The notes beneath the pieces were generated by a model. That model ran no database searches and was not told the DNA's origin. It worked only from the letters and a program-made list of their open reading frames with translations. DNA of 64,000 nt from Paratractidigestivibacter faecalis (GTDB lineage Bacteria > Actinomycetota > Coriobacteriia > Coriobacteriales > Atopobiaceae): NCBI RefSeq assembly GCF_003416765.1, contig NZ_QSNG01000001.1, positions 1,390,742 through 1,454,741 of the forward strand, given 5' to 3'. This document shows, piece after piece, positions 1 to 64,000 of the stretch; position 1 is the first letter of the stretch; each line of letters begins with the position of its first letter. The translations under genes and the position numbers were made by a program.

Positions 1-39
1 AGAGACCGGCGCAGGCGCCGAGGCCGCGGAGATCCAACA

Positions 40-753
40 GTGAGGGTCCTTGTCACGGGAGCGTCCGCAGGCATCGGACGCGCGACAGCCGAGCTCTTCC
101 TGGAGCGCGGGCACGAGGTCGCAGGCTTTGACGTCCAGGCCGCAACGCTGGACCACCCCAGCTACACGCACCACGTGGTTGATGTCCGCTGTCCGCAGGA
201 CTTTCCCCGCGGCATCAAGCCAGAAATCATCATCAACAACGCGGGGGTCCAGGACTCTGGCGACGACCTTGGCGTCAATCTTCACGGCACCATCAACGTC
301 ACGGAGTTCTATGCCTTTGGGAGAAGGTCTTCCGGCGACATGGGCACCGGTGCGGGTGCGCTTCTGGCCAAGCCCGCCCCGCAGGTGCGCGCCGTGGTCA
401 ACGTGGGTTCTGCCAGCGGTCACACGGGAAGCGAGTTTCCCGAGTACGCGGCCTCAAAGGGCGGCGTCATCGCATACACCAAGAACGTGGCCGGTCGGCT
501 TGCCCCGCAGGCGACGTGCAACAGCATCGACCCCGGCGGCGTGCTCACCCCGCTCAACCAGTGCGTCATGGACGACCCCAAGCTCTGGAAGCGCATCATG
601 GGCCTCACGCCGATGCGCCGTTGGGCCACGCCCGAGGAGATTGCGGAGTGGATCTACTTCGTGGCCGTCACCAACCGCTTCATGACCGGCCAAAACCTCC
701 TCATCGACGGCGGCGAGGCCGGCCGCAGCGAGTTCGTCTGGCCCGAGGAGTAG
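40..753 (+). CDS. SDR family NAD(P)-dependent oxidoreductase
   Basis: This 237-residue protein is a classical short-chain dehydrogenase/reductase, a soluble NAD(P)-dependent enzyme of unknown substrate. The Rossmann glycine motif TGASAGIG is at residues 6-13, NNAG at 66-69, the catalytic serine region at about 124-126, and the catalytic pair YAASK at 136-140. The C-terminal 'GQNLLIDGG' strand is typical of the family. The start is a GTG with GGAG about 8 bases upstream. The family usually runs about 250 residues, so it looks complete although slightly short between the NNAG and Ser motifs. The gene upstream is outside the window, so operon context is unknown. Family assignment is firm; substrate is not predictable. 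Confidence 0.9.
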   Translation: MRVLVTGASAGIGRATAELFLERGHEVAGFDVQAATLDHPSYTHHVVDVRCPQDFPRGIKPEIIINNAGVQDSGDDLGVNLHGTINVTEFYAFGRRSSGDMGTGAGALLAKPAPQVRAVVNVGSASGHTGSEFPEYAASKGGVIAYTKNVAGRLAPQATCNSIDPGGVLTPLNQCVMDDPKLWKRIMGLTPMRRWATPEEIAEWIYFVAVTNRFMTGQNLLIDGGEAGRSEFVWPEE

Positions 754-962
754 GCAAAGGGGCCGCGGAGACGAGCCCGCAAAAGCCAAGCGTCAAAACA
801 ACGCGACGCTGCTCAGAGATCATGCTCGCACCCCCGCGCGTCAGCGGTGGGCAGAATCCGGAACTGCGTGGGACCTTCTTTCAGATAGCCAACGTAGGGC
901 AGTATCCCGCTTTTGCGGCGTATCATCGACCACGGCTCAAAAGTCATCCCAGGAAGGCGACC

Positions 963-1208
963 ATGTCAGACGCAGACCGCAAGCCCAGCGAGAAGGGCCC
1001 CCAGCCCCAGCACAACGTCCCCGAGGGCTTCGCCCTCGCGTTGGCGCTGGTGGACGCCGTGTCCGTAGCCCTCTTCTGCGCGAGCGCGGTTGTCTTTGGC
1101 ACCCGCGTCCAGAGCCCGCTCTTTGTTGCCAGCGCCGCGGCGGCGGTGCTCGCCGGGCTCACGCGCCTATCGAGCCTGGCACCGCTGCTGGCGCCGCTTC
1201 TGGCGTAA
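963..1208 (+). CDS. small two-helix membrane protein
   Basis: A predicted 81-residue protein with a hydrophilic N-terminus (about 20 residues, rich in K, E, P and Q) followed by two hydrophobic segments at roughly residues 22-45 and 50-80, so probably a small integral membrane protein. An AGGAAGG ribosome-binding site sits 6 bases before the ATG, which decides this start over longer upstream readings in the same frame. It lies 30 bases before the HAD phosphatase on the same strand and may be co-transcribed with it. No family was recognised. Confidence 0.6.
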   Translation: MSDADRKPSEKGPQPQHNVPEGFALALALVDAVSVALFCASAVVFGTRVQSPLFVASAAAAVLAGLTRLSSLAPLLAPLLA

Positions 1209-1238
1209 GACATCAACCATCAAACGAAAAGGACGCGC

Positions 1239-2072
1239 ATGACCGCATACAAGCTCTTGGCTCTGGACATGGACGGAACGCTGCTTGACTCCCGCAAGCA
1301 GGTGCTCCCCAAGACGGCCGCGGCCCTGGAGCGCCTTGCCGCAGCGGGCGTCGCCGTGGCCTTCTCCACCGGCCGCGGCCTCGCGGAGCTTTCGGACTAT
1401 GTGCCCAACCTGCCGTTCATCAAGTACGGGTCTTGCATCAGCGGCGGCCTGGTGTATGACTTCTCAAACCAGCGCACCGTCTTTGTCCATCCGTTTGAGA
1501 CCAAGCTCGCCCTTGAGGTCATGGCGGTGGCCCGCCAGGAGGCCCCCATGGTCCACGTCCTCACCACCACCCAGAGCGTGGCGGCCTCCGAGGCCCTTCC
1601 TCACATGGCCGACTTCCACATGGGCATCTACCAGGGCATGTTCGACCGCATTTGCACGCCCGTGGACGACATGCCCGCCTTCGCCCGCGCCAACGAGGGC
1701 GCGGTCTGCAAGGTCAACCTCTACCACCGCAGCGCCGAGTCGCGCGAGCGCACCCGCGCGCGCCTGGAGGAGGCCGGCCTTGCCGTCCAGCTTGCCTACG
1801 CGGAGGAGACGTCCCTTGAGGTCTCCCCCGCCGGCGTGAGCAAGGCCGAGGGCCTCTCCCGCCTCTGCGACTACCTGGGCATCACGCTCGCCGAGGCCGT
1901 CGCCGTGGGAGACGCGCCCAACGACACGCAGGCTCTGCAGGTGGCAGGCCTTCCCGTCGCCATGGGCAACGCCACGCCGGACATAAAGGCCCTGGCCAAG
2001 ATGGTCGTCGCCGACAACGACCATGACGGCATCGCCGAGGTGGTCGCAGAGGTCTTCGGCGTCACCGCGTAG
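1239..2072 (+). CDS. Cof-type HAD-IIB family hydrolase
   Basis: A 277-residue HAD superfamily phosphatase of the Cof/YidA group, which dephosphorylates sugar phosphates and similar small phosphorylated metabolites in the cytoplasm. Motif I is DMDGTLLDS with nucleophile Asp10 and acid/base Asp12; motif II threonine is in FSTGR; motif IV is GDAPNDTQAL near residue 225. The C2-type cap fills the middle. An AAAGGA ribosome-binding site precedes the ATG. Length and motif order are normal for the family. The individual substrate cannot be read from sequence. Confidence 0.92.
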   Translation: MTAYKLLALDMDGTLLDSRKQVLPKTAAALERLAAAGVAVAFSTGRGLAELSDYVPNLPFIKYGSCISGGLVYDFSNQRTVFVHPFETKLALEVMAVARQEAPMVHVLTTTQSVAASEALPHMADFHMGIYQGMFDRICTPVDDMPAFARANEGAVCKVNLYHRSAESRERTRARLEEAGLAVQLAYAEETSLEVSPAGVSKAEGLSRLCDYLGITLAEAVAVGDAPNDTQALQVAGLPVAMGNATPDIKALAKMVVADNDHDGIAEVVAEVFGVTA

Positions 2073-2097
2073 GCAAGGCGCCCGGCCGCCGCAGGCC

Positions 2098-2160
2098 AGC
2101 GCTTCTCACCCGGTCCCAACGTCCGCCGCCCGCAACCCGGCGCCCGGCGAGAAGCGCTAC
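2098..2160. terminator. inverted GGCGAGAAG pair after the HAD gene
   Basis: The arms GCGCTTCTC at the left and GAGAAGCGC at the right pair almost perfectly around a GC-rich loop. The hairpin sits between the HAD gene and the convergent TIGR04076 gene, whose stop codon is at its right edge. There is no long T tract, so terminator activity is inferred from position and symmetry. Confidence 0.45.
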
Positions 2161-2510
2161 TCCTCCACCAGCTCCGCCAGCCAGACGTTCAGCGTGTCCA
2201 CCTCGGGGCAGCAGAACTTGGCCGTGCCGGGGGCGTTTCCGGGGACGGTCCCGCCGTAGCGCAGGATGTCGATGTAGGGAAAGCCCACGTGGCAAGCCAT
2301 GGAGCACATGCGACCACGGTCCCGGTCAAAGTCAAAGACGTCGCCCGGCTTGTGCCCGTGGTGGCAGCGGCACGTGCCCAGCTGGTCTACGCAGGTGATG
2401 CGTATGCGCGGCCGCTTTCCGCGCGGGGCGCCCAGGGGCTTCTCGCCGTCCGCGGCGCCTGTGCCTGCGCCGTCCCCAGCCAGGCACTTCTCGCCGTCTG
2501 CGCTACTCAC
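2157..2510 (-). CDS. TIGR04076 family protein
   Basis: A Cys-rich protein of up to 117 residues matching the TIGR04076 family of unknown function: the core begins around 'RIRITCVDQLG' and keeps the patterns CRCHHGHKPGD, MCSMACHVGFPYI and FCCPEVD. The start chosen is a GTG overlapping the last codons of the upstream kinase by 8 bases, implying translational coupling. The first 30 residues are odd: they contain two copies of the repeat word GGCGAGAAG (read as GEK) and low-complexity Gly/Ala, so they look like added sequence rather than family core. A true start closer to the core is possible but no better ribosome-binding site is visible. Confidence 0.7.
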   Translation of the reverse strand: MSSADGEKCLAGDGAGTGAADGEKPLGAPRGKRPRIRITCVDQLGTCRCHHGHKPGDVFDFDRDRGRMCSMACHVGFPYIDILRYGGTVPGNAPGTAKFCCPEVDTLNVWLAELVEE

Positions 2511-3327
2511 CGTCGATCACGTCCAGGCAGGCCTCGATGGGCAGTCCGGCGGACTTGTCCTGCTGGCCGGCGTTGCGCGCGATGAGCTCGGAGACCACCC
2601 GCATGGCGTCTGCCGTGGCGCGCTGCAGCGTCCAGCCGGCCATGACGCGGCCGAGCAGCACCGACGAGAACGTGTCGCCCGTGCCGGGGAAGTAGACCGG
2701 GATGAGCTCGAACGGAATGGAGAAGTGCTCGCCGGCCACGTGGTCGTATCCGATGACGGCATTGGTGTCGTCCACCTTGGCGCTCGTGACCACGACGGAC
2801 TTGGCGCCCAGGCCGCGCATGGCGTCCACCAGCGCGCAGGCCTCCTCGGCGCTGATGCCGTCCTTCATGGGGGTGTCCGTGAGCAGGCAGGCCTCGGTGT
2901 AGTTGGGCACCGTGTAGTCCGCGCAGGCCACGAGGTCGCGCATGAGGCCGATGGTGGACTCGGGCACGCCCGCGTAGAGCCTGCCGTTGTCCCCCATGAT
3001 GGGGTCCACGAAGACCTTGGTGCCCTTGGCGGCGCGCCTGTGGCAGAAGTCGGAGATGATGCGCGTCTCCTCCTCCGTCACGATGAAGCCGGTCGAGATG
3101 GCGTCGAACTCAAAGCCCAGCTCCTCCCAGATGGCCAGGCTCTGGCGCACGTACTCGGTGGTGTCATGGATGTAGAACTTGGGGTAGTTGAGCGTGTCGG
3201 AGACAAGCGCCGTGGGCAGGTTGTGGATGCGGTAGCCCATGTGGGACAGCACGGGCAGCATGGCAGAGAGCGCCACCTTGCCGTAGCCGCACATGTCGTT
3301 GATCAGCAGGAGCTGGGTGTTGTTCAT
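2503..3327 (-). CDS. pdxY: pyridoxamine/pyridoxal kinase
   Basis: A 274-residue ribokinase-fold vitamin B6 kinase, phosphorylating pyridoxal, pyridoxamine or pyridoxine to the 5'-phosphate form in the salvage route. The anion-hole/catalytic motif PGTGDTFSS lies at residues 214-222 with Asp218 as base, and the DPIMGDNG signature of the PdxK/PdxY group lies at 108-115. 'NDMCGYGKVALSAMLPVL' at the N-terminus matches the substrate-binding strand of PdxY. It is followed directly by the TIGR04076 gene with overlapping ends. PdxY versus PdxK cannot be separated with certainty by eye. Confidence 0.85.
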   Translation of the reverse strand: MNNTQLLLINDMCGYGKVALSAMLPVLSHMGYRIHNLPTALVSDTLNYPKFYIHDTTEYVRQSLAIWEELGFEFDAISTGFIVTEEETRIISDFCHRRAAKGTKVFVDPIMGDNGRLYAGVPESTIGLMRDLVACADYTVPNYTEACLLTDTPMKDGISAEEACALVDAMRGLGAKSVVVTSAKVDDTNAVIGYDHVAGEHFSIPFELIPVYFPGTGDTFSSVLLGRVMAGWTLQRATADAMRVVSELIARNAGQQDKSAGLPIEACLDVIDGE

Positions 3328-3418
3328 CGGGTTCCCCTCGGGTCTGGGCGACGCGGGGACGCGCCGCAGTCCTCCCAGTCTAGCGCAGGGGCGTCACGGG
3401 GTGCGGGCGGCAGGCGCC

Positions 3419-3440
3419 TGCGACGAGAAGGGCTTCTCGC
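3419..3440. terminator. GAGAAG/CTTCTC hairpin
   Basis: A short perfect hairpin (CGACGAGAAG, two-base loop, CTTCTCG) in the 233-base gap between pdxY and the AbiEi-like gene. One arm is an exact GGCGAGAAG word. It would lie downstream of the AbiEi-like transcript and upstream of the pdxY coding region. Confidence 0.4.
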
Positions 3441-3464
3441 CGGGCCGTTCTTGCCGTCACAGAC

Positions 3465-3534
3465 GCGTTCCCGCCCTAAATCGACGTTTGGCCCCCTCCA
3501 AAGGGGGTCTATTGTCGATTTAGGGCGGGAACGC
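3465..3534. repeat. hairpin repeat family E, copy 1
   Basis: A 70-base palindromic element with perfect 21-base outer arms (core CCCTAAATCGAC) and an inner CCCCCT/AGGGGG stem. A near-identical copy in the same orientation is at 4672-4725; together they bracket the AbiEi-like gene. Confidence 0.9.
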
Positions 3535-3560
3535 CAGAGCGGCACCAACAAAGCAGGGGC

Positions 3561-4622
3561 TCACACCCCGTAGGCCTCCAGGGGGACCTCGTCCACAAGC
3601 GGCTCATCGCCAGACGAAGGCTCCACGACAACCAGCGGCTCATGGTCCCGAGGCACGCCAAACGCGTCCAGCAGCTGGCTGAACTTCCAGTTGTCCGCCA
3701 CGTCCGCAGGCGAGAAACGCACGACAGCGTCGCAGCTCGCCGTGACGCGCGACTCTCGCCTGCGCTCGTCTCGCATGACCTCAAGAACGGACTTGCCACC
3801 AGTCATCTTTGGATTGACGTACTTCTCGCCACCGTCGAGCTCACCGGCAATGGTCCGACCATCCGGCAGGCGCCATAGAAAGTCGACGAAGTACTCGCTG
3901 CCGTCAATCGGGTCACAAAAGGAAACCTGCAGCTCGGGTGCAGCAAAGCCAAGCTCCCACATGGCGGCCCGAGCAACGGACTCTCCCCCGCTGCCGCTGC
4001 GCACGTCGGCAAAGGAAGCCACCTCGCGCGCCCGTGCGACGCCGCGGAAGCCCCCAGGCAGACCGTCCACGTACGAGAGGAACTCCTCCTTGGAGAAGCG
4101 CCCGGACACCATAAGCGAGTCAACTACCGCAACGGCATCACGAAAGGGCATCCTGCGCGCACAGTCCAAAGCCGTACGCAACGGCGACGTGGTCCAGATG
4201 CCATCGCTATACACCCCGTACGCGTCGTCATCGTTGGCGTACCTGCCATGTACCCTGCCGCCAAGCAGCGACCTGTGACCACTCGAAGACACCACCTCGA
4301 TGGGCTCGAGGCATGACCAGCTCACCGAAGCACCCAGCACGAACGCCGCCGAGGGCCCGCAGAACACCCATCCAGGCCTCAGGCGAGAAAGGCCACGGAT
4401 CTTGTGCATCGTCCGCTGACCGCGGTTCAGGCCATCCCAGTACTCCTTTCGCGCATAGAGGCCCGGAAGCGGCTCGACCACCTGGCCGAGCTTCAGGCGT
4501 CGGCGCAGGTCCTTGTGAACCAGCTCGCTGTAGGAGTGCAGACAGGCGCCGCGGGTCTCCGCCTCGGCGAGGGACACCTCAACCTGCGCATCGACCTTTT
4601 TGCCCGTGCTTCTCGCCCTCAT
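3561..4622 (-). CDS. AbiEi-like protein with nuclease-like C-terminal domain
   Basis: A predicted 353-residue protein. The N-terminal 60 residues (around LHSYSELVHKDLRRRLKLG and PGLYARKEYW) resemble the winged-helix region of AbiEi-type antitoxins. The middle (SALRTALDCARRM-like segment; 'TSPLRTALDCAR' is visible) is characteristic of the same group. The C-terminal third contains ELQVSF...YFVDFLWR...GELDGGEKY, an arrangement reminiscent of DUF559/Vsr-fold endonuclease domains. The start ATG at 4622 has GAAGG upstream; a longer reading would begin inside the hairpin repeat. No AbiEii-like nucleotidyltransferase partner is adjacent, so it is not an evident AbiE pair. Direct hairpin repeats on both sides suggest it moved as a unit. 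Role is inferred; confidence in the family is moderate. Confidence 0.6.
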   Translation of the reverse strand: MRARSTGKKVDAQVEVSLAEAETRGACLHSYSELVHKDLRRRLKLGQVVEPLPGLYARKEYWDGLNRGQRTMHKIRGLSRLRPGWVFCGPSAAFVLGASVSWSCLEPIEVVSSSGHRSLLGGRVHGRYANDDDAYGVYSDGIWTTSPLRTALDCARRMPFRDAVAVVDSLMVSGRFSKEEFLSYVDGLPGGFRGVARAREVASFADVRSGSGGESVARAAMWELGFAAPELQVSFCDPIDGSEYFVDFLWRLPDGRTIAGELDGGEKYVNPKMTGGKSVLEVMRDERRRESRVTASCDAVVRFSPADVADNWKFSQLLDAFGVPRDHEPLVVVEPSSGDEPLVDEVPLEAYGV

Positions 4623-4671
4623 ATGGCGCCCTTCGTTCGCCGTCCCGCCGCTCCGTCGTCCTGCCGTTCCA

Positions 4672-4725
4672 GCCCTAAATCGACGTTTAGCCCCCTCCAA
4701 AGGGGGTCTATTGTCGATTTAGGGC
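4672..4725. repeat. hairpin repeat family E, copy 2
   Basis: Same palindrome as at 3465-3534 (GCCCTAAATCGAC arm, CCCCCT/AGGGGG inner stem), same orientation, one substitution visible in the inner region. It overlaps the end of the ogt gene and supplies its stop codon. Confidence 0.9.
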
Positions 4726-5286
4726 GGGAGCGCCGCCGAGTGCCGCCCTGCCGGCGAGAAGGTCGCACAGCCGGCAGACGTCCACGCCCTCAAGCTCGAG
4801 CAGCCGGCGCTTGACGTCGAGGCCGCCGGCAAAGCCCGTAAGGGTGCCGTCGGCGCCTACCACGCGGTGGCAGGGTACGATCACGCAGAGCCGGTTTCTG
4901 CCCACGGCGCCGCCGACCGCCCGGGCTGACGTCTGTCGGCCCAGGCGCTCCCCCAGCCTGCGGGCCAGCGCGCCGTAGCTGGTCACGCACCCATAGGGCA
5001 CGCGCTCCAGCTCGGCCCAGACGGCGCGCTGGAACTCCGTGCCGTCCGCGCGGTGCGCGGGCCCGGGCGACGCGGGCTTCTCGCCGGCAAAGTAGCGGGC
5101 AAGCCAGTCTCGCGCCGGAGCAAACGCGGCCAGGGCGTCATCGCGCACGAGCTCGCCCGCCGCCCCGCGCTCGAGGTTACGGTCGTGCTCAAACCAGCAC
5201 CCGGTCAGGACCTCGCCGTCAGACGCCAGCGTCAGCCTTCCGATGAGCTCGGTCTCAAACGTGGTACAGAAGCTCGTCTGCCCCAT
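4708..5286 (-). CDS. ogt: methylated-DNA-[protein]-cysteine S-methyltransferase
   Basis: A 192-residue DNA repair protein that removes O6-alkyl groups from guanine by transfer to its own cysteine. The active-site motif IVPCHRVVG is at about 136-144 with Cys139; the DNA-binding helix region VTSYGALARRLG and the AVGGAVGRN turn are upstream of it as expected. The start ATG at 5286 has a GGAGG ribosome-binding site; a longer reading adds six residues without one. The C-terminal residues GGAPALNRQ and the TAG stop are encoded by the hairpin repeat at 4672-4725, so the natural end of this protein has been replaced or extended by the repeat. Family assignment is very secure. Confidence 0.93.
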   Translation of the reverse strand: MGQTSFCTTFETELIGRLTLASDGEVLTGCWFEHDRNLERGAAGELVRDDALAAFAPARDWLARYFAGEKPASPGPAHRADGTEFQRAVWAELERVPYGCVTSYGALARRLGERLGRQTSARAVGGAVGRNRLCVIVPCHRVVGADGTLTGFAGGLDVKRRLLELEGVDVCRLCDLLAGRAALGGAPALNRQ

Positions 5287-5312
5287 GCCGCCTCCCGCGC
5301 ACATTGCGGCCG

Positions 5313-5861
5313 CTATTCCTCGGGCTGCTCCTTGGCCTGCGCGGGGGCGGGCTCGGCGGCCTTGGGCTCCTTATTGGAGCGGTCGAACTCCTCGCGCGTG
5401 AGGACGTCCTCGATGCGCAGGTTGACGCCGGCGACCTCAAGGCCCGTCATGCCCGTGACCTGCTTGACCACGGCCTTCTTGACGTCCTCGAAGACCTGCG
5501 GCGCATAGGCGCCGTACTCGATGAGCACGGAGATGTTCACGCGCACGGCGCTCTCGGGCGTGACCTCGACGGTGACGCCCTTCTTGGTGTCGCTCGCGCC
5601 AAAGGCGTCCTGGACGCGGTTGAACCAGCTGCCCTTCATGCCCACGACGCCGGGGACATCGCGCATGGCCAGTGCCACGATCTTCTCGATGACGCCGTTG
5701 GAGAAGGTCAGGGAGTCCTCGGAGTCCTCGTCCTCCTCGTCGCCGGCGGCAAGGTCGATGTCGGTTCCGGCGGGCTCGACGGCAGCGAGCTCATCGGCGC
5801 CCTCGATGGCCTCGGGCTCGATGGCAGCCTGCTCGACCTCGGTGTTCTTGTCCTCGCTCAT
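5313..5861 (-). CDS. Asp23/Gls24 family envelope stress protein
   Basis: A 182-residue Asp23/Gls24 protein, a membrane-associated cell-envelope homeostasis factor. The conserved domain runs from 'TFSNGVIEKIVALAMRDVPGVVGM' (about 52-75) through 'VTVEVTPESAVRVNISVLIEYG' to 'VTGMTGLEVAGVNLRIEDV'. The first 50 residues are acidic and the last 25 are rich in Ala, Pro, Glu and Lys, both probably unstructured. It is the last of three same-strand genes with a DUF2273-type protein and AmaP, the membrane anchor for Asp23 in Staphylococcus. AAGGAG precedes the ATG. Confidence 0.92.
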   Translation of the reverse strand: MSEDKNTEVEQAAIEPEAIEGADELAAVEPAGTDIDLAAGDEEDEDSEDSLTFSNGVIEKIVALAMRDVPGVVGMKGSWFNRVQDAFGASDTKKGVTVEVTPESAVRVNISVLIEYGAYAPQVFEDVKKAVVKQVTGMTGLEVAGVNLRIEDVLTREEFDRSNKEPKAAEPAPAQAKEQPEE

Positions 5862-5904
5862 GTGTGCTCCTTGGGTCTAGAGGGCGCGTGCGCCCGAACT
5901 GCCT

Positions 5905-6300
5905 CTACTGGTTGTTGGAGAAGAGCCTCTGCAGCGCCCTGATGAGCTTGGGGTCTCCGTCCACGAGCTGGCCCACCGCGATACCCGCCACGACGAGCAC
6001 GGCCACGATGAGCGTCTTGAGGATGCCGAAGGCCAGAAGCACCACGGCTGCCACCAGGCCAAAGACGCCGCCCCAGAAGGCGTTCTCGTGCCCGGGGAAG
6101 GTCTTGCCCACCCACGCGGAGACGCGCGAGAAGCCCGCCTGCGCGGAGTCGGCCGAAGACGCGCCGGACGGCTGGGGGCCCTTGGACGCGCCGTCCTTGC
6201 CGCCGGCGTCCCCGGCGTTGCCCTGGCCCGTGGCCGGAGCGGCCTCGGGAGCTGCTCCCAGCTCCACCTTGGGCTTGGGTGACTTGTCGCTCTCTGCCAT
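5905..6300 (-). CDS. DUF2273-like small membrane protein of the Asp23 operon
   Basis: A 131-residue protein with a low-complexity N-terminal half (Lys, Pro, Ala, Gly, Ser) and a C-terminal half with two transmembrane segments, 'FWGGVFGLVAAVVLLAFGIL' and 'LIVAVLVVAGIAVGQLVDG', followed by a short 'LIRALQRLF' tail. This is the layout of DUF2273 proteins that accompany Asp23 and AmaP genes. It sits between those genes, with GGAGG before its ATG and 2 bases after the amaP stop. The extended N-terminal region is longer than in typical Firmicutes members. Confidence 0.8.
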   Translation of the reverse strand: MAESDKSPKPKVELGAAPEAAPATGQGNAGDAGGKDGASKGPQPSGASSADSAQAGFSRVSAWVGKTFPGHENAFWGGVFGLVAAVVLLAFGILKTLIVAVLVVAGIAVGQLVDGDPKLIRALQRLFSNNQ

Positions 6301-6302
6301 GT

Positions 6303-6986
6303 CTATGCCTCCCTCGCGCCGTCATGGGAAGCACCCATGGGCACCGTGATCTCGCTGGTTGAATCCGCCGCGCCGGGCTCGACGGCAACGGCGGCAATGG
6401 CGGCCGCGCCTGCGGCGCCTGCCACAGCCTCGTCGGCCTCGTACTCGGCAGGGGCCGCCTGGACGGCGGTGGTGACGGCCTCCGGCTCCACGAACTCCAG
6501 GCTCACGTCCTCGAGCTTGTCGCCGCAGACGGCGGCAAGGCCCAGGCAGAGCTCCTCGTGGAGCTGGGCGCCCTTCTCCACCACGTCGACGGACTCGTGC
6601 GGGAGCACCCGGACGTGCACGCGGACGTGGCCGCGCGGCTTGGCCGAAACGCTCACGCGGGCGGCGGCGCAGGAGCCGTCGGCCTCCACGATGTGGGAGG
6701 CCTGGGACGCAATGGCCGCGCGCGTGACGGAGATGACCCCGCCATCGACGGTGGTGACCTCGACGGTCTTGACGCGGCGAGAGAAGAGCGCGCGCAGTAG
6801 CGTCACCACAAGGCCCACGGCAGTGATGCAGAAGCAGACCTCGAGGGCCATCCAGTACTCGTTGATGACCATGAGGGCGCTTGCCACGTCAGTCCAGGGG
6901 CCGACCCAGGTGAGGCCCAGCGCCGCCAGCGTGAAGACGCCCGCGAGCGACCAGACTGCCAGGCACAAGCGCTTGAAACCACCCAT
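6303..6986 (-). CDS. amaP: alkaline shock response membrane anchor protein AmaP
   Basis: A 227-residue membrane protein with two N-terminal transmembrane helices (about 7-28 and 45-67), a cytoplasmic beta-rich domain (about 75-170; 'ISVTRAAIASQASHIV', 'HVRVHVRVLPHESV') resembling AmaP, and an Ala/Glu-rich C-terminal tail. AmaP anchors Asp23 at the membrane. It is the first gene of the three-gene envelope operon. The start is supported by a GGGGG stretch upstream. Confidence 0.85.
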   Translation of the reverse strand: MGGFKRLCLAVWSLAGVFTLAALGLTWVGPWTDVASALMVINEYWMALEVCFCITAVGLVVTLLRALFSRRVKTVEVTTVDGGVISVTRAAIASQASHIVEADGSCAAARVSVSAKPRGHVRVHVRVLPHESVDVVEKGAQLHEELCLGLAAVCGDKLEDVSLEFVEPEAVTTAVQAAPAEYEADEAVAGAAGAAAIAAVAVEPGAADSTSEITVPMGASHDGAREA

Positions 6987-7044
6987 GACTACCCCCTGCC
7001 GTAAGACGTTGCTACCCGACTAGCATACCCCTCGCGCCGGACGC

Positions 7045-8433
7045 TTACTCTGACGCCTCGGGCGCGCCGCCGGCGGCGCAGGCGTCCTCCGGGGCGTCGT
7101 GGCCGGCCGTGGCCGCGCGCACGAAGACGATGCCCAGGACCGCCGAGGTGAGGGACCCCACGAGGATGGCGCACTTGGCGGCCATGACCTCGGAGGCGGA
7201 GGCAAACGCCAGGCCGGAGATGAGGATGGACATGGTGAAGCCCAGGCCGCCCATGATGCCCACGGCGGCCACCTGCACCCAGTCCATGTTCTTGGGGAGC
7301 TTGGCAAAGCCGATCTTGACCAGAAGCAGCGTCACCGAGATGATGCCGAGCGGCTTGCCCAGGACGGCGCCGAAGAAGACGCCGCGGGTCACCGGGTCCA
7401 TCACAATGGCGCCGAAGTCGGCGCCCACCAGGCGCAGCTGCGCGTTGACGAAGGCAAACAGCGGCAGGATGAGGAAGTTCACCGGGGTGGAGATGTAGTG
7501 CTCCATGCGCTGCAGGGGCGGCGTGACGTGGTGCATGACGCGCTCCACGCGCATGGCGGTGTGGGTGAAGCCGTTCTGGCCCAGGACGTGGAGGCCCTCG
7601 TCGTAGACCTCGTCGAGGTCCTGGGCGCGGTTCTGCAGCCAGTCGGAGAGGTCGGAGAGGCGCACGTCGGACTTGCTGGGCAGGGCAAAGGCCAGGATGA
7701 CGCCGGCCAGCGTGGCGTGGATGCCGGAGTTGTACATGCAGAACCACAGCGCCAGGCCAACCAGGGCGTAGGGCTTGAGCGAGTAGACGCGGGCGTGGTT
7801 TAAGCCCCACAGGACCACGATCACGATGCCCGAGGCGGCGCACCACGCAACGTCCGGGGACTGGCCGTAGAACAGGGCAATGACCACGATGGCCAGAATG
7901 TCGTCGGCGATGGCGAGGGTCTGGAAGAAGACCTTGGTCTCGGACGAGATCTTGTCGCCAAGGAGGGACACCACGCCCAGCGCGAAGGCGATGTCGGTGG
8001 CGATGGGCACGGCCCAGCCATGGGTCTGGCCGCCCCAGTTGAGCACCAGGTAGATGAGGGCGGGGAAGCACACGCCACCCACCGCCGCCAGCATGGGCAG
8101 GGCCGCCTGGCGCGGACGGCGGAGCTGGCCCACCGTCATCTCGTACTTGAGCTCGATGCCCACCAGCAGGAAGAAGATGGCCATCAGGAAGTCGTTGACA
8201 AAGGACTCCACGCTCATGGCGATGAGGTGCGTGCCGATGCCGATCTCGAGCGGCTCGCGCAGGAACTCCTCCACCGCCTCAAAGGCCGGTCCGTTTGCCA
8301 CCACGAGGGCCAGCAGCGCCGCGCCGACCATCACCGCCGCGGCTATGGTGCCGTTGGAGGCTATCTCGTGCAGGACTCCCCTGCGCTCGGTGCGCTTGAT
8401 GACCGCGGGCTCCTCGTAGATGCTCTGTGCCAT
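7045..8433 (-). CDS. nhaA: Na+/H+ antiporter NhaA
   Basis: A 462-residue NhaA-type sodium/proton antiporter with about 12 membrane helices. The ion-binding motif ALAIADDILAIVVIALFYG contains the paired aspartates equivalent to Asp163-Asp164, and ATDIAFALGVVSLLG carries the Asp133-like residue. 'LPLFAFVNAQL' and 'GKPLGI' are also family signatures. AAAGG lies before the ATG. It is 51 bases downstream of the DUF1836 regulator gene on the same strand, with a GGCGAGAAG/TCTCGCC hairpin between them. The joint arrangement suggests the regulator may control it. Confidence 0.95.
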   Translation of the reverse strand: MAQSIYEEPAVIKRTERRGVLHEIASNGTIAAAVMVGAALLALVVANGPAFEAVEEFLREPLEIGIGTHLIAMSVESFVNDFLMAIFFLLVGIELKYEMTVGQLRRPRQAALPMLAAVGGVCFPALIYLVLNWGGQTHGWAVPIATDIAFALGVVSLLGDKISSETKVFFQTLAIADDILAIVVIALFYGQSPDVAWCAASGIVIVVLWGLNHARVYSLKPYALVGLALWFCMYNSGIHATLAGVILAFALPSKSDVRLSDLSDWLQNRAQDLDEVYDEGLHVLGQNGFTHTAMRVERVMHHVTPPLQRMEHYISTPVNFLILPLFAFVNAQLRLVGADFGAIVMDPVTRGVFFGAVLGKPLGIISVTLLLVKIGFAKLPKNMDWVQVAAVGIMGGLGFTMSILISGLAFASASEVMAAKCAILVGSLTSAVLGIVFVRAATAGHDAPEDACAAGGAPEASE

Positions 8434-8454
8434 TTCTGCCTTTCTGTCAGTCGG

Positions 8455-8480
8455 CTGGCGAGAAGTGCCTCTCGCCGGGG
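8455..8480. terminator. GGCGAGA/TCTCGCC hairpin between DUF1836 gene and nhaA
   Basis: Seven-base arms GGCGAGA and TCTCGCC with a short loop, in the 51-base gap. On the minus strand it lies after the regulator gene and just before nhaA, so it may attenuate read-through. One arm is an exact GGCGAGAAGTGC word. Confidence 0.4.
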
Positions 8481-8484
8481 AGTT

Positions 8485-9048
8485 CTATCGCCGCTCGTCC
8501 TGGAGCGCGAGCGTCTGCTCGACGTAGACCTTTGCCGCAAGCGACGCCACGGCCGCCTCGAGCACGTGCGCGAGCTCGGCAGGGGCCTCAGTGAGGCGAG
8601 GCTCGGCCGCCGGGGCGCCGTCGCAGAAGCGCTGCGCCAGCGACTGCTCCAGCAGGGCCACGACCTCGTCATACAGCGCGGAGACGTCCACGTCAGACCT
8701 ATCAATCATACCCATCATGCTGGCGATCTGCCCTATGGAGTAGACGCGCTTCATGGCCGTGACAAACAGCAGTGACGCCACGTGGCGGCGGGTGTAGCGC
8801 TTGCGGCGCGGCGCCGGCACCACCTTCTGCTTGACGTAGTTGTTGACCATGGAGCCCGTGATGGCGACCTCTCCGGGGAGCATCACGGGGGCGAGCTCGC
8901 CGGCCACGATGGCCAGAACCTGGTCCAGGTAGAGCTCGATGCGCGGCAGCTCCGAGATGCGCGATATGTGAACGTGCGCCATGCGCTCAGGGAGCGGGAG
9001 TCGGGAGGCCTCCGCGGCCGCTGCCTCGTCTTTGCTGACGTGTGCCAT
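8485..9048 (-). CDS. DUF1836 domain-containing putative regulator
   Basis: A 187-residue protein of the DUF1836 family, which carries an N-terminal MerR-like/winged helix fold ('ELPRIELYLDQVLAIV', 'ITGSMVNNYVKQKVVPAPRRKRYTRRHVASLLFVTAMKRVYSI') and is believed to be a DNA-binding regulator. The C-terminal half is helical. It is divergent from degV, and the 135-base gap contains a perfect 7-base inverted repeat that is a natural operator candidate. nhaA lies downstream. Target and signal are unknown. Confidence 0.8.
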   Translation of the reverse strand: MAHVSKDEAAAAEASRLPLPERMAHVHISRISELPRIELYLDQVLAIVAGELAPVMLPGEVAITGSMVNNYVKQKVVPAPRRKRYTRRHVASLLFVTAMKRVYSIGQIASMMGMIDRSDVDVSALYDEVVALLEQSLAQRFCDGAPAAEPRLTEAPAELAHVLEAAVASLAAKVYVEQTLALQDERR

Positions 9049-9095
9049 GCGTGTGCCCTTCTTGCCGAATTGGCGTTGGTGTGTTCCTCATGCAC

Positions 9096-9112
9096 CTAGT
9101 ATCAAATACTAG
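9096..9112. promoter_or_regulatory. operator-like palindrome CTAGTAT-N3-ATACTAG
   Basis: A perfect inverted repeat with 7-base arms and a 3-base centre, A/T-rich in a GC-rich genome, in the divergent gap between the DUF1836 gene and degV, 48 bases before the former. Probably the autoregulatory site of the DUF1836 protein. Confidence 0.6.
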
Positions 9113-9183
9113 ATATAACGGTTATAGTCACTCTAGAAGGATACCCCACGCCCCCGGGCGCGGGCAGTCACGGGGAGAAACGC

Positions 9184-10044
9184 ATGAACCAGCAGCGAAT
9201 CTGCGTCATCACGGACACGGGCACCGACACGCCGGCGGACTTCTGCGCCAAGCACGACGTGCGCGTGGTGCCGCTGCGCGTCAACTACTCCGACGGCAGC
9301 TCCTACGAGAGCGGCGTGGACATCACCACGGACGAGGTCGTGGCCCGCTTTGGGCAGGAGGTGCCCAAGACCTCCCTGCCCTCCCCCGAGCGCATTGCCG
9401 ATGCGTTTGCCCAGGCCAAGGCCGACGGCTACGTTGCCGCCATCTTTGTGAGCATCTCCAGCGGCCTCTCCGCCACGTGCGAGACGGCCCGGATGGTGGC
9501 CCGCACCATGGAGGACTTCCCCGTGGCCGTGGTGGACACGCGCAGCATCGGCGTGGCCGCCGGGCTGGTGGTCATGGAGGCCGTGCGCCAGATAGAGGCC
9601 GGCGTGCCCTTCTCGTCGCTGCCCGTCATGCTGGAGATCACGGCCAAGAGCACCAGCGTCTTCTTTGCCGTGCGCGAGCTCTCCTTCCTGCGCGCGGGCG
9701 GGCGCATCAGCGAGGCCGCCTACCGCCTGGGCTCCGTGCTCAACATCAAGCCGGTCTTTACCTGCGACGAGGAGGGCCACTACGCCGTGCGCAAGAAGGC
9801 CCGCGGCTGGGGACGAGCCCTGGACGCCGAGGTGGCGCTCATCGAGGAGCTGGCGCGCAGGTACCCCAAGGTGCGCCTGGCCATCAGCTGCACCGAGGCC
9901 TGCGCGGACGCCTACCCGGAGCTTGAGGCAAAGCTTCGCCGCCAGGTTGACAACGCGGTGGAGATCGTGCGAAGCGACATCTCACCCGCGCTGCTGGTCC
10001 ACACCGGCCCAGAGCTCATCGGCCTGGCCGTCCAGGGGCTGTAG
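9184..10044 (+). CDS. DegV family fatty-acid-binding protein
   Basis: A 286-residue DegV/FakB-like protein. DegV proteins bind a single fatty acid and, where a FakA kinase exists, present it for phosphorylation in exogenous fatty-acid use. Signature stretches are 'ITDTGTDTPADF' at the N-terminus, 'TSLPSPERIADAF', 'ISSGLSATCETARM', 'VDTRSIGVAAGL' and 'RELSFLRAGGRIS'. Length is typical. GGGGAG precedes the ATG. It is divergent from the DUF1836 gene and ends at a strong hairpin terminator. Confidence 0.92.
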   Translation: MNQQRICVITDTGTDTPADFCAKHDVRVVPLRVNYSDGSSYESGVDITTDEVVARFGQEVPKTSLPSPERIADAFAQAKADGYVAAIFVSISSGLSATCETARMVARTMEDFPVAVVDTRSIGVAAGLVVMEAVRQIEAGVPFSSLPVMLEITAKSTSVFFAVRELSFLRAGGRISEAAYRLGSVLNIKPVFTCDEEGHYAVRKKARGWGRALDAEVALIEELARRYPKVRLAISCTEACADAYPELEAKLRRQVDNAVEIVRSDISPALLVHTGPELIGLAVQGL

Positions 10045-10088
10045 GCAGCCGCGGCGGGGCCTTGCCGCCGACGTCGTCCAAACGCAAG

Positions 10089-10130
10089 CCGCCCGGCGAG
10101 AAGTTCGCGCTTCTCGCCGGGCGGTCTTTG
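10089..10130. terminator. terminator built from an inverted GGCGAGAAG pair
   Basis: A perfect 15-base stem whose arms each carry one GGCGAGAAG word, a six-base loop (TTCGCG), and a T-containing run on the plus strand. It separates the convergent degV and mtnN genes and probably works in both directions. Confidence 0.85.
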
Positions 10131-10162
10131 TGCGGGGCTGCGGTGCGGCCCTGCGGCGGAGC

Positions 10163-10870
10163 CTACGCCATGAGGGCGCCGGCGACCATGTGGCCAACGA
10201 TGCGGGCGCAGTCGCGCGCGGCCTTCTCCTCGAAGGTGTTGTAGTCCACGACCTGGTCGGCGGCGCCAGGCTTGTCGGAGATGGCGCGGACGACGACGAA
10301 GGGGACCTCGTTCAGCCAGGCGGCCTGCGCGATGGCCGTGCCCTCCATCTCGCAGCACATGCCGCCGAAGCCCTCGGTGATGCGGTTCTTCTGCTCTGCG
10401 CTGGCGATGAACTGGTCGCCGGAGACCACGCGGCCGGCGTAGGCGTGGATGTCGGGCGCCACCTGGGCCGCGGCGGCAAGCGTGGCCTCGCGAAGGCCCT
10501 CGTCGGCCGGGAAGTTGATGGTGCCCACGCCCGGAATCTCTCCGGGACGGTAGCCGAGCGGCGTCACGTCGAAGTCGTGCCAGACGCAGTCCGTGGAGAC
10601 CACGAGGTCGCCCACGTCCAGGCGGTCGTCGAGCGAGCCGGCCACGCCCGTGTTGATGACGTGGCTCACGCCAAAGCGGTCCACGAGCACCTGGACGCAG
10701 ATGCCGGCGTTGACCTTGCCGATGCCGCACTGCACGACGACGACCGGCGTGCCGCCGAGCGCGCCCTCGCAGAACTCCATGCCGGCAACGCGCGTGACCT
10801 GCGCCTCGCTGAGCTGCTCCTTGAGGAGGGCCACCTCAGACGCCATGGCCCCGATAATTCCAACCTTCAT
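10163..10870 (-). CDS. mtnN: 5'-methylthioadenosine/S-adenosylhomocysteine nucleosidase
   Basis: A 235-residue nucleosidase that cleaves adenine from S-adenosylhomocysteine and methylthioadenosine. It starts 'MKVGIIGAMASEVALLKEQL', keeps 'VINTGVAGSLD', 'VSGDQFIAS', the catalytic 'CCEMEGTAIAQ' and 'VVVRAISDKPG' with its Asp. All positions and the length match the MtnN family. It lies immediately downstream of luxS on the same strand with about 60 bases between, giving the two consecutive steps SAH to S-ribosylhomocysteine to homocysteine plus DPD. Confidence 0.95.
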   Translation of the reverse strand: MKVGIIGAMASEVALLKEQLSEAQVTRVAGMEFCEGALGGTPVVVVQCGIGKVNAGICVQVLVDRFGVSHVINTGVAGSLDDRLDVGDLVVSTDCVWHDFDVTPLGYRPGEIPGVGTINFPADEGLREATLAAAAQVAPDIHAYAGRVVSGDQFIASAEQKNRITEGFGGMCCEMEGTAIAQAAWLNEVPFVVVRAISDKPGAADQVVDYNTFEEKAARDCARIVGHMVAGALMA

Positions 10871-10932
10871 GCAATGCCCCCTTGCGGTCCTTGGTTCTTG
10901 CGGTTTGGGGCGAGCGAGCGCCCCGTCTATTC

Positions 10933-11421
10933 CTACCCCTGCGGATACGTCATATGCGCATCGTCGATCTTGTACAACGTCTGCTCAAGGTAGCGGCGGG
11001 CCCACCAATGGGCGGCGTTGAGGTCGGCGTCGTGCCAGTTGCCGCACTCGGCGGGGTGGGCGCCGGGAATCTCGTCCTCAAAGTCGCGCGCGAACTCGAA
11101 GGCGCGCGTGACCAAGTCGATGACGTCGGCAGACTCGTACTTGCCAAAGAGAACCAGGTAGAAACCCGTGCGGCAGCCCATGGGGCCAAAGTAGACCACG
11201 CGGCTGGACCACTCGGGGTCGTTGCGCAGGAAGGTGGCGCCCAGGTGCTCCAGGGCGTGGACGGCCGCGGTGTCCATGACAGGCTCGCGGTTGGGGGCGG
11301 TCAGGCGAAGGTCAAAGGTGGTGATGACCGCACCCGTGGAGGGGTCCGCGTCCTGGCGGCTCACGTAGACGCCCGGCTCAAGGAGCAGGTGGTTGACGGT
11401 GAAGCTTGCGATGAGGTCCAT
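10933..11421 (-). CDS. luxS: S-ribosylhomocysteine lyase
   Basis: A 162-residue LuxS, which splits S-ribosylhomocysteine into homocysteine and the AI-2 precursor DPD. The zinc site is seen as HALEH (His55, Glu58, His59) with the third ligand in 'PAECGNWHDADL'. 'FGPMGCRTGFYLV' carries the conserved catalytic cysteine. The ATG at 11421 has AAAGGA upstream and gives the family's usual length; a longer reading extends into the mscS end and is rejected. Paired with mtnN downstream. Confidence 0.95.
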   Translation of the reverse strand: MDLIASFTVNHLLLEPGVYVSRQDADPSTGAVITTFDLRLTAPNREPVMDTAAVHALEHLGATFLRNDPEWSSRVVYFGPMGCRTGFYLVLFGKYESADVIDLVTRAFEFARDFEDEIPGAHPAECGNWHDADLNAAHWWARRYLEQTLYKIDDAHMTYPQG

Positions 11422-11479
11422 GGGCAGGTCCTTTCTGGACTGGTGGCGGCACCGGGCGGGCCCGGGATGCCGCCCGTTG

Positions 11480-12235
11480 CTACTGGCTGAGGGCGCAGGC
11501 GAGCCAGGGCCTTCCCTGGAGCGCCCGGGTGACGCGGTCCTGCGCCGAGGAGAAGACCACGCCCTCGTTGACGTGCAGGCGCACCTCTCCCTGCGTGCCG
11601 TAGGCCGTGAGCGCGTTGAAGACGACCTCCACGTCAAAGGCCGGGTCGAGGTCTGCGCCCAGGACGTCACGGGCCGCCTGCTTGCACTCCGCAGCCACGG
11701 CGTCGAGGTCCGCGCCCGGCCTGACGGCTATGGGGACCGTCGCCAGGCCCATGCCCCAGGCCGTGCGGTGCGTGAGCGAGGTCTTGTTGAGCACGGAGTT
11801 GGGGATGACCTCGACGTCTCCCGAGCGGTGGCGGACGGTAGTGCTTCTCCACGTGACGTCGGTGACCTCGCCGGTGACCGAGCCGACGCTGATCTTGTCG
11901 CCCGGCTTGATGACCTTGCCGGCCATGAGCGAGAGGCCGCTGATGAGGTTTGAGATGGTGTCCTGCAGGCCCAGCGAGATGGCCACGGAGGCCACGCCCA
12001 AGGCGGTCACAAAGCCCGAGGGGTCCATGCCAAAGACCGGCTGCAGGATGGAGAGCACCGCCAGCGACCAGATGAGCGCTCGCAGGATGTTGAGGAAGAT
12101 GGACGCGCTGGGCACGTCGCTGGCTTTCAGGACGCGACGGGCCAGGCGCAGCGCAAAGTGCTGCACCACCAGGGCCACCACCACGGCGGCGGCCACCGTC
12201 AGTCCCTTGGCGAGAAGTGCGTTGAGCTGATCCAT
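11480..12235 (-). CDS. small-conductance mechanosensitive channel (MscS family)
   Basis: A 251-residue MscS-like channel that opens under membrane tension. Three N-terminal transmembrane helices (about 8-28, 45-65, 74-104) are followed by the pore-lining stretch 'ALGVASVAISLGLQDTISNLISG', then the beta domain 'IKPGDKISVGSVTGEVTDVTWRSTTVRHRSGDVEVIPNSVL' and a C-terminal alpha/beta domain. The N-terminal codons contain one GGCGAGAAG word. It lies upstream of luxS with a 58-base gap. Confidence 0.9.
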   Translation of the reverse strand: MDQLNALLAKGLTVAAAVVVALVVQHFALRLARRVLKASDVPSASIFLNILRALIWSLAVLSILQPVFGMDPSGFVTALGVASVAISLGLQDTISNLISGLSLMAGKVIKPGDKISVGSVTGEVTDVTWRSTTVRHRSGDVEVIPNSVLNKTSLTHRTAWGMGLATVPIAVRPGADLDAVAAECKQAARDVLGADLDPAFDVEVVFNALTAYGTQGEVRLHVNEGVVFSSAQDRVTRALQGRPWLACALSQ

Positions 12236-12269
12236 GCTTTTCTCCCCTGCCGACGCGGGCGCGCTGGCC

Positions 12270-15029
12270 CTAGCTGACCTTCACGATGGGCGCGAAGCCC
12301 TTGAGGAGCTTCTTGGTCTTGCCCGTGCGGGTGAACTTGACCTCGATGGTGTCTCCGGAGACGCCGATGACCACGCCGGGGCCGAAGGTCTTGTGGGCCA
12401 CGTGGTCGCCCTTGGCAAAACCGTCGGAGGCAGCGGCCGCGCGCGGGGCGGCAGCGGGCGCCGCGACGTCGGACGCCTTGCGGGCGTGTGGCGCGATGGG
12501 CGGCAGGCCGGAGGCGCGGCGGGAACCAAAGGTGCCGGCCGTGGCGGACGCCGCGGCCGAGCGCGGGGCGCCGCCCGTGGAGCGGGTGCGCTGGCCGAAG
12601 ACGTGGCCGCCGTAGGCCTCGGTGCCGCTGCCGAAGGTGCCGTGGCGGTCTCCGCGCTTGGCGTTGTGGATGCCGCCGAAGCCCATGGAGCCCACGCCCA
12701 CGCGCGTGCAGTCCGCCTCGGGGATCTCCTGGAGGAAGCGGCTGGGCGGGTTGGTCTGGACGGAGCCGTAGGTGCGGCGCGTGGCGGCGTGCGTGAGGTA
12801 GAGCTTCTTGCGGGCGCGCGTGATGGCGACGTAGGCCAGGCGGCGCTCCTCCTCGAGCTTGGCCGGGTCGGAGTCGCCGAAGGTGGTGTGGGGGAAGATG
12901 CCCTCCTCCATGCCAGTGACGAAGACCATGGGGAACTCCAGGCCCTTGGCGGAGTGGATGGTCATCATCGTGATGGCGTGCTGCTGGCCCGCGAGGGAGT
13001 CAAGGTCGCTGCGCAGGGCGAGCCACTCCATGAAGGCGGGGAGCTTCTCGGCGGCCACGGGCGGCCTTGCGGCAGACCCGTCGCTGGGCTCGGCGCTCGC
13101 TGCGCTCGCTCGCTGAGGCGACTCGCCTTGCGACGGGTCTGCCGCAAGGCCGGCGGCCACAGAGGCTCCGTCCGCTGCCGCCGGGGGAGAATCGAGCGCG
13201 CCGGCGGCGCGGAGCTGCTCGAGGGACTCGAGGGTCTCCTGTACGTCGTCGTGGGTCTCATCGAACTCGGCGGCGACGCCCATGAACTCTCGGATGTTCT
13301 CGATGCGGCCCTGGGCCTCGTCGGAGTGCTCAGCCTCGAGAGCCTGGATGAGGCCGGCCTTGTCGACGATGGCCTCGACCACCTTGGCCAGCTCGCCCTC
13401 GAAGTGGCGGCCGGCCTCGATGGCGCCGGTGAAGCCGGCGAGCGCCTGGCGTACCTTTGCCGAGAGCAGGCCGGCCTCGCAGATGCCCTGCTGGCAGGCG
13501 GCGAAGAACGAGATGCCCTCGTCGGCCGCGAGCTGCGAGATCTTGGCGATGGAGGTGCTGCCGATGCCGCGGCGCGGGGTGTTGATGACGCGCTGGACGG
13601 CCACGTCGTCATCGGGGTTGCAGACGGCCTTGAGGTAGGCCATGACGTCGCGAATCTCCGCGCGGTCGAAGAAGCGCGTGCCGCCGACAATCTTGTACGG
13701 CACGCCAGCGCGCAGGAACATGTCCTCGAGGATGCGGGACTGGGCGTTGGTGCGGTAGAAGACGGCGATGTCGTCGTAGCTCACGCCCTTGCCGTGGGCC
13801 TTCTCGATCTCCCCGCCGATCCAGCTGCCCTCCTCGCGCTCGTCCGCGGCCTGGTAGACGCTGATCTTCTCGCCGTCTCCGGACGTGGTGAACAGGCGCT
13901 TTGCCTTGCGGCGGGAGTTGTGGGCCACCACGGCGTTGGCCGCGTTCAGGATGTGGCCGGTGGAGCGGTAGTTCTGCTCCAGGCGGACGGTGCGGGCATC
14001 CGGGTAGTCCTTCTCGAAGTCCAGGATGTTCTGGATGTCGGCGCCACGCCAGGAGTAGATGGACTGGTCGTCGTCGCCGACGACCATGAGGTTTCTGAAC
14101 TTGGCGGCCAGCAGGTTGGTGATGGCGTACTGGACATGGTTGGTGTCCTGGTACTCGTCGACGCTGATCTGCAGGAAGCGGTCCTGGTAGCCCTCGAGGA
14201 TGCCCGGGTTCTTGGAGAGCAGCTCGTAGGTCTTGACCAGCAGGTCGTCAAAGTCCATGGCGTTGGCCTTGGCCAGGCGGGCGTCCAGGGCGCGGTAGAC
14301 GCGGCCGGCGGCGCGGTCGGCCGGGTTGGTGGAGCTCTCCAGCTCGGCGGGACCAACCATGGCGTTCTTTGCCGAGGAGATCTTGGAGCGGATGCCGTTG
14401 ATGGGGAACTGCTTCTGGTCGATGCCAAGGTCGTTCATGATGCTCTTGACCAGGCGCTTTGAGTCATCGTCGTCATAGATGGTGAAGTTGGGCGCGTAGC
14501 CGATGGCCTCGGGGTCCTCGCGCAGCATGCGCACGCACATGGCGTGGAAGGTGCAGACCCACATGCCGCGCGTGCCGCCGGGAAGCAGGGCGCCCAGGCG
14601 CTCGCGCATCTCTGCGGCGGCCTTGTTGGTGAAGGTGATGGCCAAGACCTGCCAGGGACGAACGCCCTCGTCGGCGATCATGTGGGCGATGCGCATGGTC
14701 AGCACGCGGGTCTTGCCGGAGCCGGCGCCCGCCAGGACCAGCAGCGGGCCATGGGTGCACTCGACGGCCTCGCGCTGGGCGGGGTTGAGGCCGTCCAGGT
14801 CGAGCGCGGGCCGCGCCGGAGCGGGAGCCGGGACGTAGGCAGGCTCGGGCGAGGGGGCCGGGACGTAGTCCGCGGGAACCTCCAGGGCGGGTTGCTCCTC
14901 GTAGGCAGCGTAGTCGGCATAGGCGTCCATGGGCACCTCGTCGGCGGGGACGGGGGTCGGAGCCGAGGTCACGGGCTGTGCGGGCGCGACGGGGACGGCA
15001 TCAAAGAGTGACTGCTGGTTGTAGGTCAT
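12270..15029 (-). CDS. pcrA: ATP-dependent DNA helicase PcrA/UvrD
   Basis: A 919-residue superfamily 1A helicase for repair and replication-fork clearance. After an Ala/Pro-rich 75-residue N-terminus come the Q motif 'LNPAQREAV', Walker A 'AGAGSGKT', motif II 'DEYQDTN', motif III 'GDDDQSIYSWRGA', 'RLEQNYRST', and motif V/VI 'TIHSAKGLEF' and 'AYVAITRARK'. The C-terminal tail ends in the Tudor-like 'GDHVAHKTFGPGVVIG' module typical of PcrA. The start ATG has AAGGA upstream. An in-frame segment at 13062-13152 is a long DNA palindrome encoding a Ser/Ala/Pro-rich loop that family members do not need. Confidence 0.96.
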   Translation of the reverse strand: MTYNQQSLFDAVPVAPAQPVTSAPTPVPADEVPMDAYADYAAYEEQPALEVPADYVPAPSPEPAYVPAPAPARPALDLDGLNPAQREAVECTHGPLLVLAGAGSGKTRVLTMRIAHMIADEGVRPWQVLAITFTNKAAAEMRERLGALLPGGTRGMWVCTFHAMCVRMLREDPEAIGYAPNFTIYDDDDSKRLVKSIMNDLGIDQKQFPINGIRSKISSAKNAMVGPAELESSTNPADRAAGRVYRALDARLAKANAMDFDDLLVKTYELLSKNPGILEGYQDRFLQISVDEYQDTNHVQYAITNLLAAKFRNLMVVGDDDQSIYSWRGADIQNILDFEKDYPDARTVRLEQNYRSTGHILNAANAVVAHNSRRKAKRLFTTSGDGEKISVYQAADEREEGSWIGGEIEKAHGKGVSYDDIAVFYRTNAQSRILEDMFLRAGVPYKIVGGTRFFDRAEIRDVMAYLKAVCNPDDDVAVQRVINTPRRGIGSTSIAKISQLAADEGISFFAACQQGICEAGLLSAKVRQALAGFTGAIEAGRHFEGELAKVVEAIVDKAGLIQALEAEHSDEAQGRIENIREFMGVAAEFDETHDDVQETLESLEQLRAAGALDSPPAAADGASVAAGLAADPSQGESPQRASAASAEPSDGSAARPPVAAEKLPAFMEWLALRSDLDSLAGQQHAITMMTIHSAKGLEFPMVFVTGMEEGIFPHTTFGDSDPAKLEEERRLAYVAITRARKKLYLTHAATRRTYGSVQTNPPSRFLQEIPEADCTRVGVGSMGFGGIHNAKRGDRHGTFGSGTEAYGGHVFGQRTRSTGGAPRSAAASATAGTFGSRRASGLPPIAPHARKASDVAAPAAAPRAAAASDGFAKGDHVAHKTFGPGVVIGVSGDTIEVKFTRTGKTKKLLKGFAPIVKVS
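13062..13152. repeat. in-frame palindromic element inside pcrA
   Basis: Perfect 23-base inverted arms (inner part GGCCTTGCGGCAGACCCGTC) at 13062-13084 and 13130-13152 enclose a 45-base loop with its own AGGCGA/TCGCCT stem and a GCTCGC-rich run. It is translated in frame on the minus strand as an Ala/Ser/Pro-rich insert between helicase motifs. Confidence 0.9.
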
Positions 15030-15140
15030 CTGGCGGGGGTCCTTCTCGCTTGGTCTTATGCGGCCTACGAGTTTACCCGCCCCACCAGACCGATTGCAGG
15101 GCTGCGAGAAATCAGCAGAGGCGTGAGGCGGGGGCCGGCT

Positions 15141-15361
15141 GCGCAGAACTGACCTTGGTGTGAGGATTTTTGATTCTGTTGCGCAGAAGTCCGCTTGGTG
15201 TGAGCCCTTTTTGAGGGCTCTCCCAGTATCTCGAAAACGCCAACTGGGGTTTTGTTGGCGAGAGACGGTCAAAATCGCCAAACGAGCCAAAAACCGGCTC
15301 ACACGAAGGCCACTTCTGCACCAACTTTTGGAAAACACTCACACGAAGGTCAGTTCTGCGC
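15141..15361. repeat. nested inverted-repeat element family D, copy 1
   Basis: Four 23-24-base units: 15141-15164 and 15181-15204 on the left, and their inverted partners 15298-15320 and 15338-15361 on the right. The unit reads GCGCAGAAGTNNCCTTNGTG plus TGAG. The 93-base core between them has no coding potential. It fills the 368-base gap between the pcrA start and the U32 gene. A second copy is at 27017-27279. Confidence 0.88.
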
Positions 15362-15397
15362 AAAGGGCAACCCCGTAGCGACCCCAGGACCGCCGCC

Positions 15398-16567
15398 TCA
15401 CGCGCAGACGACGTCCAGCGGAGCCACCTCGAAGGGCAGGTGCAGCGGATACGAAGCCCCGTTGGTGACCAGCTCCTCCCCCAGGTCGAAGCGCCTCGCC
15501 GGAGCCCCCGGAGAGAGGACCGTGGCCACCACGCCGGCGGGCACCTTGTTCCTGCAGACGACCTCCGCCACCCAGCCGTCTTCCGCACGCTCGCAGGACG
15601 CGACGACTCCCACCAGGCGGCGCTCGCGCGCATACTCCTCACGACCCGGGTTCTGCGTGGGCTCGCCCAGGAAAAACCCCGTGGAGTAGGGGCGATGGCT
15701 CACCAGGTCGAGTTCCTCCAGCCAGGGTTCGACGGAATCGCCGTCAAGCACGTGGCGATAGGCGTTGGTTACGCAAGCCACGTAGTAGCTCCCCTTGGCA
15801 CGCCCCTCCAGCTTGAGCGCGTCCACGCCGGCCTCGGCCAGCCCGTCCAGGTGGTCGATCATGCGAATGTCATTGGAGGAGAGTAGATAGCTGCCGTACT
15901 CGTCCGCCTCCAGGGGGACGCGCGCCCCGGAGCGGCCCTCGACCAGCTCCCAGCCCCAGCGGCACGGCTGCGCGCAGGCGCCAAAGCTCGCCGAGCGCTC
16001 CGGGCCCATGAGCACGGCGGAGAGCAGACAGCGCCCGGAGTAGGCCATGCAGGCGGAGCCGTGGGCAAACGCCTCGAGCTCCAGCTCGGCGGGCACGTCT
16101 CGCCTGAGCTCCGCAACCTGCGCGAGCGTCATCTCCCGCGCCAGGATCACGCGCCGCACGCCCATGCCCATGTAGGCCTCGGCCGCGCGGGCGTTCATGC
16201 AGGACGCCTGCGTGGAGAGGTGGACGGCAACGTCCGGGGCCACCTCGCGCGCAAGGGAGATGGCGCCTAGGTCCCCCATTATAAAGGCGTCCACGCCCGC
16301 GTCGGCGCACTGAGAGAGGTAGGCGGGCAGCGCGTCTTTGGCAAAGTCCTCCTGGCGCATCAGAACGTTAACCGTCACATGCACGGCGACGCCATGGGCG
16401 TGCGCGTACCCAACCGCTTCCGCAAGCTCCTCGGCCGAGAAGTTCCTGCACGCAGAGCGCATTCCCCAGCGCCTGCCCGCCAGGTAGACGGCATTCGCAC
16501 CAAAGTGCACGGCCATCTTGAGCTGCTCCATTCCGCCCGCAGGGGCAAGGAGCTCCATGTTGCGCAT
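15398..16567 (-). CDS. peptidase U32 family protein (TrhP/YrrN-like)
   Basis: A 389-residue U32 family protein. Members were named as collagenases but several act in tRNA uridine hydroxylation (TrhP) or ubiquinone hydroxylation. Visible motifs: 'ELLAPAGGMEQLKMAVHFGANAVYLAG', 'VTVNVLMRQEDF', 'ELEAFAHGSACMAYSGRCLLSAV', 'GACAQPCRWGW', 'SSNDIRMIDHL' and 'ALKLEGRAKGSYYV'. The four conserved cysteines of the U32 core (CM, RC, CAQPC) are present. GGAGGA precedes the ATG. Divergent from the hydroxyacid dehydrogenase gene. The tRNA role is inferred from family. Confidence 0.9.
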   Translation of the reverse strand: MRNMELLAPAGGMEQLKMAVHFGANAVYLAGRRWGMRSACRNFSAEELAEAVGYAHAHGVAVHVTVNVLMRQEDFAKDALPAYLSQCADAGVDAFIMGDLGAISLAREVAPDVAVHLSTQASCMNARAAEAYMGMGVRRVILAREMTLAQVAELRRDVPAELELEAFAHGSACMAYSGRCLLSAVLMGPERSASFGACAQPCRWGWELVEGRSGARVPLEADEYGSYLLSSNDIRMIDHLDGLAEAGVDALKLEGRAKGSYYVACVTNAYRHVLDGDSVEPWLEELDLVSHRPYSTGFFLGEPTQNPGREEYARERRLVGVVASCERAEDGWVAEVVCRNKVPAGVVATVLSPGAPARRFDLGEELVTNGASYPLHLPFEVAPLDVVCA

Positions 16568-16636
16568 CTCGTCCTCCCGTGAACGCGTCGCCCGGCCGCG
16601 CTATGGTAGCTCAGAAGCCAACCGGGAGGAAACGCC

Positions 16637-17623
16637 ATGACCAAGCGGCACAAGGTACTGCTCTACACCATCGACGACGTGAGCGATTACGCACGCGAGT
16701 GCGCGCGGAGCCTTGGCGCGCAGGACCAGCTTGAGCTGGTGAGCCGTACGCACGAGGTCTTCTCGTCACCCACCGCCGAGGAGCTTGACGGCGTGGAGGC
16801 GGTTCTCGGCGAGTTCATGCCCGTCCGGGATGCCGAGGTGGACGTCATGGCAGATGCCGGCGTGCGACTTGTGGCCAGCATGTCCATCGGCATCAACCAC
16901 GTGGACGTGGCCGGGCTTGCCGCCCGCGGCGTGGCCGTCTCCAACTGCCCGGGCTACTGCGCCGAGGACGTGGCGCTTCACGCGGTCGCGCTCATGCTGG
17001 ACCTCATGCGCCAGGTCACCATGTCAAACCGCGACGTCCTGGCAGGCAACTGGAACCCCAGGTTTGGACGAGAGATGCGCAGGCCCGCGGGACAGACCTG
17101 CGGCCTGGTGTTCTTTGGCAACATCGCCCGGAAGGTGGTGCCGCTCGTCAAGGCGCTGGGCATGGACGTCCTGGTCTGGGCGCCCACGAAGTCGGCCGAG
17201 GAGCTGGCCGCCGCCGGATGCCGCAAGGCGGAGAGCCTGGACGAGCTGCTGGCGACGTCCGACGTGGTGAGCCTCCACTGCCCGCTCGTCCCCATGACCG
17301 AGCGACTCATCGGCGCGCGCGAACTTGCCCTCATGAAGCCGACGGCGCTGTTGATCAACACGGCGCGCGGGGCCGTGGTCGACGAGGACGCGCTGGCAGA
17401 CGCCCTAGAGACGGGTACCATCGCGGGTGCCGGACTTGACGTGCTCACCGAAGAGCGAGACGTTGCCTATCAGCGGCTGCCCAAGTGCCCCAACTGCATC
17501 GTCACACCGCACACGGCCTACGTCACGCGCGAGGCCAGCGAGGCCCTGGTCAGCATGAGCATGAAGTCCGTCTGCGAGCTGCTGTTGGAGGGTCGCAAGC
17601 CCGAGTTTATGGTCAGGCCGTAG
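16637..17623 (+). CDS. D-isomer-specific 2-hydroxyacid dehydrogenase
   Basis: A 328-residue NAD-dependent 2-hydroxyacid dehydrogenase of the phosphoglycerate/lactate dehydrogenase and CtBP group. It has the domain order catalytic, Rossmann, catalytic. 'SMSIGINHVDVAGLAARGVAVSNCPGY', 'DVVSLHCPLVPMTERLIG', 'LLINTARGAVVDEDAL' and 'TPHTAYVTREASEA' give the substrate-binding Arg, Glu and catalytic His. The Rossmann turn reads 'CGLVFFGNIARKV' instead of the usual GxGxIG, a marked divergence shared with CtBP-like branches. Substrate is unknown. Confidence 0.88.
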   Translation: MTKRHKVLLYTIDDVSDYARECARSLGAQDQLELVSRTHEVFSSPTAEELDGVEAVLGEFMPVRDAEVDVMADAGVRLVASMSIGINHVDVAGLAARGVAVSNCPGYCAEDVALHAVALMLDLMRQVTMSNRDVLAGNWNPRFGREMRRPAGQTCGLVFFGNIARKVVPLVKALGMDVLVWAPTKSAEELAAAGCRKAESLDELLATSDVVSLHCPLVPMTERLIGARELALMKPTALLINTARGAVVDEDALADALETGTIAGAGLDVLTEERDVAYQRLPKCPNCIVTPHTAYVTREASEALVSMSMKSVCELLLEGRKPEFMVRP

Positions 17624-17657
17624 CGGCTCACAGTGGCCCCAACCGCAATCCCGGCAC

Positions 17658-18122
17658 CTACAGCTTGGCGAGAAGCGCCTCGCAGCCGGCAAGGACGTCC
17701 TCGTAGGTGGCGTCGAAGTCGCCGGTGTACCAGGGGTCGGCCACGTCGCGCGGCGAGTCGGTCCAGTCGAGCAGCCGGCTCACCTTGCCATCCGGGTCGC
17801 CGCGCAGGATGCGCTCCAGGCCCCAGGCGTTCTCCTCGTCCATGTAGACAACGTGATCCCAGTCCGCATACTCCGCGCGTGTCATCTGGCGCGCACGGTG
17901 GCGGCCCACGGGCACGCCCACCTCGCGAAGCTTAGCAACCGTGCCGTGGTGGGGAGGGTTGCCAAGCTCTTCTCGGCTGGTTGCGGCAGAATCAATGATG
18001 AACTCGTCCTCGCGCCCGGCCCGGCGCACGAGGTCCTCCATCACGAACTGGGCCATCGTCGACCGGCAGATGTTGCCGTGGCAGACGAAGAGGATGCGGT
18101 GGACGGGCTGGAGGTTATTCAT
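17658..18122 (-). CDS. low molecular weight protein-tyrosine phosphatase
   Basis: A 154-residue LMW-PTP. The P-loop FVCHGNICRST has nucleophile Cys14 and Arg20 (C-X5-R-S), and the general-acid region is 'DPWYTGDFDATYEDV'. 'DWDHVVYMDEENAWGLERI' is the family's DxxxxMD stretch. Such enzymes dephosphorylate bacterial tyrosine kinases that control polysaccharide export, or arsenate in related forms. The last codons contain a GGCGAGAAG word read on the other strand (ALLAKL). Convergent with the dehydrogenase gene. Confidence 0.93.
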   Translation of the reverse strand: MNNLQPVHRILFVCHGNICRSTMAQFVMEDLVRRAGREDEFIIDSAATSREELGNPPHHGTVAKLREVGVPVGRHRARQMTRAEYADWDHVVYMDEENAWGLERILRGDPDGKVSRLLDWTDSPRDVADPWYTGDFDATYEDVLAGCEALLAKL

Positions 18123-18158
18123 GAACGAATCTTTCCGAACGAAGCCAAGTGGGGCGCC

Positions 18159-19275
18159 TTATTGAACGATGTCCCCAGGCCCTGACGATGCCAGCGAGCG
18201 CGACAGGTTCATGCTGGGAACCTCGATTATGCGCCAGAACGCAACGGCGGCGAGCATGCTTGCGGGCAGCGAGACCGCGGCAATCGCGAGCGGGTCGGCA
18301 ATCCCGAGCTTGGGCAGCAGGGCGACGAGCGCCCCGATGACAATGGCGTGGGTGAGGTAGAGGCTGTACGACACCTTTCCCAAGAAGACCATGGGGGCCG
18401 TGGAGAGAGCGCGGCGCGTGAACCCGTCGGCAATCGAGACAACAACGACCACTAGGCAGGCTGCGTTCATGATGGTGGACTTCAACGCCTCGAGGACCCC
18501 GCCGGGATGCCACACGAGCGAGAGCTCGATGACGCCAACGGAGGCCGCAAGCAGCGCCAGCTCGGCCGGAACCGGGATTTGGACAGCCCTGATCTTGTCG
18601 AATCGCCTGGCCACCATGACGCCAAGCCAGAACATCAGGCAAAAGCGCAGCGGAAAGTAGCCCGTCCAGTGCGAGACGAACACCGCAGCAAAGGTCGCAA
18701 TCACAGCGCGGTCCGTCCGGCGAATCCTTGATATGCACCAGATGGCCAGCGGGAGCGTCAGGCTGAACCAGAGCTCCCAGCTCATGGACCAGACGGGAGA
18801 GTCAACGCGAACAAGCGGCGCGCCAAAGAGGTTGCTGCCGTCATCGGACACGTTGAACAGCACGTCAAACTGCATGAGGATGTCGTGAACCACCGTGGGA
18901 AGGCCCGCATCGTAGGCGACGGCAAGCGCAGAGCGCGACGTGGACCCCAGGCGCCAGGCCACGTAGCCCGCGGGAAGGGCCAGCGCAATCGCCGCAAACA
19001 GCGGCACGCAAAGGCGGACGACCCTTCTTGGGTAATAGCCAAGCCAGTCATACCCGCCGCTCCCCATGCGTTTAAAGGGAACAAGGGACAGCACTATGCC
19101 TGACAGGATGAAGAACACCATGACCGACGCGGTGCCAGGGAAGAGACTCGGAACCCCCCCCCGCGCCAAACGGCTTGACCATGATGTCGACGTGCAGCAG
19201 GAACACCATCAGCGCCCCGAGCCCTCGCAGGCCGTCAAGCGACAAGACGCGCTTCTCGCGACCAGACATCGTCAC
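18159..19275 (-). CDS. acyltransferase 3 family membrane protein, out of frame at a G9 tract
   Basis: Two reading frames together make one acyltransferase 3 (OafA-like) membrane protein that O-acylates cell-surface sugars. The first frame, from ATG 19275, gives 'RVLSLDGLRGLGALMVFLLHVDIMVKPFG', the classic N-terminal helix and catalytic His. It is then interrupted by a run of nine G on the coding strand (19154-19162 on the plus strand as C9). The rest (18159 to about 19150, 'GTASVMVFFILSGIVLSLVPF' and about nine further helices) continues in another frame. Eight or eleven G would restore one continuous protein of about 370 residues. As read, the gene is off, so either phase variation or a homopolymer sequencing error. 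Start region has a TATAAT -10 at 19308-19313. Confidence 0.82.
19154..19162. repeat. homopolymer C9/G9 tract in the acyltransferase gene
   Basis: Nine consecutive C on the plus strand, G9 on the coding strand, inside the first tenth of the acyltransferase gene. The reading frame changes exactly here. Confidence 0.95.
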
Positions 19276-19444
19276 CCCTTCCTTCGTGCATTTGAGCAGA
19301 GTGCCTCATTATACCCTCGAGGATTTAGCGCACATTTTGACGAGAAAGACCCCCGAATCGGGCGGATTCGGAGGCCTTGTTCATCTTTATGTACACTGTC
19401 CGGCAACGTCGCCGGCGCTGGCGGCGACGCGGCCGCCGCCCGCC

Positions 19445-20773
19445 CTACTCGGCCTCGGCCGCCTCCTCGCGGCGGGCGACCTCGTCGATGAGGATGGCGT
19501 CGCCGTACTTGGCGCCGGCCACGGAGAGGCCCATGAGCACACCCATGCCCGTGATGTAGGCAAAGAGCATGGCAGGGTTGACGTCCATGACCACGCCGGA
19601 GAGGATCGGGGTGATGACCTGTGCGGCCATGCTCACCGTGTAGTAGTAGCCAGAGTAGCGGCCCACGGAGTTGGAGCTGCAGCACTCGAGGATCATGGTG
19701 TAGACGCACATGTCCACGCCGCCCAGAGAGACGCCCATGAGCAAGAAGACCAGGTACAGCACGGGAGAAAAGCCCGGCACCAGCCACAGCACCAGCGGGC
19801 ACGCCACCATGACGGCCGAGCTGGCCAGCGCGACCTTCTTGCGGCCCACCTTGAGCGAGAGGTTGGCCAGCGGCACGTAGCTCGCCAGCGCACCCACGAT
19901 GGTCACGATGTTGATGATTGCGTAGGACCCGCCGGCCATGCCGTAGAAGATGTCCGCGTAGCGGCTGATGTTGGTGGTCATGGCGTTGTAGCTCATGTAG
20001 TAGAAGAACGTGGCGGCAAGCAGCATGGCAATGGAGAGCCTCATAGAGCGGTCGGCCACGCGCTCCTTGCCACCGGCCTCCGGGGAGTCGTCCTTCTCGA
20101 CCTCGTCCTCGCGGATGCCCATCTCGAGGCTCTTCTGGTGCATCTTCCGCACCAGCGCCGGCTCCTTGACCAGAAGGCCGTACACCACGGCAGACACCAG
20201 CACAAAGGCGGCCTGCAGGAGGAACAGCGGCAGGTAGTCGGGCCGCTCCACGTTGGGGACCATGACCGAGATGGCAACCAGCATGACGCCCGTGCCGGCG
20301 TAGCCCACGATCTTCTGCACGGAGTCGGCCTTGGTGCGCAGCGGGCGCGGCGTGATGTCAGCCACGATGGCCACCGTCATGGTGCGGTACATGCAGATGG
20401 CAAGCAGCGTGATCAGGATGGTGCAGATAAGCAGCGGCAGGCTTCCCGCGTTGTTTGCGATTGCGATGAGCGGCACAGAGAGCGTGGCTATGCCGGAGCC
20501 CAGCAGAATGAAGGGGGTGCGGCGGCCGAGCTTGCTGGCGCAGCGGTCCGACAGAATGCCGAAGAGCGGCAGCAGAAAGAGGCCAAAGACGTTGTCGATG
20601 GCCATGATCGCGCCCGTCAGGGAGTTGGAGAGCCCAAAGGTGTTGGTGAGCATCTTGGGCACGATGCCGTCGTAGACCTGCCAGAAGCTGATCATGCCCA
20701 TGAACGGCAAAGATGCCAGGGCAATGGCGCGGTTGTCGAGCTTGGCCGCGCGCCTTGTTGCGGTGTCTGCCAT
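19445..20773 (-). CDS. MFS transporter
   Basis: A 442-residue major facilitator superfamily transporter with about 12 helices and a long central loop rich in charged residues (about 205-235, 'EVEKDDSPEAGGKERVADRS'). The loop between helices 2 and 3 reads 'GILSDRCASKLGRRTPFILLG', which matches the SLC45/GPH-like sugar transporter group, and 'LKVGRKKVAL' is the mirror motif in the second half. ATG 20773 has AGAAAGG upstream, preferred over an ATG nine codons earlier. Substrate, probably a glycoside or disaccharide, is inferred from group only. Confidence 0.85.
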   Translation of the reverse strand: MADTATRRAAKLDNRAIALASLPFMGMISFWQVYDGIVPKMLTNTFGLSNSLTGAIMAIDNVFGLFLLPLFGILSDRCASKLGRRTPFILLGSGIATLSVPLIAIANNAGSLPLLICTILITLLAICMYRTMTVAIVADITPRPLRTKADSVQKIVGYAGTGVMLVAISVMVPNVERPDYLPLFLLQAAFVLVSAVVYGLLVKEPALVRKMHQKSLEMGIREDEVEKDDSPEAGGKERVADRSMRLSIAMLLAATFFYYMSYNAMTTNISRYADIFYGMAGGSYAIINIVTIVGALASYVPLANLSLKVGRKKVALASSAVMVACPLVLWLVPGFSPVLYLVFLLMGVSLGGVDMCVYTMILECCSSNSVGRYSGYYYTVSMAAQVITPILSGVVMDVNPAMLFAYITGMGVLMGLSVAGAKYGDAILIDEVARREEAAEAE

Positions 20774-20805
20774 GTAGAGCCTTTCTTGTTTGATGCTCAT
20801 TCTCA

Positions 20806-20840
20806 GGCGAGAAGGTCGCAGGGCTGATGCACTTCTCGCC
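20806..20840. terminator. inverted GGCGAGAAG pair between M20 peptidase and MFS genes
   Basis: Exact words GGCGAGAAG at 20806-20814 and CTTCTCGCC at 20832-20840 with a 17-base loop. It lies after the M20 peptidase gene and ahead of the MFS gene on the minus strand. Confidence 0.5.
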
Positions 20841-20845
20841 GTGTG

Positions 20846-22354
20846 CTAGAGGTCGGCCAGGTGGCCGAGGAACGCCACGTAGAACTCGATGCCGCGCTTG
20901 TAGACGTCGACTCCGATGCGCTCGTTGGGCGCGTGCAGCAGCGTGCGGGCCTCGCCGGAGTAGACAAAGCCGCAGAAGCGGTAGACGTGCTCGCAGATGG
21001 CGTTGAACTCGCGGGAGTCCGTGCAGGAATTCTGCACGTAGGGCGCAAAGCCCACCTCGGGGTAGACGCCCGCCACGCAGCGGTGGATGTAGTCGAAGGC
21101 GGCGTCGTGCGCAAAGGGGCTCACGGGCGCGGGCTCGGTGTAGGGGATGGCCTCGTTGACCTCGACGGTCACGTGGTCGGGCGTGAGGCCGCTGGCCTCG
21201 CACTCCTGGGCGGCCAGGGCGCGGGCGCGGGCTACGGCGTCGTCGATGGTCTCGAAGGGGGCCACGCGCACGTTGAAGTTGGCGCGGGCCACGGGCGGCA
21301 GCACGTTGTGGGCCGTGGAGCCCTCCATCTGCGTGAGCGCGTAGGTGGTGCGGATCATGGCGCCGGTCTCGGGCACGCCGGCCATGATCTTGGTCACGAG
21401 CGGGCGCGTGAGCCACAGGTTGCCAAAGACGGCCTTGTAGAGCGCGCCGCTGCGGGCGCCCAGCTCGGAAAGGGTAGCCTCGACGGCGGGCGTGAGGACG
21501 GGCTTGCCTGGGTTGGCGGAGATGCGCTCGCAGGCGCGGGCCAGCAGGCGGCAGGCGTCGTTGGCCGCGGGCGTGGAGGCGTGGCCGCCGTCGGCGCGGG
21601 CCGTGACGGTGAGGTCCACGTGGCCCTTCTCGGAGACGCCGACCATGGCCACCGGCTCGGCGACGCCCAGGGGCGCGTCGGCCGCCACGGCGCCGCCCTC
21701 GTCCAGCACCAGGTAGGGGCGGATGTCGTGCTCGCGGAACCAGTCAACTGCGTGGGCGCAGGTGAGCGCGGCCACCTCCTCGCCGTCGCTGGAGAAGTAC
21801 CAGACGTCGCGCGGCGGGACGTAGCCCTGGCCGATGAGGTGCTCGGTCGCCTCGAAGAACGCGCCGACGATGCACTTGGTGTCCAGCGTGCCGCGGCCCC
21901 AGATCTGGCCGTCGATGACCTCGGCGCCAAAGGGGTCGTGCTCCCAGTCCTGGCCCTCGACGGGCACCACGTCCTGGTGGGCCATCATGACGATGGGGTC
22001 GGCCGCGGGGTCTGCACCCGGCCAGCGCAGCAGGATGCCAAAGTCGTCGATGGTGGTGAGCTCGCAGGCCTCAAAGGTGCGCGGGTAGAGGCGGCGCAGC
22101 GTGGGCACCCACTGGCGGAAGGGCTCGTCGTCGCGCAGGGAGGCGTCCTCGCGCGAGATCGTGGGAATGCGGATGAGCTCGCGGAAGCGCTCGACGGCCG
22201 CATCGTCAGCGCGGTAGCCGCCGGCGTCCACGGGGGCGCCCGCCGGCGCGGAGGGCTTCAGGCGAGAAGCGCCGGCCGCGCAGGTGGCGGCAGCGACGCC
22301 GGCGACCGCGACAACCGCGCCCAGGCCGGCAAGAACGACATCGGAAGCGTGCAT
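20846..22354 (-). CDS. M20 family metallopeptidase, membrane-anchored
   Basis: A 502-residue M20 peptidase like carboxypeptidase S/Xaa-His dipeptidase. The N-terminus has one transmembrane helix (about 6-30), so the enzyme probably faces outside. Metal and catalytic motifs: 'PIVMMAHQDVVPVEG' (His and catalytic Asp), 'WGRGTLDTKCIVGAF' (Asp ligand), 'DGEEVAAL' (Glu pair), 'LVLDEGGAV', and the dimerisation/lid segment 'HASTPAANDA'; the last ligand is near 'LLHAPNERI'. GAGGAG precedes ATG 22354. A GGCGAGAAG word lies in the linker after the anchor. Confidence 0.9.
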   Translation of the reverse strand: MHASDVVLAGLGAVVAVAGVAAATCAAGASRLKPSAPAGAPVDAGGYRADDAAVERFRELIRIPTISREDASLRDDEPFRQWVPTLRRLYPRTFEACELTTIDDFGILLRWPGADPAADPIVMMAHQDVVPVEGQDWEHDPFGAEVIDGQIWGRGTLDTKCIVGAFFEATEHLIGQGYVPPRDVWYFSSDGEEVAALTCAHAVDWFREHDIRPYLVLDEGGAVAADAPLGVAEPVAMVGVSEKGHVDLTVTARADGGHASTPAANDACRLLARACERISANPGKPVLTPAVEATLSELGARSGALYKAVFGNLWLTRPLVTKIMAGVPETGAMIRTTYALTQMEGSTAHNVLPPVARANFNVRVAPFETIDDAVARARALAAQECEASGLTPDHVTVEVNEAIPYTEPAPVSPFAHDAAFDYIHRCVAGVYPEVGFAPYVQNSCTDSREFNAICEHVYRFCGFVYSGEARTLLHAPNERIGVDVYKRGIEFYVAFLGHLADL

Positions 22355-22470
22355 GAATGCTCCTCTCGGCTGCATTTGAGTCGGGGGCAGCATAGCCGAG
22401 AGGAGCGGGGCGCCCGTCGCGAGCGGCGTCTTTGTTCCCGGACGGTCACAATGGCCGCGGCCGGCCCGCC

Positions 22471-22528
22471 GTTTGCATGCGAACCCAGACGGCGAAGGCC
22501 GGCCCTGCGACCAAAAGTGCATGCAAAC
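22471..22528. repeat. GTTTGCATGC inverted repeat, family F copy 1
   Basis: Arms GTTTGCATGC (22471-22480) and GCATGCAAAC (22519-22528) enclose a GC-rich loop, followed by a GGCGAGAAG word. A related copy is at 40906-40973. Confidence 0.75.
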
Positions 22529-22553
22529 CACGGCGAGAAGGGCGGGGGCAGGA

Positions 22554-22599
22554 GTGTCCCTTTTACCTGGTAATGATCAACGTCCCCAATGGCAGGTGA
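22554..22599. repeat. REP-like unit family C, copy 1
   Basis: The stretch GTCCCTTTTACCTGGTAA followed after a few bases by CGTCCCCAATGG ends at the stop codon of the bile-salt-hydrolase-like gene. A related unit is at 33891-33937. Confidence 0.6.
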
Positions 22600-23565
22600 C
22601 TAGCGGAGGCGGGGCTCGGGGGTCACCAGGAGGTCGGCGGGGGCGCTAGCGGCGTCGGCGAGGCTGACGTAGCGGATGGCCGGGTCGTCGTAGGTGGACC
22701 AGTAGTAGCGACCAGTCTGGCCGCTGAAGCAGCTGGTGTAGAGTGTGCGCTCGAAGTCGCCGTTGCCCATGCGGGCCGCGCCCTCCACCATGGCAACGCC
22801 CTCGAGCGTGCGGAACATGCGGATGACGTTGTCCTTCTCGCCCGACTTGGCGGGGTAGTTGGCGTTGAGGTAGGCGGCCTTCACAAAGCGCGAGGGCGAG
22901 TAGCAGTCTCCCGGGATGCCGCGCATGCCGGCGCCGGCGCCGTAGGGGGCAAGCTCGGCGCGGCCCCACTGGGCGTTGGCCGGGAAGTCGCTGGTGGCGG
23001 TGACGTAGCTGCGCAGGTTCTCGAGGTGCCACTCGAGGGAGGGCTGGTTGGTCAGCACGTCGACGGGGTCGTCCATGACGTGCATGCCGTCGGCGCGGCT
23101 CTCCACCACAATGGAGCGGGTGGCGTCGCCGATGATCCAGTGCAGGTAGGAGACGCCCAGGCCCTCGCCCGCGGAGGCGCCCACGATGGCCACGTTGGCC
23201 AACGCGGCCTCGGCCTCGTCGACGCTCGCGAAGGTGGCGGCCACCCACAGCGGGAACTCGTAGGCGCACACGTTGGTCTTGCCCTCAGCCGGCGCGTCCG
23301 CGTAGGCGGCGTAGCCGGGGAAGTTCAGGCCCGCCACGGCCAGGCCGGCGTCGTTTCCGCAGTCAAAGAACATGGGGTAGTTCTGGTAGTCAACGCACAT
23401 GCCCACCGCCGCGTGGGCCGCGGGCGCGTCGTCCATGAACTGGTAGCGCACGGGAAAGCCCTTGGGCATCACCCGGGGCTTCTCGCCGTAGCCGCAGCTC
23501 CAGTCGAGGTTACGTCCAAAGTACATGCCGCCCTCGGCGCCGTTGAACCTGACTCCCGTGCACAT
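22600..23565 (-). CDS. choloylglycine hydrolase family protein (bile salt hydrolase / penicillin V acylase)
   Basis: A 321-residue N-terminal nucleophile amidohydrolase. The mature nucleophile is Cys2 of 'MCTGVRF', exposed after Met removal, with no signal peptide, so cytoplasmic. Further active-site residues are Arg18 and Asp21 in 'GRNLDW', Asn in 'VLTNQPSLEWHLENL', and Arg in 'SPSRFVKAAYL'. These match bile salt hydrolases, which release glycine or taurine from conjugated bile acids, and the related penicillin V acylases. The choice between them cannot be settled by eye; a gut lifestyle makes bile salts plausible. GGAG precedes the ATG. Confidence 0.88.
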   Translation of the reverse strand: MCTGVRFNGAEGGMYFGRNLDWSCGYGEKPRVMPKGFPVRYQFMDDAPAAHAAVGMCVDYQNYPMFFDCGNDAGLAVAGLNFPGYAAYADAPAEGKTNVCAYEFPLWVAATFASVDEAEAALANVAIVGASAGEGLGVSYLHWIIGDATRSIVVESRADGMHVMDDPVDVLTNQPSLEWHLENLRSYVTATSDFPANAQWGRAELAPYGAGAGMRGIPGDCYSPSRFVKAAYLNANYPAKSGEKDNVIRMFRTLEGVAMVEGAARMGNGDFERTLYTSCFSGQTGRYYWSTYDDPAIRYVSLADAASAPADLLVTPEPRLR

Positions 23566-23662
23566 GGTGGGCTCCTCTCCCCCGTCGGGCGCACCCGGCC
23601 GCTTGCTCTTGCTTGCTCACGGGGTATCTACCCGTCTGCCGGCGGCGTCGCACTCCCTACAC

Positions 23663-23700
23663 AAAAAAGCGCGGCGAGAAGTGCGTCCTTCTCGCCGCGC
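23663..23700 (-). terminator. intrinsic terminator made of inverted GGCGAGAAG words
   Basis: A 13-base perfect stem (GCGCGGCGAGAAG and its complement, six-base loop) followed on the minus strand by six T. It terminates the deformylase-like gene transcript. Confidence 0.88.
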
Positions 23701-23723
23701 CCCGTACCCTGTCCGGCTGCGCC

Positions 23724-23769
23724 AACCTGTCCCAGATTTGCGCAAAAACGAACACGTCCCCAATTTGCG
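23724..23769. repeat. REP-like unit family B, copy 1
   Basis: AACCTGTCCC, then TTTGCGCAAAAACGAACACG, then TCCCCAATTTGCG, immediately followed by GGGGCTAG that contains the stop codon of the deformylase-like gene. Same unit at 27968-28023, 30057-30104 and twice at 32425-32554. Confidence 0.85.
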
Positions 23770-23772
23770 GGG

Positions 23773-24192
23773 CTAGACCAGCTTGCCGTTGCAGTGGTCG
23801 CACATGTGCTGAATCATCTGGGCGATCCAGCCGACGAAGTCGCCCTTGCGGTGGCGCAGCTGGCCATCGACGAGCTCGTCGTAGGAGACCTTGACCTTGA
23901 CGAAGCGGGTGACCTTGGACTCGCCCTCGTGGGTGAGGCAGCTCTCGGTCAGGCGCTGCGGGCCCAGACCCATCAGAATCTTGGGGTTGTACATGACGTG
24001 GGGCTGCTCGTTGTCGTCCACGTAGACGACGACGGCCTTGGCCACGCCGATCTGGTTAGCGGCCAGGCACACGGCGTCCTCGAGGGAGGCCAGGGTGTCC
24101 AGGAGGTCCTGGGCCAGGGGCGCGTCCTCGGCCGTGGCGGCGGCGCAGGGCTGAGAGAGGATGGCTTCGTCGTTGACGAGGTCCTTGATCAT
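23773..24192 (-). CDS. peptide deformylase homologue with altered catalytic motif
   Basis: A 139-residue member of the polypeptide deformylase family, which normally removes the formyl group from nascent proteins with a metal-bound His-Glu-x-x-His. Motif 1 appears as 'VCLAANQIGV' (41-50), motif 2 as 'TESCLTHEG' (83-90, with metal ligand Cys85 kept), but motif 3 is 'QHMCDHCNGKL': His129 and His133 are present while the catalytic Glu is Met130. It may be inactive, or act by another mechanism or on other substrates. ATG 24192 is preceded by AAAGGA. A conventional deformylase must be encoded elsewhere if this is inactive. Confidence 0.88.
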   Translation of the reverse strand: MIKDLVNDEAILSQPCAAATAEDAPLAQDLLDTLASLEDAVCLAANQIGVAKAVVVYVDDNEQPHVMYNPKILMGLGPQRLTESCLTHEGESKVTRFVKVKVSYDELVDGQLRHRKGDFVGWIAQMIQHMCDHCNGKLV

Positions 24193-24330
24193 GGTCGGTC
24201 CTTTCTTGCGGATGCGTGAGGCGCCGCGATGGAAGCCAGACGGCGCGCAGCCCTCAAGTATACGGGTTTGCGGCCACTTGTAGGAAATGACCACTATGAT
24301 GGGCTAACGATGACGGAAGAAGGAGCGCAC

Positions 24331-24993
24331 ATGCCCAGAGAGTCAAAGAAGGCAAAGGTCGAGCGGGCCGTGGAGGTCTGCCGGCGCCTTGACGAGAAGT
24401 ACGGCCCCGTCGAGTGCTTCCTGGACTACACCAACCCGTTCAGGCTGGTCATCTCCGTGCTTCTCTCTGCGCAGACGACGGACGCCCAGGTAAACCGCGT
24501 AACGCCCGAGCTGTTTCGTCGCTTTCCCACGCCTGAGGCCATGGCCGCCGCAAGCCCCGAGGAGGTAGCAAAGATCATTCGCAGCCTGGGCTTCTACAAG
24601 ACCAAGGCGCGCCACTGCGTGGAGGCGGCCCAGGCCATCGTGGCCGACTTCGGCGGCGAGGTGCCGCACACCATGGCCGAGCTCACGAGCCTGCCCGGCG
24701 TGGGCAGGAAGACCGCCAACATCGTGCTCAACGTGAGCTTTGGCATCGTCGAAGGCATCGCGGTGGACACGCACGTCAACCGCATTGCGCACCGCCTGGG
24801 GCTGAGCCCCAAGACGCACGAGAGTGAGCCGCTCAAGACCGAGCAGGACCTTCTCGCCATCCTGCCGCGCGAGCTGTGGGGGCCGGTCAACCACCAGTGG
24901 ATCCGCCACGGGCGCGACACCTGCACCGCGCGGGCGCCCAAGTGCGATGGGTGCGTGCTCGAGGACATCTGCCCGAGCGCGCACCGCCTCTAG
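24331..24993 (+). CDS. nth: endonuclease III
   Basis: A 220-residue base-excision DNA glycosylase/AP lyase for oxidised pyrimidines. The helix-hairpin-helix 'LPGVGRKTAN' (121-130) carries catalytic Lys127, and Asp146 is in 'VDTHVNR'. The iron-sulfur cluster ligands are Cys198, Cys205, Cys208 and Cys214 (C-X6-C-X2-C-X5-C), all present. GAAGGAG precedes the ATG. It begins a run of four close same-strand genes. Confidence 0.96.
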   Translation: MPRESKKAKVERAVEVCRRLDEKYGPVECFLDYTNPFRLVISVLLSAQTTDAQVNRVTPELFRRFPTPEAMAAASPEEVAKIIRSLGFYKTKARHCVEAAQAIVADFGGEVPHTMAELTSLPGVGRKTANIVLNVSFGIVEGIAVDTHVNRIAHRLGLSPKTHESEPLKTEQDLLAILPRELWGPVNHQWIRHGRDTCTARAPKCDGCVLEDICPSAHRL

Positions 24994-25002
24994 GGAGGCC
25001 CC

Positions 25003-25830
25003 GTGATAGCGAGCCAGATTGTGGTGTGCTTTGCCTTCTTTGGCCTCCTGGGCTGGGTGTTTGAGTCCACGTACTGCTCCCTTGTGGAGAAGCGCTGGTG
25101 CAATCGCGGGTTTTTGTTCGGGCCGGTCTGCCCCATCTACGGCGCCGGGGCGGTGGCGGCCATCCTGGTCTTTGGCGGGCCGGGCGCCGCGGCGGTGCGG
25201 CTTCCCTGGTGGGTGGTGTTCCTGGCCTGCGCCGCGGGTGCGAGCTGCATAGAGTGGGTGACCTCCGTGGTCCTCGAGCGGCTGTTTGGCACCGTCTGGT
25301 GGGACTACTCCGACATGCCGCTCAACCTGCGGGGACGCGTCTGCGTTCCCGCCGCGGCGCTCTTTGGCCTGTGCGGCCTCGGCGTGGTCTACGTGGCCCT
25401 GCCGCTGGCGCGGCAGGTGGTGGCCGCGGTGCCGCCGCTGGCGTTTGAGCTGGCCGCACTGGCCCTTACGGCCGTGCTTGCCGCGGACACCACGCTCACG
25501 GTCTGCACGCTCACCGAGGTGCTGGCCGTGGTCGAGGGCGTCCAGGCGGAGTTTGACCAGCGCATGCAGGCCGCCGTGGAGACCGTCCCGGCGCAGATCC
25601 GCTCCGGGGCGGAGCGCCTGCGCGAGGAGGGCTCGGAGCGTGCGGACCGCCTGCGCGAGGGCGGCGCAGAGTACGCCGAGCGGCTTCGCGAGGTGGCCGG
25701 GCACCTCTCCGCGCGCCAGCAGCACGTCCTCCACAACGCAAGGCGCTTCCGGACCGACCGCATGGGCGCGGCCGCGCGTCGCCTGACCGATGCGCTCGAC
25801 GGCATCGTGCTAGGGAGGGGGCGCAGGTGA
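25003..25830 (+). CDS. putative ABC-transporter type IV (CmpB-like) membrane protein
   Basis: A 275-residue membrane protein of the family known as 'putative ABC transporter permease, type IV' (PF06541-like), based on 'FFGLLGWVFESTYCSL', 'NRGFLFGPVCPIYGAGA', 'IEWVTSVVLERLFGTVWWDYS' and 'NLRGRVCVPAAALFG'. About five membrane helices fill the first 180 residues; the rest is a charged, helical, coiled-coil-like tail rich in Arg, Glu and Ala. GTG start with GGGAGG. It lies 9 bases after nth and overlaps the HD-domain gene by 4 bases. Function is unknown in the family. Confidence 0.8.
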   Translation: MIASQIVVCFAFFGLLGWVFESTYCSLVEKRWCNRGFLFGPVCPIYGAGAVAAILVFGGPGAAAVRLPWWVVFLACAAGASCIEWVTSVVLERLFGTVWWDYSDMPLNLRGRVCVPAAALFGLCGLGVVYVALPLARQVVAAVPPLAFELAALALTAVLAADTTLTVCTLTEVLAVVEGVQAEFDQRMQAAVETVPAQIRSGAERLREEGSERADRLREGGAEYAERLREVAGHLSARQQHVLHNARRFRTDRMGAAARRLTDALDGIVLGRGRR

Positions 25831-26273
25831 GCCCCACGGACGAGGAGCGCTTCTCGCGGCTGGTGGCCGAGGTCGCCGGCGCTGGGCGCGTGCCGCTCAT
25901 GCGAGAGTGCGTGCAGCACGGGCAAGTGAGCACGTGGGAGCACTGCGTGCGCGTTGCGCATGCGAGCCTCGCCATGGCGCGGGCGCTGCGGCTGCGCGTA
26001 AGCGAGCGGGAGCTGGTGCGGGCCGCACTTCTCCACGATTACTTCCTGTACGACTGGCACGAACCCGGACACGTGGGACACGCCACGCAGCACCCGGTCT
26101 TTGCGCTCAGGAACGCCCGCGAGGACTTTGACCTCTCTCCCCTGGAGGAGAACGTCATCGCAAGCCACATGTGGCCGCTGCCGCCGACGCGCGTCCCCCG
26201 GAGCCGCGAGGCCGCGCTGGTGTGCGTGGCAGACAAGTGGTGCTCGCTGGCAGAGACGCTGCTCATGAGGTGA
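25827..26273 (+). CDS. HD domain protein
   Basis: A 148-residue HD-superfamily metal-dependent phosphohydrolase. The metal motif 'HCVRVAHASLAMA', 'LLHDYFLYDW' (HD pair) and 'VIASHMWPL' and a late Asp in 'VCVADKWCSLAE' follow the family order. Its GTG start overlaps the stop of the previous gene (GTGA), and the next gene begins 5 bases after its stop, so it is part of the nth operon. Substrate is unknown. Confidence 0.85.
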   Translation: MSPTDEERFSRLVAEVAGAGRVPLMRECVQHGQVSTWEHCVRVAHASLAMARALRLRVSERELVRAALLHDYFLYDWHEPGHVGHATQHPVFALRNAREDFDLSPLEENVIASHMWPLPPTRVPRSREAALVCVADKWCSLAETLLMR

Positions 26274-26278
26274 GGCGC

Positions 26279-26968
26279 ATGGAGAAGAGGATTGGGCTGG
26301 GCGCAAGGAGCGTCGTGGTGCGGGCCCCCGAGGGGGTGCGCGGGCAGGTGCCGCTGGTGGTCATGCCGGTGTTTCGCGGCGATGGCTCCGAGGTGTGGAG
26401 GCGCTGCCAGGAGCTGGAATGCCCGGCGTTTTCGCTGGTCAGCATTGGTGGGGTGGCATGGGAGCGCGACATGACGCCCTGGGCGGCGGAGCCGGCGACC
26501 AGGCGAGAGTCCGCCTACGAGGGCGGGGCGCCGGCGTTTCTGGCCGAGCTTCTGGACGAGGTGCTTCCCGCCGCCGAGGCCGAGCTTGCGGGCGCGGGCC
26601 TGGGCGTGGCCTGGCGAGGTATTGCCGGCTACTCGCTCGCGGGGCTCTTTGCCCTGTGGAGCACGTGGCAGACCGGCGTGTTCTTGCGCGTGGCGAGCGC
26701 GTCGGGTTCCCTATGGTATGAGGGCTGGCTCGGCTTTGCGCAGGGTCAGGAGCCCGCCGCCTGGCCCGAGCGCGCATATCTCTCGCTGGGGAGCAAGGAG
26801 CACAAGACGCCCAACAGACTAATGCGCAACGTTCGCACGGCTACGGAGCAGACGCGGGACCTTCTTTGCTCCCACGGTGTCGAGTGCACCTTCGAGCTCA
26901 ACCCCGGCAACCACTTCCAGGACCCCGACCTGCGCATGGCCCGCGGAATCCGGTGGATTCTGGACTAG
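26279..26968 (+). CDS. alpha/beta hydrolase (esterase-like)
   Basis: A 229-residue alpha/beta hydrolase resembling IroE/Fes-type esterases. The nucleophile elbow 'GIAGYSLAGLFALW' contains GYSLAG with Ser, and the catalytic His is in 'ELNPGNHFQDPDLR' near the C-terminus. No signal peptide is seen. It is the last gene of the nth-CmpB-HD cluster, 5 bases downstream of the HD gene; the ATG directly follows a short GAGG. The substrate is unknown. Confidence 0.8.
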   Translation: MEKRIGLGARSVVVRAPEGVRGQVPLVVMPVFRGDGSEVWRRCQELECPAFSLVSIGGVAWERDMTPWAAEPATRRESAYEGGAPAFLAELLDEVLPAAEAELAGAGLGVAWRGIAGYSLAGLFALWSTWQTGVFLRVASASGSLWYEGWLGFAQGQEPAAWPERAYLSLGSKEHKTPNRLMRNVRTATEQTRDLLCSHGVECTFELNPGNHFQDPDLRMARGIRWILD

Positions 26969-27016
26969 GCCGGCTGGTATGCGGGGCTCCCGCGGAAGGC
27001 TCCTGCGGGCCCTGGT

Positions 27017-27279
27017 GCGCAGAAGTGACCTTCGTGTGAGGAATTCTGGAGGCGCTGCGCAGAAGTGGCCTTCGTGCGAGTCCGTTTTCGCGAGTTTGCA
27101 GAGATATCAATTAATGAATGAATACGCCATTTTGAAGCCAGCAGGTAGATAAGCTGTCGCCCGCTTTAAAATGCATAGAACAAGCCGATCTGGCGGCCAT
27201 CCACCAGAAACGGGCTCGCACGAAGGCCACTTCTGCACAAGCGAGGGCAAATCACTCACACGAAGGGGACTTCTGTGCA
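27017..27279. repeat. nested inverted-repeat element family D, copy 2
   Basis: Units at 27017-27040 and 27057-27080 are inverted at 27215-27237 and 27255-27279. The 134-base core is markedly A/T-rich with ATATCAATTAATGAATG-like sequence and differs from the core of copy 1 at 15141-15361. It fills most of the 410-base gap between the hydrolase gene and trmL. Confidence 0.85.
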
Positions 27280-27378
27280 GCCCATCCCATTCGCTACCAT
27301 CCTTTGGAGGCGTTAGGCGCTGCACGTTAACTAAAACCCGCCCCAAAGGTCCGCAAGCCCAGACGCGAAAGGCCTCGC

Positions 27379-27963
27379 ATGCTCAACATCGTGCTCTTTG
27401 AACCCGAGATCCCGGCAAACACGGGAAACATCGGCCGGACCTGCGTGGTCACGGGTACAAGGCTTCACCTCGTGGCGCCCCTCGGGTTCTCCCTCGACGA
27501 CCACATGCTCCACCGCGCCGGCCTGGGCTATTGGAGGAGCCTTGACGTCACGGTCTACCAGGGGTGGAATGACTTCCTGGCCCGCAACGAGCTTGCACCC
27601 GACGACGCCCGCCTGCACCTGCTTACCAAGAAGGCCCGCCGCACCTACGCCGAGTCCGCATACGCCGACGGCGACTTCCTCGTCTTTGGCAAGGAGAGCA
27701 CCGGCATTCCCGAGGAGCTGCTGGCCCAGGCACCCGACCGCTGCGAGCGCATTCCCATGCTGACGGACGAGCGGGCCCTCAAGGACGCCGACGCCTGGGA
27801 GACATCCGACGCCGCGCCCGCCAATCACCCCATCCTCCGGCAGGACATCTGCGGCAACTTCGTCAACCCCGACGACTACCGAATCAGCGCCCTCAACCTC
27901 TCCAACGCCGCGGCCATCGTCCTCTACGAGGCCCTTCGCCAGACCGGCTTCCCCGGCATGTGA
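27379..27963 (+). CDS. trmL: tRNA (cytidine(34)-2'-O)-methyltransferase
   Basis: A 194-residue SPOUT methyltransferase that 2'-O-methylates the wobble base of tRNA-Leu. It begins 'MLNIVLFEPEIPANTGNIGRTCV', has 'FGKESTGIPEELL' (motif with the knot glycine and Glu) and the trefoil-knot end 'SALNLSNAAAIVLYEALRQ'. A segment at about 140-155 is slightly longer than usual. AAAGG precedes the ATG. Convergent with the TetM-like gene. Confidence 0.92.
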   Translation: MLNIVLFEPEIPANTGNIGRTCVVTGTRLHLVAPLGFSLDDHMLHRAGLGYWRSLDVTVYQGWNDFLARNELAPDDARLHLLTKKARRTYAESAYADGDFLVFGKESTGIPEELLAQAPDRCERIPMLTDERALKDADAWETSDAAPANHPILRQDICGNFVNPDDYRISALNLSNAAAIVLYEALRQTGFPGM

Positions 27964-27967
27964 CCCT

Positions 27968-28023
27968 CGCAAATTGGGGACGTGTTCGTTTTTGCGCGAA
28001 TTTGAACACGTCCCCAATTTGCG
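27968..28023. terminator. 56-base palindrome of repeat family B acting between convergent genes
   Basis: Perfect 20-base arms, CGCAAATTGGGGACGTGTTC at 27968-27987 and its complement at 28004-28023, with a 16-base T-containing loop. It starts 5 bases after the trmL stop codon and ends beside the stop codon of the TetM-like gene, so it may terminate transcription from both sides. Confidence 0.7.
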
Positions 28024-28026
28024 GGG

Positions 28027-30036
28027 CTAGGACGAGAAGAACGTCGCGTCGGCGGCTCGCCATGGACGGAGGCGGGTGGGATCGTCCTCCACGTGGGCAT
28101 GCGTGGGAACCTCGTCCCACTTCACGGTGTAGCCCGCGCCATGGGAGCAGAAGACGGAGTCGGGGGTGTTGGCCAGGTCGGCGCAGGGGTCGTAGGCGGC
28201 CTCGGCCACCACGCGGTCGGCGTCGTGACATGGCTCGTAGCCCGCAAGCTCAAGTGAGAGCCGCCCCTCCCCTCCGGTGTACGCCATGACCTCCAGCGCG
28301 TATTCCCCCAGCTCAGAGGCGGGAACCTTACCCGCGAGGCAGGCCTCGTCGCCTTCCATCTCCGGCGCGCCAAAGCTCGCGCCCATGCGCGTGAGGTCTG
28401 CCATCGCACGTCCCACCTTGTCCGCGGGAACCTCCAGCTCAAAGGCATACCACGGCTCAAGCAGCACGCACTCGCCCCGCGCTCCCGCCTCCATGAGTCC
28501 CTGTCGCACGGCCCGATACGTTGCCTGCCGGAAGTCCCCTCCCTCGGTGTGCTTGGGATGGGCCCGCCCGGCGCACAGCGTGATCCGCACGTCGGTGAGC
28601 GGTGCGCCCGTGAGCACGCCCAGGTGGTCGCGCTCCATCGCGTTGGTCAGAATGAGCCGCTGCCAGTTGCGGTCCAGCTCGTCCTCGGAGCACTCGGAGC
28701 CAAAGACCACGCCGCTGCCGCGCGGGCCCGGATCAAGGCGCAGGTGGGCCTCGGCGTAGTGCCGCAGCGGCTCAAAGTGGCCGATTCCCATGACAGACGC
28801 GCTTATCGTCTCCTTGTAGAGGATCTTTCCGGGATCAAAGCCCACGTCAAGCCCATAGCGCTCGCGCAGGAGCTCGCGGACCACCTCGAGCTGCACCGAC
28901 CCCATGAGCGAGAGGCCGATCTGCTGCAGCCGCTCGTCCCAGGAGACGCCCAGCATGGGGTCTTCCTCGGAAAGCTGACAAAGCGCTTGGTAGACGGCAT
29001 GAACGTCCGCGCCTCCAGACAGCACGCCATAGGTGAGCACGGGCGCGAGCGTAGGCCGGGCGCCGACAGGCTCCGCCCCCAGGACGTCTCCGGGCCTCAC
29101 GCGCGTGAGCCCCGTGACGGCGCAGGTGCGGCCCGCGGCGACAAGGGCCACCGGCTCGAAGCGCGCACCGGAGTAGATGCGGGCCTCGTTGACCTTCTCG
29201 GACCAGGGACTGCCGCAGGAGACGCCGCTCACCTGCTGCTTTGCGCGCAGCTCGCCGCCCGTTACCTTGAGCCAGGCCAGGCGCTCGCCGCGGTCGGAGC
29301 GCGTCACGCGATACACGCGCGCGGCAAACTCGGACGGCCACGAGCACTCCCCCACCAGGTCCGCAACGCCGTCAAGCAGCTCGGCGACGCCCTCGTTTCT
29401 GAGGGCGGAGCCAAAGAAGCAGGGAAAGACGCGCCGCCCGGAGACCAGGCGGCGAATGGTTGCCGGGGCAAGGCGGCCCGCCTCCAGGTACTCGTCGAGC
29501 GCCGCCTCGTCACTGGTTGCGGCAGCCTCCTGACCTGCGGGGTCCCCGAGCGCGACGGCGTCCACGCACCCCTCCGAGAGCCGACGGCACAGCTCTGCGA
29601 GCAGCACGTCCTTCTCGCCGGCACTGCCTGCGTCGGGGAGAAGGTCGACCTTGTTCACGAAGACGAAGGTTGGGACGCCATGGCGCTCGAGCAGGCGCCA
29701 GAGGGTGCGGGTGTGGCCCTGCACGCCGTCGTTTGCGGCAACCACGAGGATCGCGTAGTCAAGGGCCGCGAGGGTCCGCTCGGCCTCGGCGCCAAAGTCC
29801 ACGTGGCCCGGCGCGTCCACCAGCGTGAGGCGGGCTCCGGCGTGCTCGAGCTCGGCCTGGGCCGCAAAGATGGTGATGCCGCGGTCTCGCTCCATGGCGT
29901 CGGTGTCCAGGTGGGAGTCCCCACGGTCGACGCGGCCGAGGCGTCGGATGCGCCCCGCGTCGTAGAGCATGGCCTCCGCAAGCGTGGTCTTGCCCGCGTC
30001 GACGTGCGCGTATATGCCGATGACTGCCTGTTTCAC
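28027..30036 (-). CDS. TetM-like ribosomal protection GTPase
   Basis: A 669-residue EF-G-like translational GTPase of the TetM/TetW/Otr type. G1 is 'YAHVDAGKTT', G2 'DRGITI', G3 'DAPGHVDF', G4 'NKVD', followed by domains II-V. The C-terminal extension 'SVFCSHGAGYTVKWDEVP' matches a Clostridia/Coriobacteria subgroup of intrinsic TetM-like factors rather than the mobile tet genes, so tetracycline resistance is possible but not established. GTG 30036 with AGAGGA is preferred; a longer reading runs into repeat family B. A GGCGAGAAG word encodes 'AGEKD' in a loop after G4. Its stop is next to the palindrome at 27968-28023. Confidence 0.85.
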   Translation of the reverse strand: MKQAVIGIYAHVDAGKTTLAEAMLYDAGRIRRLGRVDRGDSHLDTDAMERDRGITIFAAQAELEHAGARLTLVDAPGHVDFGAEAERTLAALDYAILVVAANDGVQGHTRTLWRLLERHGVPTFVFVNKVDLLPDAGSAGEKDVLLAELCRRLSEGCVDAVALGDPAGQEAAATSDEAALDEYLEAGRLAPATIRRLVSGRRVFPCFFGSALRNEGVAELLDGVADLVGECSWPSEFAARVYRVTRSDRGERLAWLKVTGGELRAKQQVSGVSCGSPWSEKVNEARIYSGARFEPVALVAAGRTCAVTGLTRVRPGDVLGAEPVGARPTLAPVLTYGVLSGGADVHAVYQALCQLSEEDPMLGVSWDERLQQIGLSLMGSVQLEVVRELLRERYGLDVGFDPGKILYKETISASVMGIGHFEPLRHYAEAHLRLDPGPRGSGVVFGSECSEDELDRNWQRLILTNAMERDHLGVLTGAPLTDVRITLCAGRAHPKHTEGGDFRQATYRAVRQGLMEAGARGECVLLEPWYAFELEVPADKVGRAMADLTRMGASFGAPEMEGDEACLAGKVPASELGEYALEVMAYTGGEGRLSLELAGYEPCHDADRVVAEAAYDPCADLANTPDSVFCSHGAGYTVKWDEVPTHAHVEDDPTRLRPWRAADATFFSS

Positions 30037-30056
30037 GTTCCTCTTCCCGTCGCGTT

Positions 30057-30104
30057 CGCAAATTGGGGACGTGTTCATTTTTGCGCAAAGTCGGGACAGG
30101 TTCG
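30057..30104. repeat. REP-like unit family B, copy 3
   Basis: CGCAAATTGGGGACGTGTTC, TTTTTGCGCAAAGTCGGGACAG and TTCG in order, single-sided (no inverted partner). It lies between the TetM-like start and the LuxR gene end. Confidence 0.85.
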
Positions 30105-30142
30105 TTCCACGGCACGGGCCGCCAGGCACGGGGCCGCCATGC

Positions 30143-31201
30143 CTAGCGGAGCATGTGCGCGGCCAGCTCGGCGCGACTGGAGATGCCCAGCTTGGCATAG
30201 GCGCTCGAGAGGCGGTTCTTCACCGTTCCGCGAGAGACGCCCAGGTGGCGCGCGATCTCGTCGTTGCTCCAGCCACGGCACGCCAGCATGGCCATGGAGA
30301 ACTCCGTGGTGGTGAGGTCGTCCGCCACGTCCTCACCAGAGTCGGGGTTGTGGATGCGCCGCCAGCCATAGCTAAAGCGGTAGGTGATCTCTATCACCCG
30401 CGCAAAGTCCTCCGGGTGCTCGGCCTTGAGGCACGTCTCCACAAGGCCCTGGAGAAGCCCGTGGTGCTCGCCGACCTCCTCGATGAGGCCGTCGGGCTCC
30501 GCCAGCGCCCAGCCTGCCTCGAAGTGCGCCCGGGCACGGGCCACGTCTCTGAGGCTCATGTAGCCCATGGCGGCCACCAGGTGCAGGAAGAGCTCCGAGA
30601 CGGGGTAGCTCCCCTGCCTCATGGCCAGGGCGTTCTCGGCTATCCCCACGCACTGACCGTACTCGCCGGCCAGGTAGCGAGCGTGGGCCAGCACGTAGCT
30701 CGCAAAGAGGCGCAGGCCCTCGGGCAGCGAGGCCGCCAGCGGGTAGAAGTCCTCCGCCGCGTAGGGGCTGGACAGGTGGAGAAGGACGCTCGCGGCGGAG
30801 GCAAAGAGCATGTGGGCCGCCTGCGTGGCGCGGTTCTCGACGGCGGGGGCGGCCACGGCGGCGGCCTCCACGTCGCCCGCGCTCCCCACCGCGGTGGGGC
30901 GCACGATTCCCTCCAGGCACCGGCGAGCGTTGGCGATGCGGTTGAGCGAGAGATTGGCGTATCCGCAGATGAAGCATGCCGAAAGCCTGAGCGCCGGGTC
31001 CGCGGACGCAAGGTAGGGGCCGGCCAGGGCCACGGCCTCCTCGGGCCGGCCGCAGAAGTAGGCCGCCTCGGCCCGGGCCACCTGGCCCTCGTCAGCGTCG
31101 GCTGCGGCAACGGCCTCCAGGGCACCGGCCAGCCCTCCCGGTGCAAAGCACGAGCACATGAGGGGCATGGGCACATGGCCCTCGGCAACGCCATCCTGCA
31201 T
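30143..31201 (-). CDS. LuxR-family transcriptional regulator with helical N-terminal domain
   Basis: A 352-residue regulator with a C-terminal LuxR/NarL helix-turn-helix (about 286-350: 'FSMAMLACRGWSNDEIARHLGVSRGTVKNRLSSAYAKLGIS'). The first 270 residues are Ala/Leu-rich alpha-helical repeats like MalT or tetratricopeptide domains, with no receiver phosphorylation motif. It is divergent from the exported amidohydrolase gene at 31339 with a 137-base gap and probably controls it or itself. The start has an AGAAGGG upstream. Ligand unknown. Confidence 0.82.
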   Translation of the reverse strand: MQDGVAEGHVPMPLMCSCFAPGGLAGALEAVAAADADEGQVARAEAAYFCGRPEEAVALAGPYLASADPALRLSACFICGYANLSLNRIANARRCLEGIVRPTAVGSAGDVEAAAVAAPAVENRATQAAHMLFASAASVLLHLSSPYAAEDFYPLAASLPEGLRLFASYVLAHARYLAGEYGQCVGIAENALAMRQGSYPVSELFLHLVAAMGYMSLRDVARARAHFEAGWALAEPDGLIEEVGEHHGLLQGLVETCLKAEHPEDFARVIEITYRFSYGWRRIHNPDSGEDVADDLTTTEFSMAMLACRGWSNDEIARHLGVSRGTVKNRLSSAYAKLGISSRAELAAHMLR

Positions 31202-31338
31202 GCCCGCCGCCCTTCTCGCTGTGTGGGCCGTCGGAGCAAGGCCCGGATTTGGTCAATTTTAAGCCAAAACGGCACTGTTGCTCCCCCTCCCTCTTCTTCA
31301 CCATGGACAGAAGGACACACGCGAGGTCAGGAGGACCC

Positions 31339-32415
31339 ATGAAACTGGCAAGGCGCATTGCCCTTGGCATCCTCGTCGTCGTTCTCGCCGCATGCGCGGG
31401 AGCCGGCGCCCTCTACGCCAGCCGCATCAAGACAGTAAGCTCCATCCAACAGCTCACAAACTACGACGACGGTTACAACCTTTATTCAATGGACGTTGCG
31501 TACGATTACAGCACGCAGCACATCATCGACTCGGGCATCACCGACAACCAGTCTCTCATAGACGCCGTCCTCAAAGAGTCGCTGCCGCTTCTTCCCGTGA
31601 GCATGAAGGCGCCAGACTTTGGCTGCACCGCCTTCACGGCCCAGGGCTCCGACGGCACCCTCATGGGCCGCAACTACGACTTCAAGCGAGACACCTCCGC
31701 CCTGCTGGTGCGCTGCTCGCCCGCAGACGGCTACCGCTCCATCGGCTTCGCGGCCCTCAACAACGTGGGCGCCGACGTGCCCGACGCCAGCGTCAAGAGC
31801 CGCCTCGCGTGCCTCACGGCCCCCTTCATCTGCCTGGACGGCGTTAACGAGAAGGGCGTCTCCATAGCCGTGCTCACGCTCGACACCGAGCCCACGCACC
31901 AGAGCACGGGCAAGCAGACCATCGCCACCACGCTGGCCATCCGCCTGGTGCTCGACCACGCGGCCACCACCGAGGAGGCCGTGAGCCTGCTGGAGGGCTA
32001 CGACATGTTCGCCAGCTCGGGGCGCGACTACCACTTCTACGTCACCGACGCCTCCGGGGACGGCCGTGTCATCGAGTACGACCCCGCCAGCCCCGACCGC
32101 CCGCTCAAGGCCACGCCCATGCGCGCCATCACCAACTTCTTTGCCCTGTACGCCGACGAGGTTCTGCCCAACCAGAAGAACGGCATCTACGGCCACGGCA
32201 AGGAGCGCTGGGAGGCCGTCGAGGCCGTGCTGGACGCGCACGCCGACGACAATGTGGACGCCGCCTGGGAGGCCCTGCGCGCCTCCTCGCAGGACCCCAA
32301 CCCCCAGGATGTGACGAGCAACACCCAGTGGTCCGTGGTCTACAGCAACACCGGCCTCACCGCCGACATCGCCCTGCGCCGCCACTGGTCCGACGTCACC
32401 CACTTCCAGCTCTAG
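31339..32415 (+). CDS. exported choloylglycine-hydrolase-like (Ntn) amidohydrolase
   Basis: A 358-residue Ntn hydrolase related to choloylglycine hydrolases but exported. The N-terminus has a hydrophobic helix (6-24) with a possible lipobox LAAC at 16-19, then a spacer; the Cys nucleophile is probably Cys96 in 'DFGCTAFTAQ', followed by 'MGRNYDFKRD' (Arg111, Asp114), matching Cys-Arg-Asp of the family, and 'QWSVVYSNTGL' near the end. The ~70-residue preceding segment would have to be removed for activation. AGGAGG precedes the ATG. It differs from the cytoplasmic enzyme at 22600. Likely acts on amides outside the cell. Confidence 0.82.
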   Translation: MKLARRIALGILVVVLAACAGAGALYASRIKTVSSIQQLTNYDDGYNLYSMDVAYDYSTQHIIDSGITDNQSLIDAVLKESLPLLPVSMKAPDFGCTAFTAQGSDGTLMGRNYDFKRDTSALLVRCSPADGYRSIGFAALNNVGADVPDASVKSRLACLTAPFICLDGVNEKGVSIAVLTLDTEPTHQSTGKQTIATTLAIRLVLDHAATTEEAVSLLEGYDMFASSGRDYHFYVTDASGDGRVIEYDPASPDRPLKATPMRAITNFFALYADEVLPNQKNGIYGHGKERWEAVEAVLDAHADDNVDAAWEALRASSQDPNPQDVTSNTQWSVVYSNTGLTADIALRRHWSDVTHFQL

Positions 32416-32424
32416 TCCTCCCCT

Positions 32425-32554
32425 CAAATTGGGGACGTGTTCAAGTTTGCGCAAAGTTGGGACAGGTTCGCCCGCCCCGCCCGCCAGCGGGCGCCGAGAA
32501 CGGCGAGACGAACCTGTCCCCCTTTTGCGCAAAAACGAACACGTCCCCAATTTG
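32425..32554. repeat. full inverted pair of repeat family B
   Basis: CAAATTGGGGACGTGTTC ... TTTGCGCAAAGTTGGGACAG at the left is matched by its complement at the right (CTGTCCC ... GAACACGTCCCCAATTTG), making a 130-base palindromic element with a GC-rich loop. Its right edge abuts the adh promoter. Confidence 0.9.
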
Positions 32555-32557
32555 TGT

Positions 32558-32616
32558 TGTTGACTCGTCAACGTGAACTGGCTAGAATGCCGCTCGCAGA
32601 TGTTGCCTAGTCAACA
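32558..32616 (+). promoter_or_regulatory. promoter with two operator dyads upstream of the alcohol dehydrogenase gene
   Basis: A sigma70-type promoter reads TTGACT (32560-32565), 17-base spacer, TAGAAT (32583-32588). The -35 is embedded in GTTGACTCGTCAAC (32559-32572), a perfect dyad; a second dyad TGTTGCCTAGTCAACA lies at 32601-32616, downstream of the expected start point. The two dyads share TGTTGAC-N2-GTCAACA and have centres 43 bases apart. This is the layout of a repressor that blocks the promoter. Confidence 0.75.
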
Positions 32617-32634
32617 ATTGAGAGGACCATCCCC

Positions 32635-33867
32635 ATGAGGCTCGCCCGCCGCGCCTGGTGCCGCGCGTACCAGACCGCCTTCAGAATCGCCCTACCCGTC
32701 CTGCCCTACTTTGAGCCCCAGGTCGCAGACACCGTCGAGAAGGTCCCCGAGCTTCTCGCCAAGCACGGCGTCACGACGGCGCTGTTGGTGACGGACCCGG
32801 GAGTGGCACGGCTCGGCCTCACGCACGGCCTCGAGGACGCGCTCGCCGCGGCGGGAATCGCCTGCGAGGTCTACGACAGGACCGTGGCCAACCCCACCAT
32901 CGCCAACGTCGAGCAGGCCGCAGCCCTCTACCGCGAGCGCGGCTGCGGGGCCATCATCGGCTTTGGCGGCGGCTCGGCCATGGACTGTGCCAAGGGCGTG
33001 GGCGCGCGCATTGCCCAGCCCGCAAAGCCCATCCAGAAGATGCGCGGCCTGTTGCGCGTCCACCGCGCCCTGCCGCCGCTCGTGGCCGTCCCCACCACCG
33101 CCGGCACGGGCTCGGAGGTCACGCTGGCCGCCGTCATCACCGACGAGAAGAGCCACTACAAGTACCCCATCAACGACTTTGCGCTCATCCCGCGCTACGC
33201 CGTCCACGACTGGCGGCTCACGCGCGGCCTGCCACCCGCGATCACGGGCCAGACCGGTATGGACGCGCTCACGCACGCCGTCGAGGCCTACATCGGCCGC
33301 AGCACCACGCGCCACACCCGTCGCATGGCAACGCAGGCCGTGCGCCTCGTGCACGACAACCTCCTCGACGCCTATCGCAACGGCGGCGACGAGCGGGCCC
33401 GCACCGCAATGATGGAGGCCGCCTACAAGGCCGGCGTCGCGTTCACGCAATCGTACGTGGGCTACGTCCACGCCATCGCCCACAGCCTAGGCGGTCAGTA
33501 CGGCACGCCCCACGGCCTGGCCAACGCGGTTATCTTGCCGCACGTCCTGCGCGCCTACGGCGATGCCGCCGCGCCCCGCCTAGCCGAGCTCGCACGCGCC
33601 GCGGGCGTCTGCGCCCAGACCGAGCCAGACGCATTGGCGGCCGAAGCCTTCATTGCCTGGGTCGAGTGCATGAACGAGGCACTTGGCATACCCTGCCACC
33701 TGCGGTGCATTCGCGAAGAGGACATCCCGCTCATGGCCGCTCACGCCGACGCCGAGGCCAATCCCCTCTACCCCGTTCCGGCCCTGTGGGACAAAGACCA
33801 GCTCGAGCGCATGTACCATGTGGTCGCGGGGCCAGCCAGCGAGCCCCAGCCGGCGAGAAGCGCATAG
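32635..33867 (+). CDS. iron-containing alcohol dehydrogenase
   Basis: A 410-residue group III, Fe-dependent NAD(P) alcohol dehydrogenase. The nucleotide-binding turn 'IIGFGGGSAMDCAKGV' and 'VPTTAGTGSEVT' are typical, and the metal ligands lie in 'TGMDALTHAVEAYIG' (Asp, His) and 'AIAHSLGG..YGTPHGLANA' (two His). It is transcribed with the aldehyde dehydrogenase gene after it (93-base gap with a family C repeat). Likely couples alcohol and aldehyde oxidation or reduction for redox balance. The C-terminal codons (ARSA) contain a GGCGAGAAG word. GAGAGGA precedes the ATG. Confidence 0.92.
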   Translation: MRLARRAWCRAYQTAFRIALPVLPYFEPQVADTVEKVPELLAKHGVTTALLVTDPGVARLGLTHGLEDALAAAGIACEVYDRTVANPTIANVEQAAALYRERGCGAIIGFGGGSAMDCAKGVGARIAQPAKPIQKMRGLLRVHRALPPLVAVPTTAGTGSEVTLAAVITDEKSHYKYPINDFALIPRYAVHDWRLTRGLPPAITGQTGMDALTHAVEAYIGRSTTRHTRRMATQAVRLVHDNLLDAYRNGGDERARTAMMEAAYKAGVAFTQSYVGYVHAIAHSLGGQYGTPHGLANAVILPHVLRAYGDAAAPRLAELARAAGVCAQTEPDALAAEAFIAWVECMNEALGIPCHLRCIREEDIPLMAAHADAEANPLYPVPALWDKDQLERMYHVVAGPASEPQPARSA

Positions 33868-33890
33868 GCCGCCGGCCCGGAGGCGTCGCC

Positions 33891-33937
33891 AAGAGCGTCC
33901 CCTTTACCAGGTAAACAAGGGCGTCCCCATTGTCACC
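33891..33937. repeat. REP-like unit family C, copy 2
   Basis: GCGTCCCCTTTACCAGGTAA, then GGGCGTCCCCATTGTCACC; similar to the unit at 22554-22599. It lies between the alcohol and aldehyde dehydrogenase genes. Confidence 0.6.
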
Positions 33938-33959
33938 ATTGTCAGGTCAGGAGAGAAAC

Positions 33960-35339
33960 GTGAACGAAGAGCAGGTCGCAGGCATCGTTGAGCGGCAGAG
34001 GGAGCACTTCCGCAGCAATGCCACGCTGCCGTTGGAGGCACGCCAGCAGGCGCTCCGGGCGCTGCTCGACGCCGTACGCGCCCACGAGGACGACATCGTC
34101 GCCGCCCTTGCGGCAGACCTCGGCAAGTCACGCGACGAGTCCTACATGTGCGAGATCGGCCTCTCGCTGTCTGAGATTCGCCACCAGCTCTCGCACGTGG
34201 CACGCTGGATGCGGCCGCGCCGCCACGCCACGGACCTCGCCAACGCCGTGGCCTCGAGCAGGACCGTCCGCGTGCCCTACGGCGTGACCCTGGTCATGGC
34301 GCCCTGGAACTACCCCTTCCTCCTCACGCTGGAGCCCCTGGCCGGAGCCCTTGCCGCCGGCAACACCGTCGTGGTGAAGCCGAGCGCCTACGCGCCGGCA
34401 AGCTCCGCCGTCCTGCGCGCCATCTGCGAGGATGCCTTCCGCCCCGAGCTCGTGAGCGTGGTCGAGGGCGGCCGCGCCGAGAACGCCGCCCTTCTCGACC
34501 AGCGCTGGGACTACGTCTTCTTCACCGGCAGCGTGGCCGTGGGCAGGCTCGTCATGGAGCGCGCAGCCGCCAACCTCACGCCGGTGACGCTCGAGCTGGG
34601 CGGCAAGAGCCCCTGCATCGTGGACGCCACGGCAAACCTGCGCGTGGCGGCGGCTCGCATCGCCTTTGGCAAGTGGCTGAACGTGGGCCAGACTTGTGTG
34701 GCCCCGGACTACCTGCTGGTGGACCGTCGCGTGAAGGACGAGCTGCTGCGCCTCCTGACCGCCGAGGTCGCGCGGCAGTACGGAGTACGCCCGCTCGAGA
34801 ACCCCGCCTACGGCAAGATGATCAACCGCAAGCACTTTGACCGCGTGCGCGGGCTCATCGACCCCGCCCGCGTGGTGCTCGGCGGGGCCGTGGACGAGAA
34901 GGCCCTCAAGATCGAGCCCACCATCATGGACGGCGTCACGCCGCAGGACGCCGTCATGGGCGAGGAGATCTTTGGCCCCGTCCTGCCCGTCATGGCCTTC
35001 GACACCCTTGACGAGGCCATCGACCTGGTGCGCAGCCGCCCGACGCCGCTCGCGCTCTACCTCTTCAGCCAGGACCGCGCCACCCAGCGGCGCGCGATGC
35101 GCGAAGTGCCCTTTGGCGGCGGCTGCGTCAACGACACCATCATGCACCTGGCCACCAGCCACATGGGCTTTGGCGGCATGGGCGCCTCGGGCATGGGCAG
35201 CTACCACGGTCGCAAGAGCTTCGAGACCTTCACGCACGAGAAGAGCATCCTCAGGAAGGCCACCTTCGTCGACGTCCCCCTGCGCTACCAGCCCTACTCC
35301 AGCTGGAAGTCAAAGCTCGTCCGCGCGTTTCTCCGCTAG
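33960..35339 (+). CDS. aldehyde dehydrogenase family protein
   Basis: A 459-residue NAD(P)-dependent aldehyde dehydrogenase of the short, Ald3-like (AldH/FaldDH) class. 'APWNYPFLLTLEPLAGALAAGN' is the cofactor region, 'FTGSVAVGRLVMERAAANLTPVTLELGGKSPCIV' holds the catalytic Glu, and 'WLNVGQTCVAPDYLLV' the nucleophile Cys. 'EEIFGPVLPVM' is the conserved C-terminal loop. The GTG start has AGGAG upstream. The protein ends RAFLR*, and the same DNA end recurs 218 bases after its stop codon. It follows the alcohol dehydrogenase gene as an operon. Confidence 0.93.
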   Translation: MNEEQVAGIVERQREHFRSNATLPLEARQQALRALLDAVRAHEDDIVAALAADLGKSRDESYMCEIGLSLSEIRHQLSHVARWMRPRRHATDLANAVASSRTVRVPYGVTLVMAPWNYPFLLTLEPLAGALAAGNTVVVKPSAYAPASSAVLRAICEDAFRPELVSVVEGGRAENAALLDQRWDYVFFTGSVAVGRLVMERAAANLTPVTLELGGKSPCIVDATANLRVAAARIAFGKWLNVGQTCVAPDYLLVDRRVKDELLRLLTAEVARQYGVRPLENPAYGKMINRKHFDRVRGLIDPARVVLGGAVDEKALKIEPTIMDGVTPQDAVMGEEIFGPVLPVMAFDTLDEAIDLVRSRPTPLALYLFSQDRATQRRAMREVPFGGGCVNDTIMHLATSHMGFGGMGASGMGSYHGRKSFETFTHEKSILRKATFVDVPLRYQPYSSWKSKLVRAFLR

Positions 35340-35574
35340 AGACGCGCCCGCCGGCCCGTCCGCCGCGCCTAGGCCTTATCGCCGCTCAGATATGGCATCC
35401 ACTGGAAGACATTCGTGCGCGGCGCCCCTCGCTCGCCTTCTTTCGCAGAGAAGGGCCTTCCAGTGGAGCGTCATTTTGAGCGGCAAGGCCCCTCCCAGGC
35501 GCCCCGCGCAGAACCCGCTTCCAGCGGAAGGCAAATCTGCGCGTGAGACAAAGGGACGCGCGTTTCTCCGCTAG
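35322..35574 (+). repeat. 18-base direct repeats bracketing the family G element
   Basis: CGCGCGTTTCTCCGCTAG occurs at 35322-35339, where it encodes the end of the aldehyde dehydrogenase (RAFLR stop), and again at 35557-35574, again ending in TAG. The family G palindrome lies between them. Confidence 0.9.
35381..35550. repeat. nested inverted-repeat element family G
   Basis: Outer arms GCCGCTCA (35381-35388) and TGAGCGGC (35477-35484) and inner arms CCACTGGAAG (35399-35408) and CTTCCAGTGG (35457-35466) form a nested palindrome. A second hairpin (CCGCTTCCAGCGG between GCGCAGA and TCTGCGC) follows. No coding potential is seen in this 256-base gap. Confidence 0.75.
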
Positions 35575-35595
35575 GGAGCGACGAGAAAGGGCACC

Positions 35596-36225
35596 CTACC
35601 CGCGCAGGTAGGCTATGGCGATCTGGGTGCGGTTGCGCAGGCCGAGCTTGGCCAGGATGGAGCTGATGTGGTTGCGGACCGTGCCCTCGCCCATGTAGGC
35701 GGCCGCCGCGATCTCCCTGTTGTCCAGGCCCTGGGCTATGAGCTCGGCCACCTCGTACTCGCGCTCGGTGAGGCACGCAAAGGCCGCCGGGCGAGAAGGA
35801 CGCGCCGCCACGTCGTCCCCGCCGGAGAAGTTCACGTCCTCCATGGCGCGGCCCTCGAGCACGCGCCTGCCGGCCATGACCTCGCGCAGCGCCGGCGCGA
35901 TGGCGGCCACGTCCTGCTTGATGAGGTAGCCGCTCGCGCCCAGCCTGAGCGCGCCCACGATGTACTCGTCGTCAGAGAACGTGGTGAGAAAGACCACGCG
36001 CGTCCGGCCGCCCTCGCCCAGAATCTCCCGCGCGGCGGAAAGCCCGTCTCGCCCGGGCATCTGAATGTCCATGAGCAGCACGTCGGGAGCCGCCTCGCGG
36101 GTCAGCCGCACCGCGTCATCTCCGTTGCAGCCACACCCGACGACCTCGATGTCCTCCTGTGCGCCCAGGATGATTCCGAGCGAGTCACAGACCAGACGGT
36201 CGTCGTCGATGATTGCGATTCTCAT
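35596..36225 (-). CDS. NarL/LuxR-family response regulator
   Basis: A 209-residue two-component response regulator. The receiver has acidic pocket 'IIDDDRLV' (Asp8-Asp10), phospho-acceptor in 'LLMDIQMPGRDG', Thr in 'VVFLTTFSDDEY' and Lys in 'SGYLIKQD'. The C-terminal LuxR helix-turn-helix 'LTEREYEVAELIAQGLDNREIAAAAYMGEGTVRNHISSILAKLGLRNRTQIAIAYL' follows. Its ATG overlaps the kinase stop codon (ATGA), showing translational coupling. Two GTGAC-N4-GTCAC dyads upstream of the kinase and the ABC exporter are its likely binding sites. Confidence 0.94.
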   Translation of the reverse strand: MRIAIIDDDRLVCDSLGIILGAQEDIEVVGCGCNGDDAVRLTREAAPDVLLMDIQMPGRDGLSAAREILGEGGRTRVVFLTTFSDDEYIVGALRLGASGYLIKQDVAAIAPALREVMAGRRVLEGRAMEDVNFSGGDDVAARPSRPAAFACLTEREYEVAELIAQGLDNREIAAAAYMGEGTVRNHISSILAKLGLRNRTQIAIAYLRG

Positions 36226-37406
36226 GCCGCTCCCCTCCCGACGCCGCCCTTGGGCACCGTGGCAAAGACCCTCCAGCCGCCGTCCGCGCAGGGACCGGCC
36301 CGGAGGGTCCCGCCCAGCGCCTCGACGCGCTCGCCCATGGAGGCCAGGCCCATGCCCGTCGAAGCCGCCGCGTCGCCCGTCGCCGCATCGCCCGCCACCG
36401 TGCCGCCCGTCGCCGCGTCGCCCGCCACCGTGCCGCCCGCGCTTCTCGCCGCGCCGTCATCGGTCACCTCGAGCTGGAAGAAGCCCGGGTGCTCCACGCA
36501 CCTCAGCACCACGCGCTCGGCCGCGGCATGCCGCAGCACGTTGGAGAGTGCCTCGCGCGTGACCGCCAGCAGGCAGGAGCAGGCGTTTGGCGGCACGCGG
36601 TCGCAGCGCACGTCGAGCTCGACCGCAAGGGGCGCGGCGGCCGTCACGTCGGCCACCACCTTGCGCATCTGCACGCTGAGGTCGACGGAGTCGTCCCGCA
36701 GCGCGTGGACGCTCGCCCTCACGGTGTCCAGGGCCTCGCCCAGCGTGGCCCCCACGTCGGCAAAGTCGGCCTGGACGCGCGGCTCGTCGGCGTGCACCAC
36801 GCGCAGGGCCTCCACCTGCAGCGTCGCGCGCGTGAGGAGGTGGCCCACGTTGTCGTGGATCTCCCGGGCAATGCGCGCCCGCTCGGCAAGGGTGGCAAGC
36901 TCGACCTCGTACTCCTGGCGGTCCATGAGGTCGCGGTTCTTGGCGGCAAGCTCCAACGCGCGGCCCTGCAGATTGTCCCTGGTCTGGCGGTTGGACGCGG
37001 CCGCCCGCTCCGCCTGGGTCGCACGGACCGAGAGCAGGCAGGCCACGCCGCAGCACAGAAGGCGAAGCGGCGCCGTGGCAGCGCCCCCGGCCACGCAGAC
37101 GCAGACCAGAAGCGCACCCGCCGCCACGGACGGTGCCCGCCGCCACCGACCCCGGGAGCCCTCCCAGGGGCGCGTGACGTCGTAGGCCGCCAGGGGCAGG
37201 TACGCCCCTGCCCCAGAGACAAACGCGCCGCAGGTCAAAAGTGCCAACGCCAGGAAGGGGCGCATGCGCTCCGGCACCACCTCGCCCAGGCTCGAGAGCG
37301 TCACGGCCACGCACAGCCACGAGACCAGGGCGGCGTCGACCGGGCCTCGCACCAGCAGCGCGAGGCAGATCAGAAGCACGATGGTCTTGTCCAGCAATCT
37401 GCTCAT
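36222..37406 (-). CDS. sensor histidine kinase (HisKA_3 type)
   Basis: A 394-residue membrane kinase with four to five N-terminal helices (about 8-135), a coiled linker, the HisKA_3 phosphorylation box 'ERARIAREIHDNVGHLLTRA' and a HATPase_c domain: N box 'REALSNVLRHAAA', G1 'VTDDGAARSAGG', G2 'GMGLASMGERVEALGG'. Between G1 and G2 lies a tandem repeat (GGTVAGDAAT units) in the ATP lid. ATG 37406 is preferred over an upstream ATG. Overlaps the regulator gene by 4 bases. Partner of the regulator and probably of the divergent ABC exporter. Confidence 0.9.
   Translation of the reverse strand: MSRLLDKTIVLLICLALLVRGPVDAALVSWLCVAVTLSSLGEVVPERMRPFLALALLTCGAFVSGAGAYLPLAAYDVTRPWEGSRGRWRRAPSVAAGALLVCVCVAGGAATAPLRLLCCGVACLLSVRATQAERAAASNRQTRDNLQGRALELAAKNRDLMDRQEYEVELATLAERARIAREIHDNVGHLLTRATLQVEALRVVHADEPRVQADFADVGATLGEALDTVRASVHALRDDSVDLSVQMRKVVADVTAAAPLAVELDVRCDRVPPNACSCLLAVTREALSNVLRHAAAERVVLRCVEHPGFFQLEVTDDGAARSAGGTVAGDAATGGTVAGDAATGDAAASTGMGLASMGERVEALGGTLRAGPCADGGWRVFATVPKGGVGRGAA
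36365..36435. repeat. tandem repeat in the histidine-kinase ATP lid
   Basis: A roughly 30-base unit (containing CGCCCGCCACCGTGCCGCC) is repeated a little over two times in frame, encoding GGTVAGDAAT copies in the kinase. Confidence 0.8.
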
Positions 37407-37437
37407 GGGCCGATTGTACGGCTCGAGCCCCGCGCCG

Positions 37438-37497
37438 CCAGTGACGTATGTCACGACCTAGCGGCGCCCCGGCGCGACTCGTGACATACGTCACTGG
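37438..37497. promoter_or_regulatory. paired GTGAC-N4-GTCAC dyads in the divergent TCS/ABC gap
   Basis: Perfect inverted 19-base arms at 37438-37456 and 37479-37497; each arm is itself a dyad, GTGAC-GTAT-GTCAC and GTGAC-ATAC-GTCAC. They sit 32 bases before the kinase gene and 63 bases before the ABC ATPase gene. Two inverted copies in a divergent gap between a two-component system and its exporter are typical response-regulator operators. Confidence 0.8.
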
Positions 37498-37559
37498 GCA
37501 GGCCCGCCGGTCGCGGCCATGATGGTGCCAACGCAAGCTACCGTCCCCCGGAGGACACC

Positions 37560-38504
37560 ATGGCAGACATCGTCTCAGTCAAGAACCTCGTCAAGCGCTA
37601 CGGGGAGTTGGTCGCGCTCGACCACTTTGACCTGCGCATCGCCCAGGGAGAGATCTTTGGCCTGCTGGGCCCCAACGGCTCGGGCAAGACCACGTCCATC
37701 AACTGCATGCTGCAGCTGCTTCCCTACGACAAGGGCAGCGTTCGCCTCTTTGGCCAGGACATGGCCCCCGGCCGCTACGACCTCAAGCGCCGCATCGGCG
37801 TCGTTCCCCAGCAGGTGGCCGTCTTCGAGGAGCTCACCGTCCGCGAGAACATAGACTACTTCTGCAGCCTCTACGAGCCCGACCGCGCCCGTCGCCGCCA
37901 GCTGGTGGACGAGGCCGTGGAGTTCGTGGGCCTGCAGGACTTCTGCCGCTTCCGCCCGCAGAAGCTCTCCGGCGGCCTGGCCCGGCGCCTGAACATTGCC
38001 TGTGGCATCGCCCACCGCCCCGAGCTCATCTTCTTCGACGAGCCCACGGTGGCCGTTGACCCCCAGAGCAGAAACGCCATCCTGGACGGCATCTGCCGCC
38101 TGCGCGACGAGGGCGCCACGGTGGTCTACACCAGCCATTACATGGAAGAGGTCGAGCAGATCTGCTCCCGCGTCATGATCATGGACGGCGGCCGGACCCT
38201 CGCCCAGGGCACCGTCGACGAGCTCAAGCGCATGATCAGCATGGGCGAGAAGGTCACTGTGGAGGTGGGAGACCTCGCCCCCGCGGTGCTGGAGGACATC
38301 CGCGCGCTGCCGCACGTCCTCACGGCGGAGCTGGTCACCGGGCAGCTCGTCTGCTCCTGCGAGGCAAGCCCGCACAACCTGGTGGACGTCCTTGACGCGC
38401 TGCGCTCGGCGGGCGCCGCCATAGGCCGCGTCTGGTCCGAGCCTCCCACCCTGAACGACGTCTTCCTAGAGATCACCGGCCGCGAGCTGCGCGACCAGGA
38501 GTAG
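37560..38504 (+). CDS. ABC transporter ATP-binding protein
   Basis: A 314-residue ABC ATPase of the drug/lantibiotic export (DrrA/NatA-like) class. Walker A GPNGSGKTT at 37-45, Q loop 'VVPQQVAVFEEL', signature 'LSGGLARRLN', Walker B 'LIFFDEPTVAVDPQSR', and H loop 'VVYTSHYMEEVE'. The residues after Walker B are VAVD rather than the common GLD/SLD. A C-terminal domain of about 80 residues follows. The ATG follows a GGAGG. It starts a three-gene operon with two ABC-2 permeases 9 bases downstream and is likely controlled by the adjacent two-component system. Confidence 0.94.
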   Translation: MADIVSVKNLVKRYGELVALDHFDLRIAQGEIFGLLGPNGSGKTTSINCMLQLLPYDKGSVRLFGQDMAPGRYDLKRRIGVVPQQVAVFEELTVRENIDYFCSLYEPDRARRRQLVDEAVEFVGLQDFCRFRPQKLSGGLARRLNIACGIAHRPELIFFDEPTVAVDPQSRNAILDGICRLRDEGATVVYTSHYMEEVEQICSRVMIMDGGRTLAQGTVDELKRMISMGEKVTVEVGDLAPAVLEDIRALPHVLTAELVTGQLVCSCEASPHNLVDVLDALRSAGAAIGRVWSEPPTLNDVFLEITGRELRDQE

Positions 38505-38513
38505 GGAGCCCTC

Positions 38514-39707
38514 ATGCTGACGACGTTTCTCAACACGCTGCGCACGCAGCTCAGGCTGCCGGGCATGCTCGTGTGGGTCTTTGCCTTCCCGGTCATCCTC
38601 TGCACGATCTTCCTCTTCATGTTCTCGGGCCTCTCCACCGACGGCGTGCCTGACCCGGTGCCCGTGGTCGTGGTGACGGACTCCAACTGGCACGGCTCCT
38701 CGTTCTCGCAGGTGGTCGACGCCCTCTCGGGCCGCTCGGCCGGCGAGGCGCTTCTGGACGTCACGGAGGCCGCAAGCACCGACGAGGCGCGGGGCATGGT
38801 AGAGGCGGGCCAGGCCATGGGCTACCTTGCGGTGGATGCCGCGGGCACGCCCTCGCTCGCGCTGGCGCAGGGCGCCGCCGGCGGCCTCGCCAGCAGCGCC
38901 TTTGAGGCGGACCGCTCCATCCTGGACGCCGTGACCAGCTCCTACGTAAGAAACGAGACCCTGGTCAAGGCCATTGCCCAGAAGGACCCGTCCGCCCTGT
39001 CAGACCCCGCCGCGCTCGCGCGCGCCCTGGGTCTCTCCTCTGGCATCGAGCGCGTCCGGCTCACCCACGGCACGCCTGACGAGACCGTGCGCTATTACTA
39101 CGCCCTCCTGGGCATGGCGGCCCTCATGGCCGCCCAGAGCGCGGTCATTGCCGTGACGCAGCTACAGCCCAGCGAGGGCGGCCTCGGCGCCAGGCTCTGC
39201 GCCAGCGGAACCGGCCGCATGCGCATGCTCCTGGGGGCGCTACTGGGCAGCTGGGCCGTCTCCATGCTGGGCCTGAGCCTCGCCTTTGCCTTCATGCGCC
39301 TGGTGGCCCGCATAGACTTCGGCGGGCGAGACGCGCTGTGCCTGCTGGGGCTTGCCACCTCGTCGCTACTGGCCACGGCCATCGGCGCCGCCATCGGAGC
39401 TGCTCCCCTGCGCGGCGGGGCAAAGTCCCGCGCCGGCATGGTGACCGCGCTCTCCTGCCTGGCCTCGCTCTTCGCGGGCCTCTATGGCGAGGGAGCCATG
39501 CAGCTCTCCGACTCCCTGGCCCAGGCCTGGCCGCCCTCGGTCTGGGTGAACCCCGCGCGTCTCATCACCGACCAGTTCTACGCCCTCTACTACTACGACT
39601 CCCTCGCGCCGTTTGCCCTGCGCGCCGCCGCGTGCGTGGCGGCCTCGGTCGCCCTGATGGGCGTCGTGGCGGCACTGACCGTAAGGAGCAGCCATGAGCA
39701 CCTTTAG
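38514..39707 (+). CDS. ABC-2 type transporter permease
   Basis: A 397-residue ABC-2 family permease. An N-terminal helix (about 14-38) is followed by an extracellular domain of about 160 residues and about five C-terminal helices from residue 195 ('YYALLGMAALMAAQSAVIA'). 'TQLQPSEGGLGARL' is the coupling region before the second helix. It follows the ATPase gene by 9 bases and overlaps the second permease gene by 14 bases. The substrate (drug, lantibiotic or lipid) cannot be read. Confidence 0.88.
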   Translation: MLTTFLNTLRTQLRLPGMLVWVFAFPVILCTIFLFMFSGLSTDGVPDPVPVVVVTDSNWHGSSFSQVVDALSGRSAGEALLDVTEAASTDEARGMVEAGQAMGYLAVDAAGTPSLALAQGAAGGLASSAFEADRSILDAVTSSYVRNETLVKAIAQKDPSALSDPAALARALGLSSGIERVRLTHGTPDETVRYYYALLGMAALMAAQSAVIAVTQLQPSEGGLGARLCASGTGRMRMLLGALLGSWAVSMLGLSLAFAFMRLVARIDFGGRDALCLLGLATSSLLATAIGAAIGAAPLRGGAKSRAGMVTALSCLASLFAGLYGEGAMQLSDSLAQAWPPSVWVNPARLITDQFYALYYYDSLAPFALRAAACVAASVALMGVVAALTVRSSHEHL

Positions 39708-40887
39708 GAGCGCCCTGCGCGTCGCGTGGCGCCACCCCGTCTACCTCGTCAGCTACCTCGCCATAGTGAGCCTCATGGGCGTGCTCGTGGGACGCCTCGT
39801 GGCAGACCAGGCAGCCGCCGCCCCCAGCTCCTACGAGCCCGTCCGCGCGAGCGTCGCCGTGGTGGACGAGGACGGCTCCGATCTCTCCCGCGCGTTTGCC
39901 TCCTGGGCGGGCGGCCGCTTTGACCTTGTGGAGACGGACGGCACGCAGGAGGTCCAGGACGCCCTGGCGCGCAGCCTCGTCGACTGCGTACTCGTGCTCC
40001 CCCAGGGCTTTGGCCAGGAACTTCTCGACGCGGCGCGTGCCGGGGACGACCTCCCAAACGTCCAGGCCACCTACGGCACGGACGTCCAGACCGGCGTGCT
40101 GGCCGCGCAGGAGGCCAGCCAGTGGGCGTCGCTTGCCGGCAGCGCGGCTGCCCTCGAGCCGGACGCGGGCGCGAGCGTCGTGGGCGAGCTCGCCACGCAG
40201 GCCATGGGCCAGCGGGCCGACGTCGCCACGCTGACGAGCGCGGACGCGGGCGACGCCCGCACCGCCGCCGGCGCCACCACGTACTTCAACTTCTCGGCCT
40301 ACCCCATCATGAGCAGCGTCGTGGTGACCGTGGGTCTGGTGCTCTCCGTCTTCTCGGAGAGCGAGGTCAGGCGCCGCCAGGGCTGCGCGCCCGTCTCGCC
40401 GGCGCGCCTTGACGCGTCGCTTCTGGGCGGCTGCCTGGTGCTTGCCCTGGGCGCCTGGGCCTGGACGAGCGTCCTTGGCCTGGCGGTCTTTGCCGACGAG
40501 CTTTCCGACGTGCCCGCGGCCAACCTCGCCCTGCTGCTGGTGGCCCAGCTCGCCATCTCGCTCACCCCGCTCTCGCTAGCGTTCGCGCTCTCGCGCCTAG
40601 GCCTTCGCGAGCAGGGCCTCAACGCGGCGGGCAACATCGGCGGCATGGTGCTCACCTTCCTGGGAGGGGCCTGGGTGCCGCTTTCCCTCATGGGCGAGGA
40701 GGTGTGCACGGTGGCCCACTTCGTGCCCACGTACTGGGTCTCGGACGCCGTGACCACGCTGCTAGGCACCGGCGCCCTCACCGCCTCTGACCTGGCCCGC
40801 GTTGGTACCGACATCGGCGTGGCCACCCTCTTTGCCGTGGCCATAGCCGCCCTGGGCCTGGCCCTGTCCCGCGCCCGCCACGCCTAG
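39694..40887 (+). CDS. ABC-2 type transporter permease
   Basis: A second 397-residue ABC-2 permease with the same architecture: N-terminal helix (about 15-35), large outer domain with 'VVDEDGSDLSRAF', then about six C-terminal helices from 205 on ('YPIMSSVVVTVGLVLSVFSESEVRRRQGCAPVS'). It overlaps the previous gene by 14 bases and pairs with it as a heterodimeric channel. It ends just before a GGCGAGAAG word and repeat family F. Confidence 0.88.
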   Translation: MSTFRSALRVAWRHPVYLVSYLAIVSLMGVLVGRLVADQAAAAPSSYEPVRASVAVVDEDGSDLSRAFASWAGGRFDLVETDGTQEVQDALARSLVDCVLVLPQGFGQELLDAARAGDDLPNVQATYGTDVQTGVLAAQEASQWASLAGSAAALEPDAGASVVGELATQAMGQRADVATLTSADAGDARTAAGATTYFNFSAYPIMSSVVVTVGLVLSVFSESEVRRRQGCAPVSPARLDASLLGGCLVLALGAWAWTSVLGLAVFADELSDVPAANLALLLVAQLAISLTPLSLAFALSRLGLREQGLNAAGNIGGMVLTFLGGAWVPLSLMGEEVCTVAHFVPTYWVSDAVTTLLGTGALTASDLARVGTDIGVATLFAVAIAALGLALSRARHA

Positions 40888-40905
40888 TCCTTCTCGCCGC
40901 GCGCC

Positions 40906-40973
40906 CCGCGGTTTGCATGCGTTTGTGGTCCGTCCGCGCCACATCACCGGCCACGTTCACATGCAAACCGCGG
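40906..40973. repeat. GTTTGCATG inverted repeat, family F copy 2
   Basis: Arms CCGCGGTTTGCATG (40906-40919) and CATGCAAACCGCGG (40960-40973) with a 40-base loop; flanked by GGCGAGAAG words at 40888-40900 and 40989. Related to the copy at 22471-22528. Confidence 0.8.
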
Positions 40974-41051
40974 CAAGGCAACGGCTGGCGAGAAGCGCCT
41001 CGGATTTGGGGTACCCTTCTGCTGTTAACCAACTCCAGCAAAGGAGGCCCC

Positions 41052-42182
41052 ATGGCCAACAAGCCAGTCAAGATCGTGATGCTCACCGGCTACCTCGGCG
41101 CCGGCAAGACCACGCTGCTTAACCACATCCTCTCCAACGACGGCGGCATCCGCGCGGCCGTCATCGTCAACGACATCGGCGAGGTCAACGTCGACGCCAG
41201 CCTCATCAAGGACGGCGGCCTGTCCGCAACCGACAACCTCATTCCGCTCACCAACGGCTGCATCTGCTGCACCCTGGCCGACGACCTTGCCAACCAGCTC
41301 TCCGGCATCGCGGAGTCCGGCAACTTCGACTACATCATCATCGAGGCCTCTGGCATCTGCGAGCCCGTGCCCATCGCCTACACCATCTCGGCCTTCTGCG
41401 ACGAGGAGAAGGTCGGCGGCGCCCCCAAGCTCGCGCTGGACAACATCGTCGCCGTGGTGGACTGCGCCCGCATGTACGACGAGTTCCATGGCGGCCGCGA
41501 CCTGCTGGCCGAGGACATCGACGAGGACGACATCGAGGCGCTTCTCATCTCTCAGATCGAGTTCTGCTCCACGCTGGTGCTCAACAAGGTCGACACCGTC
41601 ACGCCCGAGCAGCTCGCCGAGCTCAAGGCCATCGTCCGCAGCCTGCAGAAGGACGCCGTCGTCGTCGAGGCCACCCAGGGCAACGTCGACCTCAGGGAGG
41701 TCCTGGACACCGGCCGCTTTGACTTCATGAAGGCCTACAACTCCGCCGCCTGGATCGAGGCCATGGAGCACCCCGAGGAGCACGACGACCCGGAGGTGCT
41801 GGAGTACGACATCCAGACCTTTGTCTACCACCGCCGCCAGCCCTTTGACCAGGCCGCCTTCCAGAACTTTGTCGAGAACCACTGGCCCGACTGCGTGGTC
41901 CGCGCCAAGGGCGTGCTCTGGAGCGACCTCAACCCCGACATGTGCTACCTCTTCGAGCAGGCCGGCCACCAGATGCGCCTGACCGAGAACGGCCTCTTCG
42001 TGGACTCCGCCCCCGAGGAGGAGAAGCGCCAGATTCTGGCCGAGACGCCCGAGATCATGGACCAGTGGGACCCCGAGGTGGGCGACCGCGAGACCAAACT
42101 GTGCATCATCGGCCGCCACATGGACAAGGACGCCGTCGCCGCAAAGCTCGACGAGCTCCTGACCACCTGGAAGCGCGCGTAG
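41052..42182 (+). CDS. CobW/COG0523 family GTPase
   Basis: A 376-residue G3E GTPase of the COG0523 metallochaperone family. Walker A is 'GYLGAGKTTL' (13-22), the metal motif CICC is at Cys70-Ile-Cys72-Cys73, and 'NKVD' gives base specificity. The C-terminal CobW_C domain is ordered as 'FVYHRRQPFDQAAFQNFVENHW...VRAKGVLW'. Such proteins deliver Zn, Co or nitrile-hydratase iron to partners. AAGGAGG precedes the ATG. It lies before the Crp/Fnr gene on the same strand, but 91 bases and a hairpin-like gap separate them. The metal is unknown. Confidence 0.9.
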   Translation: MANKPVKIVMLTGYLGAGKTTLLNHILSNDGGIRAAVIVNDIGEVNVDASLIKDGGLSATDNLIPLTNGCICCTLADDLANQLSGIAESGNFDYIIIEASGICEPVPIAYTISAFCDEEKVGGAPKLALDNIVAVVDCARMYDEFHGGRDLLAEDIDEDDIEALLISQIEFCSTLVLNKVDTVTPEQLAELKAIVRSLQKDAVVVEATQGNVDLREVLDTGRFDFMKAYNSAAWIEAMEHPEEHDDPEVLEYDIQTFVYHRRQPFDQAAFQNFVENHWPDCVVRAKGVLWSDLNPDMCYLFEQAGHQMRLTENGLFVDSAPEEEKRQILAETPEIMDQWDPEVGDRETKLCIIGRHMDKDAVAAKLDELLTTWKRA

Positions 42183-42273
42183 CACAATAGGCTTGCCAGG
42201 GCGCCCCGGCACGGGACGAGAGAGTCCTTCTCGCCGTGGCCGGGACGCCCCTTTTGAGCGAGGGGAGAGGCCC

Positions 42274-43008
42274 ATGGCAGAGATCTCGAGGCGCGAGGAC
42301 GCGCGCGTGTGCGCACCGTCGGGGCACGACTGCGCCTTCAGCCGCGCGGGCAGCTCCTGCATGGACAACATCCGCCTCTTTGCCGACCTCCCCGCCTCCG
42401 CCAAGCGCGAGCTCCTGTCCTGCTCCCGCCACTCCACACACCCGGCCGGCAGCATCATCGTCCACGAGGGAGACCCCATCGAGTCCATCGTGGTGGTGCG
42501 CTCCGGGCGCATCAAGACCTTCCGCACGAGCCTCGACGGCAAGGAGTACGTGCTGGACGTCCTGCACGACGGCCAGGCCCTCTGGCACGGCATGTTCCTG
42601 GCCGACCACACCTACCGCTACTCCGTGGCCTGCCTCACGCGCGTGGAGCTCTGCCGCATCCACCGCGCGGACTTCGAGGCGCTTCTCGCCAACCACCCCG
42701 ACGTGGCGCTGGGCCTCATCCGCATGGTCTGCACCGAGCTGGACGACGCGGAGGAGAAGATCATGATGCTGGGCATCCGCGACCCAAGGCGCCGCCTGGC
42801 GGAGTACCTGCTCGCACGAGACGGCCGCTGCGTGGGGCCAGAGATCCACCTCAAGCTCGAGGACATCGCCAACTCCGTGGGCCTGCGCCCGGAGACCGTG
42901 AGCCGCAACATCGCGCAGTTCGTCCGCGAGGGCCTGGTGGAGCGTCCCGGCCGCGGCCGTTTGCTGGTGGTGGACCGCGCCGGCCTGGAGGCCGTTGCCG
43001 CCGAGTAG
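42274..43008 (+). CDS. Crp/Fnr family regulator, FNR-like
   Basis: A 244-residue Crp/Fnr regulator: cyclic-nucleotide-binding-type domain (about 35-150) and HTH_Crp 'EDIANSVGLRPETVSRNIAQFVREGLVE'. N-terminal Cys13, Cys20 and Cys29, plus Cys120/Cys127 late in the sensor domain, resemble the Fe-S ligands of FNR (three N-terminal and one central), suggesting an oxygen-sensing cluster; ligand spacing differs. It lies directly upstream of pflA, whose promoter has a perfect FNR box. The start ATG has GGGGAGAGG. The Fe-S role is an inference. Confidence 0.85.
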   Translation: MAEISRREDARVCAPSGHDCAFSRAGSSCMDNIRLFADLPASAKRELLSCSRHSTHPAGSIIVHEGDPIESIVVVRSGRIKTFRTSLDGKEYVLDVLHDGQALWHGMFLADHTYRYSVACLTRVELCRIHRADFEALLANHPDVALGLIRMVCTELDDAEEKIMMLGIRDPRRRLAEYLLARDGRCVGPEIHLKLEDIANSVGLRPETVSRNIAQFVREGLVERPGRGRLLVVDRAGLEAVAAE

Positions 43009-43069
43009 GCGCCCTTCTCCCCGTCCCCTTTGACCCCGGTGAGAAAAACATCGTGGATTTCTGAGTTAC

Positions 43070-43118
43070 TTGATTCCAATCAAGGAACGCAGTCGACTGT
43101 CGGATTAGATTCCCCCTG
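43070..43118 (+). promoter_or_regulatory. FNR-type class II promoter of pflA-pflB
   Basis: A perfect FNR box TTGAT-N4-ATCAA lies at 43070-43083, centre 43076.5. A -10 hexamer TAGATT is at 43106-43111, exactly 22 bases after the box, which places the box centre at -41.5 for a start near 43118, the standard class II activator geometry. Another dyad, CTGTGTT-N5-AACACAG, spans 43116-43134 over the start region and may bind a second regulator. Confidence 0.85.
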
Positions 43119-43169
43119 TGTTTCATTAACACAGCGTAACGTCAACGCAAGGCGCAGGAGGAACGCGGG

Positions 43170-43907
43170 ATGCAGGGTCTGGTTCACTCAACGGAGTCCT
43201 TCGGCTCGGCTGACGGCCCTGGCGTTCGCTTCCTCATCTTCCTCAAGGGCTGCCCCATGCGCTGCCGCTATTGCCACAACCCGGACACCTGGGCAGGCGA
43301 GGGCGGCACCATGATGGACGCAGACGCCCTTCTTGACCAGGCCGAGCGCTATCGGAGCTACTGGGGCCCCGAGGGAGGCATCACCGTCTCTGGCGGAGAG
43401 GCCCTCCTTCAGATCGACTTTTTGCTCGACCTCTTTACCCGCGCGAAGGCGCGCGGGATCAACACCTGCCTTGACAGCTCCCTTGCGCCCTTCACGCGCG
43501 AGGAGCCGTTCTTCTCCAAGTTCAACCAGCTCATGGACGTCTGCGACCTCGTCCTCGCAGACATCAAGCACATTGACCCGGAGAAGCACAAGGACCTCAC
43601 CGGACGCGACAACGCCAACATCCTGGACTGCCTTCGCTACATGAGCGAGATTGGCGAGCCCATGTGGATCCGTCACGTCCTTGTTCCGGAAATCACGGAT
43701 GTGGACGAGTACCTCTACCGCACCCGAGAGTTCATAGCCCAGCTCAAGACCATCGAGCGCGTGGAGGTTCTCCCCTACCACACGCTGGGCGTCTTCAAAT
43801 GGGACGAGCTGGGCATTCCCTACACCCTGAAGGATGTGGACCCCCCTGCGCCAGAGCGCGTGGAGCACGCCACCAAGATCTTAAGGGGTGAGTTCCAGCA
43901 AGCCTAG
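43170..43907 (+). CDS. pflA: pyruvate formate-lyase activating enzyme
   Basis: A 245-residue radical-SAM glycyl radical activase that installs the radical on PflB. The cluster motif CX3CX2C appears in 'KGCPMRCRYCHNPDTW', followed by 'GGITVSGGEALLQ' (GGE motif). 'CDLVLADIKHIDPEKHKDLTG' and 'WIRHVLVPEITD' are conserved. AGGAGG precedes the ATG. It is followed by pflB after a 128-base gap with a terminator-like hairpin. Expression is expected to be anaerobically induced through the upstream FNR box. Confidence 0.95.
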   Translation: MQGLVHSTESFGSADGPGVRFLIFLKGCPMRCRYCHNPDTWAGEGGTMMDADALLDQAERYRSYWGPEGGITVSGGEALLQIDFLLDLFTRAKARGINTCLDSSLAPFTREEPFFSKFNQLMDVCDLVLADIKHIDPEKHKDLTGRDNANILDCLRYMSEIGEPMWIRHVLVPEITDVDEYLYRTREFIAQLKTIERVEVLPYHTLGVFKWDELGIPYTLKDVDPPAPERVEHATKILRGEFQQA

Positions 43908-43935
43908 CCAGCACCACCGGCAACAACGGCTCTAC

Positions 43936-43965
43936 CGGCGTGAACTTCTCGCCGTTTGTTTTTTG
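43936..43965 (+). terminator. hairpin with T tract between pflA and pflB
   Basis: Stem CGGCG (43936-43940) and CGCCG (43950-43954), then TTTGTTTTTTG. The right arm holds a GGCGAGAAG word. It could attenuate read-through from pflA into pflB. Confidence 0.6.
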
Positions 43966-44035
43966 ATTCAACGTTTGGTCATTGGCGCGCCGCGGCCCGG
44001 CTCAGGCCCGGCGCCAGAAAAAGGAGGCATGGCAC

Positions 44036-46306
44036 ATGCAGCTTCGCGAAGAGTGGAACGGCTTTACGGGTGGCCACTGGGTGGACGACATCAACGTCCG
44101 CGACTTCATCCAGCGCAACTACACCGAGTACACGGGTGACGACTCCTTCCTCGCCGGCCCGACCGACGCCACCGACACCCTGTGGGGCAAGGTCCAGGAG
44201 CTCCAGGCCGAGGAGCGCGCCCACAACGGCGTGCTGGAGTGCGAGACCGAGGTCGTCAGCGGCCTGACCGCCTACGGCCCCGGCTACATCGGCGAGGACA
44301 CCAAGGAGCTCGAGAAGGTCGTCGGCCTGCAGACCGACAAGCCCCTGAAGCGCGCCTTCATGCCCTACGGCGGCATTAAGATGGCCCAGCAGGCGGCCGA
44401 GAACTACGGCTTCCACGTGAACGACAAGTTCGACAAGATCTTCAACGAGTACCACAAGACCCACAACCAGGGCGTCTTTGACGCGTACACCCCCGAGATG
44501 CGCGCCGCCCGCCACTCCCACGTCATCACCGGCCTGCCCGACACCTACGGCCGCGGCCGCATCGTCGGCGACTACCGCCGCGTTGCCCTCTACGGCATCG
44601 ACCGCCTCATCGCCGGCAAGAAGGAGGACCTGGCCAACTGCGGTGACCGCACCATGACCGACGCCGTCATCCGTCAGCGCGAGGAGATCACCGAGCAGAT
44701 CCGCGCCCTGCAGGGCATGAAGAAGATGGCCGAGATCTACGGCTACGACATCTCCAAGCCGGCCACCAACGCCGCCGAGGCCGTCCAGTGGCTCTACTTC
44801 GGCTACCTCGCCGCCATCAAGACCCAGAACGGCGCCGCCATGTCCGTGGGCCGCGTCTCCACCTTCCTGGACATCTACATCCAGCGCGACCTCGAGGCCG
44901 GCAAGATCACCGAGGCCGAGGCCCAGGAGCTCATCGACCACCTGGTGCTCAAGCTCCGCATGGTCAAGTTCGCTCGTATCCCCTCCTACCAGGCCCTCTT
45001 CTCCGGCGACCCCGTGTGGGCCACGCTTGAGGTGGCTGGCCTCGGCCAGGACGGCCGCAGCCTCGTGACCAAGAACGACTTCCGCTTCCTGCACACCCTG
45101 GAGAACATGGGTCCGGCCCCCGAGCCCAACCTGACCGTTCTCTACAGCAAGCGCCTGCCGGAGGCCTTCCGCAAGTACGCCGCCAAGATCTCCGTCACCA
45201 CCTCCTCCATCCAGTACGAGAACGACGACGTCATGCGTCCCGTCTGGGGTGACGACTACAGCATCTGCTGCTGCGTGTCCGCCACCGAGACCGGCAAGGA
45301 GATGCAGTTCTTCGGCGCCCGCGCCAACCTCGCCAAGTGCCTGAACTACGCCATCAACGGCGGCAAGGACGAGAAGTTCATGGACAAGCAGGGCAACCAC
45401 ATGCAGGTTGGCCCCGAGTACGCCCCCATCACCTCCGAGTACCTTGACTACGACGAGGTCATGCACAAGTTCGACATGATGATGGACTGGCTGGCCGAGC
45501 TCTACGTCAACATCCTGAACCTCATCCAGTACATGCACGACAAGTACTACTACGAGGCCGCCGAGATGGCCCTCATCGACACCAACGTGCGCCGCACCTT
45601 CGCCACGGGCATCGCCGGCTTCTCCCACGTCGTGGACTCCATCTCCGCCATGAAGTACGCCAAGGTGAAGACCATCCGCGACGAGCAGGGCATCGTCGTC
45701 GACTACGAGGTCGAGGGCGACTTCCCCAAGTACGGCAACGATGACGACCGCGTTGACGACATCGCCGTCTGGCTGCTGAAGAACTTCATGGCCAAGATTG
45801 CCAAGCACCACACCTACCGCGATTCCGAGCCCACCACCTCCATCCTCACCATCACCTCCAACGTGGTGTACGGCAAGGCAACCGGCGGCACCCCCGACGG
45901 CCGCAAGGCGTTCACCCCGTTTGCCCCCGGCGCCAACCCCGCCTACGGCGCCGAGCAGAGCGGACTTCTGGCCTCCCTCAACTCCGTGGCCAAGCTCCCC
46001 TACGAGTACGCCCTGGACGGCATCTCCAACACGCAGACCATCAACCCGTCTGCCCTGGGCAACGATGACGAGCAGCGCACCAACAACCTCGTCAACGTCC
46101 TCGACGGCTACTTCGCCAATGGCGCCCACCACCTCAACGTCAACGTCTTCGGCGTCGAGAAGCTCAAGGACGCCATGGAGCACCCCGAGAAGCCCGAGTA
46201 CGCCAACTTCACCATCCGCGTCTCAGGCTACGCCGTGAAGTTCATCGACCTCACGCGCGAGCAGCAGCTCGACGTCATCGCCCGTACCTGCCACACGAGC
46301 ATGTAG
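44036..46306 (+). CDS. pflB: pyruvate formate-lyase (formate acetyltransferase)
   Basis: A 756-residue glycyl radical enzyme converting pyruvate and CoA to formate and acetyl-CoA. The catalytic cysteines are in '[14 protein letters not shown]' (Cys411-413, the C-V-S junction matching Cys418-Cys419 of E. coli PflB), and the radical Gly is Gly731 in 'RVSGYAVKF'. '[23 protein letters not shown]' and '[18 protein letters not shown]' are typical. AAGGAGG precedes the ATG. It is the main mixed-acid fermentation enzyme and lies 128 bases after pflA. Confidence 0.97.
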
Positions 46307-46354
46307 CCAGCGCCGCCTGCCCACCGCATAGGCGCCCGGTCACCCGGCATGACG

Positions 46355-46390
46355 AGGCCCCCGCAGCCAGACGGCTGCGGGGGCCTTTTG
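46355..46390 (+). terminator. intrinsic terminator after pflB
   Basis: A 13-base perfect stem (GGCCCCCGCAGCC), AGAC loop, then TTTT on the plus strand, about 50 bases after the pflB stop. Confidence 0.9.
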
Positions 46391-46430
46391 CACTTGCGGG
46401 GCGTTGGAAGCGGGGACTGAAACGCCCCGC

Positions 46431-46901
46431 CTACTTGTGGTACTTCTCGCCGCGGGAGATCTTGCAGGCGCGGTAGACCTGCTCCAGCAGCACCACGCGG
46501 GCCAGGTTGTGCGGCAAGGTTATGGGCCCGAACGAGAGGGTCTCATTCGCGCGGGCGCGCACCTCGTCGCAGACGCCGTCCGAGCCGCCAATGACAAAGG
46601 TGACGTCGCTCTGGCCGCCCAGGGCAAGCTGGTCAAGACGGCGCGAGAAGTCCTCGCTCGAGCGCTCCCTGCCCTCTATGGCAAGCAGGATGACGTGCGA
46701 GCGGGCGGGAACGGCCGCAAGGATGCCCTGCCCCTCGCGGGCGCGCGAGCCCTCGACGCCGCCGGCCCGGGCCGGGTCCACGTCAGGCACCTCCACGACC
46801 CTGACCTTGCCATAGGCGCCCAGGCGCTTGACGTACTCCGCACAGGCGTCCTTCCAGAAGCGCTCCTTGAGCTTTCCGACGGCAACTATGGTGTAGTTCA
46901 C
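46431..46901 (-). CDS. rlmH: 23S rRNA (pseudouridine1915-N3)-methyltransferase
   Basis: A 156-residue SPOUT methyltransferase that modifies pseudouridine 1915 of 23S rRNA. It starts 'MNYTIVAVGKLKERFWKDAC' and contains the knot motifs 'VTFVIGGSDGV' and 'TLPHNLARVVLLEQVYRA'. GTG start with AGGAGG. The C-terminal codons (GEKYHK) contain a GGCGAGAAG word. Convergent with pflB. Confidence 0.94.
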   Translation of the reverse strand: MNYTIVAVGKLKERFWKDACAEYVKRLGAYGKVRVVEVPDVDPARAGGVEGSRAREGQGILAAVPARSHVILLAIEGRERSSEDFSRRLDQLALGGQSDVTFVIGGSDGVCDEVRARANETLSFGPITLPHNLARVVLLEQVYRACKISRGEKYHK

Positions 46902-46982
46902 GACGCCTCCTCGGGGCCGTATCTGGCGGGCCCGGTTGGTATACCCTCAGATGGGAGTACGTTCGGACGTGGGGAGAAGCGC

Positions 46983-47279
46983 GTGGGCAGCAGAAAACAA
47001 TCGGCGCGGGAGCGGCAGCGGGCGGCCTTTGAGGCCGGACTGGGTCAGGGCTCCCACAGCCTGGACGACGCCTTTGCCTCCGCTGCGGCACAGCGCGAGC
47101 GCACGGCGGCCGACCACGAGGCCCACCTGCGCCACAAGGCTTGCGAACGCAAGAAGCGCTACGCGAGCCGCACCGAGGCCGAGGCGGCCATCCGCGACTG
47201 CAGGCGACACGGCAGCCGTGACCTGCACTGCTACCAGTGCCCCTACTGCGGCGGCTGGCACCTCACACACAAGGGATAG
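46983..47279 (+). CDS. small Cys-rich hypothetical protein
   Basis: A 98-residue protein, mostly charged and helical, ending in a Zn-ribbon-like segment: 'CERKKRYASRTEAEAAIRDC' (one Cys each) and 'CYQCPYCGGWHLTH' (C-X2-C-X2-C and nearby His). It resembles small zinc-ribbon proteins found near phage-type genes, but no phage genes are here. GTG start, GGGGAG upstream. Divergent from rlmH and convergent with yhbY. No family recognised with certainty. Confidence 0.6.
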   Translation: MGSRKQSARERQRAAFEAGLGQGSHSLDDAFASAAAQRERTAADHEAHLRHKACERKKRYASRTEAEAAIRDCRRHGSRDLHCYQCPYCGGWHLTHKG

Positions 47280-47286
47280 GGCCGGG

Positions 47287-47586
47287 CTAGTCCAGCTGGA
47301 TCTTCTCGACGCCCTCGCGGGAGGTCTCGCGATAGAGAGAGAAACGGCGGCCGATGACCTGGACGACCTCGGAGCGCGTGAGCTCGGCCAGCTGGTCGGC
47401 GGCCTCGCGGGCGGAGAGACCGGAGTTCTCCAGGGCAGAGCACTTGATAAGCTCGTGGGCCTCGAGGGCGGCGTTGGCCTGGTCGACGACGGCAGGGGCA
47501 ACGCCCTGCTTGCCGACGGTGATGACGGGCTCGAGGTGGTGGGCCAGGCTACGGAGCTGGCGGATCTGACGACCGGTGAGGGCCAT
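47287..47586 (-). CDS. yhbY: YhbY family ribosome-assembly RNA-binding protein
   Basis: A 99-residue CRM-domain (CRS1-YhbY) RNA-binding protein involved in 50S assembly. It begins 'MALTGRQIRQLRSLAHHLEPVITVGKQGV', keeps GxxG-like 'VGKQG', and ends 'VVQVIGRRFSLYRE'. Length is typical. AGGAA precedes the ATG. Convergent with the small Cys-rich gene. Confidence 0.93.
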   Translation of the reverse strand: MALTGRQIRQLRSLAHHLEPVITVGKQGVAPAVVDQANAALEAHELIKCSALENSGLSAREAADQLAELTRSEVVQVIGRRFSLYRETSREGVEKIQLD

Positions 47587-47721
47587 GGGGTTCCTGCTTT
47601 CGTCTATTGCCCCGCGGACGGGGGCGCTGCATTCAACCTGCTTACATTAGCGCATTTGCGCAGCTTGAGGGATAGAAGCGCGTAACGGCGCCCCTGCTGC
47701 CGCACAATCACACATCTTTTG

Positions 47722-48390
47722 CTATGGCCGGGGCGGCACCAGAACGTCGTAGCGCACGGCCTTGCCGCCCACGCTGTAGCTTGGCTTCATCCCGGCCAGA
47801 AGGCCTCCCTTTGCTGGCCGTTTGATGACCACCTTGCGCGGCTGGGCCGCCAGGGCCGCCGCCACGAGGGCCTCTTCCTCCTCGCATGGCTGCTCGAGAT
47901 GGTGGAGGAGCTGGAACTTCTTCTTCACCGCGGCGCTCTTGGTGCGCGCGGGAAACATCGGGTCCAGGTAGACCACGTCGGGGGGCTCCGGCAGCGTGGC
48001 GAGGCCGGTAATGCTGTCATCCGCCACGAGCGTCATCCGGCCGACCGCCTCGGCCAGGCGCGGGTCTGCCGCGGCGCGCTCCAGCGCGTCGGCTAGAAGG
48101 GCCGCTATGGTCTGGTCCCGCTCGAAGAGCGTGACGGTGAAGCCCGCCGCCGCGAGGAGCAGAGAGTCCTCGCCCAGGCCGGCCGTGCAGTCGACCGCCG
48201 TGGGGGCCTCGGCGCCCTTGATGCGCGCCGCCTTGACCAGGAGCTCCTGCTGCAAGCGCCCCTGGCGCAGGCGGGGCAGCATGCGCGAGAAGTCCCCGCG
48301 GAGCTCCATGCCATCTCCCTCCAGGGCCAGGCCCCTCTCGTCACGGACAAGCCGGACGGAAGCGTCCCCCTCGCCAAGCGAATCTGCCAC
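47722..48390 (-). CDS. rsmJ: 16S rRNA (guanine1516-N2)-methyltransferase (RsmJ-like)
   Basis: A 222-residue class I SAM methyltransferase of the RsmJ/YhiQ family. The SAM motif is 'VDCTAGLGEDSLLLAAAGFTVTLFERD' and the catalytic DPMFP motif is in 'DVVYLDPMFPART'. 'GGKAVRYDVLVPP' closes the domain. GTG start with AGGGGGAC. The short peptide gene at 48477 lies just upstream on the same strand. Confidence 0.87.
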   Translation of the reverse strand: MADSLGEGDASVRLVRDERGLALEGDGMELRGDFSRMLPRLRQGRLQQELLVKAARIKGAEAPTAVDCTAGLGEDSLLLAAAGFTVTLFERDQTIAALLADALERAAADPRLAEAVGRMTLVADDSITGLATLPEPPDVVYLDPMFPARTKSAAVKKKFQLLHHLEQPCEEEEALVAAALAAQPRKVVIKRPAKGGLLAGMKPSYSVGGKAVRYDVLVPPRP

Positions 48391-48476
48391 GTACGTCCCC
48401 CTGTCGTTTCCTCGTGCGCCAAAGTCTCTGCAGAAGTGTATACGACCAGATGCGACCGGGGGACGTCCGGGCGACC

Positions 48477-48599
48477 TTACGCGCTTGCCCTGACGAAGGC
48501 CTCCAGCTTTGCGTCAGAGACACCGTTCAGAACGTCGCCGGCAGCAAAAGTCGCACCGGGGGCAGATGGCTCAAGCGCCGCGACGAATGACTTGCTCAT
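48477..48599 (-). CDS. short peptide, possibly a RiPP-type leader
   Basis: A 40-residue frame with ATG preceded by GGGAGAAG at 8 bases and stop TAA. The C-terminal half (GDVLNGVSDAKLEAFVRASA) is amphipathic and resembles lanthipeptide-type leader sequences with the 'VSDxxLE' pattern, but it has no Cys/Ser/Thr-rich core and no modification enzyme in the window. It is directly upstream of rsmJ. May be a real small protein or chance reading; low-to-moderate support. Confidence 0.4.
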   Translation of the reverse strand: MSKSFVAALEPSAPGATFAAGDVLNGVSDAKLEAFVRASA

Positions 48600-48721
48600 G
48601 ATCTTCTCCCATCTTGCGGGTCATTGGCAGGCCCGCCAACAATATAATTCACACGTATCATCACCCTTGAAGCGCGCTCCAAGGCAACCCCTCACCCCAG
48701 ACTTCGCAAGGCGAGAAGTGC

Positions 48722-50815
48722 ATGGCTTCCTTTGAGATCATCCTCCTGCTGCTTGGCTGCATGCTGGCGTCCAGCGTCTTTGGCCAGGTCCTCCCCCGCG
48801 TTTCGCTGCCGCTGGCGCAGATCGCGCTGGGCGCGGTAGTGGGGACCCTCGTGACCCAGGACCCCACGGAGGTGCTTGGAGACCCGGAGCTCTTCCTCGT
48901 GCTCTTCATCGCGCCCCTTCTCTTCGAGGAGTCCCGCCACGCCAACAAGGAGGCGCTGCTGCGCAACTGGGCGCCCGTGACCTCGCTTGCCGTGGGCCTC
49001 GTGGTCGTGACCACGCTGGTGGTGGGCCTCGCGTTCCACGCCGTCATGCCGTCCATCCCGCTTGCCGCGGCGCTTGCCCTGGGAGCGGCGCTGGGTCCGA
49101 CCGATGCCGCGGCCGTCGCGGCCATGGGCGCAGACGTCACGCTGACCGAGAGGCAGAAGTCCCTGCTCTCCGGCGAGGCCCTCTTCAACGACGCTTCGGG
49201 CGTAGTCTGCTTCGAGTTTGCCATCGCCGTCGCCGTGGGAGGCGCCTTCTCGCTTTCGGACGCCACGGCGACCTTCTTCCTCGACTTCTTTGGCGGGGTG
49301 CTGGTGGGCCTCGTGCTTGCCGTGGCGGTCATGTTCGTGCTGGGACGCATCCGCGCCCTTGGACTGGAAACCCCGACGGAGTTCGTACTCTTTGAGGTGT
49401 GCATGCCATTTGCCACCTTCCTGATTGCCGAGGAGCTGGGCGTGAGCGGGGTGCTCGCCGTGGTGTCTGCGGGACTGCTCATGCGCTTCTATCCAAGCCG
49501 GCTCACGCCGGAATCCTCCCGCCATGCCGTGGCCAGCGAGAACGTCTGGGAGCTCCTCACGTTTGTAATCAACGGCTCCGTCTTCCTGCTGCTGGGCATG
49601 AAGCTGCCGGCAACCCTCGGGCCCTACTGGCGCGCGACGACGGGCATGGGGGCGCTCAGGGCATGCGGCCTCGTCGTCCTGGTCACGGCGCTGCTGGTGG
49701 GAATCCGCCTCGTCTGGGTGATCGCCCTCGAGTGGCTGCACCGCAAGCGCAAGGTCCGGCGTCTTGCCGCATTGGGAGGGGAGGTCGCCTCGACGGTGGC
49801 GGCCGGCTCCTCCTCCGTCCTCTTTGGAAGGGACCTCGTAAGAAGCGCTCTGGTGACCACGCTGTCCGGGCCAAAGGGAGCCGTCACGCTCTCCATCATG
49901 CTCACCATCCCCTTCGTCAAGGCTTCGGGCATGGCGTTTCCCGCCCGTAGCCTGCTTGTCTTCATAGCGTCAGGCGTCATCGTCCTCACGCTGCTTCTGG
50001 CCAACTTCGTGGTGCCCCTGCTTGCCCCCGCCGCCCAGTCGGACGGAAGCGACGAGTCCCTCGCAAAGGCAAAGGCCAAGATTCTTCGACACGTCATCAA
50101 GGACCTCCAGTCGCGCGTCACCCCCGAGAACCAGCAGGCCATGAGGCTCGCCATTCGCTCGTATAGAGACCGCCTTGACCTCGCGCTCGACTGCCAGGCC
50201 TCCCCAGACACGCTCCGCCTCCTGCGCGTCAAGACCATCGCCAAGCAGCTGGCCTTCGTGGAGGAGCGCGTGAGGGCGGGCCAGACGAGCCGAGCCGTCG
50301 CCGACCGCTACGAGAACGCCCTGGAGCAGTTGGCCTCGACCTACGAGTCTCACCGCGGCTTCTCTGGCGGCAGGGGCAGAAGGACCGCCCACCTGCTGTG
50401 GGTCGCCCGTTCCACCACGGGAAGCGCCTCAGAGGACGAGCGTCGTGAGCTTGGTCAGCTCCACGTGGCCGCCGAGCGCCACGCCATCGACGAGCTTCGT
50501 GCCATGGAGCCCAGCCTCTCGGACGAGGAGAGGCAGGCTGCGCGCATCATCGCCGGCGAGCACCGGGCACACCTCGCCTCGGCCTGGCTCGAGCCCGCCG
50601 GTCAGAGCAGCCCCCAGCACAGTCCCAACCTCACGGCAAGAAGGGCCCGCCGCCGCAAGGCCGAGGTCCACGCAAGGGACATCGAGGCCGCCGCGCTCTC
50701 GCTGGAGCTTGAGCAGATCAGGCTCCTCCACGACGCCGGCGAGCTGAGCACGCACGCCGCAAGGGAGCTTCGTGAGGAGGTCTACCTCCTCCAGATGGGC
50801 CTTGAGGCCAGATAG
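48722..50815 (+). CDS. CPA1-type Na+/H+ antiporter
   Basis: A 697-residue monovalent cation/proton antiporter of the NhaP/NHE (CPA1) group. About 12-13 helices fill residues 1-440; 'APLLFEESRHANK' and the ion-site 'ALGPTDAAAVAAM' followed by 'SGEALFNDASGVVCF' (NDASG with Asp) match this family. 'GPKGAVTLSI' is the conserved later segment. The remaining 255 residues are a charged helical cytoplasmic tail. The ATG directly follows a GGCGAGAAG word in which GAG may act as ribosome-binding site. Confidence 0.9.
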   Translation: MASFEIILLLLGCMLASSVFGQVLPRVSLPLAQIALGAVVGTLVTQDPTEVLGDPELFLVLFIAPLLFEESRHANKEALLRNWAPVTSLAVGLVVVTTLVVGLAFHAVMPSIPLAAALALGAALGPTDAAAVAAMGADVTLTERQKSLLSGEALFNDASGVVCFEFAIAVAVGGAFSLSDATATFFLDFFGGVLVGLVLAVAVMFVLGRIRALGLETPTEFVLFEVCMPFATFLIAEELGVSGVLAVVSAGLLMRFYPSRLTPESSRHAVASENVWELLTFVINGSVFLLLGMKLPATLGPYWRATTGMGALRACGLVVLVTALLVGIRLVWVIALEWLHRKRKVRRLAALGGEVASTVAAGSSSVLFGRDLVRSALVTTLSGPKGAVTLSIMLTIPFVKASGMAFPARSLLVFIASGVIVLTLLLANFVVPLLAPAAQSDGSDESLAKAKAKILRHVIKDLQSRVTPENQQAMRLAIRSYRDRLDLALDCQASPDTLRLLRVKTIAKQLAFVEERVRAGQTSRAVADRYENALEQLASTYESHRGFSGGRGRRTAHLLWVARSTTGSASEDERRELGQLHVAAERHAIDELRAMEPSLSDEERQAARIIAGEHRAHLASAWLEPAGQSSPQHSPNLTARRARRRKAEVHARDIEAAALSLELEQIRLLHDAGELSTHAARELREEVYLLQMGLEAR

Positions 50816-50863
50816 TCCCCGGCTTCACCGAACAACGCCTGCAAAGAGAACGGACCACCTCCC

Positions 50864-51577
50864 ATGAACGAGAACAAGCACGTTGACGCCTGGCTGAGCG
50901 ATGCGCCCGAGGACGTCACGCGCACGACCGAAGGGCTGCTCCATAAGGTGGAGGGGATGCGCGACGAGCAGGTCATCTACCCTCCCCAGGAGGACATCCT
51001 CAACGCGTTGGCATGGACCTCCCCCCGCGACGTGCGCGTCGTCATCCTGGGGCAGGACCCCTACCACGGGCCGGGGCAGGCGATGGGACTCTCCTTCTCG
51101 GTCCACCGAGACCAGAAGCTCCCACCCAGCCTGCGCAACATCTACAAGGAGCTTGTGGCAGACCTCGGATGCGCGCAGCCGCCGACAGGCGACCTCAGCA
51201 ACTGGGCCAGGCAGGGAGTCCTTCTGCTCAACACCACCCTCACGGTGCGCGAGCACGCCGCAAACTCCCACAGCAAGCTCGGCTGGCAGACGCTCACGGA
51301 TTACGTCGTCAGGCGCTGCTGCGAGCTCCCCCAGCCCGTCGTGTTTCTTGCCTGGGGAGCCCACGCCATCAAGATGGTGGAACAGACCATGGCTGCCACG
51401 GAGACAGGAGCGGCAACCCGCAAGTACTGCCTGGCCTCGACCCACCCCTCGCCGCTCTCGGCAAATCGAGCGGCAAAGGGCGTGCCGGCGTTTATGGGGT
51501 CCCGTCCCTTCTCCCGGGCAAACGAGCTCCTGGCGTCATGCGGCCAGAAGCCCATCGACTGGGCAAAGGTGGGCTAG
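50864..51577 (+). CDS. ung: uracil-DNA glycosylase
   Basis: A 237-residue family 1 uracil-DNA glycosylase removing uracil from DNA. The water-activating motif is 'VVILGQDPYHGPGQAMGLSF' and the Leu-intercalation loop is 'LASTHPSPLSAN' (HPSPLS). 'GVLLLNTTLTVR' is also conserved. Length and motif order normal. Upstream ribosome-binding site is weak. 48 bases after the antiporter gene. Confidence 0.95.
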   Translation: MNENKHVDAWLSDAPEDVTRTTEGLLHKVEGMRDEQVIYPPQEDILNALAWTSPRDVRVVILGQDPYHGPGQAMGLSFSVHRDQKLPPSLRNIYKELVADLGCAQPPTGDLSNWARQGVLLLNTTLTVREHAANSHSKLGWQTLTDYVVRRCCELPQPVVFLAWGAHAIKMVEQTMAATETGAATRKYCLASTHPSPLSANRAAKGVPAFMGSRPFSRANELLASCGQKPIDWAKVG

Positions 51578-51665
51578 CCCGCCCGACCGATGCCGACAGC
51601 GCCATGGACTGGAGCTCCTCGCATTTGGCAGTCAGGCCATCAAACACCCTGAAGCTGGCTCCAGG

Positions 51666-52403
51666 TCAAACGAGGGCCCGCCCTCGGGCGGCACCAATGA
51701 ACGCAGAGAAGATCTTACGGCTCTTTTCGTCAACGCCACGGGAGAACTCGGGATGCCACTGGACGGCCCAGAGAAAGCGAGACTCTGGTCGCCAGACGGC
51801 CTCGATGACTCCGTCCGGTGCGGTGGCCATCGTCTCAAGGCCCGGCGCAAGATTCCTCAGTGCCTGGTGGTGGTAGCTGTTGACGGCGTATGGTCCGGCG
51901 CCAATCGCTTCGGCCAGCGGAGTTGCCGGAATAACGTCCACCTCATGCACGGGTTCCTCGTACGGAGGAAGGCCATGGTGCTCGACCTCGGAGGGTCTCT
52001 GCTTGGGCAGGTCCTGCCATAGCGTGCCGCCAAGGACGGCGTTGATGACCTGAATGCCGCGGCAGATGCCCAGCATGGGCACGTCATCCCTTACCGCAAG
52101 GGGGATAAGGACCGACTCCATCTTGTCCCTGGCCGCGCACAGCTCGCCACAGAGGGTCACGGCATCGGCCCCCTGCTCGCCATAGAGTTCCGGCGAGACG
52201 TCCTGGCCGCCGGTCACGAGAATGCCGTCGCAGCTGGAGACGAGTCTCGCAAGCACCTCAGGGCCATCCGTCAGCGGAAGCATGACGGGCGCTCCGCCCG
52301 CCTCCAGGATTCCCTCAAAGTATCCCGGCAGCATCCAATAGCTGTCTCTGCCCTCGTCAACGAGGGGGACGACGCCAATGAGGGGAGGGTTCTTCTCTGC
52401 CAT
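51666..52403 (-). CDS. gamma-glutamyl-gamma-aminobutyrate hydrolase family protein (class I GATase)
   Basis: A 245-residue C26-type glutamine amidotransferase-like hydrolase (PuuD group). The nucleophile Cys114 is in 'PMLGICRGIQVINA', the His/Glu pair in 'AVQWHPEFSRG'. 'ILVTGGQDVSPELYGE' is typical of PuuD-like enzymes that hydrolyse gamma-glutamyl-GABA or similar compounds. ATG 52403 has AAAGGAG. The substrate is unproven. Convergent with ung. Confidence 0.88.
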   Translation of the reverse strand: MAEKNPPLIGVVPLVDEGRDSYWMLPGYFEGILEAGGAPVMLPLTDGPEVLARLVSSCDGILVTGGQDVSPELYGEQGADAVTLCGELCAARDKMESVLIPLAVRDDVPMLGICRGIQVINAVLGGTLWQDLPKQRPSEVEHHGLPPYEEPVHEVDVIPATPLAEAIGAGPYAVNSYHHQALRNLAPGLETMATAPDGVIEAVWRPESRFLWAVQWHPEFSRGVDEKSRKIFSAFIGAARGRALV

Positions 52404-52431
52404 GGAGGACTCCTTTCGACGATGGAGACCA

Positions 52432-52459
52432 ATCCTAGCGGAACGTACCGCAAAGGCAA
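52432..52459 (-). promoter_or_regulatory. putative promoter of the GATase gene
   Basis: On the minus strand TTGCCT (52459-52454), 16-base spacer and TAGGAT (52437-52432) lie about 30 bases before the ATG. Confidence 0.45.
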
Positions 52460-52484
52460 GCCCAAAATCGAACAAATATTCTCA

Positions 52485-52498
52485 AGAACATTCGTTCT
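52485..52498. promoter_or_regulatory. LexA-like dyad AGAAC-ATTC-GTTCT
   Basis: A perfect 5-base-arm dyad matching the GAAC-N4-GTTC consensus of Gram-positive LexA boxes, in an A/T-rich part of the gap 80 bases before the GATase gene. A hairpin CTCATGC-N6-GCATGAG follows at 52518-52537. SOS control of a neighbouring gene is possible. Confidence 0.4.
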
Positions 52499-52681
52499 CT
52501 TTTATGCTAGATTCGTTCTCATGCAAAAGAGCATGAGCGGCACGGCGGCCCCCAATGGTACGTGCTCGCAGGCAAGTCGGATGATTCCAGAGGCCGACGG
52601 CGCAGGCTCCTCGCTACGGCAAACGCGTTGCCGCCTTGTTTTCACCATCTCATTGGCAACAAGCAAGAATCGGGGCCACCC

Positions 52682-52807
52682 ATGTCCATTGACTCAAACG
52701 AGGTCCAGCAGCTCTTCTCGTCCATCGTTCACCTGGTCAACAATTACGGCTATCAAGAGAGGCAGGCACCCGCGGCAAGCAGGAACGAATGCCGCTGGAC
52801 GACCTGA
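52682..52807 (+). pseudogene. short reading frame, possible MarR-type remnant
   Basis: A 41-residue frame beginning MSIDSNEVQQLFSSIVHLVNNYGYQER, which resembles the first helix of MarR-family regulators. The same helix continues in another frame (MPLDDLSREP...) immediately after, as expected for a frame-shifted remnant. The rest of the family is not recognisable before the XRE gene. The 52404-52982 gap is otherwise non-coding. Confidence 0.3.
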
Positions 52808-52982
52808 GCAGAGAGCCAGACCACAACGGAAGACTTCAGCTCATGCATTTCTCGTGTCCAAGAAATGGGAGGCAGTTCATTCCGGCGGGGCTTTCTGCTT
52901 TGCGCAACCAACGATTGCTTGGTAGCCCGCGTACCTGCGGCCATACTTTAACCAGCGAACAAACCCGCAGGAAGGAGTCGTC

Positions 52983-53801
52983 ATGGCATTCGCAGACAAG
53001 CTCGTCGCCATCCGCCGCGCGCACAATCTCACGCAGGAAGGCCTCGCCGCCAAGCTCTACGTCACGCGCCAGGCCGTGAGCCGCTGGGAGCGCGGCGAGG
53101 TCACCCCGGGCATCGATATGATGAAGCTCATCGGCGCGGTCACAGGCGAGCCGCTCTCGCACCTGCTCGAGATGCCCGAGCACTACTGCGAGAGCTGCGG
53201 CATGTACCTCACCCCCGACGACCTCGGCACCGACGCGAACGGCAAGAAGAACGACCATTACTGCAAGTGGTGCTACGACCACGGCGAGTACACCTACGAC
53301 ACCACGATGGAGGCAATGATCGAGGACTGCGCGCCGCGGCTCGCCGAGAACGAGGGGATAACGCTCGACGAGGCAGTCTCGCTCATGGGCGCGGTGCTGC
53401 CGCAGCTCGAGCGTTGGCGTGCCGTCCGCACGAACGAGGAGCGCTTTGGCGCCGAGGCCCGCGAGCGCTACGGGAACGAGGCGGTCGACGCCGCAAACGA
53501 GAGAATCCTGGATATGGATGCGGTCTCATGGAACGACCTGAAGGAGCTCGAGCGCGCGGTCTTGGGCCAGCTCTCGATTGCCCTGGCAGACGGAGACCCG
53601 CACGGTCCCGAGGCGGCAAAGCTCGTGGCCATGCATCGCCGCTGGGTCGGCCTTCACTGGGGCACCGCGCCCGAGGACGCCGCCTACCTGAGGCTTGTTC
53701 AGGGGTACCTCGCCGATCCGCGCTTCGTGGCCTACTACGACAGCCCCTGCGGCGAGGGGGCAACGGCGTTTCTTGCTAAGGCCGTGGAGGCCGCGGTCTA
53801 G
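52983..53801 (+). CDS. XRE-family regulator with zinc ribbon and TipAS-like domain
   Basis: A 272-residue regulator. An N-terminal XRE helix-turn-helix (about 6-60: 'LTQEGLAAKLYVTRQAVSRWERG') is followed by a zinc ribbon with two CxxC pairs ('CESCGMYLT', 'YCKWCYDHG') and a C-terminal all-helical TipAS-type ligand domain ('ERFGAEARERYGNEAVDAANERI', 'HRRWVGLHWGTAPEDAAYLRLVQGYLADPRF'). TipAS domains bind thiopeptides and other ligands, so this may sense a peptide antibiotic or metabolite. AAGGAG precedes the ATG. Terminates at a strong hairpin at 53823-53861. Confidence 0.86.
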   Translation: MAFADKLVAIRRAHNLTQEGLAAKLYVTRQAVSRWERGEVTPGIDMMKLIGAVTGEPLSHLLEMPEHYCESCGMYLTPDDLGTDANGKKNDHYCKWCYDHGEYTYDTTMEAMIEDCAPRLAENEGITLDEAVSLMGAVLPQLERWRAVRTNEERFGAEARERYGNEAVDAANERILDMDAVSWNDLKELERAVLGQLSIALADGDPHGPEAAKLVAMHRRWVGLHWGTAPEDAAYLRLVQGYLADPRFVAYYDSPCGEGATAFLAKAVEAAV

Positions 53802-53822
53802 GCCAAGCCCAACCCATCAAGA

Positions 53823-53861
53823 AGTGCCCCGCACGGAACCCGAAATCCCGTGCGGGGCACT
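53823..53861. terminator. hairpin between XRE and flavodoxin genes
   Basis: A 14-base perfect stem (AGTGCCCCGCACGG) with an 11-base loop in the convergent gap. Probably bidirectional. Confidence 0.8.
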
Positions 53862-53883
53862 CAGCGTGTATTTAAGCCAGTCG

Positions 53884-54384
53884 CTACGCGAGCCAAGCGG
53901 CGACGGCGTCGGCGCTCGCGGCTGCGTTAGAGCCCTTGATGGCAAGGCCCTCGATCACGGTCGCGCCGGGGCACGCCTTGGCCACATGCTGCTCGATCTG
54001 ACCCATGCCGCTGCCCTCGTGGGTGCACAGCGGCCAGATCTCCTTGCCCGCAAAGTCGTGGCCCTCAAGGAAGGAGTACACGGGCATCGGCATCGTCCCG
54101 CACCAGTTGGGGAAGACGACGACCACGCGGTCGTAGCCCGACACGTCGACGTCGCGCGCAAGCTCGGGGCGCGCCTTCACCTTGAGCTCGGCCATCGACT
54201 CCTTGACGCACGCCTTGTACTCCGCCGGGTACGGCTCGACGCGCTCGATGTGGAACAGGTCGCCTCCGCAGGCCTGCGCGGCAAACCCGGCGAGCACCTC
54301 CGCGTTTCCGTGCTCAAGCTCGGCGACGCCGCCGTTCACGTAGTTCTGTCCCGCGTGCGAGAAGTACGCGACCAAGGTCTTCAT
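53884..54384 (-). CDS. flavodoxin
   Basis: A 166-residue flavodoxin-fold FMN protein. 'TLVAYFSHAGQNYV' is the phosphate-binding loop, 'VVVVFPNWCGTMPMPVYSFLE' the ring-binding region and 'LCTHEGSGMGQI' the second loop, similar to the class of flavodoxins that pair with NADPH-dependent or nitroreductase partners. ATG 54384 has AAGGAGG. It may serve pyruvate metabolism or act as a reductant; partner not evident. Convergent with the XRE gene. Confidence 0.86.
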   Translation of the reverse strand: MKTLVAYFSHAGQNYVNGGVAELEHGNAEVLAGFAAQACGGDLFHIERVEPYPAEYKACVKESMAELKVKARPELARDVDVSGYDRVVVVFPNWCGTMPMPVYSFLEGHDFAGKEIWPLCTHEGSGMGQIEQHVAKACPGATVIEGLAIKGSNAAASADAVAAWLA

Positions 54385-54460
54385 GCAAGCCTCCTTGCTT
54401 GGTTTCAAACGAATCGAAGCCCCTTATACCCAACCGGGCGCGCGAGGACCATCGCGAAGG

Positions 54461-56074
54461 CTAGAAGGTCACGTTGCCAAACTCGGAAAGCTTGAGGTCG
54501 GGATTATGCTCCACTGCCCAGTTGAGGTTCCACTCGCTCGTGAAGAGCAGAAGCTTGCCGCCACGCATGTCCTGGACGCGGCAGGTGTCGCGGGTCAGGC
54601 TGAGGCCGCGGACGGCAGACTCCTCCATGTCCCCCTCAATCCAGCGGATAGTGTTGTAGGAAAGGGCCTGACGATAGACCTCGACATGGTACTCACTCTT
54701 GAGGCGCTGCTCGAGCACCTCAAACTGAAGCACGCCCACCACGCCGACGATGACGCTCTCCATGCCGGCGCCGAGCTCGCGGAAGATCTGGACGGCACCC
54801 TCCTGGGCAAGCTCCTCCATGCCCTTCACAAACTGCTTGCGCTTGAGGGTGTCCACCTGGGAGATCTTGGCAAAGTGCTCCGGGGCAAAGGTCGGGATCG
54901 GCGGGAACTGCACGTGTTGCTTGCCCGTGCACACGGTGTCTCCGATGGAGAAGATACCCGGGTCAAAGAGGCCCACGATGTCTCCGGCGTATGCCTCATC
55001 GACGATGGCACGGTCATCGGCCATCATGGACGTGCCCGTGGCGAGCTTGAGCTTGCGACCGCCCTGCACGTGGTAGGCATCCATGCCGCGCTCGAACTTG
55101 CCGGAGCAGATACGCACGAAGGCGATGCGGTCGCGGTGGTTCTTGTCCATGTTGGCCTGGATCTTGAAGACAAAGCCCGAGAAGTCGTCGCGCGTGGGCT
55201 CCACCGGCTCACCGGAGAGCTTGTCGGTGTAGGCGCGCGGCGTGGGGGCAAGGCGCAGGAACTCCTTGAGGAAGGGCTCCACGCCAAAGTTGGTGAGCGC
55301 CGAGCCAAAGAACGCGGGCGAGAGCTTGCCGCAGGCGACCGCATCCAGGTCAAGCTCGTCTCCGGCACCATCCAGGAGCTCGATGTCGTCCATCAGGTTG
55401 CGGTGGTTCTCCTCGCCAATGAGCTCGTCCATGGAGGGGTCGCCCAGCTCGGCCTCAATCTCCGCGACCTTCTTGGTGGCGTTGGCGCGACCGTCGCCCT
55501 CGAAGGCAATGACGCGTCGGGTCTGGCGGTCAAAGACTCCGCGGAAGTTGCGGCCGGAGCCAATGGGCCAGTTCATGGGATACGTCCTGATGCCCAGGAC
55601 GTTCTCGATCTCCTCCATGAGCTCGAAGGGGTCTCGCGCGTCGTGGTCGAGCTTGTTGACGAAGGTGAAGATGGGGATGTGCCTGAGTGTGCAGACCTTA
55701 AAGAGCTTCTTGGTCTGGGCCTCGACGCCCTTTGCGCCGTCGATGACCATGACCGCGGCGTCGGCAGCCATGAGGGTCCTGTAGGTGTCCTCAGAGAAGT
55801 CCTGGTGCCCGGGGGTGTCGAGGATGTTCACGCAGCAGCCGTCATAGGTGAACTGCAGTACAGAGGAGGTAACGGAGATGCCGCGCTCCTTCTCGATGTC
55901 CATCCAGTCAGAGACCGCGTGCTTGGAGCTGCTCTTGCCCTTTACGGAGCCAGCGGTCTGGATGCTGCCGGTATACAGGAGGAGCTTCTCGGTGAGGGTG
56001 GTCTTGCCTGCGTCCGGGTGAGAGATGATCGCGAAAGTGCGGCGAGAAGAAATCTGGTCAGAGAGGTTAGACAT
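54461..56074 (-). CDS. prfC: peptide chain release factor 3
   Basis: A 537-residue translational GTPase that recycles RF1/RF2. 'FAIISHPDAGKTTLTEKLL' is G1, 'RGISVTSSV' G2, 'DTPGHQDFSEDT' G3, 'NKLD' G4. The later domain is of RF3 type ('GVVGVLQFEVLEQRLKSEY'). AAAGGA precedes the ATG. The first codons contain a GGCGAGAAG word on the other strand. Length typical. Confidence 0.96.
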   Translation of the reverse strand: MSNLSDQISSRRTFAIISHPDAGKTTLTEKLLLYTGSIQTAGSVKGKSSSKHAVSDWMDIEKERGISVTSSVLQFTYDGCCVNILDTPGHQDFSEDTYRTLMAADAAVMVIDGAKGVEAQTKKLFKVCTLRHIPIFTFVNKLDHDARDPFELMEEIENVLGIRTYPMNWPIGSGRNFRGVFDRQTRRVIAFEGDGRANATKKVAEIEAELGDPSMDELIGEENHRNLMDDIELLDGAGDELDLDAVACGKLSPAFFGSALTNFGVEPFLKEFLRLAPTPRAYTDKLSGEPVEPTRDDFSGFVFKIQANMDKNHRDRIAFVRICSGKFERGMDAYHVQGGRKLKLATGTSMMADDRAIVDEAYAGDIVGLFDPGIFSIGDTVCTGKQHVQFPPIPTFAPEHFAKISQVDTLKRKQFVKGMEELAQEGAVQIFRELGAGMESVIVGVVGVLQFEVLEQRLKSEYHVEVYRQALSYNTIRWIEGDMEESAVRGLSLTRDTCRVQDMRGGKLLLFTSEWNLNWAVEHNPDLKLSEFGNVTF

Positions 56075-56146
56075 GCAGTTCCTTTGTCATGCGGTGTGAA
56101 TCGTACGGCGTTGCCCAACGTATTGTAGCGGCAGGCACCCGCGGCC

Positions 56147-56659
56147 CTAGAGGTAGCTCACCGTCTCCGCAAGTTCCTTGCGGCGGGAGTGGTTGGGCAG
56201 GGGGGTCACGCCCTCGGCGGCAAAGCCGAGGTCAAGGAACATGAGGACGTCCTCGTCCGCCGGAAGGCCGAAGGCCTCGCAGGCGCGCTCGGGGTCGAAC
56301 TTGTTGATCCAGCAGCTGTCCACGCCCTCGTTGGCCGCGGCAAGGAGCATGTGCGTGGCCACGATGGTGGCGTCCTCCACGCCGGAAGTGCGCTTGCCGC
56401 CAGGATAGGTGAAGACGTCGTCCTTGTTGAACGCGACCAGGAGCACCGTGGGGGCGCCGAAGCGGCAGGGCGTGACCTCATCGACCTTGGCCAGCCCCTC
56501 CTCGGACTGAATCACGTAGACGTGCTGCTCCTGGAGGTTCTTGGCCGTGGGGGCCAAACGACCCGCCTCGAGGATGGCCGAGAGCTGCTCCTGGGAGAGC
56601 TGCCTGCCGTCGTACTTCTTGCAGGAATAGCGGTCGCGGATTATGTCTGAGAACTCCAT
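56147..56659 (-). CDS. nitroreductase family protein
   Basis: A 171-residue FMN-dependent nitroreductase-like oxidoreductase. 'MEFSDIIRDRYSCKKYDGRQLSQEQL', 'AGRLAPTAKNLQEQHVYV' and 'TIVATHMLLAAANEGVDSCWIN' fit the family. Start ATG 56659 with GAGAAGGA upstream is preferred over longer readings. The substrate is unknown. Divergent from icd. Confidence 0.88.
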   Translation of the reverse strand: MEFSDIIRDRYSCKKYDGRQLSQEQLSAILEAGRLAPTAKNLQEQHVYVIQSEEGLAKVDEVTPCRFGAPTVLLVAFNKDDVFTYPGGKRTSGVEDATIVATHMLLAAANEGVDSCWINKFDPERACEAFGLPADEDVLMFLDLGFAAEGVTPLPNHSRRKELAETVSYL

Positions 56660-56820
56660 GTCCTTCTCCATTCGTGAGTGGTTGGCTCGCACTCACCAAC
56701 ACTACCACCGGGGCGCCCCGCGCGACCCTCTTGGCACAGGTTGGTTAACAGGCGGGGACGCCTGGGCGGCGCGTGCTACAGTCACCCAAAACATGCCCAG
56801 CAACCAGCCCGGAGGCGCTC

Positions 56821-58032
56821 ATGGCAAAGATCGAGATGAAGACCCCGCTCGTCGAGATGGACGGCGACGAGATGACCCGCATCATCTGGCAGATCATCAA
56901 GGACGAGCTCATCTGCCCCTACGTGGGCCTCAAGACCGAGTACTATGACCTCGGCCTTGAGAACCGCGACGCCACCGACGACCAGGTCACCGTCGACTCC
57001 GCCGAGGCCACCAAGCGCCTGGGCGTCGCCGTCAAGTGCGCCACCATCACCCCCAACGCCCAGCGCGTGGAGGAGTACCACCTCAAGCAGATGTGGAAGA
57101 GCCCCAACGGCACCATCCGCGCCATCCTTGACGGCACGGTCTTCCGCGCCCCCATCGTGGTCAAGGGCATCGAGCCCGTTGTCCGCTGCTGGAAGAAGCC
57201 CATCACCATCGCCCGTCACGCCTACGGCGACGTGTACAAGAACGCCGAGATGCGCATCCCGGGCCCCGGCAGGGTGGAGCTCGTCTACACCGCGGCCGAC
57301 GGCACCGAGACCCGCGAGCTCGTCCATGACTTCACCGGCGCCGGCGTGGTCCAGGGCCAGCACAACCTGGACGACTCCATCGAGAGCTTCGCCCGCAGCT
57401 GCTTTGAGTTTGCCCTCTCCAGCAGGCAGGACCTCTGGTTTGCCACGAAGGACACCATCTCCAAGAAGTACGACCACCGCTTCAAGGACGTCTTCGCCGA
57501 CCTCTACGAGGCCGAGTACCGCGCCAAGTTCGAGGCGGCCGGCATCGAGTACTTCTACACGCTCATCGACGACGCCGTGGCCCGCATCATGAAGGCCGAG
57601 GGCGGCTTCATCTGGGCCTGCAAGAACTACGACGGAGACGTCATGAGCGACATGCTCTCCTCCGCCTTCGGAAGCCTTGCCATGATGACCTCGGTCCTGG
57701 TGAGCCCGCACGGTTACTACGAGTACGAGGCCGCCCACGGCACGGTCCAGCGCCACTACTACAAGCACCTCAAGGGCGAGCCCACCAGCACCAACTCCGT
57801 AGCCACGATCTTTGCCTGGACGGGTGCCCTGCGCAAGCGCGGAGAGCTCGACGGCACGCCGGAACTCGTCGACTTTGCCAACCGCCTGGAGGCAGCGACG
57901 CTGCACACCATCGAGGCGGGCAGGATGACCGGGGACCTCGCCCGCATCACCACCCTCCCCAACCCCACGACGCTGGGCACGCGCGAGTTCATTCTTGCCA
58001 TTCGTGAGACGCTGGAGGCCGAGGCGGTATAA
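56821..58032 (+). CDS. icd: NADP-dependent isocitrate dehydrogenase
   Basis: A 403-residue isocitrate dehydrogenase of the homodimeric (type II, eukaryote-like) subfamily. '[21 protein letters not shown]' at the start, the substrate Arg/Ser region '[17 protein letters not shown]' and the metal Asp in '[21 protein letters not shown]' are visible. The late '[10 protein letters not shown]' and 'NSVATIFAW' regions bind NADP. It supplies 2-oxoglutarate from isocitrate, probably in a partial TCA route for glutamate. A CGGAGG-containing region precedes the ATG. Confidence 0.95.
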
Positions 58033-58139
58033 CGTTCAGGCAGCGCGTTACACTAGGCAACAACCGCAGCATTGGCGCCCGTCGGCTCCCCTGGAATCGG
58101 CGGGCGCCTTCTCACCCTCGTGAAAGGAACGAGAAGAAG

Positions 58140-58985
58140 ATGGCTAAGAACACCGTGCTCACCCTCAAGAAGAAGGTGGACGAGGGCGGTAAGGTCACCA
58201 TGGTGACCTCCTACGACTACACCATGGCCGCGCTCGTCGAGGAGGCCGGGATTGACATGATCCTGGTCGGAGACTCCCTCGGCATGACCATGATGGGCTA
58301 TGACTCCACCATTCCCGTGACCATGGACGACATGGTCCACCACACCCGCTGCGTCACCCGCGCGACGAGCAACACCTTCGTCGTCGGCGACATGCCCTTC
58401 CTCTCCTACGAGCAGGACGTGGCCTCGGCCGTCAGCAACGCCGGCCGCCTCATGAAGGAGGGCCGTTGCCAGGCCGTCAAGCTCGAGGGCGGCATCGAGG
58501 TCTGCCCCCAGGTCAAGGCCATGGTGGAGGCCGGCATCCCCGTCGTGGGCCACATCGGCCTGACGCCGCAGTCCGTCAACGCCTTCGGCGGCTTCAAGGT
58601 CCAGGGCAAGAGCGTCGAGGCCGCCAAGAAGCTCGTCGCCGACGCCCTCGCGCTCGAGCAGGCCGGCGCCTTCGCCATCGTCCTCGAGTGCGTGCCCGCC
58701 AACCTGGGTGCCTACATCACCGAGCAGCTCACCTCGGCCTTCACCATCGGCATCGGCGCGGGCGCCGGCACCGACGGCCAGGTCCTCGTGGTCCAGGACA
58801 TGCTCGCCATGACCGCCGGCGGCTTCAAGCCCAAGATGGTCCGCCAGTTTGCCCAGGTGGGCGAGGCCATCAAGCAGGCCTACCACGACTACGACGCCGC
58901 CGTCCAGGACGGCTCCTTCCCCGCCGCCGCGGAGAGCTACAAGGACATCGACCCCGAGCTCATGGAAGAGGTCAAGCGCGCCTAG
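58140..58985 (+). CDS. panB: 3-methyl-2-oxobutanoate hydroxymethyltransferase
   Basis: A 281-residue ketopantoate hydroxymethyltransferase, using methylenetetrahydrofolate and 2-oxoisovalerate. 'VTSYDYTMAALVEEAGIDMILVGDSLGMTMMGYDST' with the metal Asp and 'VGHIGLTPQSVNAFGGFKVQGK' are typical. First gene of panB-panC-DUF2520-panD with gaps of 56, 2 and 25 bases. Starts ATG with AAAGGA-like upstream. Confidence 0.96.
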   Translation: MAKNTVLTLKKKVDEGGKVTMVTSYDYTMAALVEEAGIDMILVGDSLGMTMMGYDSTIPVTMDDMVHHTRCVTRATSNTFVVGDMPFLSYEQDVASAVSNAGRLMKEGRCQAVKLEGGIEVCPQVKAMVEAGIPVVGHIGLTPQSVNAFGGFKVQGKSVEAAKKLVADALALEQAGAFAIVLECVPANLGAYITEQLTSAFTIGIGAGAGTDGQVLVVQDMLAMTAGGFKPKMVRQFAQVGEAIKQAYHDYDAAVQDGSFPAAAESYKDIDPELMEEVKRA

Positions 58986-59041
58986 ACCAGGCGCACCGTC
59001 AAACGTCACTACAGGATCGTTCACCAGAGGAGAAGAACATC

Positions 59042-59950
59042 ATGCAGGCAGTTTCCACCATCGCCGAGGTCCGCGAGCAGGTGCGCCAGTGGCGCCGCGA
59101 GGGCCTGACCATTGGCCTCGTCCCCACCATGGGCTACCTCCACGAGGGCCACAAGAGCCTCATCGTCCGCGCCGCCGCCGAGAACGACCGCGTCGTGGTC
59201 TCCGACTTTGTGAACCCCACGCAGTTTGGCCCCACCGAGGACCTCGAGAGCTACCCGCGCGACTTTGACCGCGACTGCAAGCTCTGCGAGGAGGCCGGCG
59301 CCGCCCTGGTCTTCCACCCCGAGCCCTCCGAGATGTACGCCCCCAACGCGTGCACCTACGTCAACATGGACGAGCTCACCCACGAGCTCTGCGGCCTCAC
59401 GCGCCCCATCCACTTCCGCGGCGTGTGCACCGTCGTCTCCAAGCTCTTCAACATCGTGACGCCTGACCGCGCCTACTTTGGCCAGAAGGACGCCCAGCAG
59501 CTCGCCGTCATCCGCCGCATGGTGCGCGACCTCAACTTTGGCATCCAGATCGTCGGCTGCCCCATCATCCGCGAGGAGGACGGCCTGGCCAAGAGCTCTC
59601 GCAACACCTACCTCTCCGCCGAGGAGCGCCAGGCGGCCCTATGCCTGTCTCGCGCCGTCTTTGCCGGCCAGAAGATGGTCCAGGACGGCGAGCGTGACGC
59701 CAAGGTCGTGCTCGATGCCATGAAGGCCATCATCGAGGCCGAGCCCATGGCCAAGATCGACTACGTCAAGATGGTCGACTTCGAGAACATCGTCCAGGTG
59801 GAGAAGATCGAGAGCGAGCCCGTCCTGTGCGCCATGGCCGTCTACATCGGCAAGACCCGCCTCATCGACAACTTCATCTTTGACCCGTCCTGCAACTGCT
59901 CCGGCAGCGAGGCCGAGGGCCACTGCTGCTGCGGCCACTGCTCCGAGTAG
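59042..59950 (+). CDS. panC: pantothenate synthetase with Cys-rich tail
   Basis: A 302-residue pantoate-beta-alanine ligase. 'PTMGYLHEGHKSLI' (HxGH motif), 'FVNPTQFGPTEDLESYPRDFDRD', 'KLFNIVTPDRAYFGQKDAQQ' and 'GLAKSSRNTYLSAEER' are all present. GAGGAGAAG precedes the ATG. The protein extends about 20 residues past the usual end with CNCSGSEAEGHCCCGHC, a cluster of six Cys and two His that looks metal-binding and is not part of the normal fold. Second gene in the pantothenate operon. Confidence 0.95.
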   Translation: MQAVSTIAEVREQVRQWRREGLTIGLVPTMGYLHEGHKSLIVRAAAENDRVVVSDFVNPTQFGPTEDLESYPRDFDRDCKLCEEAGAALVFHPEPSEMYAPNACTYVNMDELTHELCGLTRPIHFRGVCTVVSKLFNIVTPDRAYFGQKDAQQLAVIRRMVRDLNFGIQIVGCPIIREEDGLAKSSRNTYLSAEERQAALCLSRAVFAGQKMVQDGERDAKVVLDAMKAIIEAEPMAKIDYVKMVDFENIVQVEKIESEPVLCAMAVYIGKTRLIDNFIFDPSCNCSGSEAEGHCCCGHCSE

Positions 59951-59952
59951 CC

Positions 59953-60807
59953 ATGGCCGTCCGCGTCTCCTTCATCGGCGCCGGCAAGGTGGGTTGCTCC
60001 CTGGCCCGCTACCTGGCCGCCGACCCCGCACGGGGGCAGAAGGACGTTGAGCTCGTGGGCTTCTTCAGCGCAAGCGCCGAATCAGCGCGCGCGGCTGCCG
60101 ACTTTGCCGGTGGCCGCGCGTTTGCGTCTGCCGAGGAAGCCGCCCGGGAAGCCGAGCTCGTGTTTGTCACCACGCCCGACGGTCGCATCGCCGAGGTTGC
60201 CGCCCAGCTGGCGGCTGCCGCAGACGCCGGCACTCTTGACCTTGCCGGAAAGGTCTTTGCCCACTGCTCGGGAGCCCTTGCGTCAGACGCGCTCTCTCCC
60301 CTGCGCGAGCGCGGCGCCGCAGTCTGCTCCGCCCACCCCCTCTACGCCGTGAGCAGCCGCTTCGACTGCTGGCAGGAGCTCTCTCAGGCCTGGTTCACCC
60401 TCGAGGGGGACGACGAGGCAACCTCGCTTCTGCAAGCTCTTCTCGCCGCACGGGGCAACCACGTGGCGCGCATCCCCGCAGACCAGAAGACCCGCTACCA
60501 CGCCGCCGCCGTCATGGCCTCAAACCTGGTTGTCGGCCTCTACGACATGGCAGCCTCCGAGCTTACCACCTGCGGATTTGCCCCCGCGGACGCCGAGGCG
60601 GCCCTGGCCGCGCTCTTTCTGGGAAACGCCCACCACATAGCCGAGGACGGCGTGGAGGCCTCGCTCACCGGACCGGCCGCCCGTGGCGACCAGGCAACGA
60701 TAGACGCCCATCTGAGCTGTCTTTCTGGAGATAGCCGGGAGGTATACCGCCTGCTCACCGAGGTGTTGTACCGTATAGCGTCGCGACGAGCAACGCCGCA
60801 CCGCTAA
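59953..60807 (+). CDS. DUF2520/Rossmann-fold protein in the pantothenate operon
   Basis: A 284-residue protein starting '[19 protein letters not shown]' (GxGxxG Rossmann) followed by a '[16 protein letters not shown]' segment and a C-terminal DUF2520 helical domain ('[21 protein letters not shown]'). It is 2 bases after panC and 25 before panD. No PanE or IlvC-type ketopantoate reductase is visible in this operon, so this is a good candidate for the missing reductase, or an accessory enzyme. This role is inferred from position. Confidence 0.82.
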
Positions 60808-60832
60808 CGAGCCAAGCCAGGAGTTCCCACAG

Positions 60833-61225
60833 ATGATGCTCAACATGCTCAAGGGCAAGATCCACCGTGCCACCGTCGTCCAGGCGGAGGTCAACTACGT
60901 CGGTTCCATCACCATCGACGAGGACCTCATGGACGCCGCCGGCATCCTCGAGTATGAGAAGGTCCAGGTCGCCGACGTCAACAACGGAAGCCGCCTTGAG
61001 ACCTACGTCATCGCCGGAGAGCGCGGCAGCGGCATGATCTGCCTCAACGGCGCCGCGGCCCGCTTTGTGTCCGTGGGCGACAAGGTCATCATCATGTGCT
61101 ACGCCCAGATGGACCAGGACGAGGCCCGCGGCTTCAAGCCCCGCGTGGTCTTCGTCGACGAGAACAACCACGTCTCTCGCCTCACGCGCTACGAGAAGCA
61201 CGGCCTCCTGGAGGACATGGCGTAG
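60833..61225 (+). CDS. panD: aspartate 1-decarboxylase
   Basis: A 130-residue pyruvoyl-dependent aspartate decarboxylase that makes beta-alanine. The self-cleavage site is Gly-Ser in '[17 protein letters not shown]', preceded by '[12 protein letters not shown]'. '[42 protein letters not shown]' is typical. AGGAG precedes the ATG. Last of the pan genes. Confidence 0.95.
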
Positions 61226-61339
61226 ACGCACGTCCTCCTTACAAACAGACTTCCCGCCCGTTCACGGGCAAAAGCGGGCATGTCACGGGGTTGGCATGCC
61301 CGCCTTGCTGTCTCTTCTCGCCGGTTTCGAGCAAAATTT

Positions 61340-61352
61340 TGACCACTGGTCA
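61340..61352. promoter_or_regulatory. palindrome TGACCA-C-TGGTCA
   Basis: A perfect 6-base-arm dyad around one base, in an A/T-rich stretch upstream of the acyl-CoA dehydrogenase remnant. Typical of a TetR-family operator; its gene may have been deleted here. Confidence 0.5.
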
Positions 61353-61383
61353 GTTTTACTCACGAGAGGAGACCATCGAGTCC

Positions 61384-61662
61384 ATGGCCGCAGGCACCGG
61401 CTCCTGGTGCGCCGGCATCGCCAACTCTGACCCAAAGAGCATCGACATCGCCTGGACGCACGGCACCGGCGCCCCCAAGGGCCCGTTCCAGATCATCGAC
61501 ACGGTGGGCCTGGCCACGGCGCTCAACATCGTCAACCAGTACCAGAGCGTGCCGGGGCTGCTCTCTCCCCTGCTCAAGAAGATGATGATGCCCTACAACT
61601 TCAAGACCATGTCCAAGCTCCTCCAGGACATGCTGGACAAGGGCGAGAAGTTCTACGAGTAG
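61384..61662 (+). pseudogene. C-terminal remnant of a 3-hydroxyacyl-CoA dehydrogenase
   Basis: A 92-residue frame ('DIAWTHGTGAPKGPFQIIDTVGLATALNIVNQYQ ... KLLQDMLDKGEKFYE') matches the C-terminal domain of 3-hydroxybutyryl/3-hydroxyacyl-CoA dehydrogenases. The N-terminal Rossmann domain that is essential for activity is missing. A dyad operator and a GAGAGGA precede it, so the promoter region may have stayed while the front of the gene was lost. Confidence 0.7.
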
Positions 61663-61686
61663 CCACTCCCGCCGACGCAATCCCCC

Positions 61687-61721
61687 AAGGCCCCGCCGCG
61701 CCACGCACGCGACGGGGTCTT
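61687..61721 (+). terminator. imperfect GC-rich hairpin after the dehydrogenase remnant
   Basis: AAGGCCCCGCCGCG and CGCGACGGGGTCTT pair with one mismatch. Followed by a T/C-rich run. A weak terminator. Confidence 0.45.
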
Positions 61722-61782
61722 CCCTCCCTTCACCCCTTGCACACATCTGACGCGTGTTGGACATCGCAAAAGTTCGTCTGGG

Positions 61783-61788
61783 TATACT
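61783..61788 (+). promoter_or_regulatory. -10 hexamer TATACT of the eno promoter
   Basis: TATACT at 61783-61788 with a TTGGAC-like -35 at 61757-61762; the 20-base spacer is long, so the -35 is uncertain. It is about 45 bases before the eno ATG. Confidence 0.5.
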
Positions 61789-61821
61789 TTCAACAATTAA
61801 GTAAGCCAACACTAACTTTGA

Positions 61822-63123
<1,302 letters not shown>

Positions 63124-63145
63124 CCACAGCGTCACGCGCAACGCC

Positions 63146-63174
63146 AAGGCCCCGGACCCGCTCCGGGGCCTTTT
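63146..63174 (+). terminator. intrinsic terminator after eno
   Basis: An 11-base perfect stem (AAGGCCCCGGA), five-base loop, then TTTT. Confidence 0.92.
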
Positions 63175-63247
63175 GCGTGCGCCAGCGCACTTCTGGCCGT
63201 CTGCCGTGCGCTATCCTAGCTGCAGCAACCACCACGAGAGGAGCCCC

Positions 63248-64000
63248 ATGTCAGGCGAGAAGAACATCCTGGTCGGCCAGTCCGGCGGTCCCACGGCGGC
63301 AATCAACGCGAGCCTGGCGGGCGTCGTCGCGGCGGCGCGCGCGGAGGGCTGCCGCGTCACGGGCATGCGCCACGGCATCCAGGGGTTTCTCGCCGGCCGG
63401 ACCGTCGACCTGAGCGAGACCCTTCCTGGTCAGGAGAGCCTGACGCTGCTGAGGCAGACGCCGGCAAGCTGGCTGGGAAGCTGCCGCTTCAAGCTGCCCG
63501 ACCTCTCTGACCAGGCATTCTATGAGGACGCCCTTGCGCGCCTGGACGCGGCCGGCATTGACGCCGTGCTCTACATCGGCGGCAACGACTCCATGGACAC
63601 CATCGCCAAGCTGGGCACCTACGGCGCGCGCGTGGGCAGCCCCATCCGCTTCATCGGCGTGCCCAAGACCATCGACAACGACCTCGTGGGCACCGACCAC
63701 ACGCCCGGCTACGGCAGCGCGGCAAAGTTCGTGGCCACCTCCTGCGGCGAGCTCTTCCGCGACGCCGACGTCTACGACCTCAAGAGCGTGACCTTCGTGG
63801 AGATCATGGGCCGCGACGCCGGCTGGCTCGCCGGGGCCTCCGCCCTTGCTGGGCCGCGCGGCGCCGGTAGGCCCGACCTGGTTCTTCTCCCCGAGGTGCC
63901 GCTTGGCGAGGATACCCTGATGGAGCGCATCGCAGAGCTTCTGAGCAGGCAGAACACCGTTATGGTAGGCGTCTCGGAGGGCGTGCGCACGGCCGACGGC
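63248..64000 (+). CDS. PPi-type 6-phosphofructokinase, 3' end outside the window
   Basis: The first 251 residues of a phosphofructokinase. 'VGQSGGPTAAINASLAGV' is the N-terminal glycine loop. 'YIGGNDSMDTIAKL' (111-120) replaces the ATP-type GGDGS by GGNDS, with Asp114 where ATP enzymes have Gly, and 'VPKTIDNDL' has the Lys of pyrophosphate-dependent enzymes, so PPi is the likely phosphoryl donor. 'PGYGSAAKF' follows. The start codons carry a GGCGAGAAG word (SGEK). Cut by the window edge. Confidence 0.88.
   Translation, partial: MSGEKNILVGQSGGPTAAINASLAGVVAAARAEGCRVTGMRHGIQGFLAGRTVDLSETLPGQESLTLLRQTPASWLGSCRFKLPDLSDQAFYEDALARLDAAGIDAVLYIGGNDSMDTIAKLGTYGARVGSPIRFIGVPKTIDNDLVGTDHTPGYGSAAKFVATSCGELFRDADVYDLKSVTFVEIMGRDAGWLAGASALAGPRGAGRPDLVLLPEVPLGEDTLMERIAELLSRQNTVMVGVSEGVRTADG

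Follow-up and report, generated by a model that had tools for sequence, protein, structure and literature searches.

A nine-G tract in an acyltransferase-3 gene of Paratractidigestivibacter faecalis: a candidate translational phase switch, read in its OFF state

When a bacterial gene is broken at a run of nine identical bases, are we looking at a dead gene, a sequencing error, or a working gene caught in its silent state? This question is raised by an acyltransferase-3 gene (PF01757; 18159..19269, minus strand, with its ATG at 19269-19267 and its stop TAA at 18161-18159) in the window, by which we mean the whole 64-kb stretch of DNA analysed here, from the host-associated Atopobiaceae species Paratractidigestivibacter faecalis. 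A sequence-only reading had pointed to a nine-G tract at 19154-19162 and held that the acyltransferase is split exactly there; both claims were borne out. On the plus strand the tract is a run of nine Cs, making it G9 in codons 36-39 of the minus-strand gene, directly after the coding sequence of transmembrane helix 1. The ATG at 19269, served by a good Shine-Dalgarno sequence (AAGGAAGGGG; 19275..19284, minus strand; present too in the Collinsella homologue L034), opens MSGREKRVLSLDGLRGLGALMVFLLHVDIMVKPFG, which is followed by the G run and then by a wrong-frame tail with a premature stop at 19072, giving a frame of 65 residues (19072..19269, minus strand) that carries AT3 positions 2-42. The remainder of the acyltransferase, 330 codons past the tract in the neighbouring frame, is open to the TAA at 18159 and belongs to a 336-residue frame (18159..19169, minus strand) that carries AT3 positions 42-326 and has no start with a visible Shine-Dalgarno sequence. 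Since the Pfam AT3 model passes from the upstream to the downstream piece at position 42, the gene is broken at the tract and nowhere else; in the same profile comparison the intact homologue L056 spans positions 2-326. Further upstream lies a TATAAT hexamer resembling a -10 element (19308..19313, minus strand), found also 5' of the Collinsella and Slackia homologues, which the promoter scan missed because no good -35 was found.

Could either piece stand in for the whole enzyme? The first transmembrane helix, coded 5' of the tract, holds the R-X10-H motif (RGLGALMVFLLH, Arg15 to His26; 19192..19227, minus strand), which in this helix is absolutely conserved and essential in AT3 proteins (PMC9833829). 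The RXXR motif near helix 3 is found in the downstream frame as PRRVVR (R49-x-x-R52), invariant in the alignment, and the predicted product is a stand-alone AT3 protein. As the catalytic R-X10-H is absent from the 336-residue frame, this 3' frame alone would be no substitute for the enzyme; a rescue by translation restart within it was discarded on the same ground, and because its TTG start has no Shine-Dalgarno sequence. The gene lies between an intact upstream MFS transporter gene (PF07690; 19445..20800, minus strand) and, 36 bp past its stop, a low-molecular-weight protein tyrosine phosphatase gene (PF01451; 17658..18122, minus strand), and these two flanking genes give no pointer to the acyl acceptor.

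Over the 330 post-tract codons, comparison with two complete close copies at ~90% identity gives dN/dS values of 0.30 and 0.24, which indicates that the part now out of frame was under purifying selection. Considering these values together with the absence of any second lesion in the gene and the intact orthologues in many relatives, the acyltransferase is not long dead, and a long-dead pseudogene was rejected on the dN/dS values and the lack of other lesions.

A dozen genomes from one genus of Atopobiaceae (Thermophilibacter provencensis and Olsenella among the names) carry orthologues with 55-60% identity, and all the orthologues whose start region was examined are open through the tract site, none with a G run longer than five there. 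The three closest copies belong to other families: those of Collinsella bouchesdurhonensis (L034), Slackia isoflavoniconvertens (L035) and G289 (L056, of the Slackia family, f2), which share 86-90% protein and ~90% DNA identity with the window gene and are alike in the start region. At the tract site each of the three is in frame, with six Gs and a single T. Against them the window gene has three extra Gs and one extra T, a four-base difference that refines the earlier frame arithmetic, correct in itself, by which eight or eleven Gs would restore the frame. The loop in the distant orthologues is one residue longer than in the three six-G copies and equals the in-frame length of the window gene, so that the latter seems, as sequenced, only a short step away from a functional form; judging from this loop length, the six-G form may perhaps be a derived, stabilised one. 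With six Gs in the closest copies and no G run in the distant orthologues, the long tract is not conserved, and it was absent from the 12 Atopobiaceae and several other homologues in which it was sought. The comparison with relatives that had been proposed as a check therefore returned intact homologues, and with them a short, six-G site in the closest ones. Tract conservation is a hallmark of selected contingency loci - a supporting feature, and not a strict requirement.

The acyltransferase gene has also travelled. The three closest copies share 96-97% DNA identity among themselves, and in G289 a fragment 95% identical to the window's MFS gene adjoins the acyltransferase copy, so we read the distribution as recent gene transfer, the source of which was probably an Atopobiaceae-like chromosome. 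The stretch of ~90% DNA identity to the Collinsella, Slackia and G289 copies (L071, L072, L073/L074) covers window positions 17679-19635, that is, the acyltransferase with its leader.

How unusual is the tract itself? It is the sole G or C run of at least seven in the window, where the next longest is six. Dinucleotide shuffles lead us to expect ~25 matches to the 7-mer in the window, against three found, all of them from the G9 run; since the shuffled sequence is richer in G runs than the real one, the length of G9 alone is not above chance, and its rarity by composition was dropped as stand-alone evidence. Across the 2.1-Mb genome there are 28 G runs of at least seven and 12 of at least eight, so that long G runs are strongly depleted and the remaining ones therefore merit a look. 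Nor is the tract forced by the protein, since GGG accounts for only 193 of the 1542 glycine codons in the window.

Several of these remaining runs lie at surface genes. A G10 (contig 1, 1936208-1936217; L016:4009-4018) falls where the signal peptide of a pilin-like surface protein (vWA, Cna_B and FctA domains) is coded; 1031 residues of the protein lie past the run, and the sole start codon does not share the reading frame of the mature part. We regard this gene as a probable second OFF switch in the same genome. A 1250-residue FctA/SpaA surface protein has a G8 at the end of its signal peptide (301238-301245; L009:4239-4246) and a G9 lying 76 bp before the gene (301029-301037; L009:4030-4038); 17 bp separate this G9 from a downstream TATACA that resembles a -10 element, a placement from which the run could act on transcription. 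A further G8 (674263-674270; L012:2964-2971) keeps the frame of a second acyltransferase-3 gene, which lies among genes for glycan synthesis; a glycosyltransferase and a membrane protein with DUF6541 are encoded next to it. As a control, none of the 16 exact G7 runs in the genome falls in a signal peptide. In the sister genome (G001, the one other genome of the genus), five of the 14 G runs of at least nine fall where the signal peptide of a secreted or LPXTG surface protein is coded (L142, L144, L156, L164 and L168), three in frame and two out; if signal-peptide-coding segments are assumed to make up 0.6-2% of the genome, the chance of this is 1e-8 to 6e-6. G024, from another genus of Atopobiaceae, has two G9 runs in signal-peptide segments (L176, L196), and G017 has one C10 case, while most other family members sampled have no signal-peptide G runs. 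The pattern, pronounced in certain genera, is not universal.

We favour, as fairly probable, the reading in which G9 is a translational poly-G phase switch in the AT3 gene, now OFF. During replication the run would gain or lose Gs through slipped-strand mispairing, and such slips would stay uncorrected where MutS-type mismatch repair is lacking. Indeed, a domain search found the MutS_I domain absent from this genome and 20 relatives, with controls positive in 11 of 14, and with no MutS found homopolymer slips are expected to persist. In the sequenced state a ribosome would start at 19269, pass the first transmembrane helix, misframe through the tract and stop at 19072; in other cells, with the tract in frame, a ten-helix acyltransferase would be made and decorate an envelope glycan. 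What we infer in this scheme is that the population holds a mixture of tract lengths, that the switch is reversible and that the acceptor is a surface glycan.

In favour of the switch we count the split at the tract, the recent purifying selection, the intact homologues and the lack of a detected MutS, and further the out-of-frame G10 pilin and the signal-peptide tracts of the sister genome; against it stand the six-G in-frame closest copies and the apparent interruption of the Slackia copy, which also fits the loss of a dispensable gene. As expected of a contingency locus, an intragenic tract sets the frame of an otherwise intact gene, in a permissive repair background and among a set of tract-bearing surface genes; the tract is not kept in orthologues, and this lowers our claim. 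A length of nine Gs is also near the lower limit for tracts known to switch. The phase variation that the sequence-only reading had called probable is thus upheld by the split, the selection, the missing MutS and the companion tracts, and weakened by the lack of tract conservation in the closest homologues.

Could the frameshift instead be a one-off loss of function, possibly fixed in the strain, which a hot tract made likely and in which no selected, reversible switching takes part? The absence of the long tract from the closest homologues fits such an event, as does the accessory character of a gene that moves between families at ~90% DNA identity. So does the Slackia isoflavoniconvertens copy, which looks interrupted, so that loss of the acyltransferase seems to be tolerated: in G341 this copy is split over two contig ends (L073:119 and L074:9688) with a short overlap and foreign flanks on both sides, and it appears to be interrupted by an insertion sequence. 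However, a simple loss sits poorly with the absence of a second lesion, with the strong purifying selection acting on the codons that are now out of frame, and with the similar tracts in other surface genes of the genome and genus, and we consider it unlikely.

A homopolymer length error in the assembly, leaving a gene that is in truth intact and does not switch, is likewise unlikely in our view. G runs are hard to sequence, the state of the tract is read from one assembly of the species, and a reference Bifidobacterium genome has been found to disagree with the majority tract length (PMC9187656), which counts for such an error. Yet a codon-usage Viterbi scan of 57.5 kb of window coding sequence, blind to breaks near a gene's end, flagged no other frameshift, its two flagged frame changes both being ordinary stop/start junctions; the G8 tracts inside other genes of the genome read in frame; and the difference at the tract is one of an extra T too, and not of G count alone. 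An error here would also leave the signal-peptide clustering of long G runs in the sister genome unexplained. A generally indel-rich assembly was set aside, given that no other frameshift was flagged in the window and that one candidate was seen elsewhere: a TraG/VirD4-like conjugation gene (contig 1, ~1688247; L086 ~1205) changes frame without a homopolymer, through natural decay or sequence error.

Programmed slippage in expression, in which RNA polymerase or the ribosome slips on a constant G9 to yield a fixed full-length fraction, would account for selection on the protein coded past the tract, and a nine-G run can in principle be slippery for both machines, yet a programmed site needs a conserved tract, of which the homologues have none, and we hold this explanation to be highly improbable.

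Returning to the poly-G switch, we may ask whether the acyltransferase is one member of a larger set. We lean slightly towards the view that some Atopobiaceae without MutS run a whole repertoire of poly-G switches. Most of the tracts would sit where the signal peptides of pilins and LPXTG adhesins are coded, with a glycan acyltransferase as a further site, and clonal populations would then show mixed surfaces. The nearest actinobacterial precedents are the pilus G runs of Bifidobacterium breve and the homopolymers of Gardnerella. In B. breve UCC2003, an actinobacterial gut commensal, sortase-dependent pilus loci (bbr_0113, bbr_1889) are switched by intragenic runs of 10-11 Gs, with the ORF in two frames and replication slippage turning it ON and OFF (PMC9187656). 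The window gene shares with them an intragenic G run in a surface gene read in two frames, and the out-of-frame G10 pilin of this genome is a direct analogue; unlike these pilins, for which length mixtures were measured, the window gene codes for an AT3 enzyme, belongs to the Coriobacteriia and is a candidate switch. Gardnerella is another actinobacterium in which long homopolymers are numerous, placed within surface genes of the LPXTG type or ahead of them, and tied to phase variation (PMC11287997); there the tracts lie mostly upstream of ORFs and colony variants were sequenced, whereas the window tract is intragenic and in a different class. As for the enzyme family, phase-variable AT3 genes are described in Haemophilus and Salmonella (PMC9558356). 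The oafA gene of Haemophilus influenzae encodes a phase-variable O-acetyltransferase of the same family acting on LOS, a surface glycan; in contrast to this Gram-negative target in a mucosal pathogen, the window gene resides in an actinobacterium of Gram-positive type, and an envelope glycan is its putative acceptor. Searches of the open-licence literature for phase variation in Collinsella or the Coriobacteriia at large turned up nothing on G runs; the kind of switch is already known, and the bacterial class may be new. Confirmation would place common gut and oral Coriobacteriia among the organisms that leave their surface identity to chance slippage of DNA. Adhesion to the host, recognition by the immune system and sensitivity to phages would all be affected, and single reference genomes would mislead as to which surface genes can be expressed.

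Long G runs are also found outside genes. The two longest of this genome, G12 (contig 1, 541968-541979; L010:3969-3980) and G13 (1487381-1487393; L013:9982-9994), are intergenic, one of them with a tRNA-Val gene on one side and an IS-type transposase on the other. In the complete chromosome of the relative G017, runs of C10, C24, C22 and C15 stand in an array with a long A run behind them (C1:1500676-1500758; L161), which is either an extraordinary feature among bacteria or an artefact of assembly. In the same genome, two genes for HAD-type hydrolases (L157, L171) have runs of 9-10 Gs directly ahead of their start codons, where the runs would serve as, or displace, the ribosome-binding site.
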